This document shows positions 1 to 47,642 of a DNA stretch of 47,642 nucleotides, in pieces. The notes under the pieces are model-generated. The model saw nothing but the letters and a program-made list of their open reading frames with translations. It was not told the origin of the DNA and made no database searches. Source of the DNA: Candidatus Iainarchaeum sp. (GTDB lineage Archaea; Iainarchaeota; Iainarchaeia; Iainarchaeales; JAFCCW01); assembly GCA_017609985.1 (NCBI GenBank), contig JAFCCW010000012.1:1-47642 (forward strand), in the 5' to 3' direction. Each line of letters starts with the position of its first letter. The stretch's first letter is position 1. The position numbers were made by a program, and so were the translations under genes.

Positions 1-125
1 TGGTTAACAGTCAGCTTCGCCCTGTAATCCCAGTCAGTGTTGTACCATCCTGCGTGAAAACAGGGAATCAGGAGTAAGAGAAACAGAAATATTAACCATG
101 TGTTTCTAGGTGGAAAAAACCCCAT
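1..125 (-). CDS. Secreted DUF2341-like protein (N-terminal part, runs off window)
   Basis: This is the first 41 codons of a gene that continues beyond base 1. Translation from the ATG at 123-125 gives a short positive start (MGFFPPRNTW), a hydrophobic stretch LIFLFLLLIPCFHA that looks like a signal peptide, and then WYNTDWDYRAKLTV. The W-D-Y-R-x-x-x-x-V pattern right after a signal peptide is typical of DUF2341 domains in archaeal surface proteins. A TATA-like TATATATA lies at about 156-163 on the same strand. The export call is inferred from the peptide; the rest of the protein is not visible. Confidence 0.55.
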   Translation of the reverse strand, partial: MGFFPPRNTWLIFLFLLLLIPCFHAGWYNTDWDYRAKLTVN

Positions 126-214
126 TAAAAACCCCCAAATATAATAAAATTAGACTATATATACATTGCGCATAATCAAGCCTGCAAAAAGGTTTTGGAA
201 TGCAAAAACAGAAT

Positions 215-421
215 TTAGCGTTTCTTTGCAGCAAGCTTTATGTCTTCGCCAGTGATTGTTTTTCTCTTCGCATGCTTGGAAAAAACAGCTGCTTCCTGTG
301 CTATTTTGATTCCATCTTCTTCAAGGATTTCAGAGAGAACTTCTGCTGCTGACTCACTTACTCTCAAACCGCCAGCTTTCCTAATAATTCTGTCAACCGC
401 TGCTAAAGGTAATTCACCCAT
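215..421 (-). CDS. Archaeal histone
   Basis: A 68-residue single histone-fold protein that would dimerise and wrap DNA. It begins [17 protein letters not shown], the standard first helix of archaeal histones, and ends with the [15 protein letters not shown] strand-loop-helix. The ORF can be extended ten codons upstream, but the ATG at 419-421 is preceded by a strong GGAGGT ribosome-binding site eight bases away and gives the usual family length. It stands alone, divergent from the Hef helicase gene. A TATA-like palindrome TATTTAAATA lies at 485-494. Confidence 0.95.
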
Positions 422-439
422 AAAAACAACCTCCGAATG

Positions 440-458
440 CTCTTTTTTCAAAAAAGAG
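440..458 (-). promoter_or_regulatory. Inverted repeat in the histone 5' leader
   Basis: A perfect 9-bp inverted repeat with a one-base spacer lies between the predicted promoter (TATTTAAATA at 485-494) and the GGAGGT site of the histone gene. In RNA it could form an A/U-rich hairpin just upstream of the ribosome-binding site. A one-base loop is too tight, so the real loop would be larger. No function is shown by the sequence. Confidence 0.35.
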
Positions 459-674
459 ACTTAATAGAATTATAAACAAAGAAATATTTAAATATTACGA
501 TTTATTAGGCAAAAAAACCACAAAAACTATTTTAATAAGAAAAAAGAGTTTAATTCAAGTTATTTAGGCGAAAGAATGTTTCAAAACCTCATCCGGACAA
601 ACAAAGCAGAACCAAGTCTAAAAAAAGAATAAAACCCATTACTGCTTTAAAAACAGCGCAACAAAAAGTATTCA

Positions 675-2945
675 ATGCAGGAAAAAAAATTTGTAAACCA
701 CTCTCTTGTCAAAAAAGACCTTGTTGAACAAAGGCTTTACCAAGAAATTCTGGCTGCGAGAATTGTTGACAAGGGAAACAGTCTTGTTGTTGCACCAACT
801 GCTCTGGGAAAAACAATTGTTGGTGTTTTGCTTTCCGCGCATCTTCTCAAATCACAGAAAGGAAACAATGGCAAGATTTTGTTCATGGCTCCAACAAAGC
901 CTCTTGCAGTTCAGCACATGAAGACTTTCAGGAATCTAATGGAAGTTGATGATGAGAGCATTCAGATTATGACTGGAACAACCAGCCCAAAGGAAAGAAA
1001 GGAAATTTGGGAACAGTCAACAATAATCTGTGCTACTCCACAGACAATTGAAAACGATTTGATTACTGGAAGAATTACGATGGAGGATGTTTTGCTCTCT
1101 GTTTTTGATGAAGCGCACAGAGCAGTGGGAGACTATGCCTATGTTTTCATTGCAAGGCAGTATATGAGCAAGGGATTGAATCCATTGATTGTTGGTCTTA
1201 CAGCTTCTCCTGGAAGCGAACAGGAAAGAATTCAGGATGTCTGCAAAAACCTGTTCATTAAAAACATTGAAATAAAGTCTGAAGAAGACGAGGATGTAAA
1301 GCCATACACTAACGAGATAGATGTGCAGTGGACTGGAGTTATTTTGCCAAGCGAGTTTACAGAGATTGGAAACGAGTTAGCAAAGTTTATGCAAAAACAA
1401 GCAGAGGTCTTGAGAAAAATAAGAATTGTCAAAAAAGCTAATGCTCGTTCGATTTCAAAAAGAGAAATTCTTGCAATGCAACAGGAAATCAGAAAAAAGA
1501 TTGCTGTGTCCGGGGGAAGCCAACCAGCTCTTTATGTTGCTGCTTCAAAGGCAGCAGGGCTTCTCAAAGCAAACCATGCTCTGCTTTTGCTGGAAACTCA
1601 GGGAATTCCTCCGCTAAAAGAATATCTTGAAAAAATTGAGAAAGAGGGAACAAGGGGAGCGAGTTCAAAAGCAGTCAAGGCAATGTCAAAGGATGAAAAT
1701 TTTTTGAAGGCTTTGAGGCTAACAAGAATACTGGACAGAAAAAATATAATTCACCCGAAGCTTGATGAATTAAAAAAAGTGTTAAGCAGTCAGGTTAAGG
1801 AAAACAAGGAAAGCAGAATTCTTGTCTTCAATCATTACAGGGATTCAGTGAAAAGAGTTACTGAAGAATTGAACAAATGTGAGGGAATCAGAGCAGAGCA
1901 ATTCATTGGACAGGCTGCAAAAGTTTCAGGCAAGGGAATGAGCCAAAAAGAACAAATTGCCCGTGTAAAAGAATTTGAAGAAGGAAAGTTTAACGTGCTT
2001 GTCGCAAGCAGTGTTGCAGAAGAAGGACTTGATATTCCGGCAGTAGATCTTGTTGTATTCTACGAGCCGGTTCCAAGCGAGATTAGAACAATTCAGAGAA
2101 GGGGAAGAACGGGAAGAAAAGAAAAAGGAAAAGCATTGATTCTCATGGCAAGGGGAACGAGGGACGAGGCATTTTACTGGGCAGCAAAGGGAAAGGAAAA
2201 GCGAATGAAGAACACACTTAGAGAGATGAAGGGAGGAAAAAGGAAGCTTGATAATCAAACAACACTCTTCAAGTTTGACGAAAAAGAAGAAGAAGAGATT
2301 TTGATTTATGTGGATTCAAGAGAACAGGCAAGCACTGTTTCAAAAGAGCTGAAGAGAAAAGGATGCTTTATTAAAACAAAAATGCTAGAGGTGAGTGACT
2401 ATATTCTTTCAGACAAGGTTGCAGTGGAGAGAAAAACTGTTGAAGACTTTCTCTCAAGCCTTGTTGACGGAAGGCTATTCAACCAGCTCGCATATCTTGC
2501 AGAAAATTTTGAAAAACCACTTGTTGTTCTTGAAGGAAACCCAAGCGAACTATTTACTCTGAGAAATATTCACAAGAACGCAATACTGGGAGCAATGTCA
2601 TCTATTGCACTGAACTATCGGGTGCCAGTTTTGTTCACAGCAGACGGAAGGGAAACAGCAGAGCTTTTGTACGTGATTGCAAAAAGAGAACAACAGGGAA
2701 GCGACAGAGAGATTTCGTTAAGAGTTGGCAAGAAAGGATTAACTATTGAAGAACAACAGCAGTTTCTTGTGGAAAGCATTCCAATGGTTGGACCAAATCT
2801 GGCAAAATCTCTTTTGAAGCATTTCAAAAGCATTAAGGCAATAGCAAACGCAGACCAGAAAGAGTTAAAGGAAGTTGAAAAGTTAGGGAAGAAAAAAGCA
2901 GAAAAAATAAAGAAGCTATTCAATGCAGAATACAAGGAAAAGTGA
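675..2945 (+). CDS. hef: Hef-type helicase / XPF-family nuclease
   Basis: A 756-residue fusion of an SF2 helicase and an XPF/MUS81 nuclease, the archaeal Hef architecture used on stalled forks and branched DNA. Visible helicase motifs are PTALGKT near residue 41, DEAH near 145, LTASPGS near 176 and QRRGRTGR near 474. The nuclease core is YVDSRE followed by VERKTVEDF near 584, the ERKxxxD signature. A helix-hairpin-helix region (SIPMVGPNLAKSLLKHF) closes the protein. Walker A has Ala where Gly is usual. The ATG lies about 27 bases after a TTTAAA box, suggesting a leaderless start. Length is normal for full euryarchaeal-type Hef. Confidence 0.95.
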   Translation: MQEKKFVNHSLVKKDLVEQRLYQEILAARIVDKGNSLVVAPTALGKTIVGVLLSAHLLKSQKGNNGKILFMAPTKPLAVQHMKTFRNLMEVDDESIQIMTGTTSPKERKEIWEQSTIICATPQTIENDLITGRITMEDVLLSVFDEAHRAVGDYAYVFIARQYMSKGLNPLIVGLTASPGSEQERIQDVCKNLFIKNIEIKSEEDEDVKPYTNEIDVQWTGVILPSEFTEIGNELAKFMQKQAEVLRKIRIVKKANARSISKREILAMQQEIRKKIAVSGGSQPALYVAASKAAGLLKANHALLLLETQGIPPLKEYLEKIEKEGTRGASSKAVKAMSKDENFLKALRLTRILDRKNIIHPKLDELKKVLSSQVKENKESRILVFNHYRDSVKRVTEELNKCEGIRAEQFIGQAAKVSGKGMSQKEQIARVKEFEEGKFNVLVASSVAEEGLDIPAVDLVVFYEPVPSEIRTIQRRGRTGRKEKGKALILMARGTRDEAFYWAAKGKEKRMKNTLREMKGGKRKLDNQTTLFKFDEKEEEEILIYVDSREQASTVSKELKRKGCFIKTKMLEVSDYILSDKVAVERKTVEDFLSSLVDGRLFNQLAYLAENFEKPLVVLEGNPSELFTLRNIHKNAILGAMSSIALNYRVPVLFTADGRETAELLYVIAKREQQGSDREISLRVGKKGLTIEEQQQFLVESIPMVGPNLAKSLLKHFKSIKAIANADQKELKEVEKLGKKKAEKIKKLFNAEYKEK

Positions 2946-2998
2946 ATTGAAGAAAAAGAAAAGTAAATTGCATGCAGTGATTGCAGAACAAAGAAAAA

Positions 2999-4402
2999 TT
3001 AGTTATAGAAAAACAGTTTTGCTGAGTCAGAGGAATAAATATTGTGAACAAAAGAACAGTCTGCTTCAAGCAAACCATTTTTCACGGTTTCAGAAAAAAG
3101 CCATTTTTTTCCTGCAAAAGAATGTGTCAAGCCCCACCTATTCACAATCTCTGAAATTTTTTCACAATCAGATGACTGAAACAGGGTTTTAGAGTCAGCA
3201 TTTCTTTCTTCAAGCTGGGGAGCAAATTCAAAATAGCCGTCGACCAAAACCTGTCTTGAAGAAAAATAAGTTATTGGGTGGCCATAATCCCAGATGCTTG
3301 CGACAACCGAGCTCGGCAGAGAATTGTCGCCAAGCCAGGATAAAGCAGAACGGTCAGAAGAAGAAGTAAATTTGTTAAAAGAAGTCAGAGTAAAAACAAG
3401 CGAAGAAACAGCGAGCAGAAAAATAAGCATGTAAAAAAACTTTTTTCTTGAAACAGTTTTTGAAGAAGTAAATGAAAGACCCCTGCCAGCAACAATTGCT
3501 GCCGGAAGAGAAAAGAAAAGCAACAAGCGAGTACTGAACAAACCATAGATAAAAGAAAAACCAAACCAGAATTTCAAGAAATATTTTTTTGGAACAAATT
3601 TCAAACCAAGCAGAATAAAAATCCAGGAAAAAAGCAGTAACCTAATCATTGACAGAATCGAAGGAGAAGACATTTCACTTGATTCAAGGGATGTGGAAGA
3701 AAGATAACTTTCAATTGGAAGAGAAAACCAAGCAAGCCAACCGACAAAGAGCAGAAAGGGGATAAAGATAATTGGAAAAATTTGAGTAATCCATTTTCCT
3801 GTTTTGAATCTTTGAAAAACAATCCAGCCAACAAGAAATAAGTAGAGGTACATTGCAGAGAGCGGGTGCAATAAAACCTGTGCAGAGGAAAGAATAGTTG
3901 CCGAAAAATATTTTTTTCTAAAAACAAGGAAGAGAACTGCAGGAACAATGAGAAGAGAGAGGCTGTCAGGTCTTGCATAGGAAGCAGTTCTTGCAATATG
4001 AAGCCCCATTAGTGCAAGAGAAAAAGCAGAGAACAAAGCAGTTTTTTCTCCAAAGAGTCTCTTAGCAAAGCAATAGACAATCAGAACAGTCATCGTGCCG
4101 TATAGTGCAGGCAATAGCATTGCAAGCAAGTCAATTGGAATCGCAGTAAAAAGGAAAAGAAAAGCAAACAGTATATGGAATTCCGGAGCATAACTGTATT
4201 GCCTGCCCTGCATTGAAAGAGAGTCAAAATCAGGAATTGAGAATTCTGAGACAACTAGTTCAGACATGCGAATATGAAAGAGCGGATCAGGACCCTTAAA
4301 AGAATCAATCGCAAGAGGCGCTATCCTGATGGAAAAAGCAAGCAAGAGAATAAGAACAAGCATAAGAGTTTTTTTGGAAACAGAAAAATTAGAGAGAAAC
4401 AA
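2999..4402 (-). CDS. STT3/AglB-like GT-C membrane glycosyltransferase
   Basis: An integral membrane protein with many hydrophobic segments and the GT-C signatures of oligosaccharyltransferase: GPDPLFHIRMSELV near the N terminus, QYSYAPEFH, ARPDSLSL, and a C-terminal IWDYGHPITYFSSRQVLVDG that matches the STT3 WWDYG region with Ile for the first Trp. It would transfer lipid-linked glycan to exported proteins. At about 470 residues it is shorter than classic AglB (800-950), with a reduced C-terminal domain. The ORF is open from 4441 with only TTG starts before ATG 4363; the TTG near 4402 has GGAG upstream and couples to the cgi121 stop at 4389. The start is therefore uncertain. Confidence 0.75.
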   Translation of the reverse strand: MFLSNFSVSKKTLMLVLILLLAFSIRIAPLAIDSFKGPDPLFHIRMSELVVSEFSIPDFDSLSMQGRQYSYAPEFHILFAFLFLFTAIPIDLLAMLLPALYGTMTVLIVYCFAKRLFGEKTALFSAFSLALMGLHIARTASYARPDSLSLLIVPAVLFLVFRKKYFSATILSSAQVLLHPLSAMYLYLFLVGWIVFQRFKTGKWITQIFPIIFIPFLLFVGWLAWFSLPIESYLSSTSLESSEMSSPSILSMIRLLLFSWIFILLGLKFVPKKYFLKFWFGFSFIYGLFSTRLLLFFSLPAAIVAGRGLSFTSSKTVSRKKFFYMLIFLLAVSSLVFTLTSFNKFTSSSDRSALSWLGDNSLPSSVVASIWDYGHPITYFSSRQVLVDGYFEFAPQLEERNADSKTLFQSSDCEKISEIVNRWGLTHSFAGKKWLFSETVKNGLLEADCSFVHNIYSSDSAKLFFYN

Positions 4403-4937
4403 GCGCAACCCGCTCCAAGACAGCTTTCTCCAAAGCAACAAATTTTTCAGAATTTAATGCAGAAAGTTCGTTGTCGGAAATATCAAAAAATTTCTGAATC
4501 TTTTTGAAATTCTTTTGAAGAGCTTTTTCAAAAAGAGCTTGCTGTTCACAAAAAGAAAACTCTTCCTTCAAGAAATCAAGAGCAGAGGAAATCTCTTCGA
4601 CAGAATCACAATAGATTACTACAGCTACATTGTTTTCTCCGTTCACTAAACTGGCGCTGGAAATAGCATTTCCAATCTGTTTTGTTCCAAGCAACCTTGA
4701 CAAAAACTCAAGCGAAAGATTTGAAGAAAAATTTTCCCCTGATTCAAACGCAGACAGTGACTGGCTGAGAGCAAACTGAAGTTGAGTCTCAGAAACCACC
4801 AGAGAGAGAGGAACAAGCTGAATAAAGGAAGGAGGAGAAAAAAAACACAAAGCTTTTTTAATGCTTGTATCCACATTACTAACATCTACATTGCCTGTTT
4901 TTATGGAAACAAGTCTTTTATCGATGTGTTTTTTCAT
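4389..4937 (-). CDS. KEOPS subunit Cgi121-like protein
   Basis: The C-terminal two thirds fits the Cgi121/CGI-121 family: LLGTKQIGNAISSA is the characteristic RQI-x-x-AI helix, and the protein ends LERVALVSL like other Cgi121 proteins. The family is an accessory subunit of the KEOPS complex that makes t6A37 in tRNA and helps bind tRNA. The open frame extends to 5165 but that part overlaps rps8e antisense. ATG 4937 is favoured because a TTAAAAAA box lies about 27 bases upstream; ATG 4961 is the alternative. The 3' end overlaps the STT3-like gene. Confidence 0.7.
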   Translation of the reverse strand: MKKHIDKRLVSIKTGNVDVSNVDTSIKKALCFFSPPSFIQLVPLSLVVSETQLQFALSQSLSAFESGENFSSNLSLEFLSRLLGTKQIGNAISSASLVNGENNVAVVIYCDSVEEISSALDFLKEEFSFCEQQALFEKALQKNFKKIQKFFDISDNELSALNSEKFVALEKAVLERVALVSL

Positions 4938-4979
4938 AAAACAATTTGGCAAGAAAACCATTAAAAAATCGGTGTTTGA

Positions 4980-5390
4980 ATGACTCAATGGCATGAAAGA
5001 ACTGAACGAAAAATAAGCGGCGGAATACGCTATGCAAAAAACCGCTGTACAAAAAAGAAGGCTTGGATGGGCAGAGACTTTACTGCTACAAAATTGGCTG
5101 AAGAAAACGATGAAGGAAAGTCCACAATAACCAAGGGAAGAGGGCACAGTCAGAAAACCAAGCAAAAAACAGCAAAATTTGCAAACGTAACTGATAAAAA
5201 GTCAGGAAAAACATCAAAAGCGGAGATTTTGGAAGTAATTGAAAACGAAGCAGACCGACATTTTGTTAGACGAAATATTGTAACCAGGGGAGCAGTAATT
5301 GCAATAGAGGTTGACGGCAAACAGAAAAAAGCAAGAGTTATGTCACGGCCAGGGCAAAGCGGGCTTCCAGAAGCTATTCTTATAGAATAA
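4980..5390 (+). CDS. rps8e: Ribosomal protein S8e
   Basis: A 136-residue small-subunit protein shared by archaea and eukaryotes. The start MTQWHERTERKISGG and the C-terminal FVRRNIVTRGAVIAIEV plus VMSRPGQSGLPEAIL are the family signatures. It has normal archaeal length and ends in the usual LPEA segment. It is divergent from cgi121 with a spacer of only about 40 bases. A terminator-like hairpin follows at 5412-5439. Confidence 0.97.
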   Translation: MTQWHERTERKISGGIRYAKNRCTKKKAWMGRDFTATKLAEENDEGKSTITKGRGHSQKTKQKTAKFANVTDKKSGKTSKAEILEVIENEADRHFVRRNIVTRGAVIAIEVDGKQKKARVMSRPGQSGLPEAILIE

Positions 5391-5411
5391 GGCTTGTATT
5401 GCTTGAATTCT

Positions 5412-5439
5412 GGTTTTTAGCTATTTTTTATAAAAAACC
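5412..5439 (+). terminator. Possible terminator after rps8e
   Basis: GGTTTTT (5412-5418) can pair with AAAAACC (5433-5439), and the inner TTTTTTATAAAAAA is itself a palindrome. The U-rich stretch 22 bases after the rps8e stop fits an archaeal oligo-U terminator. The same segment could also act as an upstream promoter element, so the call is modest. Confidence 0.35.
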
Positions 5440-5452
5440 CAAGCATACGAAA

Positions 5453-5573
5453 GATTTATAAATGATGGGTGCTGCAATTCATATAGAATACTTATTTCTT
5501 GGACATCTTAAAAAAAGTGACACAATCGTGGCTTTTGAGCCAAGAATCTAAAAAACTTGTTGTAGGTGATTGA
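5453..5573 (+). promoter_or_regulatory. tfb promoter and structured leader with a 28-codon uORF
   Basis: A TATA-like ATTTATAAAT at about 5452-5461 would start a leader of some 85 bases, unusual in a window rich in leaderless genes. Two mutually exclusive hairpins are possible: TTCTTGG (5496-5502) with CCAAGAA (5540-5546), or TGGCT (5529-5533) with AGCCA (5538-5542); they compete for the same CCA. A short open frame runs from ATG 5465 to TAA 5551. The ribosome-binding site AGGTGAT lies four bases before the tfb ATG. Regulation by this leader is inference. Confidence 0.35.
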
Positions 5574-6482
5574 ATGTCTGAAGGAAAATGCCCAGAGTGT
5601 GGAAGCAAAAAGATAAAAAAAGACAATGAGAGAGGAGAACTTGTTTGCGAATCTTGCGGACTTATTATTGACGCAGATGACATAGACCTGGGAAAAGAAT
5701 GGAGATCATTTGACAGCGACCAGTTTGAAAAAAGAGCAAGAACCGGAAGCCCAATGAAGTATGTCAAGCTAAACAAGGGTCTTGTGACCATGATTGACAG
5801 ACGCGGAACAGACATGAGAGGAAACAAGCTGAGCTCAAAAAGCAGAGCACAGATGTACAGACTTATTAAATGGCATAAAAGAGCAAGCATTAGTTCAAGC
5901 ATGCAGAGAAATCTAAGCATTGCACTAACTGAACTGAGAAGAGTTGCAAGCTATTTGAACATCCCTGAAAGCCTGGTTGAAGCAGCAGCATTGCTTTACA
6001 GAAAAACAGTTAAAAAAGGGCTAATTAGAGGAAGACTTATTGAAGCAGTTGTTGCAGCCGTGCTTTACACAGTGTGCAGAACATACCATGTTCCAAGAAC
6101 ACTGAACGAGATGGCTGAAGCAAGCGGTCTCACCAAAAAAGAAATTGGAAGAACCTACAGATTCCTTGTGAGGGAATTAAACATTGAGGTTCCTTTGACA
6201 AATCCAATCCATTATATTCCAAGATTTGCAAGTGAGCTGAATCTGAGCGGAGAAGTCCAGGAAAAGGGAAGAGAAATTGTTGAAGAAGCAATCGAAGAAG
6301 GACTAATCTCAGGAAGAGGGCCAACCGGCGTGGCAGCAGCAGCTGTGTACATTGCTGGATTGCTCAAGGGCGAGAGAAGAACTCAGAAAGAAGTTGCAAA
6401 TGTTGCTGGAGTGACTGAAGTCACAATCAGGAACAGGTATCGCGAGCTCAAGAAAGAGCTTGGAATTGATGTGGCAGCCTAG
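5574..6482 (+). CDS. tfb: Transcription initiation factor B
   Basis: A complete 302-residue TFB. An N-terminal zinc ribbon carries CPECG and CESCG pairs (residues 7-28), followed by the B-finger/linker (KEWRSF and later [12 protein letters not shown]) and two cyclin repeats of about 90 residues each; [16 protein letters not shown] marks the second, and the protein ends in a helix-turn-helix ([20 protein letters not shown]). It recruits RNA polymerase to TBP-TATA complexes. It is preceded by a strong AGGTGAT site. Confidence 0.97.
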
Positions 6483-6559
6483 CGGCTACTTCGCTGGTTA
6501 AAGCCATCAACTTTCTATTTTTATTTAGTTCTACAGGCTTCGTCTTCTTATAGAGAAGA

Positions 6560-7213
6560 ATGATTATCGCTGGAGTTGACGAAGCAGGAAGAGGGCCAGT
6601 TCTTGGACCCATGGTTTTGGGAGTTGCAGTTATTGAAAAAAGAAATGAAGAAATTTTGAAAGAAATCGGAGCAAAGGACTCCAAGCTTATTCCCTATGAC
6701 AAAAGAGGAATGCTTTGCGAAAAAATCAAAGAACAGCTTATAGAATTCAAAACATCGCATGTTTTAACAGAGGAACTAAACGAGTTAATGAAAAGAAAAA
6801 GCTTGAATGAAATTGAAGCAATGAGAATAGGAGAAACATTGAATGCTTTAGAGAACAAGCCGGAAATGGTTTTTGTTGACTGCCCTGACGCAACAGAGAA
6901 AAGTTTTGTGAGAAGGCTTCGAAAGTATCTGTCCTTCAATCCAAAAATAAGATCAGAGCACAAAGCAGACTACAAGTATCCTGTTGTTTCAGCAGCATCA
7001 ATTATTGCAAAGGTTGAAAGAGACGAGGCAATCGAAGAAATGAAAAAAGAGTTCGGGGAAATAGGCTCAGGATACTCGCACGACGAGGTCACGATTAGTT
7101 TTTTAAAGAAATGGATTGATAAGAATAAATCCCTGCCAAGGATTGCAAGAACTGAATGGGAAACAAGCAGGAGAATGCTAGGAGACTGCTTTCAAAAAAA
7201 GCTAGGTGAATAA
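6560..7213 (+). CDS. rnhB: Ribonuclease HII
   Basis: A 217-residue RNase HII, which cuts RNA in RNA-DNA hybrids and starts removal of misincorporated ribonucleotides. The first catalytic motif GVDEAGRGPVLGP is at residues 5-17, the DSK motif near residue 40, FVDCPD near 93, and SAASIIAKVERDE in the C-terminal half. A TATA-like TTTTTATTTA at about 6524-6533 fits a leaderless or near-leaderless start. The stop lies one base before the Hsp20 ATG, so the two are probably co-transcribed. Confidence 0.96.
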   Translation: MIIAGVDEAGRGPVLGPMVLGVAVIEKRNEEILKEIGAKDSKLIPYDKRGMLCEKIKEQLIEFKTSHVLTEELNELMKRKSLNEIEAMRIGETLNALENKPEMVFVDCPDATEKSFVRRLRKYLSFNPKIRSEHKADYKYPVVSAASIIAKVERDEAIEEMKKEFGEIGSGYSHDEVTISFLKKWIDKNKSLPRIARTEWETSRRMLGDCFQKKLGE

Positions 7214-7214
7214 A

Positions 7215-7853
7215 ATGGACTTTTGGAAAAAGAAAAAAAAAGATGAAGAAGCAGAAAAAGAACCTGATAAAACTCAGGACAGAAAAATTGAAAAAATTCC
7301 AATCCACAAAAGACAAGAAATTCCCACAGAAAACCCAATAAGAAGAATGAACAGGATGGATGACCCATTTAATTTTTTCTCAGACATTGACGGCATGGAC
7401 AAAATGTTCAGAGAACTAATGAAGGGATTCTCAAGAATGGATATGAGTCAGGGCGGCGAAATGGGACAACCAGCAAAATATGGATTCACAATCAAGATAG
7501 GCCCACAGGGAGAACCAAAATTTGAAGAATTTGGAAACGTTAAAAGAATGGAAGGAAAACCAGTTGTAGCAAACAAGACAGAGCCATTAGTGGATGTTAA
7601 CAGCAAGGGAAACGAGATAACAATTACTGCGGAAATGCCAGGCGTAGAAAAAAAAGACCTAGAAGTAAGAACAGAAGGAAGCATGAAGGTTATTATTTCA
7701 ACAGAAAAAGGAAAAAATTCTTATTACAAGGAAATTGAATTAAAAGAAGAAGTTGTTGAAGGCAGTGCAAAAGCAAAATTTAACAACGGAATACTTGAAG
7801 TAACACTCAAGAAAAAGAATCCAAAGAAAGGAACAAGTGTTAAAATAGAATAA
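7215..7853 (+). CDS. Hsp20-family small heat-shock protein
   Basis: An alpha-crystallin domain occupies the C-terminal half: EITITAEMPGVEKKDLEV, then FNNGILEVTLKK, the family's closing strand. The N-terminal hundred residues are charged and low in complexity (FWKKKKKDEEAEKE), with a Met/Gly/Asp-rich middle, longer than in compact archaeal sHSPs. The ATG at 7215 is preferred over the in-frame GTG at 7206 because AGGTG lies five to six bases before it. It likely acts as an ATP-independent holdase. The C-terminal codons are part of a 15-bp tandem repeat. Confidence 0.85.
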   Translation: MDFWKKKKKDEEAEKEPDKTQDRKIEKIPIHKRQEIPTENPIRRMNRMDDPFNFFSDIDGMDKMFRELMKGFSRMDMSQGGEMGQPAKYGFTIKIGPQGEPKFEEFGNVKRMEGKPVVANKTEPLVDVNSKGNEITITAEMPGVEKKDLEVRTEGSMKVIISTEKGKNSYYKEIELKEEVVEGSAKAKFNNGILEVTLKKKNPKKGTSVKIE

Positions 7854-7883
7854 CAGCAAATAGAATAACAGCAAATAGAATAA
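7844..7883. repeat. 15-bp tandem repeat across the hsp20 stop codon
   Basis: The unit AATAGAATAACAGCA occurs twice perfectly and a third time for ten bases. The first copy holds the last two sense codons and TAA stop of hsp20. Because the unit is 15 bases, each copy repeats the same ATA-GAA-TAA in the same frame, giving three stops in a row. Confidence 0.85.
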
Positions 7884-7915
7884 AAATATTCCTAAATAAA
7901 AAAAATCAAAGAAAG

Positions 7916-8392
7916 TTATTCCTCTTTTTTCTTCAAACCAGATTCACCAAAATACTCCATAAACTTTTTTGTGGTCTGAAGAATAAAAGTGCGTCCGCGC
8001 GGAATCCTAATAATAAAACCTTCTTCTTCAAGCTGATGCACGTGATCATATGCTTTGTTGTTTCTGTACTTTATTACCATACTCTGTCTTATTGGTTGCT
8101 TGAAAGCAATAAGTGCAAGAGTTTTCATTACACCTTCATTAAACTTGCTTTCCGCAGCATAGTCTGAAGCAATTGCTTCAAGCTCTGGCTTAATTCGCAT
8201 TGCATAGCTTCCGCTGTTCTCAATTATTTCCATTGCACGCCCTAAAGAATTAAACTCAGACATTAGTTCCTCGGCAACAAGCTGAGCATCCGCAGAAGTT
8301 TTTGTGCCTGTAACTCGCTTGACTTCCTCTAACTCAAGAGAAGTCGGACTCATAAAAAGAGCTGCTTCAAGACTAAGTTTTGCTTCCTGCAT
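7916..8392 (-). CDS. scpB: Segregation and condensation protein ScpB
   Basis: A 158-residue ScpB, the winged-helix partner of ScpA in SMC condensin. It begins MQEAKLSLEAALFMSP, the usual ScpB first helix, and contains MKTLALIAFKQPIRQSMVIKYR and HVHQLEEEGFIIRIPRGRT, the two winged-helix cores. The open frame extends to 8530, but ATG 8392 is exactly about 27 bases from TTTTATATTTC (8411-8423), so a leaderless start is likely. scpA is in the window at 10641-11555; smc is not. Confidence 0.88.
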   Translation of the reverse strand: MQEAKLSLEAALFMSPTSLELEEVKRVTGTKTSADAQLVAEELMSEFNSLGRAMEIIENSGSYAMRIKPELEAIASDYAAESKFNEGVMKTLALIAFKQPIRQSMVIKYRNNKAYDHVHQLEEEGFIIRIPRGRTFILQTTKKFMEYFGESGLKKKEE

Positions 8393-8410
8393 ATCAATAA
8401 TAGAAGAAAA

Positions 8411-8423
8411 AGAAATATAAAAG
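8411..8423 (-). promoter_or_regulatory. TATA box of scpB
   Basis: The minus strand reads TTTTATATTTC, centred 26-27 bases upstream of the scpB ATG. This matches archaeal TATA-to-start spacing and supports both the chosen start and a leaderless message. Confidence 0.6.
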
Positions 8424-8474
8424 CTTGACGCAAGGCCAAGAAAATAAAAAATTGGAAAAGAGAGCAGAGGCTTG

Positions 8475-8828
8475 TTAAGAGAAAGAAATAAGACTTCCTT
8501 TCTCAAGTTCTTCCGCTGAAACTCCTTCAATGCTTAAACCAACAGTCATTCCTCTTTTTGCAGAGCTTGTTCTATGATATTTGCAATTCAAGTCCTTTAC
8601 GGTAAAACTTTTTCCGTTAAGTTCGCCCTTCATTCCTTTTGAAACCTGTCCTGAGACAATTTCACCGACAACATAAATTTCCGGGTCTCCAAAAAACCTG
8701 CTGACTTTTTTAATGCAAAGCTTGTTTTTTTCCCAAGGATAAATCTGAATGTTGTCCTGAGGAGCAACGATTTCAATTTCTGATTGATTCCCTCTTCCTT
8801 CCCCGAATGTTAATGTAATCAAACTCAT
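8475..8828 (-). CDS. Stand-alone EF-Tu domain-2-like beta-barrel protein
   Basis: A 117-residue protein with no G domain. The stretch VVGEIVSGQVSKGMKGELNG followed by KRGMTVGLSIEGVSAEELEKGSLI follows the pattern of translational GTPase domain 2 (EF-Tu/SelB type), where a V-x-G-x-V-x-x-G motif is followed by an A-x-x-G-x-x-V-G-L turn. The ATG at 8828 has GGAGTGAG upstream, so it is chosen over GTG 8837. It is followed by scpB on the same strand; the open frame upstream of scpB overlaps this gene but has no support. A ribosome- or tRNA-related role is only a guess. Confidence 0.6.
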   Translation of the reverse strand: MSLITLTFGEGRGNQSEIEIVAPQDNIQIYPWEKNKLCIKKVSRFFGDPEIYVVGEIVSGQVSKGMKGELNGKSFTVKDLNCKYHRTSSAKRGMTVGLSIEGVSAEELEKGSLISFS

Positions 8829-8996
8829 ATTTCTCACTCCATCCCTGTTTCTTAAAGGCAGAGTATCTATTGCACAAAGTAGTTAATAGCCCTGAAGTTT
8901 ACGCAATCCAAACCAATTATTATGTAGCAAATTTGGAAACTGAACTCTTGGTTTTGAGAAGCAAAATCTTTTAACAAGAAAAGACATTGTAATTGC

Positions 8997-9746
8997 ATGG
9001 AACAAGAATTTGCATCAGTAGAAATAATTGAATTTGGAAAAAAAGACTTAAAGGGCTACACTCTCTTGCTCGGGTTTCCAGGAATGGGGCTTGTGGGCAC
9101 GATTGTTGCAAAATATTTAATGGAAAAAATTAGTTTCAAAAAATTTGGTTATATTAAGTCAAATATTTTTGTTCCGATTCTGAGAGTAAGAGAAGGAAAA
9201 CCAATTTATCCGTCAAGACTGTTTATTGACGAAAAAAGCAAGATTGTTCTGATTCAGAGCGAACAAATTATCCCAAGCAAATTCAAAGACGATTTTGCAA
9301 GAGCAATTGCTGACTGGGTTAAGAAAAAGAAAATCTCAAAAGTTGTTTCAGGAAATGGAATCAGAACAATGGATATGGGAGACAAACGAAAAGTATACTA
9401 TGTGACAACAAATGACAGGACAAAAAAATTTCTTGAAAAAGCTGGAGCAGAATCAATAAAGGAAGGGATTGTTTCAGGACTTGACTCTCTTGTTCTCCTA
9501 GAACTCAAGGAAACAAATATTGATGCTTACTCTCTGCTTGGAGAAATAAACCAAAAAGCAGACTATGACGCAGCAGTGGCAGTGCTCAAAGTAATCAACA
9601 ATATCTCAAATCTCAAAATCAGCATCAAACCACTTGAAAAAGAAGCAGAAACTGCAAAAAAAGAGCTGACACAGTTTCTTGAAAACCTAAAAAAGACACA
9701 CAGCGAAGTAGAAAAACTTGAGAGCCAGACTCCAACAACCACCTAA
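8997..9746 (+). CDS. PAC2-family protein (proteasome assembly chaperone-like)
   Basis: A 249-residue member of the PAC2 family, related to archaeal PbaA/PbaB. The core TLLLGFPGMGLVGTIVAKYL is near residues 22-41, and GLDSLVLLELKETNIDAYSL sits in the second half. The last 40 residues form a charged helix (ELTQFLENLKKTHSEVEKLE) likely to be a coiled coil. A TTTTAAC box about 27 bases before the ATG supports a leaderless start. Function in proteasome assembly is inferred from the family and is not certain for every archaeal member. Confidence 0.85.
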   Translation: MEQEFASVEIIEFGKKDLKGYTLLLGFPGMGLVGTIVAKYLMEKISFKKFGYIKSNIFVPILRVREGKPIYPSRLFIDEKSKIVLIQSEQIIPSKFKDDFARAIADWVKKKKISKVVSGNGIRTMDMGDKRKVYYVTTNDRTKKFLEKAGAESIKEGIVSGLDSLVLLELKETNIDAYSLLGEINQKADYDAAVAVLKVINNISNLKISIKPLEKEAETAKKELTQFLENLKKTHSEVEKLESQTPTTT

Positions 9747-9826
9747 AAAAAAGCAGACAGTTCAACAAAGCAAAAACAACAACAGCATAAAAAATAGCAT
9801 GACAAAGCAAAAAAAAGGTGAATCAA

Positions 9827-10156
9827 ATGGAAATCGAAGAAATCGAATTTGAAGAACTAAAAGAAAAACTAGATGCGGGAAAACTTCAGTTGATTGATGT
9901 AATGCCTGCAGAATACTTCAAAAAACAGCATATTGCTGGAGCAAAAAATATTCCACTGATTGAATTAAGAGAACGACTTGGAGAAATAAAAAAAGATAAA
10001 GAAAAGGAAATAGTGCTTTACTGCAAAGACTATGGTTGCGGGTCAAGCAAGACAGGTGCAAAAATTCTTTCACAACTCGGATTTGAAAACGTGAAGAAAT
10101 ATTCCGGAGGACTCAAAGACTGGGCAGAAAAAGGCGGAGCTGTTAAAAGCAGTTAG
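9827..10156 (+). CDS. Rhodanese-domain sulfurtransferase
   Basis: A single-domain rhodanese of 109 residues. QLIDVMPAEYFKKQHIAGAKNIPL is the substrate-side motif, and LYCKDYGCGSSKTGAKIL holds the active-site cysteine. The loop is longer than the common CRxGxR form and has a second Cys (C-K-D-Y-G-C), so sulfur relay or a disulfide is possible. ATG 9827 is preferred over GTG 9818 because AAGGTGA precedes it. It is convergent with the next gene, overlapping by four bases. Confidence 0.88.
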   Translation: MEIEEIEFEELKEKLDAGKLQLIDVMPAEYFKKQHIAGAKNIPLIELRERLGEIKKDKEKEIVLYCKDYGCGSSKTGAKILSQLGFENVKKYSGGLKDWAEKGGAVKSS

Positions 10157-10605
10157 CGGTTTCTTATCTCGTCCATCATCTCAAACTTGTCCTTATCAAT
10201 GCGCGGACGATAAAAGTTAGACATTTCAAAAAACAAGATGACTGATGCAAGAAACAAAACAGCTAATTCAATTAGTCCAAGAAAAACATTGAAAAAATAA
10301 AAGCCAACAAGATTTATCACAAAAACAAGCTGAACTATTCTGGCAGCCCAAACACTCATTCTAAAAGTATAATAAGCCATTCCAGCCCAGAAAAAAGCTA
10401 TTCCAAACTGTATCAAAGTTAAAATCCCTGATGAAAAAAACAAGTCTGCCTGAAGCTGAAGAGCATAAGCTTCAAAAATAAAAAGCAGAGCAGAGAAAAA
10501 ATGTACAACTCCAAGAACAGAAAAAGTAAGACCACAGACAGCAGCAATAACAGTCACATCTAATTTTTCAACATCCTCAGACTTCTTTTTTATTTTGACA
10601 CGCAT
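10153..10605 (-). CDS. Four-helix membrane protein, unknown function
   Basis: About 150 residues with four predicted membrane segments (VTVIAAVCGLTFSVLGVVHF, LTLIQFGIAFFWAGMAYY, IVQLVFVINLVGFYFF and LIELAVLFLASVILFF). Both ends are charged (KIKKKSEDVEK at the start, RPRIDKDKFEMMDEIR at the end) and probably cytoplasmic. I do not recognise the family. It lies immediately downstream of scpA on the same strand. Confidence 0.6.
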   Translation of the reverse strand: MRVKIKKKSEDVEKLDVTVIAAVCGLTFSVLGVVHFFSALLFIFEAYALQLQADLFFSSGILTLIQFGIAFFWAGMAYYTFRMSVWAARIVQLVFVINLVGFYFFNVFLGLIELAVLFLASVILFFEMSNFYRPRIDKDKFEMMDEIRNR

Positions 10606-10640
10606 GATAAAACAACCCAAATTGAGATATTTAATAATTG

Positions 10641-11555
10641 TTATTCTTCTTTAGCTTCTCCGATAGCTTCCTCTTTAGCTTCTTCCCGCTCTTCTCCTTT
10701 CGATTTCTTTATCAGCTCAGGTTCAGTTTCTTCTACTTTGCCAGTTTCAAGATTGGCTTCAACCCCATCACCAGCCACAAGCTCAGCACCAACCGCAACT
10801 TCGTCACCAGCTGCAACTTCGTCTTCGCCCAATTCTTTTTTTCCGAGCAAGGAAATAAACACTTCTCCAAAAAATTCATCCTGCCATGCAACAATTCTCC
10901 CGTTGTTCATCAGAAAGAGAACTGGAATAAATGTTCCAACTATGTTTCCCGGCTTGCTGTCTTCCTTGACAAGTTGAGAAAACAAAACCATTCCCTGAGA
11001 ATCTGCCTTCTGTTCAATAAGAGAATAAACTTCATCCATCTTTTCCTCAATGTTTGGAGTTTCCATTGGCAGAGCAAAATTTGGCATTTCAAGTTCTCTT
11101 TTTTTTTCCGCACGCTCTCTTGTCTTTGAAAGAATTCCATCAATCTGCGAAACAAGACTGTCAAGAGAAACTGCCCCCTGCTTTACGCGGTAAGTGGATT
11201 TAAGGTCTGGAAGAATTGACTCCATTCTTGCAATTTCCTCTGGAGAAATTTCTCTCACCGCCTCTTCTTTCTCTTCCTCAATTGAAGAAATCTTCAGAGT
11301 TCTTGCCTTTAGTTTGAGAAGAATTGCAGAAGCAAGAATTGCATTAGCTGGAACACGCAAGTCTTGTTTTTCAAGCAAGCTGATTTTTTTAAGATACTTG
11401 TCAGCAAGCGCACAGACATCAATGTTCCATGGATCCATTCTCTCCTTTTTAACTAAACCAATTATTATAGTTTTCCAGGCAGGAGTGTCAATCAAGTCAA
11501 CAAGATTGATATCGTCTGCATTCTCCGGCAAATCCCCGTAAAACTCTTCAGGCAT
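10641..11555 (-). CDS. scpA: Segregation and condensation protein ScpA
   Basis: A 304-residue kleisin. The N-terminal helices (DLIDTPAWKTIIIGLVKKER and MDPWNIDVCALADKYL) match the ScpA SMC-neck binding region, with the DPWxID motif intact. LRVPANAILASAILLKLKAR follows, and the C-terminal winged-helix part is VGTFIPVLFLMNNGRIVAWQ. The last 75 residues form an acidic Glu/Ala/Val tail with short internal repeats that is absent from compact kleisins. It works with scpB (7916-8392) and an Smc encoded elsewhere. Confidence 0.87.
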   Translation of the reverse strand: MPEEFYGDLPENADDINLVDLIDTPAWKTIIIGLVKKERMDPWNIDVCALADKYLKKISLLEKQDLRVPANAILASAILLKLKARTLKISSIEEEKEEAVREISPEEIARMESILPDLKSTYRVKQGAVSLDSLVSQIDGILSKTRERAEKKRELEMPNFALPMETPNIEEKMDEVYSLIEQKADSQGMVLFSQLVKEDSKPGNIVGTFIPVLFLMNNGRIVAWQDEFFGEVFISLLGKKELGEDEVAAGDEVAVGAELVAGDGVEANLETGKVEETEPELIKKSKGEEREEAKEEAIGEAKEE

Positions 11556-11655
11556 GAATAAAGTAAAGCAATTGAACTTAAAAAGTGTTTTCTTATGCCT
11601 TCAGGAACAGGAAAAGATTAAAAAACTCTAAAGCACTTGTAATAAACGTGATTCA

Positions 11656-12366
11656 ATGGAGAAAATAAAAAGTGGAATTCCAGGGCTAGACGAGCTTCTT
11701 GGAGGTGGCTTTCCAAAAGGAAGCAGCATCCTACTAGGAGGAGGCGCAGGAACTGGAAAAACAATAATGGGAATGCAATATCTCTACAACGGAGCAACAG
11801 AGTTTGACGAGCCAGGCTTGTTTGTAACGCTTGAAAGCAATGTCAAGAATATCACTTGGAATATGGAAAGCTTCAACTGGGATATTAGAAAATTACAAAA
11901 CGAACAGAAGCTAAGCATTTACAGATTAAATCTGGGATACACTGCAGACAAAAAATTAATCGAAGGAAAAATAAATGATGAATTGAAAGTAATTTCTTCA
12001 ATGGTAAAGGAAATTAAAGCAAAAAGACTGGTTATTGATTCAACAACTGCTTTTGGAATGTGGCTAAACAATGAGATGCTGAGAAGCATGCTATTCAAAT
12101 TTGCAGACTCACTAAAAGAACTAAACTGCACAACCTTACTGACTTCAGAAACAAAGGGAGGCAAGGTAGACTTCTCAGCATATGGAGTTGAAGAATTTGT
12201 TGTTGACGGAGTGCTGGCACTCTATTTTTATCCACCTCACAGAAGTATTTTTGTGAGAAAAATGAGGGGAACAAATCACGACAAAAACGTGCACCCATTT
12301 GAAATATCTGCAAAGGGAATAGACATAAAGCACAAAGAAACAGTGATGTGGGAAGCACTCAAATAA
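11656..12366 (+). CDS. KaiC/RadA-like RecA-fold ATPase
   Basis: A 236-residue single-domain KaiC-family ATPase. It begins IKSGIPGLDELLGGGFPKGS, the KaiC/Sms lead-in, then Walker A GGAGTGKT near residues 29-36 and a Walker B strand AKRLVIDSTT near 112. There is no second KaiC domain and no DNA-binding extension. Such single-domain proteins are common in archaea and mostly uncharacterised, though some act in signalling or motility. It is divergent from scpA across about 100 bases. Confidence 0.85.
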   Translation: MEKIKSGIPGLDELLGGGFPKGSSILLGGGAGTGKTIMGMQYLYNGATEFDEPGLFVTLESNVKNITWNMESFNWDIRKLQNEQKLSIYRLNLGYTADKKLIEGKINDELKVISSMVKEIKAKRLVIDSTTAFGMWLNNEMLRSMLFKFADSLKELNCTTLLTSETKGGKVDFSAYGVEEFVVDGVLALYFYPPHRSIFVRKMRGTNHDKNVHPFEISAKGIDIKHKETVMWEALK

Positions 12367-12373
12367 GCTATTT

Positions 12374-12437
12374 AACAAACAATTAATTTAACAGATAGTT
12401 AATTTAACAGATAGTTAATTTAGCAAACAGTTAAGTT
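12374..12437. repeat. 16-bp imperfect tandem repeat between convergent gene ends
   Basis: Four 16-bp units begin at 12374, 12390, 12406 and 12422; the middle two (AACAGATAGTTAATTT) are identical. Each unit carries TTA at the same offset, which is the minus-strand stop TAA of S-adenosylhomocysteinase in the last unit. The array fills nearly the whole spacer between the KaiC-like gene and ahcY. Confidence 0.85.
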
Positions 12438-13675
12438 CCTTCTTCCCAGCTTTCAAGATACTTTTTCTGCTCTGCAGTAAGCTCGTCTTTCTTAATGCCC
12501 ATTGCTTCAAGCTTGAGCTTGGCAATCTCATTATCAATCTCTCTTGGAAGAATATGAACTGCAGAATCTAGATTGTTTTTCACAACATACTCTACTGCAA
12601 GAGCCTGACCGCAGAAGCTAAGGTCCATTACCTCGCTTGGATGACCCTCAGCACAAGCAAGGTTAACAAGCCTGCCTTCACCGCACAAATAAATTTTCTT
12701 TTTTCCAAAATTAAAGCACTGAAGACCAGGCCTTGTTTGTTCAACAGCCTGAGCTTTTTCCTTCATTGCCTTTACATCAATTTCTAAATCAAAATGACCA
12801 GAATTTGCAAGAACTGCACCAGCCTTCATTTTTTCAACATGCTCCATTCTGATGACATGCTTGTCGCCAGTAACAGTAATAAAAACATCTCCAATTGAAG
12901 AAGCATTCAAAAGAGGCATTACACGATAACCGTCCATCTTTGCCTGCAATGCCTTAAGAAAATCAACCTCACAAACAACTACATTTGAACCCATGCCTCT
13001 AGCTCTTGCAGCAACTCCCCGCCCACAGTCACCATAACCACAGACAACAAATGTTTTGCCTGCAAACAGCATGTTTGTTGCCCGCAATATTCCGTCAAGA
13101 GTACTCTGACCAGTCCCATAAAAATTGTCAAACAAGTGCTTTGTGTGATTGTCGTTAACAGCAATAACAGGATATTTTAGAGCAGAATCCTTTTCCATTG
13201 CCCTAAGGCGAATGACTCCAGTGGTTGTTTCCTCAGTGCCCCCTTTAATATCCTTTATCATAGACGAATGATTTTTGTGAATTTCGCTAACAAGATCACA
13301 GCCATCGTCAATTGTGACAGTTGGCTTAAAGTCAATAACATGGTTCAGGTTTTCATAGTACTCTTCCCCTGTCTCGTGCTTCCAAGCAAAAACATCAAAA
13401 CCATCTTTTGCAAGAGCAGCAGCAACATCGTCCTGTGTGCTCAATGGATTACATCCTGTTATTGCAATTTCTGCACCGCCTGCTCGAAGAGTTTTGAGAA
13501 GAACAGCAGTCTCTTTTGTAACGTGAAGGGCTAAGCCAACCTTTACCCCCTTTAGAGGCTGTTCTTTTTCAAAACGCTTTTTTACCTCTTCAAGAGCAAG
13601 CATCTGCGACTCAGCATACTCAATATTCTTAAACCCCTGTTCAGCGAGTTTGATGTCTTTTACCTTGTGTGCCAT
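12431..13675 (-). CDS. ahcY: S-adenosylhomocysteinase
   Basis: A 414-residue adenosylhomocysteinase that hydrolyses S-adenosylhomocysteine to adenosine and homocysteine, relieving inhibition of methyltransferases. The NAD-binding motif GKTFVVCGYGDCGRGVA is in the middle; DDGCDLV, GGTEETTTGVIRL and YPVIAVNDNHTKHLFDN are substrate-pocket motifs. The ORF could start seven codons upstream, but ATG 13675 (MAHKVKDIKLAEQG) has GGTGA before it and fits the family. It lacks the C-terminal insert of bacterial enzymes. Confidence 0.96.
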   Translation of the reverse strand: MAHKVKDIKLAEQGFKNIEYAESQMLALEEVKKRFEKEQPLKGVKVGLALHVTKETAVLLKTLRAGGAEIAITGCNPLSTQDDVAAALAKDGFDVFAWKHETGEEYYENLNHVIDFKPTVTIDDGCDLVSEIHKNHSSMIKDIKGGTEETTTGVIRLRAMEKDSALKYPVIAVNDNHTKHLFDNFYGTGQSTLDGILRATNMLFAGKTFVVCGYGDCGRGVAARARGMGSNVVVCEVDFLKALQAKMDGYRVMPLLNASSIGDVFITVTGDKHVIRMEHVEKMKAGAVLANSGHFDLEIDVKAMKEKAQAVEQTRPGLQCFNFGKKKIYLCGEGRLVNLACAEGHPSEVMDLSFCGQALAVEYVVKNNLDSAVHILPREIDNEIAKLKLEAMGIKKDELTAEQKKYLESWEEGT

Positions 13676-13715
13676 TTGTTCACCAAAATAAATCATTAAA
13701 GGAAAAGGTTAAATA

Positions 13716-14711
13716 TCATAGCTTTTTAGAATAAGATTTTGCAAGAGAAAGATATGATTTGCACTCTTCAAGCGCTTTTCTCTTTTCTTCACCCTCGACT
13801 TGCATTGCTCGCAATCCAGCAACTTTTGCGCGCACATTTGCGCGATAGCACTTGTAGAGCGAGAGGAGAGAAAGAGCCTGTTTATCCCCTGAAAGAGAAA
13901 CATATTCTTCAAGAAAGCAATCAGCTAAATCCTTTCTTCCCCTAAACTCCAAGTCCATCAGCAGGAAGGCAATATCGTTTGCAGTATCAATGTTCATGAA
14001 GTCTTCGTTGAATTCAATGCAGTCAAAAACATTGACTTTGTCATCAAGAAAGATATTGGCTGCGTGAAGGTCACCGTGACAAACGCGAACAAAACCGGAG
14101 GAAACACGCTCTTCAAACAAGTCTTTGTTTGAATCAATAAATTTCTTGCTTGCTTCAAGAATTGAAGTTATTGCCGAAGACATTTCCTTGTCACTGGAGA
14201 TAACTTCCTGAATGATTGAAAGATTTTCAATGTCACCCCATACTCTCTTTGGATTGCCATACAAACCAGTCTGAATTGCTTCCGCAGCTGAATGAAAGCT
14301 GGAAATCTTTTCAGCTAGTTCTTTCATATTTTCTTGAGAAACATTTTTGTTGTCAAGCAAGACATCCATTTTATTTTCCTGGGACAACTGTTTCATTTTT
14401 ACAAAATATTCAACAGGAGTTCCTGAATTGAAAAAAAGTTTGCCATCTTGTTCGCCCACAAAACCGGTTCCAAGATATATTTCAGGAGAAAGCCTTTTGT
14501 TCAGCTTAACTTCTCGTTCACAAAAATGTTTTCTTTTTTCAAGAGTTGAAAAATCAAGAAAAGGAAATTTTACTTGTTTTTTAAACTTGAAAACAAAGTC
14601 GCCAGTGAGAAAAACATTGGAAATATGAGTTTCAATGTTTTGAATGTCTGAAACCGGAAAAGAATAAGACTCTGGGTTCAAAAGAAAATCCTTTACTCTG
14701 GCTTGATCCAT
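13716..14711 (-). CDS. Aminoglycoside phosphotransferase-like kinase (COG2187 type)
   Basis: A 331-residue protein with the aminoglycoside-phosphotransferase-like fold. The catalytic loop is VCHGDLHAANIFLDD near residue 210 and the metal-binding Asp lies in VFDCIEFNEDFMNIDTANDI, which together identify the COG2187 group. In many bacteria this domain is fused to a P-loop kinase domain; here the P-loop partner is a separate gene upstream that overlaps by 19 bases. The substrate is unknown. A drug-resistance role should not be assumed. Confidence 0.82.
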   Translation of the reverse strand: MDQARVKDFLLNPESYSFPVSDIQNIETHISNVFLTGDFVFKFKKQVKFPFLDFSTLEKRKHFCEREVKLNKRLSPEIYLGTGFVGEQDGKLFFNSGTPVEYFVKMKQLSQENKMDVLLDNKNVSQENMKELAEKISSFHSAAEAIQTGLYGNPKRVWGDIENLSIIQEVISSDKEMSSAITSILEASKKFIDSNKDLFEERVSSGFVRVCHGDLHAANIFLDDKVNVFDCIEFNEDFMNIDTANDIAFLLMDLEFRGRKDLADCFLEEYVSLSGDKQALSLLSLYKCYRANVRAKVAGLRAMQVEGEEKRKALEECKSYLSLAKSYSKKL

Positions 14712-15211
14712 TTTAACACTCGCTCAAATTTTTCCTGATCTTTAAGAAAACAGTCAATTACAAGATGCTGTTCCTCAATCGGTTCAAAGTTTTCTTCAAC
14801 AAGCTTGTAAATTTCAATGTTGTCAGCATCGCTTGCCCTGCATTCTATCTTTTTCTTTCTCTTTTCAAGTCTTTTTTTGATTGTTTCCTCATCACACCTG
14901 CATTCAACAAAAAAGATTTCCAAAGAAGCAGACTCAGCAATGTCGGAAACAACATTTCTCAAACCCTTGCGATAGAAAGTTCCGTCAAGGACAACATCTT
15001 GTTCAGATGAAACAAGCTTTCTTGTTCTGTTCATGAGCTCTTCATAAACCTGTTTTTTTTCAGCATCAGAATAATCTGGGCTTTCAATTGTTTCCCTGCG
15101 AATAATGTCTGTGTTAAGATGAACAGCACCTATTCGTTCAGCAATATTTCTCGCAAGAAAACTTTTTCCGGTTGCTGGAAGACCACAGAATACAACAATC
15201 ATTTCACTCAC
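14693..15211 (-). CDS. P-loop kinase (COG0645-type, AAA_33)
   Basis: A 172-residue P-loop phosphotransferase. Walker A is FCGLPATGKSFLA at residues 8-20; HLNTDIIRRE provides the Asp-Arg pair, and VVLDGTFYRKGLR is the second motif typical of this family. The LID-like segment is CDEETIKKRLEKR. It overlaps adk upstream by eight bases and the phosphotransferase-like gene downstream by 19, so the three are translationally coupled. The substrate is unknown. Confidence 0.82.
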   Translation of the reverse strand: MSEMIVVFCGLPATGKSFLARNIAERIGAVHLNTDIIRRETIESPDYSDAEKKQVYEELMNRTRKLVSSEQDVVLDGTFYRKGLRNVVSDIAESASLEIFFVECRCDEETIKKRLEKRKKKIECRASDADNIEIYKLVEENFEPIEEQHLVIDCFLKDQEKFERVLKWIKPE

Positions 15212-15857
15212 TCAAGCCAGAGAGAACCTCTCGCACCTTAACCATGTTCTCATCAATTGTTCCACTGCAATCAATCTCGGTTAGAAGAGATTTTTTTTTG
15301 TAAAACTCAACAAGCGGAGCAGTGCTTTCCTCGTAAATCCTGAGCCTGTCTTTGATTACAGCAGGCTTGTCGTCCTCTCGCTGGAATAATTCTCCAAAGC
15401 AAATATCACATTTTCCCTCTTCTTTTGGGGGAATGTTTTTCAGATGATAAACTTTTCCGCACTGCTTGCAAGAACGCCTTCCCGAAAGTCTTTCAATGAT
15501 TATTTCTTCAGAAGCAGTTAGGTAAAGAACAGAATCAAGTTTTTTGCTGAATTTTTCAAGAGTTTCGTCAAGAAGTTTTCCCTGCTCCATTGTTCTTGGA
15601 AAACCATCAAGGATAAAACCAGAGTCAAGGTCTCCAGAAGCAAACTTTCCCTCCACCAACTTTGCAACAATCTCATCAGAGACAAGCGCGCCAGATTCAG
15701 CAACAGCTTTTATTTCCTTTCCAAGCTCGGTCTCTGCTTTTATTTCTGCACGAATAAGGTCTCCAGTGGAAACCTGCTTTGCTCCAAATTCGTCCTCAAC
15801 TCTTTGCGCAACAGTTCCCTTGCCAACACCGGGAGCTCCTAAAAAAACAAGATTCAA
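15204..15857 (-). CDS. adk: Adenylate kinase, bacterial-type with zinc LID
   Basis: A 217-residue long-form adenylate kinase (ATP + AMP to 2 ADP). Walker A is LGAPGVGKGTVAQ at residues 6-18; GFILDGFPRT is the NMP-binding motif, and the LID contains SCKQCGKVYH and CDICFGE, a four-cysteine zinc site. Many archaea use a different, trimeric enzyme, so this form may have a bacterial origin. It is the first gene of a three-gene coupled operon. Confidence 0.95.
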   Translation of the reverse strand: MNLVFLGAPGVGKGTVAQRVEDEFGAKQVSTGDLIRAEIKAETELGKEIKAVAESGALVSDEIVAKLVEGKFASGDLDSGFILDGFPRTMEQGKLLDETLEKFSKKLDSVLYLTASEEIIIERLSGRRSCKQCGKVYHLKNIPPKEEGKCDICFGELFQREDDKPAVIKDRLRIYEESTAPLVEFYKKKSLLTEIDCSGTIDENMVKVREVLSGLSE

Positions 15858-15922
15858 AAAATACCACCTCTAAAAAAAGAAATAAACAGAAGAGATTTAA
15901 AGCATACCAGATTTAAGGAAAG

Positions 15923-15933
15923 TTTTTATATAA
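15923..15933 (+). promoter_or_regulatory. TATA box of the 293-residue orphan gene
   Basis: TTTTATATAAG is centred about 25 bases before the ATG at 15953, the spacing expected for a leaderless archaeal transcript. Confidence 0.55.
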
Positions 15934-15952
15934 GCTTGAACATTTTTTTAGC

Positions 15953-16834
15953 ATGCCAAAGCCAGGAAGATTTAGTCAAAGACGTGTAAAGCCTGTTCCA
16001 ATGACCCCTGAAGAAGCTCGGAAGCAAGCAGCAGAACAGGCTGCTTCAAGAGAAGAAGCTGTAAAGAAAGAATTTGAAGCAAGAGGGCAAAGCAGAGGTA
16101 AGTTTAAAGGAGGTCTTATTGGCACAGCAGCAGGAATTGCTGGAAGCCTTCTCTGGAGCGGAGCAAAGGAAGAAATCCACAGAGAGAATCAGGGTCCGCC
16201 CGCAACAGTTCTTGAAGCACAAAGGCTAAATGAACAGGGAACAAAATACGGCTCTTTTTGGGCTGAATCACTTAAGAGAAGAAGAATGAGTCTCAATCCA
16301 GAAAGGCTTGCAGAAATTGAAGACACATTGCTTCCAAGACTGTCAGTAAAGCTTGATCCAAGAGTAAAGAAAAACCCGAAAACAGCAGAATGGGTAAAGA
16401 TTGAACGACTTCTTGAATTTGTAAAAAACCTTGATGCAAACAAAAAGAGAAGAGATTTTTATTCAACACCAATAATTGACAGAAATGGAATAAGGATTGA
16501 CAGTTCAGACCACAGCAATTATGAAAGAATGCTCAATAACCAGCTTCCAAGAACAGAAACATATTTGGGAGAAAGGGGAAAAGAAAAACTTGAGAATGCA
16601 ATGGACATAAGCTGGTTTTTTGGAACAGAACAAGGATACAAAATTTACAGAGCACTAAAGAGAGTGGAAGCTAAAAAGGCCCAGTCCGAGACAAGACAAC
16701 AGGCAGTCAGAACAACCAGGGGCGAACAATCCAGAACCCGAAGAGACACTGCAAGAGGACAGAGACAACAGTCAAGTGCAAGACAAGCAAACATTAGAGG
16801 AAGACAGAATCCAAACTCAAGGTCAAGAACCTAG
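15953..16834 (+). CDS. Basic Arg/Gln-rich protein, unknown
   Basis: A 293-residue protein I do not recognise. The N terminus is basic and disordered (MPKPGRFSQRRVKPVPM), followed by a helix of Ala/Glu residues and a short hydrophobic Gly/Ala patch GGLIGTAAGIAGSLLWSG that could touch a membrane. A folded-looking middle (residues 80-235) follows. The last 60 residues are rich in Arg, Gln, Thr and Ser (QSRTRRDTARGQRQQSS), typical of disordered nucleic-acid-binding tails. It is likely expressed, having a good TATA box and no overlapping gene. Confidence 0.6.
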   Translation: MPKPGRFSQRRVKPVPMTPEEARKQAAEQAASREEAVKKEFEARGQSRGKFKGGLIGTAAGIAGSLLWSGAKEEIHRENQGPPATVLEAQRLNEQGTKYGSFWAESLKRRRMSLNPERLAEIEDTLLPRLSVKLDPRVKKNPKTAEWVKIERLLEFVKNLDANKKRRDFYSTPIIDRNGIRIDSSDHSNYERMLNNQLPRTETYLGERGKEKLENAMDISWFFGTEQGYKIYRALKRVEAKKAQSETRQQAVRTTRGEQSRTRRDTARGQRQQSSARQANIRGRQNPNSRSRT

Positions 16835-16844
16835 GATTTTTTTT

Positions 16845-17891
16845 CTATTCAATCCTGAAATCTATTACAACCTGAACATCTTTCGGAGAGAAAGAGCGCA
16901 CCTTTTTTTTGTAAAGAATTTTTATCTTGCGATTAAATTTCTTTGCTGTCTTCTCAATTCTTTCAAGAGGAGACTTGAATGGATTGTCCGCTGGCTCAAA
17001 CTGGTAAAAGTGAATTACTCCTCCCCCTGGTTTGAGAGCGAGGAAGGCAGATTCAAGAAAGTGCTCGCCTCCCTTTGGCAAAGGCATTGTTACCCGATCA
17101 CACTTGCCAACAAGCTGTTCGGGAACGACCTTGTTCACATCCCCGGGAATTGGAAAAACTTTTTCTTCACACTTATTCAAAGCAATGTTTTGCTTCATGT
17201 CCTTTACAGCATCAGGATTTAGCTCAACTGCAAAGGCTTTCTTCATTGGAGAATTTTTTGCAAAGACTATTGGAAATGGACCAACTCCGGCAAAGAATGC
17301 TCCAACTTCCTCCCCCTCCTTTATCTGCTTTGAGATTCTAAAGCGTTCGGTCCCAAGCCGCGGAGAGAAAAAAGATTTTGCAAGGTCAAGCTTGAAAACA
17401 CAGCCATGCTCTTTGTAAGTAGCAACAGTTGTTTTTTTTCCAGCAATTGGCTTGACTGGTTGAATCCTGAATTCGCCCTGGTGTGCTCCTGAAATCTTCA
17501 AGACAGTTTCAATGTTTGTATTTACTTCAATTATGGCTTTCCCGATTTCTTTTTGTTTATGTTCAAGCTCTTCCGGAATCTCAATAACCGCAGTATTGCC
17601 AACAGTGTCAAAGCTAGTGATTAAATGCTTTTTTTCTTCAGGCGAAAGCATGTTCTTAAGCGCGTCCTTTAGTGAACGAGGCTTGCGATTGTTTTCAGCA
17701 AAGTCTGTTTCAACAAGCTCTGCTGTTTTGAATTTCTTAGCAAGCAGTGAAGCAGAAGGTTTTTTGGAAAGAGGAAAAACAACACAGGTTTTGGTTTTCT
17801 TAAACAATTTGTTTCTGTCAATTAGGTTTAGGTCTGCGAGAGACTGTTTTACTTTTTGCACTTGCTTAAGAGGAACTTTCAATCCATACAT
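16845..17891 (-). CDS. trm5: tRNA (guanine37-N1)-methyltransferase Trm5
   Basis: A 348-residue class-I SAM methyltransferase of the Trm5 family, which makes m1G37 in tRNA. The protein has an N-terminal D1-like region, a middle domain, and the SAM motif EVGAFFAGVGPFPIVFAKN, followed by VELNPDAVKDMKQNIALNK and the catalytic segment VTMPLPKGGEHFLESAF. The open frame runs 55 codons further upstream, but ATG 17891 matches the family start and sits about 27 bases from TTTAAA at 17916-17921. It is divergent from the DUF63 gene. Confidence 0.87.
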   Translation of the reverse strand: MYGLKVPLKQVQKVKQSLADLNLIDRNKLFKKTKTCVVFPLSKKPSASLLAKKFKTAELVETDFAENNRKPRSLKDALKNMLSPEEKKHLITSFDTVGNTAVIEIPEELEHKQKEIGKAIIEVNTNIETVLKISGAHQGEFRIQPVKPIAGKKTTVATYKEHGCVFKLDLAKSFFSPRLGTERFRISKQIKEGEEVGAFFAGVGPFPIVFAKNSPMKKAFAVELNPDAVKDMKQNIALNKCEEKVFPIPGDVNKVVPEQLVGKCDRVTMPLPKGGEHFLESAFLALKPGGGVIHFYQFEPADNPFKSPLERIEKTAKKFNRKIKILYKKKVRSFSPKDVQVVIDFRIE

Positions 17892-17898
17892 TAAAGCA

Positions 17899-17921
17899 TT
17901 TAAAAGGGTTAACAGTTTAAA
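17899..17921. promoter_or_regulatory. Interlocked divergent TATA boxes (trm5 / DUF63)
   Basis: Two TTTAAA boxes face each other in a 38-base spacer. TTTAAA at 17899-17904 is about 28 bases before the plus-strand ATG 17930. TTTAAA at 17916-17921 is about 27 bases before the minus-strand ATG 17891. Each promoter therefore lies inside the initiation region of the other, so the two would compete. Confidence 0.55.
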
Positions 17922-17929
17922 TAATACCG

Positions 17930-18760
17930 ATGTTGGAAGAATTATGGTTTGAGTATTTTTGCAAGCCAGCAATAGAGCACGGGGGCTACAATTTAGTGAA
18001 CACACTCGTGTACGGCGCGATTCTTCTGGCGATTGCCTTCTTTGTAGTTTTTCCACTTCTTGACAAAAAAGAAATCAAATTCGATTTCAAGTTTGCAGTT
18101 GCATTGCTTCCGTATATTCTTCTGGGAAGCAGTTTCAGAGTACTGGAGGACTTGAGACTGCTTGAGAGGTCCTGCAATCCACTTGAAGCTGGATTTTATA
18201 CTTATACTCCCGGAATTTACATTGCAATTTTTGCGCTCGTGATTGCAGCAATTGCTGTTTCAAGAATTGCTTCAAAGAAATTTGAGAAAAATTTTTACAA
18301 AGTATTTGGAGGAATCGGGTTACTGCTTGCTCTGCCGATAATCGGGTTTGAAATTCTTCAGTTCCAGGCGTGGCTTGGCTTTCTCGGAATTATTGCAATG
18401 ACTGCTGGGATTTCATGGATTGTTGTAAAAGCAACTGAGAGATTCAGGAAAGGATTTTTTTCAAGCAAGCTGAATATGCTTGCACTCGGAGGGCAGGTTC
18501 TTGATGGCTCAGCAACATTTGTTGCAACACAGTTTTTCAGGTGCGGAGAACAGCACGTGCTGAGCGATATTGTGCTCCAGCTTTTCCCGTTCGGTTTTGT
18601 GCTTGTGAAAATTGGATTAATTCTTGCAATCCTGCACTATGTTGACAGAGAAATTCAAAACGAGAATTTGCGAAACTTTATAAAATTGTTTTTGATAATT
18701 CTTGGATTTGCAACAGGGTTACGGGACTTGATGACCCTGGGTGTAGGAACCTGTTTGTAG
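17930..18760 (+). CDS. DUF63 membrane protein
   Basis: A 276-residue polytopic membrane protein of the archaeal DUF63 family. Family marks are LLPYILLGSSFRVLEDLRLL and the following GFYTYTPGIYIAIFALVIA. About seven to eight hydrophobic segments are visible, with a conserved-looking LDGSATFVATQFF in the second half. The function is not established. The stop lies ten bases before dph5, and the three genes from here to 19806 look like an operon. Confidence 0.87.
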   Translation: MLEELWFEYFCKPAIEHGGYNLVNTLVYGAILLAIAFFVVFPLLDKKEIKFDFKFAVALLPYILLGSSFRVLEDLRLLERSCNPLEAGFYTYTPGIYIAIFALVIAAIAVSRIASKKFEKNFYKVFGGIGLLLALPIIGFEILQFQAWLGFLGIIAMTAGISWIVVKATERFRKGFFSSKLNMLALGGQVLDGSATFVATQFFRCGEQHVLSDIVLQLFPFGFVLVKIGLILAILHYVDREIQNENLRNFIKLFLIILGFATGLRDLMTLGVGTCL

Positions 18761-18770
18761 GTGAAGAAAA

Positions 18771-19532
18771 ATGCTTTACTTGATTGGAATCGGACTGAAA
18801 CCAGAGCACTTGACTGAAGAAGCTCTTGAAGCAATAGGCAAGTGCGAGAAAGTTTTCCTTGAAAGCTATACCTCGGTTTACAGTGAGGGTTCAGCACTGA
18901 AACTGGAGGAGAGAATCGAAAAGAAAACAGAGAAGCTATTCCGAGACAATGTTGAACAGGGACTGGGAGAAGTGCTTGAGGAAGCAAAACTTAAGGATGT
19001 GGCATTGCTGGTTTATGGGAATGCATTGAGTGCAACAACTCACACACAAATCCTTCTTGACGCAAAAAAAGAAAAAGTCAGCGTGAAAGTAATTCCGGGA
19101 ATAAGCATTTTTGATTTCTTGGGAAAAACAGGGTTAAGCCAGTACAAGTTTGGAAAAGCAGTCACGATTGTGAGAAAACAGGAAAATTATGCACCTGAAA
19201 GTTTTTACGATGGGATTGTTAAAAACAAGAAGGCTGGAATGCATACACTATGCCTTCTCGACATTGAAATTGAAGGACACCACGAACAGCTGATGAGCGT
19301 GAAGGCAGGAGTGAAAAGAATTCTGGAAATTGAAAAAAGCAGAAAGAAAAACGAGCTGAAAAAAGCAGAATTTGTTGCAATCTCCAAGGCAGGAAGCAGT
19401 GAAGAAAAAATCCTGTTCGGCAATGCAAAAAAGATGATGGAATCATTTCTTGACACGCCAGCCTCATTGATTGTTTGTGCAGACTTAAGTGAAAAAGAAC
19501 GAGAGTTTTTGGAGGAATTTTATGCAAAATGA
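18771..19532 (+). CDS. dph5: Diphthine synthase
   Basis: A 253-residue SAM-dependent methyltransferase of the tetrapyrrole-methylase fold that methylates the modified histidine of EF-2 in diphthamide synthesis. It begins MLYLIGIGLKPEHLTEEALE with the N-terminal GxGL motif; YGNALSATTHTQIL and VIPGISIFDFLGKTGLSQYKFG are family motifs. AGGTGA lies six bases before the ATG. It overlaps the DUF357 gene by 11 bases. Confidence 0.95.
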   Translation: MLYLIGIGLKPEHLTEEALEAIGKCEKVFLESYTSVYSEGSALKLEERIEKKTEKLFRDNVEQGLGEVLEEAKLKDVALLVYGNALSATTHTQILLDAKKEKVSVKVIPGISIFDFLGKTGLSQYKFGKAVTIVRKQENYAPESFYDGIVKNKKAGMHTLCLLDIEIEGHHEQLMSVKAGVKRILEIEKSRKKNELKKAEFVAISKAGSSEEKILFGNAKKMMESFLDTPASLIVCADLSEKEREFLEEFYAK

Positions 19533-19806
19533 GTTGAAAGAAAAAGTCAAAAAATACAGGGCTTTGACTGAAAGAGCTCTTGAAGAAATTGAGTTAATGA
19601 AAGAGCTTGAAGAAAAAGATGAAAAAATCGCAAAAGACTTTCTTTCAATGTGCAAAAACTATCTGGAAGACGGAAAACACTTTCAGGAAACAGGCGATTT
19701 GCTGACTGCTCTTGCATCATTTTCTTATTCTCATGCCTGGCTGGATGCAGGGGTGCGAGCAAAACTGTTGAAAGCAGAGGACGACCAGCTGTTTACTCTT
19801 CCCTAA
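19522..19806 (+). CDS. DUF357 protein
   Basis: A 94-residue all-helical protein of the archaeal DUF357 family. The signature is the C-terminal LLTALASFSYSHAWLDAGVRAKLL. The ATG at 19522 is preceded by GGAGGA with six bases spacing and overlaps the end of dph5, so translational coupling is likely; the longer frame from 19489 lacks such a site. The function is unknown; pairing with translation-related genes such as dph5 is consistent with a housekeeping role. Confidence 0.8.
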   Translation: MQNELKEKVKKYRALTERALEEIELMKELEEKDEKIAKDFLSMCKNYLEDGKHFQETGDLLTALASFSYSHAWLDAGVRAKLLKAEDDQLFTLP

Positions 19807-19854
19807 AGATAACAAATGTTTAAATAAACAAATTCCCTTATTGAAAAGGTTTTT

Positions 19855-20331
19855 ATGGGAATTTATGATGAAAAAAAATTTGCTTTTCCAGGGCTAAAAC
19901 TTGACCCTTCAAAGAAATATGTTCAGGTAATCGCAATTGCTATTGCATTGATTGTGCTACTCGTTGTTGTTTCAACAGCTTCAAACTTTTTGAAACCAGA
20001 CCCATTTAAGCTCATGTTTTCAAACAACCCGCTTGACCTTTCAAAAGAATACAATAGCATGCTGAAAGTAAAGATTTCAAACGTGACAGGGGAAAGAGCA
20101 GAGAACGTGATTGTAAGAGTTTCTCCAGAAGACAATGTTTCCCTGCTCGTGTTTCCAACAGAACAGGAAATTCCAGTGCTGGAAAAGGGCGGGGAAAGAG
20201 AACTTCTTTTTACAATAAGACCTGATCCAAGAATTGACATACTGCAGGGAGCCTACAAGATAAAGGTTTCAACAGTTTTGAATGGAGAAGAATACAGCAA
20301 AAGCGCAAAAGTCTATATTAGAACTGTTTGA
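19855..20331 (+). CDS. Membrane-anchored protein with an Ig-like outer domain
   Basis: A 158-residue protein with one membrane helix (VIAIAIALIVLLVVVSTASN, residues 24-43) and an outside domain. LKVKISNVTGERAENVIVRV followed by VLEKGGERELLFTIRPDPRI and YKIKVSTVLNG is the pattern of archaeal Ig-like/CARDB-type beta sandwiches. No catalytic motif is seen. It probably has a surface or scaffold role. It is convergent with acylphosphatase, with one base between the genes. Confidence 0.6.
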   Translation: MGIYDEKKFAFPGLKLDPSKKYVQVIAIAIALIVLLVVVSTASNFLKPDPFKLMFSNNPLDLSKEYNSMLKVKISNVTGERAENVIVRVSPEDNVSLLVFPTEQEIPVLEKGGERELLFTIRPDPRIDILQGAYKIKVSTVLNGEEYSKSAKVYIRTV

Positions 20332-20332
20332 A

Positions 20333-20608
20333 TCAGCGGATTGAAAAAAAAGAAAAATCTTTTTTTGGCTTTTCCCACACAAGATCAACTTTTTCAACAT
20401 CTGATGATAGGGGGCCACGGTAGAGAAGTGAAACAAATTCCTCCGCCTGCTTTGGCTCTGCTTCACCAACAACCTCGACAGTGCCGTCGGGAAGGTTTTT
20501 TGAAAAACCTTTAACATTCAGGCGCCTTGCCTCTCGTTGGGTGAAAAACCTAAAGCCAACGCCCTGCACCCTGCCGTGGATGACTGCGCGGAATCTCTTA
20601 AGAGCCAT
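20333..20608 (-). CDS. acyP: Acylphosphatase
   Basis: A 91-residue acylphosphatase that hydrolyses carboxyl-phosphate bonds. HGRVQGVGFRFFTQREA holds the catalytic Arg, and GFSKNLPDGTVEVVGEAE holds the catalytic Asn (K-N-L-P-D-G-T-V-E). The length is exactly that of the family. It lies upstream of no obvious partner. Confidence 0.95.
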   Translation of the reverse strand: MALKRFRAVIHGRVQGVGFRFFTQREARRLNVKGFSKNLPDGTVEVVGEAEPKQAEEFVSLLYRGPLSSDVEKVDLVWEKPKKDFSFFSIR

Positions 20609-20637
20609 GCAAAAAGAAAGAAAAAAGTGCTTTTAAA

Positions 20638-21999
20638 TCAAAGCACATCAAAATATCTCTTTGTTTCCCAGTCAGTGACAGCAATTCTGTAGTCATCCCA
20701 TTCAGCTGTCTTGCCCTCAATATAGCGTTCGAAGAGATGCTGTCCAAGAGTCTCCTTCATAAGACTGCTTTTCTTCAGGTGCTTCAAAGCCTGCCAGAGA
20801 GAATAGGGAAGCATGTCAATTTCTTTTTCAGAACGAGCACATAAATCAAGTTTGTAGACATCCTCGTTAACTGGAGCTGGAAGCTCAGCCTTGTTCTTGA
20901 TGCCGTCAAGACCGGATGAAAGCATTGCGGCAAAGGCAAGATATGGATTGCAAGAAGGGTCAGGACATCTTATCTCTGCTCTAGTCCCTTTTTCCCTGCC
21001 TGGAGAAATACGTGGAATGCGAATAAGCGAAGACCTGTTGATTTGAGCCCAGCAGATGTAAACAGGTGCTTCATATCCTGGAACAAGTCTCTTATAGGAA
21101 TTAACTGTTGGGGAAAGAATAGCAGACATTTCCTTGGCATGAGCAAGCTGTCCTGCAATAAAATATCTTGCTATTTTTGAAAGCTTGTATTCATCATTTT
21201 TGTCGTAAAACACGTTCTCCCTGGTTTTTGTATCAAACAGAGATTGGTGAGTGTGCATTCCTGAACCAGCCATTCCCTGAGCTGGTTTTGGCATAAAGCT
21301 TGCGTGAAGACCGTGAGAGTGAGCAATTGACTTTGTAACATACTTGAAGGTTATTGTCTTGTCAGCTTGCTGAAGAGAAGGACCATATCTGAAATCAATC
21401 TCGTGCTGACCTGGAGCGCACTCGTGATGCGATGTCTCAACTTTCAAGCCCATGCTTTCAAGGCCAAAAATAATGTCCCTGCGGACATCGCTTGCAAGGT
21501 CACGGGGAGCATAATCGAAGTATCCGCCCACATCCTGCGGAACAGGATCAGTTCCGTCCGCCCCATTGAATTTAAACAAAAAGAATTCAAGTTCCGGTCC
21601 AACATTGAATTCGTAACCCATTTCCTCTGCCTTTTGAGTAGCCCTTCTTAGCACATATCTTGGATCTCCCTCAAAATGCTTGGCGTCTGGTGTGTAAACA
21701 TCACAGATAATGCGAGCAACACCTTTCTCCTTTGGTCTCCAAGGCAACACAGCAAACGTGGAAGGGTCAGGCATCAGATACATATCGCTCTCAGCAATTC
21801 TGGCAAAGCCCTCAATTGAAGAACCATCAAACCAGACACCCTTATCAAAAGCCTCTCCTAAATCAGAAGAAGAAATTGTAACACTCTTAATGTTTCCAAA
21901 TATGTCGGAAAAGTGAAGCTTGATAAATTTCACATCTTCTTTTTCCGCTTTGCTTAAAACATCCTCTTTCGAAATTGAACCTAATTCAGAATTGCTCAC
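20638..21999 (-). CDS. glnA: Glutamine synthetase, type I
   Basis: A 453-residue GS-I, which makes glutamine from glutamate, ammonia and ATP. FDGSSIEGFARIAESDMYLMPD, GPELEFFLF, HHECAPGQHEIDFRY, GSGMHTHQSL and RIPRISPGREKGTRAEIRCPDP are the metal- and substrate-site motifs. The C-terminal adenylylation motif NLYDLP is absent, so control is probably by feedback or transcription. The start is GTG with GGAGGTTTTATT upstream. It is divergent from an Lrp-family regulator across about 150 bases. Confidence 0.96.
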   Translation of the reverse strand: MSNSELGSISKEDVLSKAEKEDVKFIKLHFSDIFGNIKSVTISSSDLGEAFDKGVWFDGSSIEGFARIAESDMYLMPDPSTFAVLPWRPKEKGVARIICDVYTPDAKHFEGDPRYVLRRATQKAEEMGYEFNVGPELEFFLFKFNGADGTDPVPQDVGGYFDYAPRDLASDVRRDIIFGLESMGLKVETSHHECAPGQHEIDFRYGPSLQQADKTITFKYVTKSIAHSHGLHASFMPKPAQGMAGSGMHTHQSLFDTKTRENVFYDKNDEYKLSKIARYFIAGQLAHAKEMSAILSPTVNSYKRLVPGYEAPVYICWAQINRSSLIRIPRISPGREKGTRAEIRCPDPSCNPYLAFAAMLSSGLDGIKNKAELPAPVNEDVYKLDLCARSEKEIDMLPYSLWQALKHLKKSSLMKETLGQHLFERYIEGKTAEWDDYRIAVTDWETKRYFDVL

Positions 22000-22149
22000 A
22001 ATAAAACCTCCATTTAATATACTAAAATCAGCTGAGAGTTATTTAAATGTTTTGAACAAAAAACTGAAAAATTTTAATATATTTTGCATATTAACAGTAC
22101 AATATTGAAAAAATTTCAAATTTCAATCGTGGAAAAAGCAGGTGATTTT

Positions 22150-22596
22150 TTGGACAAGATAGATACAAAGATTCTTAACACATTAATTGAAAACGGTTCA
22201 ATCGGATACAAGAAAATTGCAAAAACTCTGGGAATAACCATTGGCACCGTGCACAACAGGATAAAAAAACTTGAAAAAGAAAAAATTATCAAAAAATACT
22301 GCACTTTGCTTGACTGTGAAAAGCTTGGCTATGGAATAAGTGTGCTGATAAATGTTACGATTACTGGGGGGCATTTGGAAGAAATTGAAAAAAAATACAG
22401 CAAGCACAAGAATGTTTGCGCTGTCTATGATGTTACAGGCGGATTTGACATGGTTATGGTTGCAAAATTTAAGGAAACCAGAGAGCTTAATGGATTTGTA
22501 AAAAAGTTAATGGCAGAAAAGCACGTGGAAAGAACAAATACTTCGCTTGTCTTGAATATTATCAAGGAAGAAAACGTGCCTTTTCCGATTGAGTAA
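22150..22596 (+). CDS. Lrp/AsnC-family transcription regulator
   Basis: A 148-residue Lrp/AsnC protein. An N-terminal winged helix (LDKIDTKILNTLIENGSIGY, then KIAKTLGITIGTVHNRIKKL) is followed by an effector-binding RAM domain containing VYDVTGGFDMVMVAKFK. The open frame extends upstream, but TTG 22150 is four bases after GGTGA, the same spacing as the tfb start, and gives the classic LDxIDxKIL beginning; GTG 22129 is the alternative. Divergence from glnA suggests it controls nitrogen assimilation; this is inference. Confidence 0.85.
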   Translation: MDKIDTKILNTLIENGSIGYKKIAKTLGITIGTVHNRIKKLEKEKIIKKYCTLLDCEKLGYGISVLINVTITGGHLEEIEKKYSKHKNVCAVYDVTGGFDMVMVAKFKETRELNGFVKKLMAEKHVERTNTSLVLNIIKEENVPFPIE

Positions 22597-22706
22597 ATAA
22601 AAGGCAGAGCAGATGTTTGAGACCTGAAAAACTAAGAGAGATTTTTAAAGGTTTCCAAATCTATTATTAATATCTTTTTAGTGATAAGTGATTTACTGGT
22701 GAGCAA

Positions 22707-23252
22707 ATGGGACTAAAGGAAGTGCGAATTCATGGAAGAGGCGGACAAGGAGCTGTAACCTCTGCACAGATTCTTGCAATTGCTGCTTCAAAGGACGGCA
22801 AATTTACCCAGTCTTTTCCAACTTTTGGTGTTGAGAGAAGCGGAGCTCCAGTTGAAGCTTATACAAGAATTTCAGAAGAATTTATCAACAGAAGACAGCA
22901 GGTTTACAATCCAGGCTATGTAATTGTTCTGGACACGTCTCTAATTGGAGTAATTGACGTTACAAAAGGAATCAGCGAAGACGGATTGATTATAGCTAAT
23001 TCAACAAAGACTCCTGAAGAACTTGGATTAAAGGGAGCAAAAGCTTACTCTATTGATATTACAAAAATTGCACTTGACATAATGGGGAAGCCATTTGTGA
23101 ATATTGCTGCTCTCGGAGCATTTGCATCTTTAACAGGCGAAACATCAATTGATTCACTCAAAAAAGCTGTTGAAGAAAGAATGGGAAAACTTGCAGAACT
23201 TAACAACAAGGCTCTTGACAAGGTCTTTGCACTAGCGGAGGATTTGAAATGA
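22707..23252 (+). CDS. porC: Pyruvate:ferredoxin oxidoreductase gamma subunit
   Basis: A 181-residue gamma subunit of a 2-oxoacid:ferredoxin oxidoreductase. It starts KEVRIHGRGGQGAVTSAQIL, the family motif, and contains FPTFGVERSGAPVEAYTRIS. It opens a four-gene operon whose genes overlap by four bases or abut, the order C-D-A-B being usual for the archaeal four-subunit POR. A TTTTTAAAG box at about 22643-22651 and GGTGAG before the ATG suggest a leadered transcript. Confidence 0.94.
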   Translation: MGLKEVRIHGRGGQGAVTSAQILAIAASKDGKFTQSFPTFGVERSGAPVEAYTRISEEFINRRQQVYNPGYVIVLDTSLIGVIDVTKGISEDGLIIANSTKTPEELGLKGAKAYSIDITKIALDIMGKPFVNIAALGAFASLTGETSIDSLKKAVEERMGKLAELNNKALDKVFALAEDLK

Positions 23253-23539
23253 ATCACGAACTCAGCGAAAAGGCAAAGAAGTTAAGTCAGGGAGCAGTAA
23301 TCGACAAGCCAGGTTCAACAGTTGAAACAAAGACTGGTGGCTGGAAAACATTTAAACCTGTGACAAATTACGAAGAATGCATTAAGTGCGGAAAGTGCTG
23401 GGCAGTCTGTCCAGAAGCAGCTTACAAGCAGAACAAGGATGGGTTCTTTGAAGTTGACCTTGACTACTGCAAGGGATGTGGAATTTGCGCAAAAGAATGT
23501 CCAAAAAAATGCATTAAGATGGAGCTTGAAGAAAAGTAG
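23249..23539 (+). CDS. porD: Pyruvate:ferredoxin oxidoreductase delta subunit (2[4Fe-4S])
   Basis: A 96-residue ferredoxin-like subunit with two four-cysteine clusters, CIKCGKCWAVCPEAAY and CKGCGICAKECPKKC. It moves electrons from the TPP subunit to ferredoxin. The ATG overlaps the porC stop (ATGA), with GGAGGA upstream. Confidence 0.94.
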   Translation: MNHELSEKAKKLSQGAVIDKPGSTVETKTGGWKTFKPVTNYEECIKCGKCWAVCPEAAYKQNKDGFFEVDLDYCKGCGICAKECPKKCIKMELEEK

Positions 23540-23548
23540 GTGTTTTAT

Positions 23549-24712
23549 GTGGTGAACATTGATATCAAAAAAGCAACTGTAACAGAAGCAAGTGTTTCAG
23601 TTGCCTGGGGTGCAAGGCTTTCAAGACCGGAAGTTATTCCAATGTACCCAATTACTCCACAGACTCACATTGTAGAACATTTAGCTGAATTTATTAACAA
23701 TGGAGAAATGGACGCAGAAATGATTCATGTTGAAAGCGAGCATTCTGCATTAAGTGCAATGGTGGGAAGTGTTGCAGCTGGTTCAAGAACTTTTACTGCA
23801 ACTGCTTCACAGGGACTTGCATTAATGTATGAAATTCTTCCAATCATGAGCGGAATGAGACTGCCAGGAGTGATGGCTGTTGCAAACCGTGCGCTCTCAG
23901 CTCCAATAAATATTTGGAATGATCACTCTGATTCTGTTTCAGCAAGAGACCAGGGCTGGATTCAGTTATGGGTAGAGAGCAGTCAGGAAGCTCTTGACAC
24001 TGTAATTCAAGCTTATAAAATTTCAGAAAACAAGAAAGTTATGCTGCCGGTGATGGTTAACCTTGACGGTTTTTCACTAAGCCATGTTTACGAGCCAGTT
24101 GAAATTCCAGACCAGGGCAAAGTAGACAAGTTTTTGCCAGAATACAAAGCAGAGGACTTTCTTGACTTAAAGAATCCAAAAACTTTTGGACCAATTGGAT
24201 TCCCAAGCGATTATATGGAATTCAAAGAACAACAGCAGGCAGCAATGTTCGAAGCAGAGCCAGTTGTACAAGAAGTTGCAAAAGAGTTTGGAAAAGCTTT
24301 CGGAAGAGAATACGGAGACGGCTTAGTTGAAGAATACAAAATGGAAGACGCAGAATATGCAGTCATTGGAATGGGTACGCTTTGCGGAACAGCAAAGGAT
24401 GCAGTTGATGAATTAAGAGAAAAAGGAATCAAGGCAGGAGTGCTCAGATTAAAGTGCATGAGGCCTCTCCCAGCTGAAAGAATTCAAAAAGCAGTCAAGG
24501 GACTAAAAGCACTGGCAGTAATAGACAGACATGTGTCTCTTGGATTTGAAGGACCATTGTTCACTGACTTGAGAAGTGCACTGTACGAAACAGGGCTTCA
24601 GGTAAACGGCTATGTTGCCGGCCTTGGAGGCAAAGACATTAAGATTCAGCATTTTGAAAAAGTGTTTAATGAATTAAAAGAAGGAAAGAAAAAAGGAGGC
24701 TGGTTGTTGTGA
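23549..24712 (+). CDS. porA: Pyruvate:ferredoxin oxidoreductase alpha subunit
   Basis: A 387-residue alpha subunit. MYPITPQTHIVEHLAEFI and MIHVESEHSALSAMVGSVAAGSR form the N-terminal pyrimidine-binding domain; IMSGMRLPGVMAVANRALSAP and NIWNDHSDSVSARDQGWIQL are strongly conserved in PORs. The frame is open from 23540, but GTG 23549 lies six bases after AGGTG. It makes acetyl-CoA from pyruvate and CoA together with the beta subunit. Confidence 0.94.
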   Translation: MVNIDIKKATVTEASVSVAWGARLSRPEVIPMYPITPQTHIVEHLAEFINNGEMDAEMIHVESEHSALSAMVGSVAAGSRTFTATASQGLALMYEILPIMSGMRLPGVMAVANRALSAPINIWNDHSDSVSARDQGWIQLWVESSQEALDTVIQAYKISENKKVMLPVMVNLDGFSLSHVYEPVEIPDQGKVDKFLPEYKAEDFLDLKNPKTFGPIGFPSDYMEFKEQQQAAMFEAEPVVQEVAKEFGKAFGREYGDGLVEEYKMEDAEYAVIGMGTLCGTAKDAVDELREKGIKAGVLRLKCMRPLPAERIQKAVKGLKALAVIDRHVSLGFEGPLFTDLRSALYETGLQVNGYVAGLGGKDIKIQHFEKVFNELKEGKKKGGWLL

Positions 24713-25641
24713 GCAAAGAAGTGAAAAAAATAATGGGCCTTGAAGAAAGAGAACTCTTTGCTCCGGGACACAGAGCTTGTGCAGGATGCGGTGAAGCACT
24801 GGGCATTAGACACACGATAAAAGCTGCTGGTGAAAACACTATTGTTGTTAGTGCAACAGGTTGCATGGAAGTTATTTCAACACCTTATCCGGAAACTGCA
24901 TGGAAGGTCCCCTGGATTCACGCAGCATTTGAAAACAATTCAGCAGTTGCATCAGGAATTGATGCCTCCCTAAAAAAGCAGGGAAAAAGAGATGAAACAA
25001 ACCTCCTAGTAGTTGGCGGAGACGGTTCAACTTTTGATATTGGATTTGGAGCATTAAGCGGTGCAATAGAACGAGGGCACAAGTTTACATATGTTTGCAC
25101 AGACAACGAAGCTTACATGAACACTGGAATTCAGAGATCTGGAGCATCATTCCCATTCTCTTCAACAACCACTGCGCCAGCAGGAAAAAAAGTGCATGGA
25201 AAAATGGATCCTAAAAAGCCACTGCCATTGATTGTCGCAGCCCATGGTTCAGGATATGTTGCAACAGCTTCAATAGCAAATCTTATAGACCTTAATAGAA
25301 AGGTAAAAGAAGCATTGACAAGAGACGGAGTTAGCTTTGTTCATGTTTACTCACCATGCCCAAGAGGCTGGTATCACGCTTCTGATTCAGCTCTTGAAAT
25401 CGCAAGGCTTGCAATTGACACAAGAGTGTTTCCATTGTACGAAATCGACAATGGAGTGCTGAAGTTTACTCAAAAAATTGAGAAAGAGAAAGCAAAACCT
25501 CTTGAAGAATATACAAAAACTCAAAGAAGATTCAAGCACTTGGACGAAGAAGACATGAAAAAACTCAAAGAATATGTTAATGACAGATATTCTTTCCTCG
25601 AAGGAATAGAGGGAAAAAAGTGCTTTGACACTCTTTATTGA
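24709..25641 (+). CDS. porB: Pyruvate:ferredoxin oxidoreductase beta subunit (TPP-binding)
   Basis: A 310-residue beta subunit carrying the thiamine diphosphate site, GGDGSTFDIGFGALSGAIER followed by YVCTDNEAYMNTGIQRSGAS. ACAGCGE and TGCME near the N terminus and the later SPCPRGW supply cluster and substrate motifs. The start is GTG overlapping the porA stop (GTGA). It is the last gene of the operon, followed by a U-rich stretch. Confidence 0.94.
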   Translation: MSKEVKKIMGLEERELFAPGHRACAGCGEALGIRHTIKAAGENTIVVSATGCMEVISTPYPETAWKVPWIHAAFENNSAVASGIDASLKKQGKRDETNLLVVGGDGSTFDIGFGALSGAIERGHKFTYVCTDNEAYMNTGIQRSGASFPFSSTTTAPAGKKVHGKMDPKKPLPLIVAAHGSGYVATASIANLIDLNRKVKEALTRDGVSFVHVYSPCPRGWYHASDSALEIARLAIDTRVFPLYEIDNGVLKFTQKIEKEKAKPLEEYTKTQRRFKHLDEEDMKKLKEYVNDRYSFLEGIEGKKCFDTLY

Positions 25642-25706
25642 TTTTTTTAAGTTCTGCAAATCGCTAAGCGGTTAGGTTTTTATTAACTTCACAGTCAATA
25701 ATTTTT

Positions 25707-25774
25707 GGGCAGGGGTGTTCAACCAACTCTCTTAGCATTCATCCTTTTTTTAGGATGGCTCCTGCCCTTTTTTT
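25707..25774 (+). ncRNA. Candidate small structured RNA with terminator-like end
   Basis: GGGCAGG (25707-25713) pairs perfectly with CCTGCCC (25761-25767), followed directly by a run of seven T. Inside, CATCC and GGATG around an eight-base loop form a second stem (about 25739-25756), and GGT...ACC can form a small third one. A TATA-like TTTTTATTA lies about 27 bases before the first G, which fits transcription starting exactly at GGGCAGG. The 7-bp closing stem recalls a tRNA acceptor, but the 61-base length and missing T-arm motif rule that out. It may be a small RNA or a strong terminator of the por operon. Confidence 0.4.
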
Positions 25775-25812
25775 GAAAAAAATCTTGTTATAGACTTGGC
25801 TGGTGCAATTGA

Positions 25813-25923
25813 ATGACGAACAAAATTCCAAACAAAGTGCTTGAAAAAATAAAAAAAGACTATTTGAATACACTGGAATTTTGGAAAGAATCAGAAACAG
25901 GGAAAAAAGCCTGCATCAAATAA
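25813..25923 (+). CDS. Possible 36-residue small protein
   Basis: An ATG frame coding for a Lys-rich helix-forming peptide (NKVLEKIKKDYLNTLEFWKE) followed by a short tail. A TTATAG box at about 25785-25790 lies near the leaderless distance. The composition matches neighbouring genes. No family is recognised and chance is possible. Confidence 0.3.
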   Translation: MTNKIPNKVLEKIKKDYLNTLEFWKESETGKKACIK

Positions 25924-25972
25924 CCATGGTTTAACTTGTTTCATGGTTAGACTAATCACTACATAGATTAGT
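25922..25972. terminator. Two adjacent hairpins at convergent gene ends
   Basis: AACCATG (25922-25928) pairs with CATGGTT (25942-25948), and ACTAATC (25951-25957) pairs with GATTAGT (25966-25972). The first overlaps the stop of the 36-codon frame and the second contains the dCMP deaminase stop. Both are perfect 7-bp stems. There is no clear U-tract, so termination is only a suggestion. Confidence 0.35.
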
Positions 25973-26462
25973 TACTGCCCAGCTGTTCCACTTTAACATT
26001 GCTTGATTCAAGAAGAGAAATAGCTTTGCTGTCAAGACCATCGTCATGAAAGTATCCTTCCAAATAAACAACTCGTTTAATGCCAGCAGCAATAATCATT
26101 TTTGCACAAATCCAGCAGGGATTCATTGTAGTGTAGAGAGTTGCGCCGTTGGAAGAAGCACCGTGCAAGGAACACTGAGTAATTGCATTCTGTTCAGCGT
26201 GAAGAGTGCGAACGCAGTGATCTTCAGCAACCTCTTTGCCATTTACTCTTTTAATAGTTGGAACAATCATGCAACCCTCTTCAGTGCAATGAGGTTGGCC
26301 TTGCGGGCTTCCATTATAGCCGGTTGCAATTATCCTCTTATCCTTTACAATAACTGCCCCGAGCTGTTTGCGCGGACAAGTTGCACGCTTTGCTACAACC
26401 TTTGCTATTTCCATAAAATACTCGTCCCAGGACAAGCGATCTTTGTGAGATTTTTCACCCAT
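25968..26462 (-). CDS. Deoxycytidylate (dCMP) deaminase
   Basis: A 164-residue zinc deaminase that converts dCMP to dUMP for thymidylate synthesis. CVRTLHAEQNAITQC holds the HAE motif and TTMNPCWICAKMIIAAGIKR the PCxxC motif. RKQLGAVIVKDKRIIATGYNGSPQG is the conserved dCMP-deaminase N-terminal half. It is divergent from the SprT-like gene with a 42-base spacer. Confidence 0.93.
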   Translation of the reverse strand: MGEKSHKDRLSWDEYFMEIAKVVAKRATCPRKQLGAVIVKDKRIIATGYNGSPQGQPHCTEEGCMIVPTIKRVNGKEVAEDHCVRTLHAEQNAITQCSLHGASSNGATLYTTMNPCWICAKMIIAAGIKRVVYLEGYFHDDGLDSKAISLLESSNVKVEQLGSN

Positions 26463-26504
26463 GATATCAATAGATTTTTAATTCAAAAACCATTTAAACT
26501 ATGT

Positions 26505-26942
26505 ATGAAGCTTGACGAACTGGAAAAAAGCGTTGAAGACGAGATGCTTGCAAGAAAAGCAGCAAATTTGTTGAGGGAAAACTTTCCAGGAAAGGAAATT
26601 TCAAACCTGTTGATTGTGAAATGGGGAAAGAAATGGAAGAGCAAGCTCGCGCACATTAAAGCAATAGATGATTATGGAGAATACGGAACTCTTATTGAAG
26701 TAAATGAACTAATGAAGGATGCAAGCGTGCCAGCGTGGATGATTGATGTTACTCTCCTCCACGAGCTAGTGCATTACTTCCATGGATTTGGTTCAAACCA
26801 CCCCCAGAAATTCAGGAATCCTCACAAGGGCGGGGTTGTGGACAGCGAGATTGAAAGATTTGGATTCGGAGAGCTACTCAAAAAGCAGGATAAGTGGCTG
26901 AAGGAAAACTGGACACAGTTGCTGGAAAAGAATTCACTCTAA
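26505..26942 (+). CDS. SprT-like zinc metalloprotease-family protein
   Basis: A 145-residue protein with the HExxH site LLHELVHYFHGFGSNHPQKF and a following HKGGVVDSEIERFG. The open frame continues upstream to 26046, but that portion is antisense to the deaminase; ATG 26505 lies about 26 bases after TTTTTAATT (26475-26483). SprT/WSS1-like proteins include proteases acting on DNA-protein crosslinks, but this compact archaeal form is uncharacterised. Confidence 0.72.
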   Translation: MKLDELEKSVEDEMLARKAANLLRENFPGKEISNLLIVKWGKKWKSKLAHIKAIDDYGEYGTLIEVNELMKDASVPAWMIDVTLLHELVHYFHGFGSNHPQKFRNPHKGGVVDSEIERFGFGELLKKQDKWLKENWTQLLEKNSL

Positions 26943-26975
26943 AACAAGCAATTTAGAATAACCACTCTAGATCAC

Positions 26976-27143
26976 TCACTCTAAATCAGTAAAATGAGCT
27001 TTTTCGTATTTTTCAGCGCATTCAAGAGAGCAAAACCAGTAGGTTTGTTTGTCAAGCTCGATCTTGATTGCTTTTTTGAAATTGCAAGTCTTGTTGCATT
27101 CACGGCATTTGACCATATTTCCAAGATTGTTCTTCTCAGACAT
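26976..27143 (-). CDS. Small four-cysteine zinc-finger protein
   Basis: A 55-residue protein. CRECNKTCNF and WFCSLECAEKYEKAHF carry paired cysteines like those of TRASH/YHS-type zinc or metal-binding fingers. The ATG at 27143 overlaps the DHH gene stop (27136) by eight bases, so translation is probably coupled. It could be a metal sensor or a small partner of the DHH enzyme. Confidence 0.65.
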   Translation of the reverse strand: MSEKNNLGNMVKCRECNKTCNFKKAIKIELDKQTYWFCSLECAEKYEKAHFTDLE

Positions 27144-28224
27144 TGCGCGCACTCCCTGACTTAACAATCTTGATTATGTTTTCCTTTAATTCTTTTTCAA
27201 AATCAACAGAAACAGAGCCAGCCGCAGCAGGAATGTGGCCTCCTGCTCTTCCACCAGAAATTCCCTTAACTGCCTGTTCAAGAAGATAATTGCATTTTAT
27301 TTTGAAATCCTGTCTGCGTGCTGAAAATGAAAGCATTTCTTCGTCCCTCTGGAGAACAATTATTGTCTGGTCACGGTAAAGCTGAGAGATTGCATCAACA
27401 ACAGTTGACTTAATCTTGAGCTTTGATTTGATTTCATAAAAATGAAGAGACTGCTTTGGGAAATGTTCTGCTTTTTCCCAAAAAGAAGAAACAAATCTAT
27501 TTTTTGTTCTATAAAGTCGGATTCTAAATTGGGAGAAATCTGATTTGATTAATTCTGTTGGATGCTTTGCTTTCTGCAAAAAGCGACAGAGAGAAACAAA
27601 TTTTTCAGGAGCTAGAATAGAGCAAGCATTAATTATTTCCGCGGATTTTTCCAATTGTCCGAGTTTCAGATTCTTTTCAGCAATAACTTCGTCAAAAAAA
27701 GAACGCCAGGTGTCATAGTTCATGTCACCGATTATTCCAGTGCAAGAAACCCAGTCAAGTTCGGAAACATCAGCAACAGCTGAAAAAAGATCAAAGCACA
27801 TTTTGGAAGTAACATACTTGCTTGGATCCATTGTTGTTAGAAAAGAAGCCTTGATGAAGGTTGTGCGTGAGCTGGAGAGATTGTTGTAAATTTTGTGATG
27901 ATCAATGTGAATTATTCTGCAATGCTTTTCAAGCTGTTTAATGAATTCAGTGTTTTGGTCTATTCCAATGTCAAGGATTAGAAGGCGGGAAATGTTCTTC
28001 TTTTTTACCTGCGCGAGAATTTTTTCAAAGGCGTCAGAATCATTGTAATCATAATCGAAAAGAAACTTTGGAGACTTTCCAAAAAGCTTCTTGATTGAGT
28101 GAAAAGCAATTGCTGCAGAGCAAACCCCGTCAGTATCGCGATGGAAGACAATGCCTGTATTGTTCTTTGAAGAGATGGATTTGATGAATTTTTTGAACTG
28201 TGTAATTGCTTTTGCTGAATTCAT
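27136..28224 (-). CDS. DHH-family phosphoesterase
   Basis: A 362-residue DHH/DHHA1 protein. FHRDTDGVCSAAIAF, RLLILDIGIDQN and IIHIDHHKIYNN are the metal-binding motifs, and the C terminus has the DHHA1 glycine-rich KGISGGRAGGHIPAAAGSV. The group includes RecJ-like nucleases and oligo- or cyclic-nucleotide phosphodiesterases; the sequence alone does not pick one. No S1 or OB domain is visible. It is first in an operon with the small zinc-finger gene. Confidence 0.85.
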   Translation of the reverse strand: MNSAKAITQFKKFIKSISSKNNTGIVFHRDTDGVCSAAIAFHSIKKLFGKSPKFLFDYDYNDSDAFEKILAQVKKKNISRLLILDIGIDQNTEFIKQLEKHCRIIHIDHHKIYNNLSSSRTTFIKASFLTTMDPSKYVTSKMCFDLFSAVADVSELDWVSCTGIIGDMNYDTWRSFFDEVIAEKNLKLGQLEKSAEIINACSILAPEKFVSLCRFLQKAKHPTELIKSDFSQFRIRLYRTKNRFVSSFWEKAEHFPKQSLHFYEIKSKLKIKSTVVDAISQLYRDQTIIVLQRDEEMLSFSARRQDFKIKCNYLLEQAVKGISGGRAGGHIPAAAGSVSVDFEKELKENIIKIVKSGSARNV

Positions 28225-28293
28225 AACACCACAACATAAAATGATGCAATAGATTTATTAATTTGAAGCCCTATTCTTTTAGAGTGATATACC

Positions 28294-28461
28294 ATGGGTT
28301 ACAGCCATAAAAACAGCAAAGGAATTACTTATTTTCTTCATCAGCGAGGCAAGCTTTTCTATTTTTCAAAAAGCGAAGATGAATCTATTGATTTGCCAGC
28401 AGGTTATGAAATAGTAGAAAACAGCAGAACAGGACTTCCAATGCTTAAAAAAAAGCAATAA
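28294..28461 (+). CDS. Conserved 55-residue archaeal small protein
   Basis: The peptide begins MGYSHKNSKGITYFLHQRGK and ends DLPAGYEIVENSRTGLPMLK plus lysines. I recall similar short proteins with the pattern SKG-x-x-YYLH, IYFF and RTGLPxLKKK across archaea, so this is very likely real. No function is known. GTGAT lies five bases before the ATG. It is followed 13 bases later by the M29-like peptidase gene. Confidence 0.75.
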   Translation: MGYSHKNSKGITYFLHQRGKLFYFSKSEDESIDLPAGYEIVENSRTGLPMLKKKQ

Positions 28462-28474
28462 CAAAGGGGATAAA

Positions 28475-30259
28475 ATGGTGCACAAAATAGCCTGCTTTAA
28501 CAAGTCAGTAAACAGTTATAAAAAAGAAATTAAGACCCACAATCCAAAGAACAAACTGTTTGTAATAGAACTTAAACTTGGGGACTGGCATGGATTTTAC
28601 TCTCTTGCACCATTAAGCAGAGCACTGCATGATTTAGGAGCAGATGTGAGCGTGTTTGTGACAAAAGAAAAGAGCAAGGGACTTATTTCAGCAGAAAAAT
28701 GCTGGACATTGTTTGAAGAAATTAAAAATAAAAATAATTCAAAAAAGAAAGGGATAAAGGAACTGAAAGAATTCATTAACGCAGTAAACAAGAAAACAAA
28801 AAGCAAGGATTTTGAAAAACTCTTCAAAAGACCTGAAGTTGTGTTAAAGGGAAACAGTAAAAAAAATGTTTTTGAAGGAACAGAAATCAAGCTCGAGTAC
28901 AGGGACAGATGGTTAAGAAAAAGAAAATGGAAGGCTCTTGTAGAAACAGCTAACCAGATTTGGAAACAAGGTTATGCTCTGAAAAAGACTGAAAGATGCT
29001 CTCTTGGCTTTGAACTAGTGCCTGCATCAAAAGACATGGAGCTTCCGCTTGAAGACTATTTGGACAACTTTGTAATAGCAAATGCAATGGCAGAGACTGC
29101 TCAAAGAAAATGCAAAACAGTTTCAGTGGGATCATCCACAAACAAGAAAAGGCAAACAGACCCTATGAACAGAGTAGATGATTTGATAACAAGCCTAAGC
29201 GGTTGCGAACAATCAAAAGAATCAAAGGAAGGAGTGTTTAAGAAATTTAAAAAATTATCAAAATATGTTTATTCATCACAGCTAAAGTCAAGCGATGCAG
29301 GATTTGGAATCCATGGAACAGGATATGGGGGAAAACATTTCTTTGGAACAACAATTGGATATCCCTCACCAAATGGAAAAACAAGATGGCAAAGTCCAGG
29401 AACCATGTTCTTGAAACCAAGCTGGTTGGACCAAACAAGGATTGATGACAGAATGCCAAAAACAAGATATGCGATAACAGAGACTCTGCCGATAGAGAAT
29501 TTTGTAAGAACATGCAACATAGATTATGTAGAAATGAGAGCGAGAAATGAAGCGATAAAAAAAGTCGTTGAAAAAAGCAAATATCTTTTTGTGAAAGGAA
29601 AGCAGGTTAAAGGAGGACAAACTGACCTGAAAATTGACCTTAGAAAAATTCTTTATGTTTTAAAAAGTGACTCTGACGTAAGACACAAGCTTAACCCTAA
29701 TATGAAAAGCCAAGGAATCAAAGCTGGAATGTATGGCAACTTTCCAGGAGGAGAAGCATTTCTTACACCAGGCCCAATACAGGGAACCGTGATTGGAGAT
29801 GTAGTAATTTCAATCAGCGGAAGCCACACTATTCCTGAATCAAATCCATTGGTTGTAGAATTTAATGGAATGAAATACAAGATTAAATCAGGACCAAAAG
29901 AAATCATTAAAAAAATGAATCAAAAAAAGAATGATTCAAAAAAACTAATCAAAGAATATGAAAAACATAAAAGTATTCCAAAAAAAATAATTGATTCTTA
30001 CAAAAGAAACTTTGAGGGTGTTGGAGAGTTTGCAATAAACACTAACCCAAAAGCAAAACTTGGCAGATACCTGATTGAAAATGAAAAAATTGCAAAAATG
30101 ATTCATATAGCTCTTGGTTCAGGATACGAGCCGGGAAGAGAAACACTTTATCACTGGGATTTTGTAATTAATTCTCCGAGACAAGAACTTGACATTTACG
30201 GCATTGACGAAAAAGGAAAAGAGCAATGGGTTATAAAGAAAGGAAGGTTTGTTGCTTGA
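28475..30259 (+). CDS. Aminopeptidase T-like (M29) metallopeptidase
   Basis: A 594-residue protein whose C-terminal part matches M29 aminopeptidases. GVGEFAINTNPKAKLGRYLI, ENEKIAKMIHIALGSGYEPG and LYHWDFVINSP supply the Glu, Glu, His, His and Asp metal ligands. It is much longer than standard M29 enzymes (about 400), with a large extra middle around residues 80-330, so substrate or oligomer differences are likely. GGGGAT precedes the ATG. It is coupled with a downstream M24 peptidase. Confidence 0.7.
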   Translation: MVHKIACFNKSVNSYKKEIKTHNPKNKLFVIELKLGDWHGFYSLAPLSRALHDLGADVSVFVTKEKSKGLISAEKCWTLFEEIKNKNNSKKKGIKELKEFINAVNKKTKSKDFEKLFKRPEVVLKGNSKKNVFEGTEIKLEYRDRWLRKRKWKALVETANQIWKQGYALKKTERCSLGFELVPASKDMELPLEDYLDNFVIANAMAETAQRKCKTVSVGSSTNKKRQTDPMNRVDDLITSLSGCEQSKESKEGVFKKFKKLSKYVYSSQLKSSDAGFGIHGTGYGGKHFFGTTIGYPSPNGKTRWQSPGTMFLKPSWLDQTRIDDRMPKTRYAITETLPIENFVRTCNIDYVEMRARNEAIKKVVEKSKYLFVKGKQVKGGQTDLKIDLRKILYVLKSDSDVRHKLNPNMKSQGIKAGMYGNFPGGEAFLTPGPIQGTVIGDVVISISGSHTIPESNPLVVEFNGMKYKIKSGPKEIIKKMNQKKNDSKKLIKEYEKHKSIPKKIIDSYKRNFEGVGEFAINTNPKAKLGRYLIENEKIAKMIHIALGSGYEPGRETLYHWDFVINSPRQELDIYGIDEKGKEQWVIKKGRFVA

Positions 30260-31317
30260 AGCAGGAAACAATTTTTTCCCAAAAAAATCTGTACGCTGTT
30301 CTTCTTAAAGCCCCAGATCCTGCATTCTATTATTTTTCAGGAATAGAATTTGGACAGAGTGAAGGAAGCATTCTTATTCTTAAAAAAAAAGAGAAACCAG
30401 CAATTCTTTCAAGCAGTCTTGAAAAAGGAAATATTTCTTCAAATAAAAAAGTCAGAGGAATTCAGTATGATTCAAAAGAAGACATTAAGAAAAAACTGTC
30501 AAGAGAACTGCAGGGAAAAAGAATTGGACTTAATTCAAACTGGATTAGCAAGAGAACAATTGACTCGCTAAAGAAGATTGTGAAAGAAAAGAAATGGATT
30601 GGAGCAGAAGAAGAAATCGGAACCGTGAGATCAATCAAGTCAGACAAGGAAATAAGATTAATCTCAAAAGCAGTTGGAGAAACAGAAAAAATTCTTGACA
30701 AAATTCCAAAGATTCTAAAAAAGGGAATGACTGAAAAAGAGCTTGCGACAGAATTGCACTGCAGGGCACTAAAAGCAGGAGCACAGGGCCTTTCGTTTCC
30801 AACGATTGTTGCTTCCGGAAAAAGAGGAAAAACTCCACACCACATAACATCAGATAAAAAAATAGAGAAAGGATTTTTGCTTGTGGACTTTGGAATTAGA
30901 ATGAACAATTATTGTTCCGATCTTAGCAGAACATTTTATGTGGGAAAAGCTTCAAAAAAAGACAAAATGCTTTACCAAGGAGTTTTTGAAACAAAAACTG
31001 AAGCAGAAAAACTCATGATCGGCGGAACGCGATGCGGAGAAATATTTGAAAAAGCAGACACCAGCTTAAAGCAAAAAACAGGACATTGCCTTGTGCACGG
31101 ACTGGGACACGGGCTTGGAATTGAAGTCCATGATTTTCCAAACGGATTTTTGAAAGACTGCAAAGAAATAATAATGAACAATATGGTGTTTACCATGGAA
31201 CCAGCAGCCTATGGAAGATTTGGAGGAATAAGAATTGAAGATGACCTTGCAATAAAGAACAAGAAAGCAAAGGCTTTAAGTCAGGCTCCAAGAGAACTTG
31301 TTGAAATTAGCAGATAG
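30256..31317 (+). CDS. Xaa-Pro dipeptidase/aminopeptidase (M24)
   Basis: A peptidase of about 353 residues with the pita-bread metal site: LLVDFGIRMNNYCSDLSRTFY supplies two Asp, HCLVHGLGHGLGIEVHD the His, FTMEPAAYG the Glu and GGIRIEDDLAI the last Glu. An N-terminal creatinase-like domain is present. The open frame starts at 30226, but TTG 30256 overlaps the upstream stop (TTGA) after GGAAGG, which fits coupled translation. Two linked metallopeptidases suggest joint peptide breakdown. Confidence 0.85.
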   Translation: MKQETIFSQKNLYAVLLKAPDPAFYYFSGIEFGQSEGSILILKKKEKPAILSSSLEKGNISSNKKVRGIQYDSKEDIKKKLSRELQGKRIGLNSNWISKRTIDSLKKIVKEKKWIGAEEEIGTVRSIKSDKEIRLISKAVGETEKILDKIPKILKKGMTEKELATELHCRALKAGAQGLSFPTIVASGKRGKTPHHITSDKKIEKGFLLVDFGIRMNNYCSDLSRTFYVGKASKKDKMLYQGVFETKTEAEKLMIGGTRCGEIFEKADTSLKQKTGHCLVHGLGHGLGIEVHDFPNGFLKDCKEIIMNNMVFTMEPAAYGRFGGIRIEDDLAIKNKKAKALSQAPRELVEISR

Positions 31318-31340
31318 CACTGTTAGAATTAAAAAATATT

Positions 31341-31379
31341 AATCTCAAAACTAAATCTCAAAACTAAATCTCAAAACTA
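31341..31379. repeat. 13-bp perfect triple tandem repeat
   Basis: AATCTCAAAACTA occurs three times in a row between the convergent ends of the M24 peptidase gene and the pilin-like gene. It contains no coding frame. It resembles the repeats at 7844, 12374 and 35491. Confidence 0.9.
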
Positions 31380-31401
31380 ATAGCCAACAAATCTCTGCGA
31401 A

Positions 31402-31923
31402 TTATTCAACCTTGTAGATACAAACTTTTTCTAAAGAATTTGATATCCTAAAATCTCCAAAACCAAATCCATTTGTTCCCACTGGATAAAATCCTGTCTT
31501 GCCAATGCACTCAGTCGCGGAAGAAAAGCTCGCGTTTCCAAGCGAATAAAAACGCTTGATTGAAAACGAGTCAGTAGAAAATGTTATTGAAAAGCAGTTG
31601 GGTGAGGGCGCATTCTTAATGCAGGATAACTCTGACTCCTGAGAAATTTTTATTTCTGGATTTTTCATTGCTTCTTCACTGCAAGGATAAGTAACTGAAG
31701 AAACAGAATAATGAGTTGAAAGCTCGAGTCCAGGAGAGAAAGCAACCTGCTGAATTGTTTCCCCAATTGAATCTATTGCAGATGAATGTCTCGCAGCACA
31801 GCTTTCAAGCTCAAGATTTGAAAGAGCAGCAGAGTCAGCTGCCTGATTCATTGAAATGAATGCATTCCAAACAAGCACTATTGCAACAAGACCTGCAACA
31901 ACCATTAAAGAATTCTCGTTCAT
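31402..31923 (-). CDS. Pilin-like or anchored exported protein, unknown
   Basis: A 173-residue protein with an N-terminal hydrophobic helix (LMVVAGLVAIVLVWNAFI) directly after five residues, like archaeal type IV pilin-like or class III signal anchors. The rest is a Ser-rich outer domain with about six cysteines (ESCAARH, TYPCSEE, LSCIKN, NCFSITF, ECIGK, VCIY), enough for disulfides. No family is recognised. A TATA box shared with nadB lies 26 bases upstream. Confidence 0.55.
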   Translation of the reverse strand: MNENSLMVVAGLVAIVLVWNAFISMNQAADSAALSNLELESCAARHSSAIDSIGETIQQVAFSPGLELSTHYSVSSVTYPCSEEAMKNPEIKISQESELSCIKNAPSPNCFSITFSTDSFSIKRFYSLGNASFSSATECIGKTGFYPVGTNGFGFGDFRISNSLEKVCIYKVE

Positions 31924-31944
31924 GGAAGTATTCTGGAATTGAAG

Positions 31945-31954
31945 TATTTAAAGC
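31945..31954. promoter_or_regulatory. Shared palindromic TATA box of two divergent leaderless genes
   Basis: TATTTAAAGC contains the palindrome TTTAAA (31947-31952). Its centre lies 26.5 bases from the minus-strand ATG (31923) and 25.5 from the plus-strand ATG of nadB (31975). Both fit leaderless archaeal spacing, and no other TATA-like box is available for either gene, so one box appears to serve both directions. Confidence 0.6.
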
Positions 31955-31974
31955 TTTCGCGAGATTAATAATTT

Positions 31975-33528
31975 ATGAAATATTCATTGACTTTTGACTC
32001 AGAAAAAATTCCAAGAGAACGCTTTGACACAATAATTTTCGGAAGCGGGCTAGCGGGAGTGACTGCTGCATTCTATGCTGCAAAATCCAATAAAAACAAA
32101 TCAGTTGCAGTTATTTCCCCAAATTCAAGTGAGTCAAACTCGGGTCTGGCACAAGGAGGCATCGCATGTAGTTTTTCTGAAACAGATTCTCCAATAAAGC
32201 ATTATAAGGATACGCTCAAATCAGGAAACGGAATTGTCGGAAAAAAAACTGCAAAGATTTTCTCCCAGGAAATCAGAAAGAGAATTGATGAACTAATAGA
32301 ACTTGGATTAAACTTTGACTTAAATGAAGAAGGAAAGATTGATTTAGGGCTTGAAGGAGGACATTCAGAAAACAGAATTCTGCATATTAACGGAGACGAC
32401 ACAGGAAAAGGAGTAACTGAATTCATGACAATGCTCGCCAACGATGAAGGCGTTAACTTTTTGAATGGTTTTCTTGCAGAAATACTGCTTGAAGGAGAAC
32501 GCGTAGGCGGACTTGTGTTATCCGAACAAGAGGAAAAAATTTATTCAGGAAATGCAATTGTACTGGCAACAGGAGGTTTTTCTTCGCTTTTTTCAAAGAC
32601 AACAAATCCGCCTGGAACAAAAGGCGGGGGGCTTGCAGCTGCTCTTAGAGCAGGTCTTGAAATAGCAGACGTTGAGTTTGAACAGTTTCATCCAACTTCA
32701 CTCCCCTCAAGAATTGGAAGAAACTTTCTTATCAGCGAGAGTGTAAGAGGAGAAGGAGCAATTCTCTTGAATGACAAGATGCAGAGATTTATGAAAAAAA
32801 TAAAAGGAAAAGAACTTGCTACACGAGACATAGTTAGCAGAAAAATATTTGAAGAAATGAATGCAGGAAACAAGGTTTTTCTGGACTGCAGAAATCTTGA
32901 TTCTGAAAAATTTAGAAAACGTTTTCCAACAATATCAAAAGAATTTGAGACACAAAACATCAACATTGAACAAGACCTTGTTCCTGTTGAACCAGCAGCA
33001 CACTATTCAGTTGGGGGAATCACAGCAAATCATTTCGGAAAAACAAATATTTCAGGAATTTATGCTATTGGAGAAGTAAGCTGCACCGGACTTCACGGAG
33101 GAAACAGACTTGCTTCCAACTCTCTGGCAGAAGCAATTTCTTTCGGAGCCTTGTGCGGCGAAAAGATTGCTAAAGAAAAACACAGAGGCGGAAGATTTTC
33201 AGCAAAATCAGCAAAAAACAAAAAAAACAAACCAGAGAGTGGAACAATTCCAAAAATTAAAAACATTCTCTGGGAGAAATGCGGAATTATCAGAACTGAA
33301 ACAGGATTAAATTCAGCTCTCGGATGGATAAAAGAAAACGAGTCTATTTTCAAAAAAGCCCACAGCATTGAAGAACTTGAGATGATTAACTCACTTACTC
33401 TGGCAGAGCTTATTGTGAAGCAATGCATTAGAAGAGAAGAATCAAGGGGAAGTCATTACAGAGAAGACTTTCCAAAAAAAGATAAAAAATTCAGAAGACA
33501 TTATTATTTTAAGCAGGCAATGGAATAA
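31975..33528 (+). CDS. nadB: L-aspartate oxidase
   Basis: A 517-residue FAD enzyme that oxidises aspartate to iminoaspartate for NAD synthesis. The FAD motif is TIIFGSGLAGVTAAFYAAKS; SGLAQGGIACSF, VEFEQFHPTSLP, EPAAHYSVGGI and GEVSCTGLHGGNRLASNSLAEAI are NadB/SdhA-superfamily motifs. The C-terminal helical domain is present. It overlaps the NAD kinase gene end to end by 25 bases. nadA lies nearby (34618-35526); nadC is not in the window. Confidence 0.94.
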   Translation: MKYSLTFDSEKIPRERFDTIIFGSGLAGVTAAFYAAKSNKNKSVAVISPNSSESNSGLAQGGIACSFSETDSPIKHYKDTLKSGNGIVGKKTAKIFSQEIRKRIDELIELGLNFDLNEEGKIDLGLEGGHSENRILHINGDDTGKGVTEFMTMLANDEGVNFLNGFLAEILLEGERVGGLVLSEQEEKIYSGNAIVLATGGFSSLFSKTTNPPGTKGGGLAAALRAGLEIADVEFEQFHPTSLPSRIGRNFLISESVRGEGAILLNDKMQRFMKKIKGKELATRDIVSRKIFEEMNAGNKVFLDCRNLDSEKFRKRFPTISKEFETQNINIEQDLVPVEPAAHYSVGGITANHFGKTNISGIYAIGEVSCTGLHGGNRLASNSLAEAISFGALCGEKIAKEKHRGGRFSAKSAKNKKNKPESGTIPKIKNILWEKCGIIRTETGLNSALGWIKENESIFKKAHSIEELEMINSLTLAELIVKQCIRREESRGSHYREDFPKKDKKFRRHYYFKQAME

Positions 33529-34526
33529 TGAGATTTTCTTTTGTCTCCAGAAAAAGACCTTTTCTTAACTAGTTTTTTTGCAATCAAAATATCCAATGCA
33601 TTGTAAACTGTTTTGCGGGACAGGACAGATTTTTCAGCAAGCTGTGTTGAAGTTAATGGAGTTTCAGAAAGAATGCTTAACAATAGTTTAGCAGAGGGAG
33701 TGAGAGAGGGAAGTTCCTTCAAAACTTCCTTTGCATTGTCCTTTTTCGTCAAAGAAAAAACAATAGTGAATGCAGAAAACAAGGATTTTTTTAGTTCAAC
33801 TTTTTCAGAAACCTTTCTCCTGAACTGCCCGTCCAAAACAACCTCGCAGGGAAATTTGCTTTTCATATTTGTTATTTTGATTGTTTTGGAATCAGGAACA
33901 ACAACCTTGTTATGACGCTGAAGAGAATGCAATGAAGAAATAAGCAAAACCTTTGCACCGGAAAGGATTCTTGGCCCTTCTGCAGAAAAACTATAACCAG
34001 TGCTTCCCGTAGGAGTGCTCACCAAAAGAGCATCGCTTGAATCAGAAAAAAGTTTTTCTTTGCCAACAGTGATTTCAAAATTCATTACAACAGCGCTTTT
34101 TTCAGGAGCAATAACTGCCTCATTCAAAGCAAGGGGGAGCTGTTCTCCATCAGCAATGCACTCTATTCTGGATCTTTCCTCAATATGAAAATCTCCTGAA
34201 ACAATGTTAGTGATTGCTCCACAAACATCTTTGTAAGAAACTGCAGTAAGAAAACCTCGTTCTCCGCAATTTATTCCAAGAACAGGTGTTTTGTCCTTGC
34301 CACGTTCCCGAAAAACATGAAGAATTGTTCCATCACCACCGAAAGCAAGAATGATGTCAGCAGACAATTTTGCAAGAGGAGAATTAGAAGAATGCCTAAA
34401 GAACTCAGAAGCAACCACAACCTTTGTTTTTGAACTGGAAAAAGCCCTTAAAGCAAGCTTTGCTGTCTCAAGAGCAAGAATATTATCAGACCGCCCAACA
34501 AAACCAACTTTTTTAACTACTTTCAT
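33504..34526 (-). CDS. nadK: NAD kinase fused to a winged-helix domain
   Basis: A 340-residue protein. Residues 1-265 are an NAD kinase: LAFGGDGTILHVFRE, GINCGERGFLTAVS and DALLVSTPTGSTGYSFSAEGP. Residues 270-340 (TPSAKLLLSILSETPLTSTQ, then LSRKTVYNALDILIAKKLV) form a winged helix like ArsR/MarR-type DNA-binding domains, which ordinary NAD kinases lack. This suggests a kinase that can also bind DNA, perhaps sensing NAD(P) to control the nad genes on either side; that is inference. Confidence 0.88.
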   Translation of the reverse strand: MKVVKKVGFVGRSDNILALETAKLALRAFSSSKTKVVVASEFFRHSSNSPLAKLSADIILAFGGDGTILHVFRERGKDKTPVLGINCGERGFLTAVSYKDVCGAITNIVSGDFHIEERSRIECIADGEQLPLALNEAVIAPEKSAVVMNFEITVGKEKLFSDSSDALLVSTPTGSTGYSFSAEGPRILSGAKVLLISSLHSLQRHNKVVVPDSKTIKITNMKSKFPCEVVLDGQFRRKVSEKVELKKSLFSAFTIVFSLTKKDNAKEVLKELPSLTPSAKLLLSILSETPLTSTQLAEKSVLSRKTVYNALDILIAKKLVKKRSFSGDKRKSHYSIACLK

Positions 34527-34617
34527 AAGAAAAATACTAATAAGAAAAATTAAAAAACAATGTTTTTTGAGAAAAAATTACCCATAACCTGTTTTGATTT
34601 TGAAAAAAGGTGTAAAA

Positions 34618-35526
34618 ATGAATGATTCTTTGAATGCTGAAATTTTAAAGCTTAAGCAAGAAAAAAATGCAGTTATTCTTGCACACAACTATCAATTGCC
34701 TGAAGTGCAGGAAATTGCTGATTTTCTCGGAGACAGTCTAGAGCTGGCAAAAAAAGCAAGCACTGTTGATGCAGAAATTATCGTGCTTTGCGGGGTTGAC
34801 TTTATGGCAGAAACAGCAGCTATTCTGAATCCAGACAAGAAAGTTCTTCTGCCAAGCCTTGATGCAAAATGTCCCATGGCAGCTCAGCTAAAAGCAGAGG
34901 AAATAGTAAAGGCAAAAGAAGAGCATTCAAAAGCAAAAGTAGTTCTTTATGTAAACACTTCTGCGGATTGCAAAGCCTTGGCTGATGCCTGCTGCACTTC
35001 TGCAAACGCTCCGAAAATTGTTGAAGCAATGGATTCAGAAGAAGTAATCTTTGGACCAGACAAAAACCTAGGCTGGTTTGTAAACCAGAGAAGCAGTAAA
35101 AAGATTATAGATATTCCTGCAAGCGGATACTGTTATGCTCACAGAAAAATAATGGGAGAAGAAATAATCGAACAAAAAAATAAGCATCCAGACGCACTTG
35201 TGCTGGCGCATCCAGAATGCAATCCAGAAGTGCAAGAGCTAGCAAACAGAATTGAAAGCACAAGCGGAATGTTGAGAGTGGCAAAAGAAGAATCTGCAAA
35301 CGAATTTATCATCGCAACAGAGAAAGAAATGCTTCACAGGCTGAAAAAGGAAAACCCTACTAAAAAATTCTATGCAGCCTCTGAAAATGCAGTTTGCGGA
35401 GCAATGAAAAAAATTAATTCAGAGAATGTTTTAGAGGCATTGAAAGAAGAAAAAAATGAAGTCAAGATTTCCAAAGAAACAACTGCTCTTGCAAAGAAAG
35501 CAATTGAGAGCATGCTTGAAATCTAA
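34618..35526 (+). CDS. nadA: Quinolinate synthase
   Basis: A 302-residue NadA that condenses iminoaspartate with dihydroxyacetone phosphate using a [4Fe-4S] cluster. It contains AVILAHNYQLPEVQEIADFLGDSLEL, LCGVDFMAETAAIL, CPMAAQL, LVLAHPECNPEVQ and ENAVCGAMKKI. ATG 34618 follows AAGGTG, so the longer frame from 34594 is not used. The last 12 codons and the stop are duplicated immediately downstream. Confidence 0.95.
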   Translation: MNDSLNAEILKLKQEKNAVILAHNYQLPEVQEIADFLGDSLELAKKASTVDAEIIVLCGVDFMAETAAILNPDKKVLLPSLDAKCPMAAQLKAEEIVKAKEEHSKAKVVLYVNTSADCKALADACCTSANAPKIVEAMDSEEVIFGPDKNLGWFVNQRSSKKIIDIPASGYCYAHRKIMGEEIIEQKNKHPDALVLAHPECNPEVQELANRIESTSGMLRVAKEESANEFIIATEKEMLHRLKKENPTKKFYAASENAVCGAMKKINSENVLEALKEEKNEVKISKETTALAKKAIESMLEI

Positions 35527-35576
35527 AAGTCTAGCAAAGAAAGCAATTGAGAGCATGCTTGAAATCTAAAAGTCTA
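35491..35576. repeat. 43-bp perfect tandem duplication of the nadA 3' end
   Basis: Bases 35491-35533 are repeated exactly at 35534-35576. The unit includes the last 11 codons and stop of nadA plus the following bases, and its final CTA is the minus-strand TAG of the nucS remnant in the second copy. It marks the left side of the accessory island. Confidence 0.93.
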
Positions 35577-35745
35577 GTCTTGGAAAAAACTGTCAATCGT
35601 TGCCTGCTTTTTATGAACACCCTTAATTGCGGAACTTGAATTTCCTATTTCAAACTCAAAGCGTGCAAATTCAAGACCATAGTTTTCAAGGAGTTCCAAT
35701 GCATTCTTTCCAATCTCAGGAGCGAGAAGAACCCTTCTGGTTTGG
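35574..35745 (-). pseudogene. nucS: C-terminal remnant of nucS (EndoMS)
   Basis: Minus-strand translation gives QTRRVLLAPEIGKNALELLE, then YGLEFARFEFEIG and a KKQATIDSFFQD end. These align closely with the last 57 residues of the intact NucS at 42316-43074 (QTRGILLAPDIRKNAKEHLE, LGLEFAKIDFEL, KKQETLDKFY). Similarity stops abruptly upstream of QTR, at about 35740. It lacks the catalytic core and cannot be active. The matching N-terminal piece is at 44695-44781. Confidence 0.85.
35598..35615. repeat. Left copy of an att-like imperfect repeat
   Basis: CGTTGCCTGCTTTTTATG inside the nucS 3' remnant resembles CGTTGCCTTTTTATATG at 44675-44691 near the right edge. The two share CGTTGCC and TTTTTAT with a small gap. 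A CTAGTCT also occurs upstream of both (35574 and 44641). It may be a recombination scar or chance. Confidence 0.3.
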
Positions 35746-35906
35746 AGGAAAAGGTTACAAGAAACAACCACTTAAAGCAGCAGAATCATTTCAGGGAATG
35801 GTATTTTGTTGTGACTGACGCAGGAATGAAGAAAGATTATGAAAAGCACGGGAAGGCGCTGACGAGGGCAGAAGTGAAGGAGAAGATAAAAGAATGTTTT
35901 AACTAA
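35742..35906 (+). pseudogene. Unidentified C-terminal gene fragment at the island edge
   Basis: A plus-strand frame, open across the breakpoint, gives HFREWYFVVTDAGMKKDYEK, then HGKALTRAEVKEKIKECFN and a stop at 35904-35906. It reads like the end of a real protein, with balanced composition and a helical tail, but has no credible start. It could be the remains of a mobility gene. I do not recognise the family. Confidence 0.3.
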
Positions 35907-35937
35907 AAGACAATTAAAGAAAGTTAAACCAAAAAGT

Positions 35938-35950
35938 TTATTTTTTAAAG
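35938..35950 (+). promoter_or_regulatory. TATA box of the NACHT gene
   Basis: TTTATTTTTTAAA is centred about 28 bases before the ATG at 35973, matching a leaderless archaeal promoter. Confidence 0.5.
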
Positions 35951-35972
35951 GGTTTCTGTCGCATAGTTAATT

Positions 35973-38321
35973 ATGGCAATTAACATTATGCTGCCTGAAA
36001 TGAATACTGACAGCGAATCAACAAAGAATCTCATCATAAACATTTTAAGCAAGGAATGGCCCTTGTCGGCAAAAAAGGTGCATTATAGGATAAAGAAGAT
36101 TTATGCGATTAACTGCACTTACCAAGCAATACACAAGCAGCTAAGGTTATTAACAAAGAGAAAAGTGCTGGAAAAAGACGGAAAAAATTATCGACTTAGT
36201 ATAGAGTGGTTGGACGCACTCAAAAATTTTAGCGATGAAATTAAGAAAGATTATAACAAGTGTGGTGTAGCCAAGAAAAAGCCAGAGGCTGAAGAAAAGG
36301 CTGATTTGAAATATTTTAAAAAGTACAGGCAAAGCATAGCATCCCTGCTTAGGACAAGGGTTAGAGGCTTTCCAAAGCTGGATTGTGTCAGAACAGAGCT
36401 TGGTGAATCAGGCCAGCGAATTGAGGTTGGCAAATCGGGTTCTGCAGTAAAACAAGTTCTCAAAACAGGCGGAACCTCGCTTTTGCTGGGGCCTTCGGGC
36501 GCGGGAAAAACAACCACTTTAACCCAGATAGGGCTCAAGGCATGCGACTCAAGCAAGATACCAGTATTATTCAATTTGGCGAATTTCAATGAATGTGACT
36601 TGGATGAAATAATCCAGCAAAAAATCTTTGAGGTGTCGGGAGAGCGAATAAGCACTGGTTTTATCGACGAGAACCTCAAAAAAGGGGCTTTTGTTTTTCT
36701 GTTTGACGGCTTGAATGAGATAACTGGCGAACTATATGCTGAAAAGCGTGCTCTTGACAAAGCGGAGTTTATAATAAACCAGATAAATCACTTCGGCTCC
36801 AACAAAAACTATTCAAAAAACCAGTTTGTAATCGCTTGCAGGACAAACGCGGACCCTAAATCAAGTTTATCTGCCACCACATTCATGCTTTGCCCATTCA
36901 CAGAAAACCAGATTAAAAAATACCTCCTTAAGAGAGGCTTAAAAAATTTGTTTGAGCAAATAGCCCAAGACAACAAAATATTCGAGCTCTGCAAAAACCC
37001 GTTAATACTGGATATGACAGTGAATATTTATAATTCCAGCAAAAACCTGTTCCATAACAAAACAAAAATGTACCAAGAGTATTTCACCAACACAATATAT
37101 GGCTGGGAATCAAAAAATATCAAAAAACTGGAACTAATCGCACTAGACTTGGAAGAAGCACTGTCAAAACTGGCTTTTCAGACAATAACCAAAGGAACCC
37201 ATATCTCGATAGAAGAATTCCTTAAGACAATGAGAAAAAACTGCAAACAAATGGGGTTGGATAAGGAAATCGAAAACAAAATCGTTGACGCCGCAATCAG
37301 AAGTAACATAATTCAGCTGGAAGGCACAAAATGCTACTTTCGGCACCACAGCTTCCAAGAATTTTTTGCAGCAAAAGAATTATTCAGCCTTTTCAATGAC
37401 GGCCAAAAGATTAACAAAAGAACAATAGGAGGCATCGCTGGAAAGAAACCGTTCCTAGAACCATTAAAGTTTCTTTCCGGACTGTTGGAGGATTCGACAG
37501 AGCTTGTAAACCTTCTCTCGGGGCACAACCGATTTGTTGCTGGAGAGTGCATTATAACCGCGAAATCAATAGATAAAAAAACCTTCGAAATGAACGTGAA
37601 GAAACTAATTAAAACCGTTGGCGAGAGAAATTTGACAAATGTTTGGTATGCTGTGGATATAATTAACCGCATTGGCTCAAAAGCAACTGCGTTAGTCATG
37701 CAAGAAATAGAAAAAGGAACCGATCCAGACCTGAAAAGAAGAATGTACTGGGTTGCGGGAGGGATATCTGACCCAGGGCTTAACGAATTTTTAGTTAATA
37801 GAGTGATGAAAGAAACGGACGAACATAATATTGTCCACTTTCTATTAGGGTTGCAGGAAAGCTCTTCAAAAGAGCGGGCGTTTATAGCTGAATCCTTTTT
37901 AGGGCACCAAAACCCTGTTGTTGGCGGCGATGCATTCATTGCCTTAAAAAACCATGAACAGGTTAACCAACGGTTATTAAAAAAACACGGTTTTGATTTA
38001 GATAAATTACAGCAGAAACTGGTTTCAAATTTAGATGCAACCGAGTTTTGGGAAAGAATGCATTCAATTTTGGTTTTAGGGAAACTAAAACACGGTGAAG
38101 TTGTCGAAAAGCTGGTTGGATTGCTTGATGACAAAGATACTTCAATTCAATGGTATGCTACATTGGCGTTGTGCCAAATAGGGGACAAAAATACTCTGGA
38201 CTTGCTGCAAAAGGCTTTGGAAACCCAAAGCAAGAACAAAGTTGTTTACCAAAAAGCACTGGAGGCGGTTCAAGGTGGGGTTACAGACAGAAAGGATCTG
38301 GCAAAAATATGGAGTTTCTAA
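35973..38321 (+). CDS. NACHT-type STAND NTPase with N-terminal winged helix and C-terminal HEAT repeats
   Basis: A 782-residue protein. Residues 15-75 form a winged helix (WPLSAKKVHYRIKKIY, TYQAIHKQLRLLTKRKVLEK). Walker A is LLLGPSGAGKTTTLTQIG near 171 and Walker B is VFLFDGLNEITGE near 240, with the Asp-Gly-Leu-Asn-Glu form typical of NACHT. RHHSFQEFFAAKELF near 455 is the conserved end of the NACHT helical region. The last 220 residues are HEAT-like (LVGLLDDKDTSIQWYATLAL). Bacterial proteins of this class are antiviral; a defence role here is inferred from domain plan and context. A winged helix in place of a toxic effector is unusual. Confidence 0.82.
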   Translation: MAINIMLPEMNTDSESTKNLIINILSKEWPLSAKKVHYRIKKIYAINCTYQAIHKQLRLLTKRKVLEKDGKNYRLSIEWLDALKNFSDEIKKDYNKCGVAKKKPEAEEKADLKYFKKYRQSIASLLRTRVRGFPKLDCVRTELGESGQRIEVGKSGSAVKQVLKTGGTSLLLGPSGAGKTTTLTQIGLKACDSSKIPVLFNLANFNECDLDEIIQQKIFEVSGERISTGFIDENLKKGAFVFLFDGLNEITGELYAEKRALDKAEFIINQINHFGSNKNYSKNQFVIACRTNADPKSSLSATTFMLCPFTENQIKKYLLKRGLKNLFEQIAQDNKIFELCKNPLILDMTVNIYNSSKNLFHNKTKMYQEYFTNTIYGWESKNIKKLELIALDLEEALSKLAFQTITKGTHISIEEFLKTMRKNCKQMGLDKEIENKIVDAAIRSNIIQLEGTKCYFRHHSFQEFFAAKELFSLFNDGQKINKRTIGGIAGKKPFLEPLKFLSGLLEDSTELVNLLSGHNRFVAGECIITAKSIDKKTFEMNVKKLIKTVGERNLTNVWYAVDIINRIGSKATALVMQEIEKGTDPDLKRRMYWVAGGISDPGLNEFLVNRVMKETDEHNIVHFLLGLQESSSKERAFIAESFLGHQNPVVGGDAFIALKNHEQVNQRLLKKHGFDLDKLQQKLVSNLDATEFWERMHSILVLGKLKHGEVVEKLVGLLDDKDTSIQWYATLALCQIGDKNTLDLLQKALETQSKNKVVYQKALEAVQGGVTDRKDLAKIWSF

Positions 38322-38701
38322 AACCAGGGATTTCACACAACAAGATTTATTCTGTTTTGAAGGACTTGATTCAGGAAAAGATTGTGCTAAGCACGAACAC
38401 CAACCCGATTAACTATCATGTGAAGTCTCCTTCCAGGACTTTTGAGCGGCTTGTGAACAGGAAGGTTGCAGAGCTTGAAAAGAGGCCCGGGGAATTCGAC
38501 AAAATACTCAACAGCGAACCCCCAGCCAGCGAAAAAGAGTATGTGATAAAGTTCACTGAAAAGCAAACCAAACTTTTTGACATCAAAAACAAAATCAGGG
38601 TCAGTGAATTGCGGGAAGTAAAACAGGTTATAAATCAGCTTAACATCTATGTTAAGGAGCTGGAGCCGAAGAAAGAGTATAATTTTGCTTTTTACAAATA
38701 G
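38309..38701 (+). CDS. Truncated TrmB-like winged-helix protein
   Basis: About 130 residues beginning MEFLKPGISHNKIYSVLKDL and continuing NYHVKSPSRTFERLVNRKVA. This is the recognition-helix half and linker of a TrmB-type regulator; the first two helices are missing. The ATG overlaps the NACHT stop by 13 bases in another frame, so it may be translated by coupling. The C-terminal part (KQTKLFDIKNKIRVSELREV) is not the usual TrmB sugar-binding domain. It may be a degraded gene or a small NACHT partner. Confidence 0.55.
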   Translation: MEFLKPGISHNKIYSVLKDLIQEKIVLSTNTNPINYHVKSPSRTFERLVNRKVAELEKRPGEFDKILNSEPPASEKEYVIKFTEKQTKLFDIKNKIRVSELREVKQVINQLNIYVKELEPKKEYNFAFYK

Positions 38702-38761
38702 TTGAGCAATAAAAGCAGGGGCCATTTTATAATATTGGTTTCTATGTCTTTTTGGATTTTT

Positions 38762-39547
38762 TCAGATGTTGATTGTTGAGATTTTATATCTTTCTTTGAT
38801 TTCTTCTGCGGATTTTGTTTCTTTTCCATTTACAAATAAATATTGTAAAGATAGTTTGTGAAAATTTGGTTTGTGGATTCCTTGTTTAGTTGATTCATTA
38901 GTAACAAACAGCAGAGCACGCTGGTTTTTGCTTAGATATTCCCATCTTTTTTTCATTTTGCCTAAATTGCCCATTGGAGTGTGTGCTGGGTTTAGGAAAA
39001 TGTTGGTATTTTTCAAAATTGAGTCAAATTTTTTATTTAATTCTGTTTCACTGCTTCTAAGTGAAACCCTGTTTCCTTGTTTCTGTTTGTTCTTTAGAAT
39101 ATTGTTTTCTCCGCAAATAATTAGGCGGACTTTTTTGTTGTTGACTTTGAAAAATCGCTCCGATTCAAGTTTGTCTAAATATTCTGGAATTGTTGTTTTG
39201 AGAGAGTGAATATCTTTACTGCTTGTGAAAACCTGTTTTATTTTCTTTTTAATTAGTTTTTTTCCTTTTGCCACATAGAATCCGACATCTGACTTAGGAT
39301 TATCTTTGTTTCTGTGTCCGTCTCCCACTTCAAAGATATATGTTGTGTGTTTATTTTTGTTGTTTGTTAAAACAGAATCAAGTTCTTTTCTGTTGGACAG
39401 AGTCCATCCAGAAAATAAGATTAAATCCACATCAAATACATTGTTCAATATTTCTGTCATAAGCCGCGTGTTATTTTTAGAAATGAAATTAGTTTTGGAT
39501 TTTTTGGAACTAGATTTTGTGATAAATGATACAACAGAACATTTCAT
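38762..39547 (-). CDS. Unknown island protein, possible nitrilase-like fold
   Basis: A 261-residue protein I cannot assign firmly. VDLILFSGWTLSNRKEL, VRLIICGENNIL and NIFLNPAHTPMGNLGKMKKR, then ALLFVTNES, follow the order of carbon-nitrogen hydrolase strands (a Cys after a beta strand, then an LNP segment), but the Glu-Lys-Cys triad is not clearly complete. The TAA of the upstream nuclease gene directly abuts this ATG, so they are one transcription unit. It could be an enzymatic or scaffold partner of the nuclease. Confidence 0.5.
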   Translation of the reverse strand: MKCSVVSFITKSSSKKSKTNFISKNNTRLMTEILNNVFDVDLILFSGWTLSNRKELDSVLTNNKNKHTTYIFEVGDGHRNKDNPKSDVGFYVAKGKKLIKKKIKQVFTSSKDIHSLKTTIPEYLDKLESERFFKVNNKKVRLIICGENNILKNKQKQGNRVSLRSSETELNKKFDSILKNTNIFLNPAHTPMGNLGKMKKRWEYLSKNQRALLFVTNESTKQGIHKPNFHKLSLQYLFVNGKETKSAEEIKERYKISTINI

Positions 39548-40114
39548 TTAGTTTTCCCCCAGCAAGTTTTTGAATTTTTCAACATCCTCGGTTTTTTTTT
39601 GATCTAATTCACACCAGACATAATCTTTGGCAAATAATCGCACAGTAGGTTTTAAGCCCAAGAGAGCCGGCGCAAAATCTTTGAGAGTATCATACCAGGC
39701 TCTTTGTTCATCTCTAAAGGGAGGATCATTGTCTTTTTTATGAATTGATTTGCATAAACTAAGCCATTTTTCTTTATCAAATCCCAGTTTTAAGTGTTCA
39801 GGATATGCATTTAATGCAATATCTCTTTGTTTAGTAAAATGCTGTGATTCATCAAATTCCACTATGAGCTTGTGCTCAACAGCAAAAAAGTCAACTGTAG
39901 AAAGTTTTTTAGCGCGAACAAAATTGTCATACTCCCGATTAGTTTCAAGCAAATCAAAGATTTTTTTTAAATCTGAATAAAATTTGTTGGATTCAAAAGC
40001 ACTTATTTTTGCGGGCAAATTAAGGGAATGTTCTTTCTTAACTTCGCCAAAAATAACACTGAGCAAATCGTATATTCTCTTTTTGCATTCCTTGCATCTT
40101 TCACTATGGCTCAT
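39548..40114 (-). CDS. PD-(D/E)XK-like nuclease with an N-terminal Cys motif
   Basis: A 188-residue protein. STVDFFAVEHKLIVEFDESQ followed by HF has the spacing of PD-(D/E)XK enzymes (Asp, about ten residues, hydrophobic strand with E-x-D, then QH), as in DUF559/Vsr-like nucleases. The N terminus has a CKECKKRIYDLL pair that may bind zinc or form a dimer site. The remainder is helical. It is followed without a gap by the 261-residue protein and preceded by the CARF regulator on the same strand. Confidence 0.65.
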   Translation of the reverse strand: MSHSERCKECKKRIYDLLSVIFGEVKKEHSLNLPAKISAFESNKFYSDLKKIFDLLETNREYDNFVRAKKLSTVDFFAVEHKLIVEFDESQHFTKQRDIALNAYPEHLKLGFDKEKWLSLCKSIHKKDNDPPFRDEQRAWYDTLKDFAPALLGLKPTVRLFAKDYVWCELDQKKTEDVEKFKNLLGEN

Positions 40115-40207
40115 TTGCGACTCCGACCTTGTTTTTATTTAATGTTTCTTCTTATTTTTTCCAACTAATTTCAAATCCGCCTTTTTCATGCTTTTTCCCG
40201 TGTGTTT

Positions 40208-40810
40208 TTACAATCTGGCTATTCTTCCCGCATCGGTCAGTAGCAGCTCGTTTTCCTTGTTTTCTTCTATCAGGCCCCTCACCCTTAATTCTTTTATGTG
40301 CCTGTACAACATTGCTCTGCTTATCTTTAGGTGTTCTGCGAACTTGCTGAGGTTTTTGCTTTCTTCAATGTTTTTAAGGATTTTAAGCTGGCTTTTGTTT
40401 AAATTAAATGATAGAACAGGCAGGTCAAGAATTTGATTTGTTTCTTCAATACAATATAATGCTTTTTTCACCCGATTGGAACGCGCGTATGAACCCAGAA
40501 GCAAACCCATTGATTGAGTTTTTCTGCCAGGGGTAACGTTCAAGTATAGTTCATCTTTATCTGGAATGTCATCAATTAAGATTACACATTCCTTTGCAAT
40601 GCCAACAACATCGTAGAGCCCTACTCTTTTTCGCTTTACTTTAATGGCTTTTCCAAAGCTTGCTTCAATTGTTTTTGCTGCTTTTTTCTGGGTTTTGTCG
40701 GGTTTTTTATCCATAAGCAGGTAAAGTCTTTCAATGCCAAGCTTTGTTACAAGTAGCACGATGGAATTTGTAGAATATGTTGTTGTTATTAGAACGCGGG
40801 GCAAATCCAA
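40208..40810 (-). CDS. CARF-domain winged-helix regulator (Csa3-like)
   Basis: A 200-residue protein. Residues 1-130 look like a CARF domain: the first strand and loop VLITTTYSTNSIVLLVTKLG, and later LYLNVTPGRKTQSMGLLLGS, the second ligand loop. Residues 135-200 form a winged helix (NLSKFAEHLKISRAMLYRHI). The Csa3 family senses cyclic oligoadenylate made by type III CRISPR systems. No CRISPR array or cas gene is in this window, so the ligand source must be elsewhere or different. The start is TTG with GGAGG upstream. Confidence 0.75.
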   Translation of the reverse strand: MDLPRVLITTTYSTNSIVLLVTKLGIERLYLLMDKKPDKTQKKAAKTIEASFGKAIKVKRKRVGLYDVVGIAKECVILIDDIPDKDELYLNVTPGRKTQSMGLLLGSYARSNRVKKALYCIEETNQILDLPVLSFNLNKSQLKILKNIEESKNLSKFAEHLKISRAMLYRHIKELRVRGLIEENKENELLLTDAGRIARL

Positions 40811-40917
40811 ACCACCTCCTGCACTTTACTTATTTGATTGAAATTATTAAACCTCATTTGTACCACTATCACTACAAGTAATCCAGAAAATTTAAATAGT
40901 TAACCTAAAGTGAGCAG

Positions 40918-40937
40918 TGTATCGTTTTTATGATACA
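40918..40937. promoter_or_regulatory. Perfect inverted repeat upstream of the AAA ATPase gene
   Basis: TGTATC (40918-40923) and GATACA (40932-40937) form a perfect dyad with an eight-base spacer. It directly abuts the TATA box of the AAA gene and lies about 110 bases from the CARF gene start, in the spacer the two divergent genes share. It is a good operator candidate for the CARF-HTH protein or another island regulator. Confidence 0.5.
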
Positions 40938-40948
40938 TTTAAATATAT
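40938..40948 (+). promoter_or_regulatory. TATA box of the island AAA ATPase
   Basis: TTAAATATAT lies about 27 bases before ATG 40970, supporting that start over GTG 40952. Any protein bound to the neighbouring dyad would block TBP access. Confidence 0.55.
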
Positions 40949-40969
40949 TTTGTGACAACGGTTTTAGGT

Positions 40970-42118
40970 ATGGATGAAACTGCTTTGACCTTGAGGAACG
41001 TGACAAAAACAAACAAGTTTTGTGAAGTCAAATCTGTTGAGCAACTTATTGGGCTCGCGGGATCGTGTTATGAGTTAGAAGCGAGCATAGCTCTGCTCAA
41101 GAGTAATGGCGAGTTTGAAAAGTGGTTGAAAACAAACAAATTGCATGAATTGGCTAATAACCTTAAGCCGTTTAAGAATCAACCACTGCCTGTTTTTGTT
41201 GAAGCACTTAAGGTTTTTTTGGGTGACCATGGCGGGAAACAGGTTTCGTTTGATTCTCTTACAGGAATTGATGAACTAAAACGCTTTCTGGTAAACCGGT
41301 TTGTAAAACCTAGGCAGTTTAGGGAAAAAGCAAGAGAATTAAGGCAAGAGGTTGAAGATGGTATCATGTTTTATGGCCCGCCAGGTTGTGGAAAGACTAT
41401 GGTAGGATTAGCTCTTGCGAATGAATCGAATAGTTTGCTCATATACCGTTCTGCTGCCGACTTGGAAAAAACACGGTGCAATGCAACCGAAATGCTGCAC
41501 GGTCTTTTCACAATAGCAAGAAAGTCAGCACCTTCAATCCTGTTTTTTGATGAATTTGAATACTTTGGTCAGATGAGAAGCAATGATTCAAGACTTTCGA
41601 TGGCAACTTCGCTGTTTTTGTCTGAGATGGGTGGAAACAAAAAAAACGAGGAAATTCTCGTCATAGGAGCAACCAACTATCCCTGGAGTATTGACCCAGC
41701 ATTACTCAGAACTGGACGATTCAGCCACCTGTTTTATATGGGCCCACCTAATCAAAACCAGCGCAAAGAATTGTTTAAATTTTATTTGAATGACTTACCA
41801 TGCGAAAAGATTGATTTGAATTATTGTGTAAACAATACAAATTTTTATTCCTGCAGCGATATTTCCCAATTGTGCAGGGACGCTGCTTCTTTTGTATGGA
41901 ATGATTTCCTGCAAAATAGTGTTGAGAGAAAAATTGGAACAGAAGACTTGAAGAAAGCTATTAAACGCAGGCCTTCCTCCATAGTCCACTGGTTTGACTT
42001 GTTTAAGGCACATTCGCCCACCACAGAACAACAAATCAGATTTAAAAAGCTTTTTGATGATTTGGAAGACTATAAACTTTTGAGCAATGACACGAAGAAA
42101 AACAGCAACATTTATTAA
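40970..42118 (+). CDS. Cdc48/FtsH-like AAA ATPase
   Basis: A 382-residue single AAA module. SLTGIDELKRFLVNRFVKPR leads into Walker A MFYGPPGCGKTMVGLALANE, Walker B SILFFDEFEYFG, sensor 1 VIGATNYPWSIDPALL and the RTGRFSHLF arginine-finger segment. The first 90 residues are a helical domain with no recognised family (LAGSCYELEASIALLKSNGE). No protease domain is present. In the island it could be a remodelling partner of a defence effector. It is divergent from the CARF operon. Confidence 0.82.
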   Translation: MDETALTLRNVTKTNKFCEVKSVEQLIGLAGSCYELEASIALLKSNGEFEKWLKTNKLHELANNLKPFKNQPLPVFVEALKVFLGDHGGKQVSFDSLTGIDELKRFLVNRFVKPRQFREKARELRQEVEDGIMFYGPPGCGKTMVGLALANESNSLLIYRSAADLEKTRCNATEMLHGLFTIARKSAPSILFFDEFEYFGQMRSNDSRLSMATSLFLSEMGGNKKNEEILVIGATNYPWSIDPALLRTGRFSHLFYMGPPNQNQRKELFKFYLNDLPCEKIDLNYCVNNTNFYSCSDISQLCRDAASFVWNDFLQNSVERKIGTEDLKKAIKRRPSSIVHWFDLFKAHSPTTEQQIRFKKLFDDLEDYKLLSNDTKKNSNIY

Positions 42119-42142
42119 CACCTACAGCATTATATAGTGGCT

Positions 42143-42271
42143 ATGCCTTACAGGAAAGGAGTTACTACAATCCAGTTGAGTTCTGAGACGCGGGAGAAGC
42201 TGAAAGCTCTTGGGAAGAAAGGGGAAACTTACGATGACATCATCCGGGCACTCATGAAGAAGAATAAATAG
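42143..42271 (+). CDS. 42-residue ribbon-helix-helix antitoxin-like protein
   Basis: The peptide MPYRKGVTTIQLSSETREKL continues KALGKKGETYDDIIRALMKK. A beta strand (TTIQLS) followed by two helices with G-x-x-x-E-T-Y-D-D-I-I-R is the VapB-like/RHH pattern common in archaea. No VapC PIN-domain gene follows; the next gene is nucS. It may be an orphan antitoxin or a small DNA-binding regulator. Confidence 0.65.
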   Translation: MPYRKGVTTIQLSSETREKLKALGKKGETYDDIIRALMKKNK

Positions 42272-42315
42272 AATTTTTTCATGTTTGCGCTTTTTGTTTC
42301 TTCTTAAAAGGGGTC

Positions 42316-43074
42316 ATGGAGCAGGCTATAGCCATAGGCAAAATCAAGGACGGAATCTCAAAAAAAGAGCTTGTAACTATTTTTGGCGTGTGCAACGTGG
42401 ACTATCTCGGCAGGGCCGCGAGCAAGCTCCCGAAAGGAAAAAGGCTCATCATGATTAAGGGTGACAACTCTATTAGCATTCACCAGAACAGGCTTGTCAG
42501 GCCCACGAATTACATGATGAACACGCGCATTGCAATAGAAGAACAGGAAAACAATGTTGTGCTCAAAGCAAGGCGCGTAAAGCCGAGAGAAAAGCTCACA
42601 GTGGTGTTTGACAAGATTCATGACGTTCAAACATACGGCATGGAAATCACGAATGACCTTCGGTTAACTGGCTCAGAAAGGGATTTGAACGAGCTTCTCA
42701 TGCAAGACCTCTCGATGATAGAGCCCGGGTTAAAACCTGTTAACCAGCAGGAAAAATTCAGAAAAGGAATAGCAGACATCATAGCTGAAGATTCAAACGG
42801 AAACTATGTAGTAATAGAATTGAAGAGACGGCAGGCAGACTATGCAAGCGTGACACAGTTGAAACGTTATATGAGCCAAGTGGAGAAAATGAAGGGAATT
42901 CAAACAAGAGGAATACTCCTCGCCCCGGACATAAGGAAAAACGCTAAAGAGCACCTCGAAAGTTTGGGTTTGGAGTTCGCAAAAATCGACTTTGAATTAC
43001 TGCCATCGAGCGAAGAAAAAGCGCGAATCAAAGGGCTTCAAAAAAAGCAAGAAACATTAGACAAATTCTATTAA
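42316..43074 (+). CDS. nucS: Intact NucS/EndoMS mismatch endonuclease
   Basis: A complete 252-residue NucS. The N-terminal domain has VTIFGVCNVDYLGRAAS and KGKRLIMIKGDNSISIHQ; the C-terminal nuclease has GIADIIAEDSNGNYVVIELK, then RRQADYASVTQLKRYM, with the catalytic Asp, Glu and Lys. It cuts both strands at mismatches in archaea. It ends KKQETLDKFY, a PCNA-interaction-like tail (Q-x-x-L-D-x-F-Y). It lies inside the island on the strand opposite to the broken resident copy and is clearly diverged from it. Confidence 0.93.
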   Translation: MEQAIAIGKIKDGISKKELVTIFGVCNVDYLGRAASKLPKGKRLIMIKGDNSISIHQNRLVRPTNYMMNTRIAIEEQENNVVLKARRVKPREKLTVVFDKIHDVQTYGMEITNDLRLTGSERDLNELLMQDLSMIEPGLKPVNQQEKFRKGIADIIAEDSNGNYVVIELKRRQADYASVTQLKRYMSQVEKMKGIQTRGILLAPDIRKNAKEHLESLGLEFAKIDFELLPSSEEKARIKGLQKKQETLDKFY

Positions 43075-43108
43075 ACACCTTTTAGATTGGTTAAGTTCAT
43101 ATATTTTT

Positions 43109-43164
43109 TATATAACTTATATTTATAAATGACACGACTTTGTTATATATAACTTATATTTATA
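43109..43164. repeat. Two perfect 19-bp direct repeats upstream of the AbiE pair
   Basis: TATATAACTTATATTTATA occurs at 43109-43127 and 43146-43164, 37 bases apart, with a shorter related GTTATATACTAG at about 43178-43189. AbiEi antitoxins bind repeats upstream of their own genes, so these are candidate autoregulatory operators. They also contain the TATA-like sequences of the promoter. Confidence 0.7.
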
Positions 43165-43199
43165 TACTACTTGTGTTAGTTATATACTAGTGTTATAGC

Positions 43200-43820
43200 A
43201 TGGTTAAAACTAAAACTAAGAAACTTCTCGCATTACTATTGGATGCAGATTATGTTCCTAAAAGCAAGTATGCTTTAGCCAAAAAAGCCGGATGTAGCCC
43301 TACTTGGGTACTAAAATATTTTAAGCTTCTCGAAAACAAAAAAATTGTTAAAGAGATTAAAGTAAAAAATGCTAAGGCCCTATTTGAATTGTTCCATGAG
43401 AAAAGACCCAAGAAACAAATTTACAAAACCTATTCGATAAATGATTCTTCAAAACTAATCGAATCAGTCAAAAGCAGTGGAATGGATTATGCATTCACAA
43501 CCTATGTTGCAGAGAATATCCTGCAAAAACATTTGTTTTTGCACAGAACCGACATCTATGTAAAGAAAGAAAATTTTGAAGCTTGGCATGAAAAGATGAG
43601 CAAAATAGGATTATGTGGAGGCGGAAACGTTAGATTAATCATTTCTGAATACGAAGAGCTTTTTAACAAAAAGCAAGTTAACAGTGAGAATAAAAAATAT
43701 AAAAGTTGGATAGTAAACACGCCTCAGCTGATATCAGACTTGTTTGTAGAAGACGGTCCTGCAAAAGAAGCAGGAGAAATGCTGTTGAAAAAACTTGGGA
43801 AAAAAATAGAGGCAAAATAA
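43200..43820 (+). CDS. AbiEi-type antitoxin / winged-helix protein
   Basis: A 206-residue protein. An N-terminal winged helix (KSKYALAKKAGCSPTWVLKY, FKLLENKKIVKEIKVKNAK) precedes a C-terminal domain with DYAFTTYVAENILQKHLFLH and RLIISEYEELF, resembling AbiEi/COG5340-like antitoxins. It is followed immediately by a nucleotidyltransferase-like toxin gene with no gap. AbiE systems are type IV: the antitoxin represses the operon and counters the toxin without direct binding. The match is by pattern and order. Confidence 0.65.
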   Translation: MVKTKTKKLLALLLDADYVPKSKYALAKKAGCSPTWVLKYFKLLENKKIVKEIKVKNAKALFELFHEKRPKKQIYKTYSINDSSKLIESVKSSGMDYAFTTYVAENILQKHLFLHRTDIYVKKENFEAWHEKMSKIGLCGGGNVRLIISEYEELFNKKQVNSENKKYKSWIVNTPQLISDLFVEDGPAKEAGEMLLKKLGKKIEAK

Positions 43821-44612
43821 ATGTATCTTAAAATAGAGACTCAAACATCCTACGAGTATCTCCAAAAAGTCGTTTCTGTTTTGCAGGAACCTATTTGCAT
43901 TTTGGGTGGCTGGGCAGTTTACCTCACAGTAAACGACAACTATAAAAAAAATGTTGGGAAAGAATATTTAGGTTCAAGAGATATTGATTTAGGGTTTCAT
44001 TTGGACAAAAATGCCAGCGAGAAAGAAATGAAACAATCAAGTTTTTACCTTGCTTTGAAGACATTAGAAAAAGACGGCTTTGAGTTAACTTCTTTCAGAC
44101 TTGTCAAACATCTTGACCGAGAAACAGGCAAAGTCCTGTCCCAAGAAGAATATGTAAAAAAAGATCAATTTGATTTAATAGAAATGTATGTTGATCTCAT
44201 AGTAGACAACCTTCCAAACGGGTTCAAGAAAACTTTCAAAATGAACCTAATAGACGAAACATTATTAGCACCTGTTTTTGAAAATCCAAAAAACCACATC
44301 ACCTTAACCGAATTCAAGAAAAAACTTATCCTCCCAAAACCAAGCTTGCTATTAGCCACAAAACTCAAGTCCCTGCCTGGAAGAGACAAAGAACACAAAA
44401 GACAAAAAGACATCTACGACATAGCCGCACTATTACTGTACGCTCCAAAAAGAATAGATGGAAGCGAATTGAAACAGTTCCTGCCCACAAAATCATTAAA
44501 ATCCATCAAACAAATAAACGACAAAGAAATAGAAAAAACAGAATCCAGCCTAGGTCTACAAAAAAATCAATTCAAAACAGCAGTACTTGCACTCAAAAAA
44601 GAAATTGAATAA
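43821..44612 (+). CDS. AbiEii-like nucleotidyltransferase toxin
   Basis: A 263-residue protein. ICILGGWAVYLTVNDNYKKN followed by GSRDIDLGFHLDKN is the GG-x-A/V and D-x-D motif of minimal nucleotidyltransferases. A third acidic residue is likely in DLIEMYVDLIVD. LLATKLKSLPGRDKEHKRQK followed by DIYDIAALL is the AbiEii/DUF1814-type C-terminal motif (K-x-x-D-x-x-D). MenT and AbiEii relatives add nucleotides to tRNA acceptors. It starts directly after the antitoxin stop. Confidence 0.75.
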   Translation: MYLKIETQTSYEYLQKVVSVLQEPICILGGWAVYLTVNDNYKKNVGKEYLGSRDIDLGFHLDKNASEKEMKQSSFYLALKTLEKDGFELTSFRLVKHLDRETGKVLSQEEYVKKDQFDLIEMYVDLIVDNLPNGFKKTFKMNLIDETLLAPVFENPKNHITLTEFKKKLILPKPSLLLATKLKSLPGRDKEHKRQKDIYDIAALLLYAPKRIDGSELKQFLPTKSLKSIKQINDKEIEKTESSLGLQKNQFKTAVLALKKEIE

Positions 44613-44674
44613 CCAAAAAACAACACATTTCTAGGAACTGCTAGTCTATCTAACAGCGCACATTCCCATCTAAC

Positions 44675-44691
44675 CGTTGCCTTTTTATATG
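44675..44691. repeat. Right copy of an att-like imperfect repeat
   Basis: CGTTGCCTTTTTATATG resembles CGTTGCCTGCTTTTTATG at 35598-35615 and sits directly beside the point where the nucS N-terminal remnant ends. The direction is the same as the left copy. It could equally be a scrap of the nucS 3' end. Confidence 0.3.
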
Positions 44692-44694
44692 TTA

Positions 44695-44781
44695 TTCCAC
44701 ATGGCAGCTGCCAACAATGCACAGCAGGTGTTTCCTGTGAATAGCCTGCTCTATTTTTTCCTTTGCCTGCTCCAGCTCATG
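44695..44781 (-). pseudogene. nucS: N-terminal remnant of nucS (EndoMS)
   Basis: Minus-strand translation gives ELEQAKEKIEQAIHRKHLLC followed by IVGSCHVE and a stop at 44692-44694. This matches the NucS N terminus, where a helix is followed by a K-x-L-x-x-I-x-G-x-C-x-V-E/D-Y strand, as in the intact copy (KKELVTIFGVCNVDY). The only ATG (44778-44780) is one base out of frame, consistent with a single-base loss just after the start codon. It lies about 45 bases downstream of the enolase stop. Confidence 0.75.
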
Positions 44782-44824
44782 GAAACCAATAGAATAAGAA
44801 AGAAAAAGAATTAAAGATGCAGGG

Positions 44825-46087
44825 CTAATCGAAAACCGACTCGCCCGCAAACTTGCCTGCTTTTTCTTCAATGCGAAGAAGCTGGTTGTATTTTGCGTTT
44901 CGCTCACTCCTCGCAGGAGCACCGAACTTGCTCTGGCCAGTGGAGAGACCAACAACAACATCTGCAATCAAAGAGTCTTCGGTTTCACCAGAACGATGGC
45001 TTACAACAACAGTCCAGTCATTATCAAAAGCAAGCTTTGCTGCATTGATTGATTCAGTGATTGAACCAATCTGGTTTATCTTGAGCAAGAGAGAATTGCA
45101 TGCTTTCTCATCAATTGCCTTCTTGATATACTTTGTGTTTGTTACAAGCAAGTCATCGCCGACTATTTGGACTTTGTTTCCAATTTTTTCAGTAAGCATT
45201 GCCCAGCCCTCCCAGTCGTCTTCAGCCATTCCATCTTCAAGGGAAACAATTGGATACTTGTCAATCAGCTCTGCATAAAAGTCAACAAGTTCTCCGCTGG
45301 AATACTCTTTTCCATAAAGCTTGTATTTTCCATCAGCATAGAATTCAGATGCTGCAGAATCTATTACAAAGGAAATCTTGCCTTCATAACCTGCTTTCCT
45401 AACCGCCTGAAGCATCAACTCCAAGCGTTCCTCTGTGTTTTTTACTGGAGGAACAAAACCGCCTTCGTCTCCAATGAGTGTAGCAGAAGCACCAAATTTT
45501 TTTTTCAGAATTGACTTCAAAGCATGATAGGATTCTGTTCCTGCTTGAAGAGCTTCTGAAAAAGAATCAAAATTCATTGGAAAAAGCATCTGTTCCTGAA
45601 TGTCTTCTTCAAGGCCAGCGTGCCTTCCACCATTCATTACGTTAAGCTGGGGAACAGGAAGCTTGAAATCAGAAATTCCAGCAAGACCTCCAATGTATTC
45701 ATACAGGTCCTTGCCTGCTTCAACAGAACCAGCTCTGCAAACAGCCATGCTGACGGCAAGAATTGCGTTTGCTCCAAGAACAGACTTGTTTTCTGTGCCA
45801 TCAAGCTCAATCATTGCGTTATCAATTTCTGCCTGTTGCAAAACATCCATTCCGTTAACTGCTTCGGCTATCTTACTATTTACATTTTCAACTGCTTTGT
45901 GAACTGCCTTACCTCCAAATTCAGAGCCACCATCTCTCATCTCAAGAGCTTCTCTTGAACCAGTGCTTGCTCCGCTTGGAACAATTCCAAAAAATTTGTG
46001 TCCGTTAACTGATAGTTCTGCTTCAACAGTAGGGTTTCCCCTGCTGTCAAGAACCTGTCTTGCTTTAATGTTTTCAATTTCTGTCAT
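44825..46087 (-). CDS. eno: Enolase
   Basis: A 420-residue enolase that interconverts 2-phosphoglycerate and phosphoenolpyruvate. It starts MTEIENIKARQVLDSRGNPT and has FGIVPSGASTGSREALEMRD, LIGDEGGFVPP, YPIVSLEDGMAEDDWEGW, VQIVGDDLLVTN, LLLKINQIGSITE and VVVSHRSGETEDS, covering the metal and catalytic residues. It is divergent from prs. The remnant nucS lies directly downstream, so the two were probably co-transcribed before the island arrived. Confidence 0.97.
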   Translation of the reverse strand: MTEIENIKARQVLDSRGNPTVEAELSVNGHKFFGIVPSGASTGSREALEMRDGGSEFGGKAVHKAVENVNSKIAEAVNGMDVLQQAEIDNAMIELDGTENKSVLGANAILAVSMAVCRAGSVEAGKDLYEYIGGLAGISDFKLPVPQLNVMNGGRHAGLEEDIQEQMLFPMNFDSFSEALQAGTESYHALKSILKKKFGASATLIGDEGGFVPPVKNTEERLELMLQAVRKAGYEGKISFVIDSAASEFYADGKYKLYGKEYSSGELVDFYAELIDKYPIVSLEDGMAEDDWEGWAMLTEKIGNKVQIVGDDLLVTNTKYIKKAIDEKACNSLLLKINQIGSITESINAAKLAFDNDWTVVVSHRSGETEDSLIADVVVGLSTGQSKFGAPARSERNAKYNQLLRIEEKAGKFAGESVFD

Positions 46088-46217
46088 AAAAAATCACCCG
46101 CCAGATTTTAATCTAAATAAAGCAGAAAAATGTTTTAATACGAATGGTGCAAACCAAAAGAAAGAATTTTAAACAAAACCGCACTTAGTATTGTTACTAA
46201 TTGTGGTGATATTGGTG

Positions 46218-47165
46218 ATGGGAAACAATTTTGAATTGCAAATTTTTTCCGGATCATCAAACCCTGAACTTGCTCAAGGAATAGCCAAAGAGCTTAAAAC
46301 CAAACTAGGAGAAGTCAATATAAAAAATTTTTCAGACGGAGAAACATATGTAAGATTTCGTGAAAACATCAGGGGAAGAGATGTTTTCCTTATTCAAAGC
46401 ACTTCAGGACCTGTTAACGACAACATGATGGAATTGCTTATAATGATTGACGCTGCAAAGCGGGCTTCAGCAGGAAGAATTACAGCAGTCATCCCATACT
46501 ATGGATATGCAAGACAGGACAGAAAAGCTGATTCAAGAGAACCAATTACTGCAAAGCTTGTGGCAGAGCTTCTTGAAAAAGCAGGTGTTGACAGGGTTAT
46601 AACTGTTGACCTGCACTCTGACCAGATACAGGGATTTTTTGATGTTCCACTTGACAACCTGACAGGAATTGGATTGCTAATTGACTGCATGACCGACAAA
46701 AAATTGGGAGAAATCGCAGTCGTTGCACCAGACGCAGGAGCAGCAAAAAAGAACACAAAAATTGCAAAGGCAATGAATGCTCCGCTAGTAATAATCAACA
46801 AAGTAAGATCAAAGCACAATGAAGCTGAAGCTCTTAACATCATTGGAGATGTGAAAGGAAAAAACTGCATTATTTTTGACGACATGATTGACACTGCTGG
46901 CACGATGTGTGCAGGAGCAAAAATTCTGAAAGACAATGGAGCAGAAAAAATATTTGCTGCGTCAACCCATGGATTGTTGTCAGGACCTGCTCTTGAAAGA
47001 ATAAAGAAATCTGTTTTTGAAGAAGTCCTTGTCACAGACACTATTCCACAGGAAGGCAGAAACGGAAAAATAAAAACTGTTTCAATGGCAAAAATTCTTG
47101 CAAAATCAATAAAGAGCATTCACAACAACGAAAGTATTAGTTCTCTTTTTGAACACAACCTCTAA
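46218..47165 (+). CDS. prs: Ribose-phosphate pyrophosphokinase
   Basis: A 315-residue PRPP synthetase that makes PRPP from ribose 5-phosphate and ATP for nucleotides, histidine and NAD. FSDGETYVRFRENIRGRDVF, ITAVIPYYGYARQDRKADSR, VITVDLHSDQIQGFFDVPLD and the PRPP loop NCIIFDDMIDTAGTMC are all intact. ATG 46218 follows GGTGATATTGGTG; the longer frame from 46191 adds only hydrophobic residues and is unlikely. PRPP is also needed by the NAD pathway encoded nearby. Confidence 0.94.
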   Translation: MGNNFELQIFSGSSNPELAQGIAKELKTKLGEVNIKNFSDGETYVRFRENIRGRDVFLIQSTSGPVNDNMMELLIMIDAAKRASAGRITAVIPYYGYARQDRKADSREPITAKLVAELLEKAGVDRVITVDLHSDQIQGFFDVPLDNLTGIGLLIDCMTDKKLGEIAVVAPDAGAAKKNTKIAKAMNAPLVIINKVRSKHNEAEALNIIGDVKGKNCIIFDDMIDTAGTMCAGAKILKDNGAEKIFAASTHGLLSGPALERIKKSVFEEVLVTDTIPQEGRNGKIKTVSMAKILAKSIKSIHNNESISSLFEHNL

Positions 47166-47216
47166 ACAAGAAAGCCTTTTTAAGCTTCCCCCAGTTAATT
47201 TAATCGACTGATTCTA

Positions 47217-47642
47217 ATGAATGAAAAGAATGAAAAAAATGAAAACAGAGGAAGCCTTACTCAGGGGAAAATTTCCAAACAAATGATAAAGATGGCTCTG
47301 CCTTTGATGGCAGCAATGTTTCTGCAGAGCACTTACAATGTTATTGACACTTATTTCATTGGAATGCTTGGAGAACAAGAGCTTGCGGCAATTTCTCTGA
47401 CGTTTCCAGTTATTTTTATTTTTATTTCACTCGCATCAGGTTTGAGTGTTGGAGCAACCGCGATAGTGAGTCAGGCAATCGGGGCTGGAAAAAGCAAGGA
47501 AGCAGACAACAATGCAGAGCACTCTATTTTGCTGGCAATTATTTCAGGAATAGGAATAGCAATTCTGGGAATTTTCTTTGCACCCTATCTCTTTAATTTC
47601 ATGGGTGCAAGCGGAAATCTTCTTGAGCTAACAGCACAGTAT
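47217..47642 (+). CDS. MATE-family efflux transporter (N-terminal part)
   Basis: The first 142 codons of a membrane transporter cut by the window end. KISKQMIKMALPLMAAMFLQ, STYNVIDTYFIGMLGEQELA and GLSVGATAIVSQAIGAGKSK are the standard MATE/NorM N-terminal motifs. It would be a Na+ or H+ antiporter for organic cations. Substrate is unknown. Confidence 0.9.
   Translation, partial: MNEKNEKNENRGSLTQGKISKQMIKMALPLMAAMFLQSTYNVIDTYFIGMLGEQELAAISLTFPVIFIFISLASGLSVGATAIVSQAIGAGKSKEADNNAEHSILLAIISGIGIAILGIFFAPYLFNFMGASGNLLELTAQY

Follow-up and report, generated by a model that had tools for sequence, protein, structure and literature searches.

A probable decayed integrative element in the mismatch-repair gene nucS of a Diapherotrites archaeon, with a divergent nucS carried inside it

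Introduction

Why would an archaeal genome hold a complete nucS, an archaeal gene of non-canonical mismatch repair, between two pieces of another nucS? The question is raised by a stretch of 47,642 nucleotides (the window), which forms contig C22 of a 1.16-Mb MAG of 86.6% completeness and 3% contamination. The named relatives of its NucS come from Diapherotrites / Ca. Iainarchaeum MAGs, and all genomes compared here are MAGs. Reading from nadA to eno, the locus consists of two minus-strand nucS pieces, C-terminal first and N-terminal second, and between them ~9 kb of other genes, among which is a complete plus-strand nucS:

34618–35526, plus strand: nadA, left flank
35574–35747, minus strand: resident nucS remnant, C-terminal end, codons ~195–249 (tblastn E 1.5e-11; host-type profile E 4.2e-19; host-type loop FEIGN)
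42316–43074, plus strand: carried intact nucS of the mobile clade (PF21003, PF01939, NF003270, tree and structure matches)
44692–44780, minus strand: resident nucS remnant, codons 1–29/30, probably frameshifted at codon 2 (host-type profile E 8.3e-5)
44825–46087, minus strand: eno, right flank

Results

Resident and carried nucS

The minus-strand nucS pieces at both ends of the island, first noticed in a sequence-only reading of the window, were recovered by a host-type nucS profile, the C-terminal one by tblastn as well, and chance does not account for them, as a second genome, G021, has exactly the same N-side breakpoint. The C-terminal remnant is 58% identical to the island nucS by tblastn, and the N-terminal remnant reads MELEQAKEKIEQAIHRKHLLCIVGSCHVE if one G is allowed to be missing after the ATG; the MELEQA of relatives suggests that this base was lost, shifting the frame at codon 2. 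Some 165 central codons (~30–194) are missing between the remnants, in agreement with the count given by that reading. The left break, at codon 195, is unique to the window, and beside it a 43-bp tandem duplication of the nadA 3' end (35487–35572, 98% identical) adjoins the C-terminal remnant.

The carried gene encodes both NucS domains, N-terminal PH-like and C-terminal nuclease, at scores above the curated cut-offs (PF21003, E 1e-21, 77.1 bits against 23.9; PF01939, E 2.3e-24, 86.2 bits against 24; NCBIfam NF003270, 222.2 bits against 216). Its product matches EndoMS 5gke (E 9e-46) and NucS 2vld (E 1.7e-42) in the PDB, and D154, E168 and K170, which we take to be nuclease motif residues, align to both structures and are invariant in alignment A1. 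The carried NucS is probably active and compensating. A search by tblastn and profile found no further nucS in the window genome, in an assembly that is 86.6% complete.

Two types of NucS can be told apart in these genomes. Host-type proteins have CxVEYWGRA and a short loop, FEIGN-P-KAKIKG, and island-type proteins have CxVDYxGRA and a loop ~3 residues longer. Both remnants are host type by loop length and VE signature, and the intact window copy is island type. In the NucS tree the intact copy groups with copies from f8 (three genera), f6 and f14 (support 97), in a clade that is sister to all f15 copies (support 100). A tree had been proposed as a check on the sequence-only reading, and it placed the remnant outside the clade of the intact copy, the remnants being of the common host type of the phylum. 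The full NucS of clearly different sequence described in that reading is real, and falls in another clade that appears to have spread laterally.

Most relatives have nucS beside eno and/or nadA. The resident nucS of the window is codirectional with eno, which differs from all host-type relatives, as no relative compared has a host-type nucS in the remnants' orientation relative to eno. This orientation implies some further rearrangement at the locus. GC content does not distinguish the island (0.372) from its host (range 0.371–0.405), and a search of the window for repeats at the island ends gave nothing convincing.

A probable attachment site in nucS

The host-type nucS profile, run on 87 genomes, picked up nine orphan 5' ends of the gene, spread over eight of them (the window genome, G021, G065, G066, G023, G025, G028 and, with two, G057), all of which end at codons 29–31; the one in G028 is a weak match (E 0.09). 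The window and G021 belong to different families and share a base-identical junction, GTGGAATA followed by AYATATA. Two features of the window lie at this junction:

44693–44706, minus strand: putative attachment-site core TGCCATGTGGAATA, resident nucS codons 26–30 (breakpoint identical in G021; homologous to the core duplicated in G065)
44645–44691, minus strand: probable element end (att arm), a degenerate relative of CATWTAAAATAGTNNCTGTTA (22–27 of 45–47 bases in common with other arms, shuffle p ≤ 0.0018)

In G023, G057 and G066 the orphan is followed by an exact copy of the arm CATWTAAAATAGTNNCTGTTA, and a fourth exact copy, in inverted orientation, lies at the opposite end of the G065 element. 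The 87 genomes contain no other exact copy, and each of the four sits at a nucS breakpoint. Greater divergence is seen in the arms of G025 and G021 and in the N-side arm of G065. A C-terminal nucS fragment in G066 (contig C150) was discarded as a contig-edge cut.

The best-preserved element is that of G065, which spans two contigs with the gap between them unseen. Near the end of contig C2, nucS codons 1–30 are followed by 50 bp, a tyrosine integrase (PF00589, E 1.4e-21) and a RecG-C-like protein; contig C31 carries Shedu, HsdM, a TrmB-HTH protein, a HEPN-like protein, DUF7557, a complete island-type nucS, the inverted arm and the resident nucS from codon 25 to stop. In the sister genome G045 the same nucS locus is uninterrupted, and 18 bp of it (bases 1077–1094) are present at both G065 junctions. 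On this comparison, G065 looks like a typical product of site-specific integration in which a core of 18 bp has been duplicated. Both parts of the resident gene are still there, as are the core repeats, so precise excision would be expected to restore the gene. No relatives of the G065 integrase were found among viral contigs, nor were relatives of the mobile-clade NucS. Contig C31 (locus L138) also repeats a short part of the nucS 3' end (8531–8579, 82% over 49 nt, E 2e-7) ~2 kb downstream of the truncated nucS, possibly the trace of a further event at that end of the gene.

The recurrence of orphan ends, together with the split of G065 relative to G045 and its 18-bp duplication, indicates that nucS codons 25–31 are a recurrent attachment site for integrative elements in Diapherotrites. 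The window has the same N-side breakpoint and a related arm, but a core direct repeat at both ends is absent, only the N-side end being present, and the island contains no integrase gene. It is on the evidence of its relatives, therefore, that we class the island as what is left of an integrative element after decay. Because the breakpoint of the N-terminal piece recurs in other genomes, the broken gene is an integration-site scar with a deletion of its middle.

Elements in other relatives

Elements at this site differ in what they bring. In G023 the orphan 5' end is 72–83% identical to congeners, and the intact nucS is 55–62% identical to them over its first 30 codons and 84–86% over the remainder, indicating a gene-restoring element that supplies a new nucS 5' end; this is the clearest such case. 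The layout is the same in G028, where nothing but an AbiE pair separates orphan from gene, but the 5'-end comparison is not decisive in this genome. Its locus (L078, contig C7, 7658–9692) packs the orphan 5' end, the AbiEi/AbiEii pair and the intact nucS into 2 kb, lacks an integrase and resembles a very small cassette-like insertion of ~1.9 kb. Two orphan 5' ends stand ~950 bp apart in G057 (L265, contig C73, 2551–3595), with an HVO_A0114-type gene between them and an AbiEi/AbiEii pair adjoining, which suggests successive insertions at one site. By the host-type profile, G003, G016 and G042 (completeness 92–94%) are without a full-length nucS, and the gene seems to have been lost in parts of the order.

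The element in G021, cut at the contig edge, brings a whole nucS, as those of G065 and the window do. The nucS of the window is 74% identical to that of the G065 element, and in both G065 and G021 no other gene lies between the carried nucS and the element end. The carried gene points away from the N-side junction in G065 and towards it in G021 and the window. A rule that the foreign nucS is always inverted relative to the resident was dropped, since G065 breaks it and there are not enough cases. We also rejected the idea that the foreign nucS has a mutated core for self-immunity: it has 3–4 mismatches to the core, yet the host-type genes of G013 and G028 show 3–5.

Cargo of the island

The remaining genes of the island are as follows:

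35748–35906, plus strand: 3' end of a reading frame (..WYFVVTDAGMKKDYEKHGKALTRAEVKEKIKECFN) at the island left edge, without a match among relatives' loci
35973–38321, plus strand: NACHT NTPase with HEAT repeats, defence-type (PF05729 E 4.5e-7; PF13646 E 1.3e-11)
38339–38701, plus strand: N-terminally truncated TrmB-like HTH protein, 59% identical to the TrmB-HTH of the G065 element
38762–39547, minus strand: 261-aa protein, no match in Pfam, NCBIfam or PADLOC
39548–40114, minus strand: 188-aa protein, DUF7255/DUF559-like (PF23913 E 9.3e-7)
40208–40810, minus strand: Csa3-like CARF-HTH regulator (TIGR01884 73.9 bits, cut-off 60.2; PADLOC CARF3 E 1.6e-60)
40952–42118, plus strand: AAA ATPase with partial IetA similarity (PF00004 E 6e-28; PADLOC IetA E 1.7e-22)
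43200–43820, plus strand: 206-aa HTH protein, first of a pair (weak HTH match only)
43821–44612, plus strand: 263-aa nucleotidyltransferase, weakly AbiEii-like (PF08843 E 0.022, under cut-off; GGW..DID motif by eye)

The left att end is missing at the island left edge. The AAA ATPase scores far under the curated IetA cut-off. The 188-aa protein may be nuclease-like, by family resemblance, and with its 261-aa neighbour (38762–40114) looks like an uncharacterised, possibly nuclease-containing pair. Assignment of the 263-aa protein as a true AbiEii is unsupported, as its PF08843 match is under the gathering score and BLAST found no similarity to the AbiEii of G057. We read the cargo as probably defence-type.

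Discussion

The best explanation of the locus, to which we give a probability of roughly 0.84, is that an integrative element inserted site-specifically in the resident nucS and has since decayed to the present island, and that such elements give their hosts a new 5' end or a full nucS. Set against it are the single att end and missing integrase of the island, the orientation of the resident gene to eno, the differing orientation of the carried nucS between G065 and the other two genomes, and the contig breaks of G065 and G021 in a comparison made up of MAGs. An element of this kind would insert by site-specific recombination at resident codons 25–31, at a core of about TGYTATGTKGARTR, and would carry mostly defence or toxin-antitoxin genes. 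Because insertion cuts a mismatch-repair gene, it would also bring nucS sequence, either a 5' end that fuses to the resident gene, as in G023, or a complete divergent nucS, as in the window, G065 and G021. The window element, which probably used the same integrase type as G065, would later have lost its C-side att end, any integrase and resident codons ~30–194, an order of decay that we infer. Through these losses it would now be locked in, with excision and restoration of nucS no longer possible and the carried nucS the only copy found.

The sequence-only reading had an incoming element break the resident nucS and supply a replacement, and this much stands: the remnants are host type and lie outside the clade of the intact copy (support 100). 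Two findings that it had named as telling against it did not appear, since nucS does lie beside eno and/or nadA in most relatives and both remnants belong to one lineage. Its further proposal of an addiction-like strategy, in which the element carries nucS so that its own loss becomes lethal or mutagenic, does not fit G065, where excision should restore the gene. As addiction would have it, the assembly retains a single nucS and some of the cargo may form toxin-antitoxin pairs, but other elements at the site restore the nucS 5' end, and several relatives that are at least 90% complete have no full nucS, so that its loss need not be lethal; we regard such a strategy as unlikely. Because G065 keeps both resident parts, the carried nucS seems to offset the damage done by integration into nucS. 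Losing the island is costly in the window only through decay of the resident gene, if NucS matters to the organism, and dependence on the carried copy more plausibly reflects compensation followed by decay than a strategy built into the element.

Hidden paralogy would have two adjacent ancestral nucS genes undergo patchy differential loss, with a rearrangement that broke one copy in the window. Island-type nucS does occupy the resident locus in G055, G063, G026 and G033, where no fragment of the resident gene is left, and f15 carries the island type only. However, mobile-clade nucS is spread over f1, f6, f8 and f14 in the NucS tree, at NucS distances about half of what species distances predict. 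Measured against a species tree from concatenated EF-2 and RNA polymerase parts, the median NucS/species distance ratio is 0.78 for mobile-clade pairs and 1.34 for host-type pairs, which, as a ratio comparison and not a formal test, favours lateral spread over ancient paralogy. (A placement of the window genome near f6/f15 by EF-2 alone was abandoned, as the concatenation put it outside the supported f14-f6-f15 group.) Paralogy also leaves aside that G065 is broken exactly at the att site, with an integrase, where its sister G045 has one uninterrupted copy, and that the window copy sits inside the other nucS gene. We consider it quite improbable, and read G055, G063 and G026/G033 as a likely end stage of apparently complete replacement.

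Illegitimate recombination, with a chance insertion and deletion, a foreign nucS selected as rescue and a coincidental breakpoint, draws on the lack of an integrase and second att end in the window and on its unique break at codon 195. It is strongly disfavoured by the recurrence of the breakpoint, given the base-identical N-side junction in G021, the related arm and eight further orphans with the same end, and seems very improbable. An assembly chimera of the metagenome contig, conceivable in a MAG with some contamination, is scarcely credible when the two remnants lie in colinear order and share strand and lineage, the N-side junction turns up again in a MAG unrelated to this one and the island GC lies inside the host range.

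The integrative element that we favour has parallels in bacteria. The recA mobile element (RME) of Vibrio cholerae S24 is an island in recA with a divergent recA of its own, and the resident gene is restored when the island excises (PMC4405046). Like the RME, the elements described here use a specific site in a DNA-repair gene and carry a divergent, functional-looking foreign copy, and the window likewise has a broken resident target and a complete divergent copy; excision cannot restore the resident gene there, since codons ~30–194 are gone. The RME differs in its bacterial host, its recA target, its DNA-repair cargo, its inverted-repeat ends and its other recombination genes, whereas the present case has archaeal nucS, defence-type cargo, a tyrosine integrase in G065 and a replacement in which the resident gene is eventually erased. 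In Streptococcus pyogenes, SpyCI chromosomal islands use the mutL 5' end as attachment site (PMC3430984). There too the 5' end of a mismatch-repair gene is targeted, and integrase decay fixes the island while function is rescued otherwise, but SpyCI silences mutL, switches with growth and carries no mutL copy. Islands specific to dusA replace the 5' end of their target, and the old end stays as a remnant (PMC4482086). As tyrosine-recombinase islands at a conserved site near the gene 5' end, with that end replaced, they match the G023 type, whereas the target and integrase family are others and the description covers replacement of a 5' end and not carriage of a whole gene. The archaeal nucS case thus appears to combine features of all three. 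Our literature search, outside which most subscription journals lay, found no earlier description of nucS as an attachment site.

A broader scenario is possible but doubtful. Here nucS would be an integron-like anchor in Diapherotrites, at which defence or toxin-antitoxin cassettes, some without their own integrase, insert successively at codon 30, as the G028 cassette and the paired orphan ends of G057 would exemplify; insertion and excision would toggle mismatch repair, and a mobile nucS lineage would travel on elements to escape the cost and finally displace the resident gene across families. Such toggling would be an archaeal counterpart of the SpyCI mutator switch.

The analysis points to a probable attachment site within nucS, a mismatch-repair gene of archaea, and supplies an integrase, a core and an arm as testable parts. 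It also arranges the replacement of a core repair gene in a stepwise series, from near-intact (G065) through decayed (window, G021) to apparently complete (G055, G063, G026/G033). These findings would tie mismatch repair, mobile elements and defence islands together in a DPANN phylum, and offer a concrete mechanism for the patchy phylogeny of NucS.

Follow-up and report, generated by a model that had tools for sequence, protein, structure and literature searches.

ScoMcrA is a type IV, modification-dependent restriction enzyme (PDB 5zmm) in which a head domain is followed by other domains and an HNH nuclease in a single chain. No function has been assigned to this head, which comprises residues 4–98 (PMC6224610). 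Nitrilase domains in defence have been described in DRT1 and in a UG5 reverse transcriptase (PMC9122126, PMC7699616), and it has been shown that DRT1 defence requires its nitrilase domain (PMC7699616, PMC13275509). A 2026 structural study of DRT1 describes nitrilases as uncommon in defence and lacking precedent there, with a substrate that is not known (PMC13275509). Csa3 regulators are associated with CRISPR-Cas systems that make cyclic oligoadenylate, and their binding of cA4 has been described (PMC8699464, PMC8844856); in a 2014 survey, only 9 of 145 CARF-bearing genomes lacked both cas1 and cas10 (PMC4012209). In CoCoNuT operons, a CARF gene of the RtcR-like type stands at the 5' end, and signal-induced restriction has been proposed (PMC11090510).

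The locus described here consists of genes for a Csa3-like CARF-HTH protein, a DUF7255 nuclease and a predicted nitrilase-fold partner; in relatives elsewhere, the domains of the last two are often joined in one chain. Its likeness to ScoMcrA is limited to the head of these fused relatives, which likewise stands before further domains and a nuclease of the same protein. The window pair has no such head, the nuclease is of the DUF7255 (Vsr/DUF559-like) and not the HNH type, and the fused relatives have a nitrilase-fold domain instead of any Pfam sulfur-binding or SRA match. In antiviral defence, DRT type 1 and UG5 likewise couple a nucleic-acid enzyme to a nitrilase-fold domain (PMC9122126, PMC13275509). 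DRT1 is marked by a UG1 reverse transcriptase fused to the nitrilase, but no reverse transcriptase domain was found in any locus protein scanned, PADLOC gave no DRT1 match, and the catalytic Glu of nitrilases is missing here. The regulator resembles Csa3 in its CARF and winged-HTH composition and its above-cut-off match to TIGR01884, yet the CRISPR-Cas association is not seen, neither cas1 nor cas10 having been found in the 86.6% complete genome. Its relatives in the phylum adjoin GmrSD-helicase, NucS-type or csm genes, only one (L088) being beside csm. As in CoCoNuT, a CARF regulator gene lies ahead of restriction genes; in contrast to CoCoNuT, the window protein has no sigma54 ATPase domain, the effectors differ and the host is an archaeon. 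DUF559/Vsr-like nucleases share the ExD..H motif with the window nuclease, which passes the DUF7255 cut-off; unlike the DUF7255 members of Poribacteria, which stand alone, it is paired. No named system matching the pair was found in Pfam, NCBIfam, PHROGs, PADLOC or the literature searched, in agreement with the original prediction, and that literature held neither a nuclease-nitrilase system nor a published function for DUF7255.

Gene order and genomic setting

The window, that is, the whole stretch of 47,642 nucleotides that was analysed, is one entire contig of a 1.16 Mb archaeal-type genome that is 86.6% complete. The three genes follow one another on the minus strand, as originally read from the sequence (Table 1), and the ATG of the 261-residue gene (39547) directly abuts the TAA stop of the nuclease gene (39548–39550). 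Between the end of the CARF gene and the start of the nuclease gene lie 93 nt, and a TATA-like box within this gap represents a possible separate, leaderless promoter for the nuclease and its partner. Because of the gap and this box, a single transcript across all three genes is not given by the sequence. An inverted repeat between the CARF gene and a divergent AAA gene may be an operator, and in this AT-rich region it may also have arisen by chance; upstream of the CARF genes compared, the search for a common operator found only AT-rich palindromes.

Table 1. Coordinates of the three genes, of putative promoter elements and of related operons
Feature	Position	Strand	Remarks
CARF-winged-HTH regulator (Csa3-like), 200 aa	40208..40810	-	TTG start
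DUF7255 restriction-type nuclease, 188 aa	39548..40114	-	begins MSHSERCKECKK..., CKECK start
Nitrilase-fold-like partner protein, 261 aa	38762..39547	-	no family match
TATA-like box TTAAATAAAA	40133..40142	-	19-28 nt 5' of nuclease ATG; read from sequence
TGTATC-N8-GATACA inverted repeat	40918..40937	-	between divergent CARF and AAA genes; read from sequence
L085 CARF-HTH/GmrSD_N/UvrD-PD-(D/E)XK operon	1837-6830
L086 CARF-HTH/GmrSD_N/UvrD-PD-(D/E)XK operon	1198-6178

The GC content of the nuclease and partner genes is 0.31–0.34, against 0.38 for both the contig and the CARF gene. A NACHT-HEAT protein, an IetA-like AAA ATPase and a NucS protein surround the trio. The reported absence of cas genes nearby was confirmed among the window genes scanned, and it extends to Cas1 and to Cas10, the cyclic-oligoadenylate synthase, in the whole 86.6% complete genome bin; positive controls were matched in both whole-genome searches.

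The nuclease and its probable nitrilase-fold partner

The 188-residue protein matches Pfam PF23913 (DUF7255) with 29.1 bits, above the gathering score of 27 (E 9.3e-7), while a DUF559 match (E 0.0012) falls just below the cut-off. Its candidate active site, D75...E86-x-D88...H92, follows the D...ExD...H motif of Vsr/DUF559-like nucleases. Identity to most fused relatives is 45–52%, with ExDExQHFT and R..QRA..D invariant, and Cys 7, 10, 121 and 168 are common to the window protein and most of these relatives. Across 26 nuclease sequences, ExDExQHFT, C118, R131, R135-A136, D139 and D143 (domain numbering) do not vary. An HMM search of the PDB with the nuclease family gave no significant match. 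In the AF2 model of the fused relative L072 (28 sequences, pLDDT 84.9), the nuclease domain reads by eye as mixed alpha/beta, and Foldseek returned weak matches to viral models named 'restriction endonuclease' (prob 0.85–0.93, E 0.05–0.18). On these observations, a PD-(D/E)XK fold is likely, not proven; the protein itself reads as a nuclease of restriction-endonuclease type.

Direct searches of plasmids, viral contigs and the home phylum with both window proteins found only the proteins themselves. The first relatives came from a profile scan of genome contigs, based on a two-row alignment whose artificial second row was later dropped, and the nuclease relatives found in this way were confirmed by tblastn with the window nuclease alone. 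They belonged to WOR-3 (L005), Syntrophoarchaeum (L006) and Poribacteria (L007). In the profile survey, DUF7255 nucleases were present in 15/394 genomes of Halobacteriota, the phylum of L006, in 4/147 of WOR-3, and in 1 of 80–87 genomes of the window's own phylum. Poribacteria carry the nuclease as a lone gene in 65/85 genomes, and this widespread solitary occurrence suggests a non-defence role for that branch, where DUF7255 (L007, L029–L057) does not appear to be a defence gene. Viral contigs yielded no relatives, and plasmids only the head domain. One such plasmid is pTBMP1 of Thermococcus barophilus (L008), where a ScoMcrA-type head forms part of another uncharacterised protein (4007–5257), encoded near a gene for type I restriction.

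Outside Poribacteria, nuclease and nitrilase-fold domains occupy a single gene at 13 of 19 loci, in archaea and in WOR-3 bacteria; since L072 and L073 are identical, these correspond to 12 independent fusions. The C-terminal domain follows the nuclease in the same frame and carries the motifs VILFPGG, GRKF, CYD and LVH, or variants of them in L005 and L074. In the usual order, a ScoMcrA-like head precedes the nuclease and the nitrilase-fold domain, and this head matches residues 4–98 of ScoMcrA (PDB 5zmm) with E 1.2e-4. Two of the other non-poribacterial loci are truncated; in the remaining four, the C-terminus is missing or of another kind. Two of the 13 fusions are damaged: the L058 gene is interrupted by a transposase gene, and the L066 frame is broken. 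Also at L058 (8265–10980), a partial 3' end of the fusion is repeated in inverted orientation beside a second transposase copy. In L068 (7759–9795), L069 and L070, DUF7255 nucleases carry a different C-terminal domain of no assigned family, with the head present in L068 and L070.

The nitrilase-like domain also occurs apart from the nuclease: L108 joins it to the head, L109 and L110 encode it as a stand-alone protein, and L111 bears another C-terminal extension. The pairing is therefore frequent, not obligatory. Because the same domains are fused at most non-poribacterial loci, the 188- and 261-residue proteins are very likely functional partners; this link is well supported, as are the domain assignments.

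The neighbours of the L005 fusion are a DNA methylase (N6/N4), an MvaI/BcnI endonuclease and a helicase that bears a TOTE-conflict domain, but most archaeal fusions sit among housekeeping genes, outside clear defence islands. In the neighbourhoods, read by eye, no fused locus had a CARF gene beside it. ORFs of GIY-YIG appearance, also judged by eye, lie near the nitrilase-like loci L005 (4334–5107), L108 (5439–6320) and L111 (8753–9547).

The fold of the partner is most clearly seen in the fused form. With the L072 model, the best 50 PDB matches listed by Foldseek all belong to the nitrilase superfamily (best E 2.0e-10, prob 1.00), and the fused domain is thus modelled as an alpha-beta-beta-alpha nitrilase fold. 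A PDB sequence search with the nitrilase-like family gave no significant match. The window protein had been described as an unknown, enzyme-like protein; the first part stands, as Pfam, NCBIfam, PHROGs, PADLOC and PDB sequences held no match to it, while it can now be read as a divergent nitrilase fold because the relatives of its neighbouring nuclease carry such a domain in the same chain. Pairwise hhalign of the single sequence against these relatives was not significant. A family HMM built from 14 relatives, with the window protein excluded, scored 18.6 bits on it, co-linear over residues 15–224, compared with 10.4 bits for the best of 1870 scored shuffles and 15.6 bits, in two weak pieces, for the next unrelated ORF. 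Neither of two HMMs, each built from one subgroup of the family, gave a significant score, and the link by sequence is therefore a modest one. For the window protein itself, AF2 produced a model of low confidence (pLDDT 52.5), for which the best 22 Foldseek matches in the PDB are all of the nitrilase superfamily (best E 4e-4); this match is partly circular, since the alignment behind the model contained the relatives, and is supporting, not independent. In sum of sequence and model, the 261-residue protein probably adopts a nitrilase fold.

The active site of the family departs from that of ordinary nitrilases. Lys, Cys, an Asp after the Cys, one His and one Trp are invariant in 14/14 relatives, while the position of the catalytic Glu (FPE in ordinary nitrilases) reads FPG, FPA or an equivalent Gly in all 14. 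Of the Glu-Lys-Cys triad, Lys and Cys are thus kept and Glu is replaced by Gly or Ala. In the window protein, the Glu position is Ser/Gly (LILFSGWTL), and the family residues K104, C145, E147, D175 and H182 are retained; the Lys is near its expected place, the Cys is followed two residues later by a Glu (RLIICGENN), and the sequence LNPAHTP is present. The domain may be a Cys enzyme with a rewired site, or else may oligomerise and bind a ligand.

The CARF-HTH gene in its phylum

The identification of a CARF-winged-helix regulator holds firmly: NCBIfam TIGR01884 (Csa3) matches with E 1.1e-20 (73.9 bits, cut-off 60.2), and PADLOC CARF3 matches the protein over its full length (1.6e-60). Relatives with 44–58% identity are present in five other genomes of the phylum. 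In L085 and L086, the order is CARF, GmrSD_N and a UvrD/PD-(D/E)XK helicase, all co-directional and either overlapping or separated by a few bases; this recurring operon is a possible CARF-controlled type IV restriction system. In L087, the CARF gene is followed by a NucS_C protein and two genes of no assigned family. In L088, it is divergent from type III-A csm genes (Cas10 with HD, Csm1_B and palm domains, plus RAMP), and in L089 it lies near a gene that looks by eye like a DNA methylase. None of these five genomes contains a DUF7255 nuclease above the cut-off.

CARF-HTH genes in this phylum thus repeatedly adjoin, and mostly lie just ahead of, varied restriction or CRISPR genes. This recurrence beside differing defence genes makes regulation of the window pair by the CARF protein plausible. 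At the same time, since the relatives are never found beside the pair elsewhere, the pair is not a fixed partner and the CARF gene appears to be a separable, modular element. The proposal of a new three-gene defence module is therefore retained for the nuclease and its partner, fused at 13/19 loci, but not for the CARF gene as a constant member, as it has other neighbours in all five genomes.

A proposed restriction-like effector and its alternatives

The best reading of the locus, with a probability of roughly one half, is a restriction-like nuclease-nitrilase effector under a modular CARF regulator. The window pair would be the split form of an effector that its relatives encode as one chain, often behind a ScoMcrA-type head. 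A PD-(D/E)XK nuclease of the Vsr/DUF559 type would act together with the Glu-less nitrilase-fold protein, with which it would form a complex in trans. In the most likely mechanism, the nitrilase-fold part would oligomerise and bind a ligand, either a small molecule or a nucleotide or base of unusual chemistry; in its ligand-bound state it would license the nuclease to cut invading DNA. The Csa3-like protein, on binding an infection signal, either a cyclic oligonucleotide or another cyclic-phosphate nucleotide, would raise expression of the pair. Since the fused relatives resemble a virus-restricting enzyme, the pair may be taken for an undescribed DNA-cutting defence, not a chance neighbourhood, and an antiviral role is slightly favoured. 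The fusions, the match of their head to ScoMcrA, the modelled nitrilase fold, the L005 neighbourhood, the CARF relatives beside defence genes, the need of DRT1 for a nitrilase domain, the sporadic distribution and the low GC of the pair (0.31–0.34 vs 0.38) are consistent with this reading; the housekeeping surroundings of most archaeal fusions, the nitrilase-like domains without nuclease, the low-confidence, partly circular model of the window partner, the lack of a PDB sequence match for the nuclease, the CARF relatives with other neighbours and the solitary DUF7255 genes of Poribacteria argue against it.

Several of these latter observations would fit a module for DNA repair or genome maintenance, in which the nuclease nicks damaged or mismatched DNA in the manner of Vsr. 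Lone DUF7255 genes are common in Poribacteria beside metabolic genes, many archaeal fusions lie among housekeeping genes, and DNA-repair genes of Sulfolobus are regulated by Csa3 proteins (PMC8699464). Such a role is nevertheless unlikely given the sporadic presence in Halobacteriota, WOR-3 and the window's phylum, the occurrence in both archaea and bacteria, the broken copies, one of them interrupted by a transposase, and a head that derives from a type IV restriction enzyme. The division of labour within the pair could also be reversed, the nitrilase-like part acting as a Cys enzyme on a metabolite, which it either destroys or produces, and thereby causing abortive infection, with the nuclease recognising or processing DNA. 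The invariance of Cys, Lys, the Asp after Cys and His in 14/14 relatives would suit an enzyme, as would the stand-alone nitrilase-like proteins and the case of DRT1, whose defence needs nitrilase activity (PMC13275509) and for which a metabolite role has been proposed. Since no relative has the triad Glu, Gly or Ala standing in its place, and the nuclease motif is equally invariant, this arrangement also seems improbable. Two small abutting genes might further indicate a nuclease toxin neutralised by its 261-residue partner. However, the homologous domains share one chain in most relatives, where an antitoxin is not expected to be a permanent part of its toxin, and the partner conserves Cys, Lys and His as an enzyme or sensor would; a toxin-antitoxin pair was therefore set aside as very unlikely.

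The role of the regulator is a separate matter. Control of the pair by the CARF protein is a real possibility, at somewhat below even odds, and much the same chance attaches to the CARF gene being an unrelated neighbour of a pair that has its own promoter. An unrelated neighbour would account for the TATA-like box within the 93-nt gap, for the genome-typical GC of the CARF gene beside a low-GC pair, for the lack of co-occurrence elsewhere and for the failure to find cas10 in the genome. Against this, the CARF relatives in L085, L086 and L087 stand immediately ahead of defence genes read in the same direction, separated from them by a small gap or none, an arrangement like the one here.

If the reading of a restriction-like effector is correct, the pair would represent a second defence-like architecture built on a nitrilase fold and unrelated to the first; linked to a nuclease and devoid of the catalytic Glu, the fold would here be reused as a sensor or rewired enzyme. 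With exchangeable CARF-HTH genes before different restriction-type operons, control of archaeal defence by cyclic nucleotides would reach further than CRISPR. More tentatively, and with odds well short of even, the loci could form an undescribed class of defence effectors in archaea and bacteria, in which a Vsr-like nuclease is coupled to a rewired nitrilase-fold sensor (Cys-Lys-His, no Glu), either fused with a type IV restriction head or split; in this phylum, it would be pluggable behind an exchangeable CARF-HTH protein, and a second messenger would then turn restriction on with no CRISPR locus involved. The single-gene fusions are directly testable in E. coli.

Other genes of the window, all on the plus strand, may also be of interest. 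A 782-residue protein (35973–38321) combines an N-terminal winged helix, a NACHT/STAND ATPase and C-terminal HEAT repeats; it weakly matches the antiphage protein EruA and is possibly a separate, NLR-like defence gene. The AAA ATPase divergent from the CARF gene (40952–42118) matches PADLOC IetA (1.7e-22), and no protease partner was noticed nearby. Further along, two adjoining low-GC genes (43200–44612) encode proteins of 206 residues, with a weak HTH match, and of 263 residues, with no match, and resemble a toxin-antitoxin or acquired pair.
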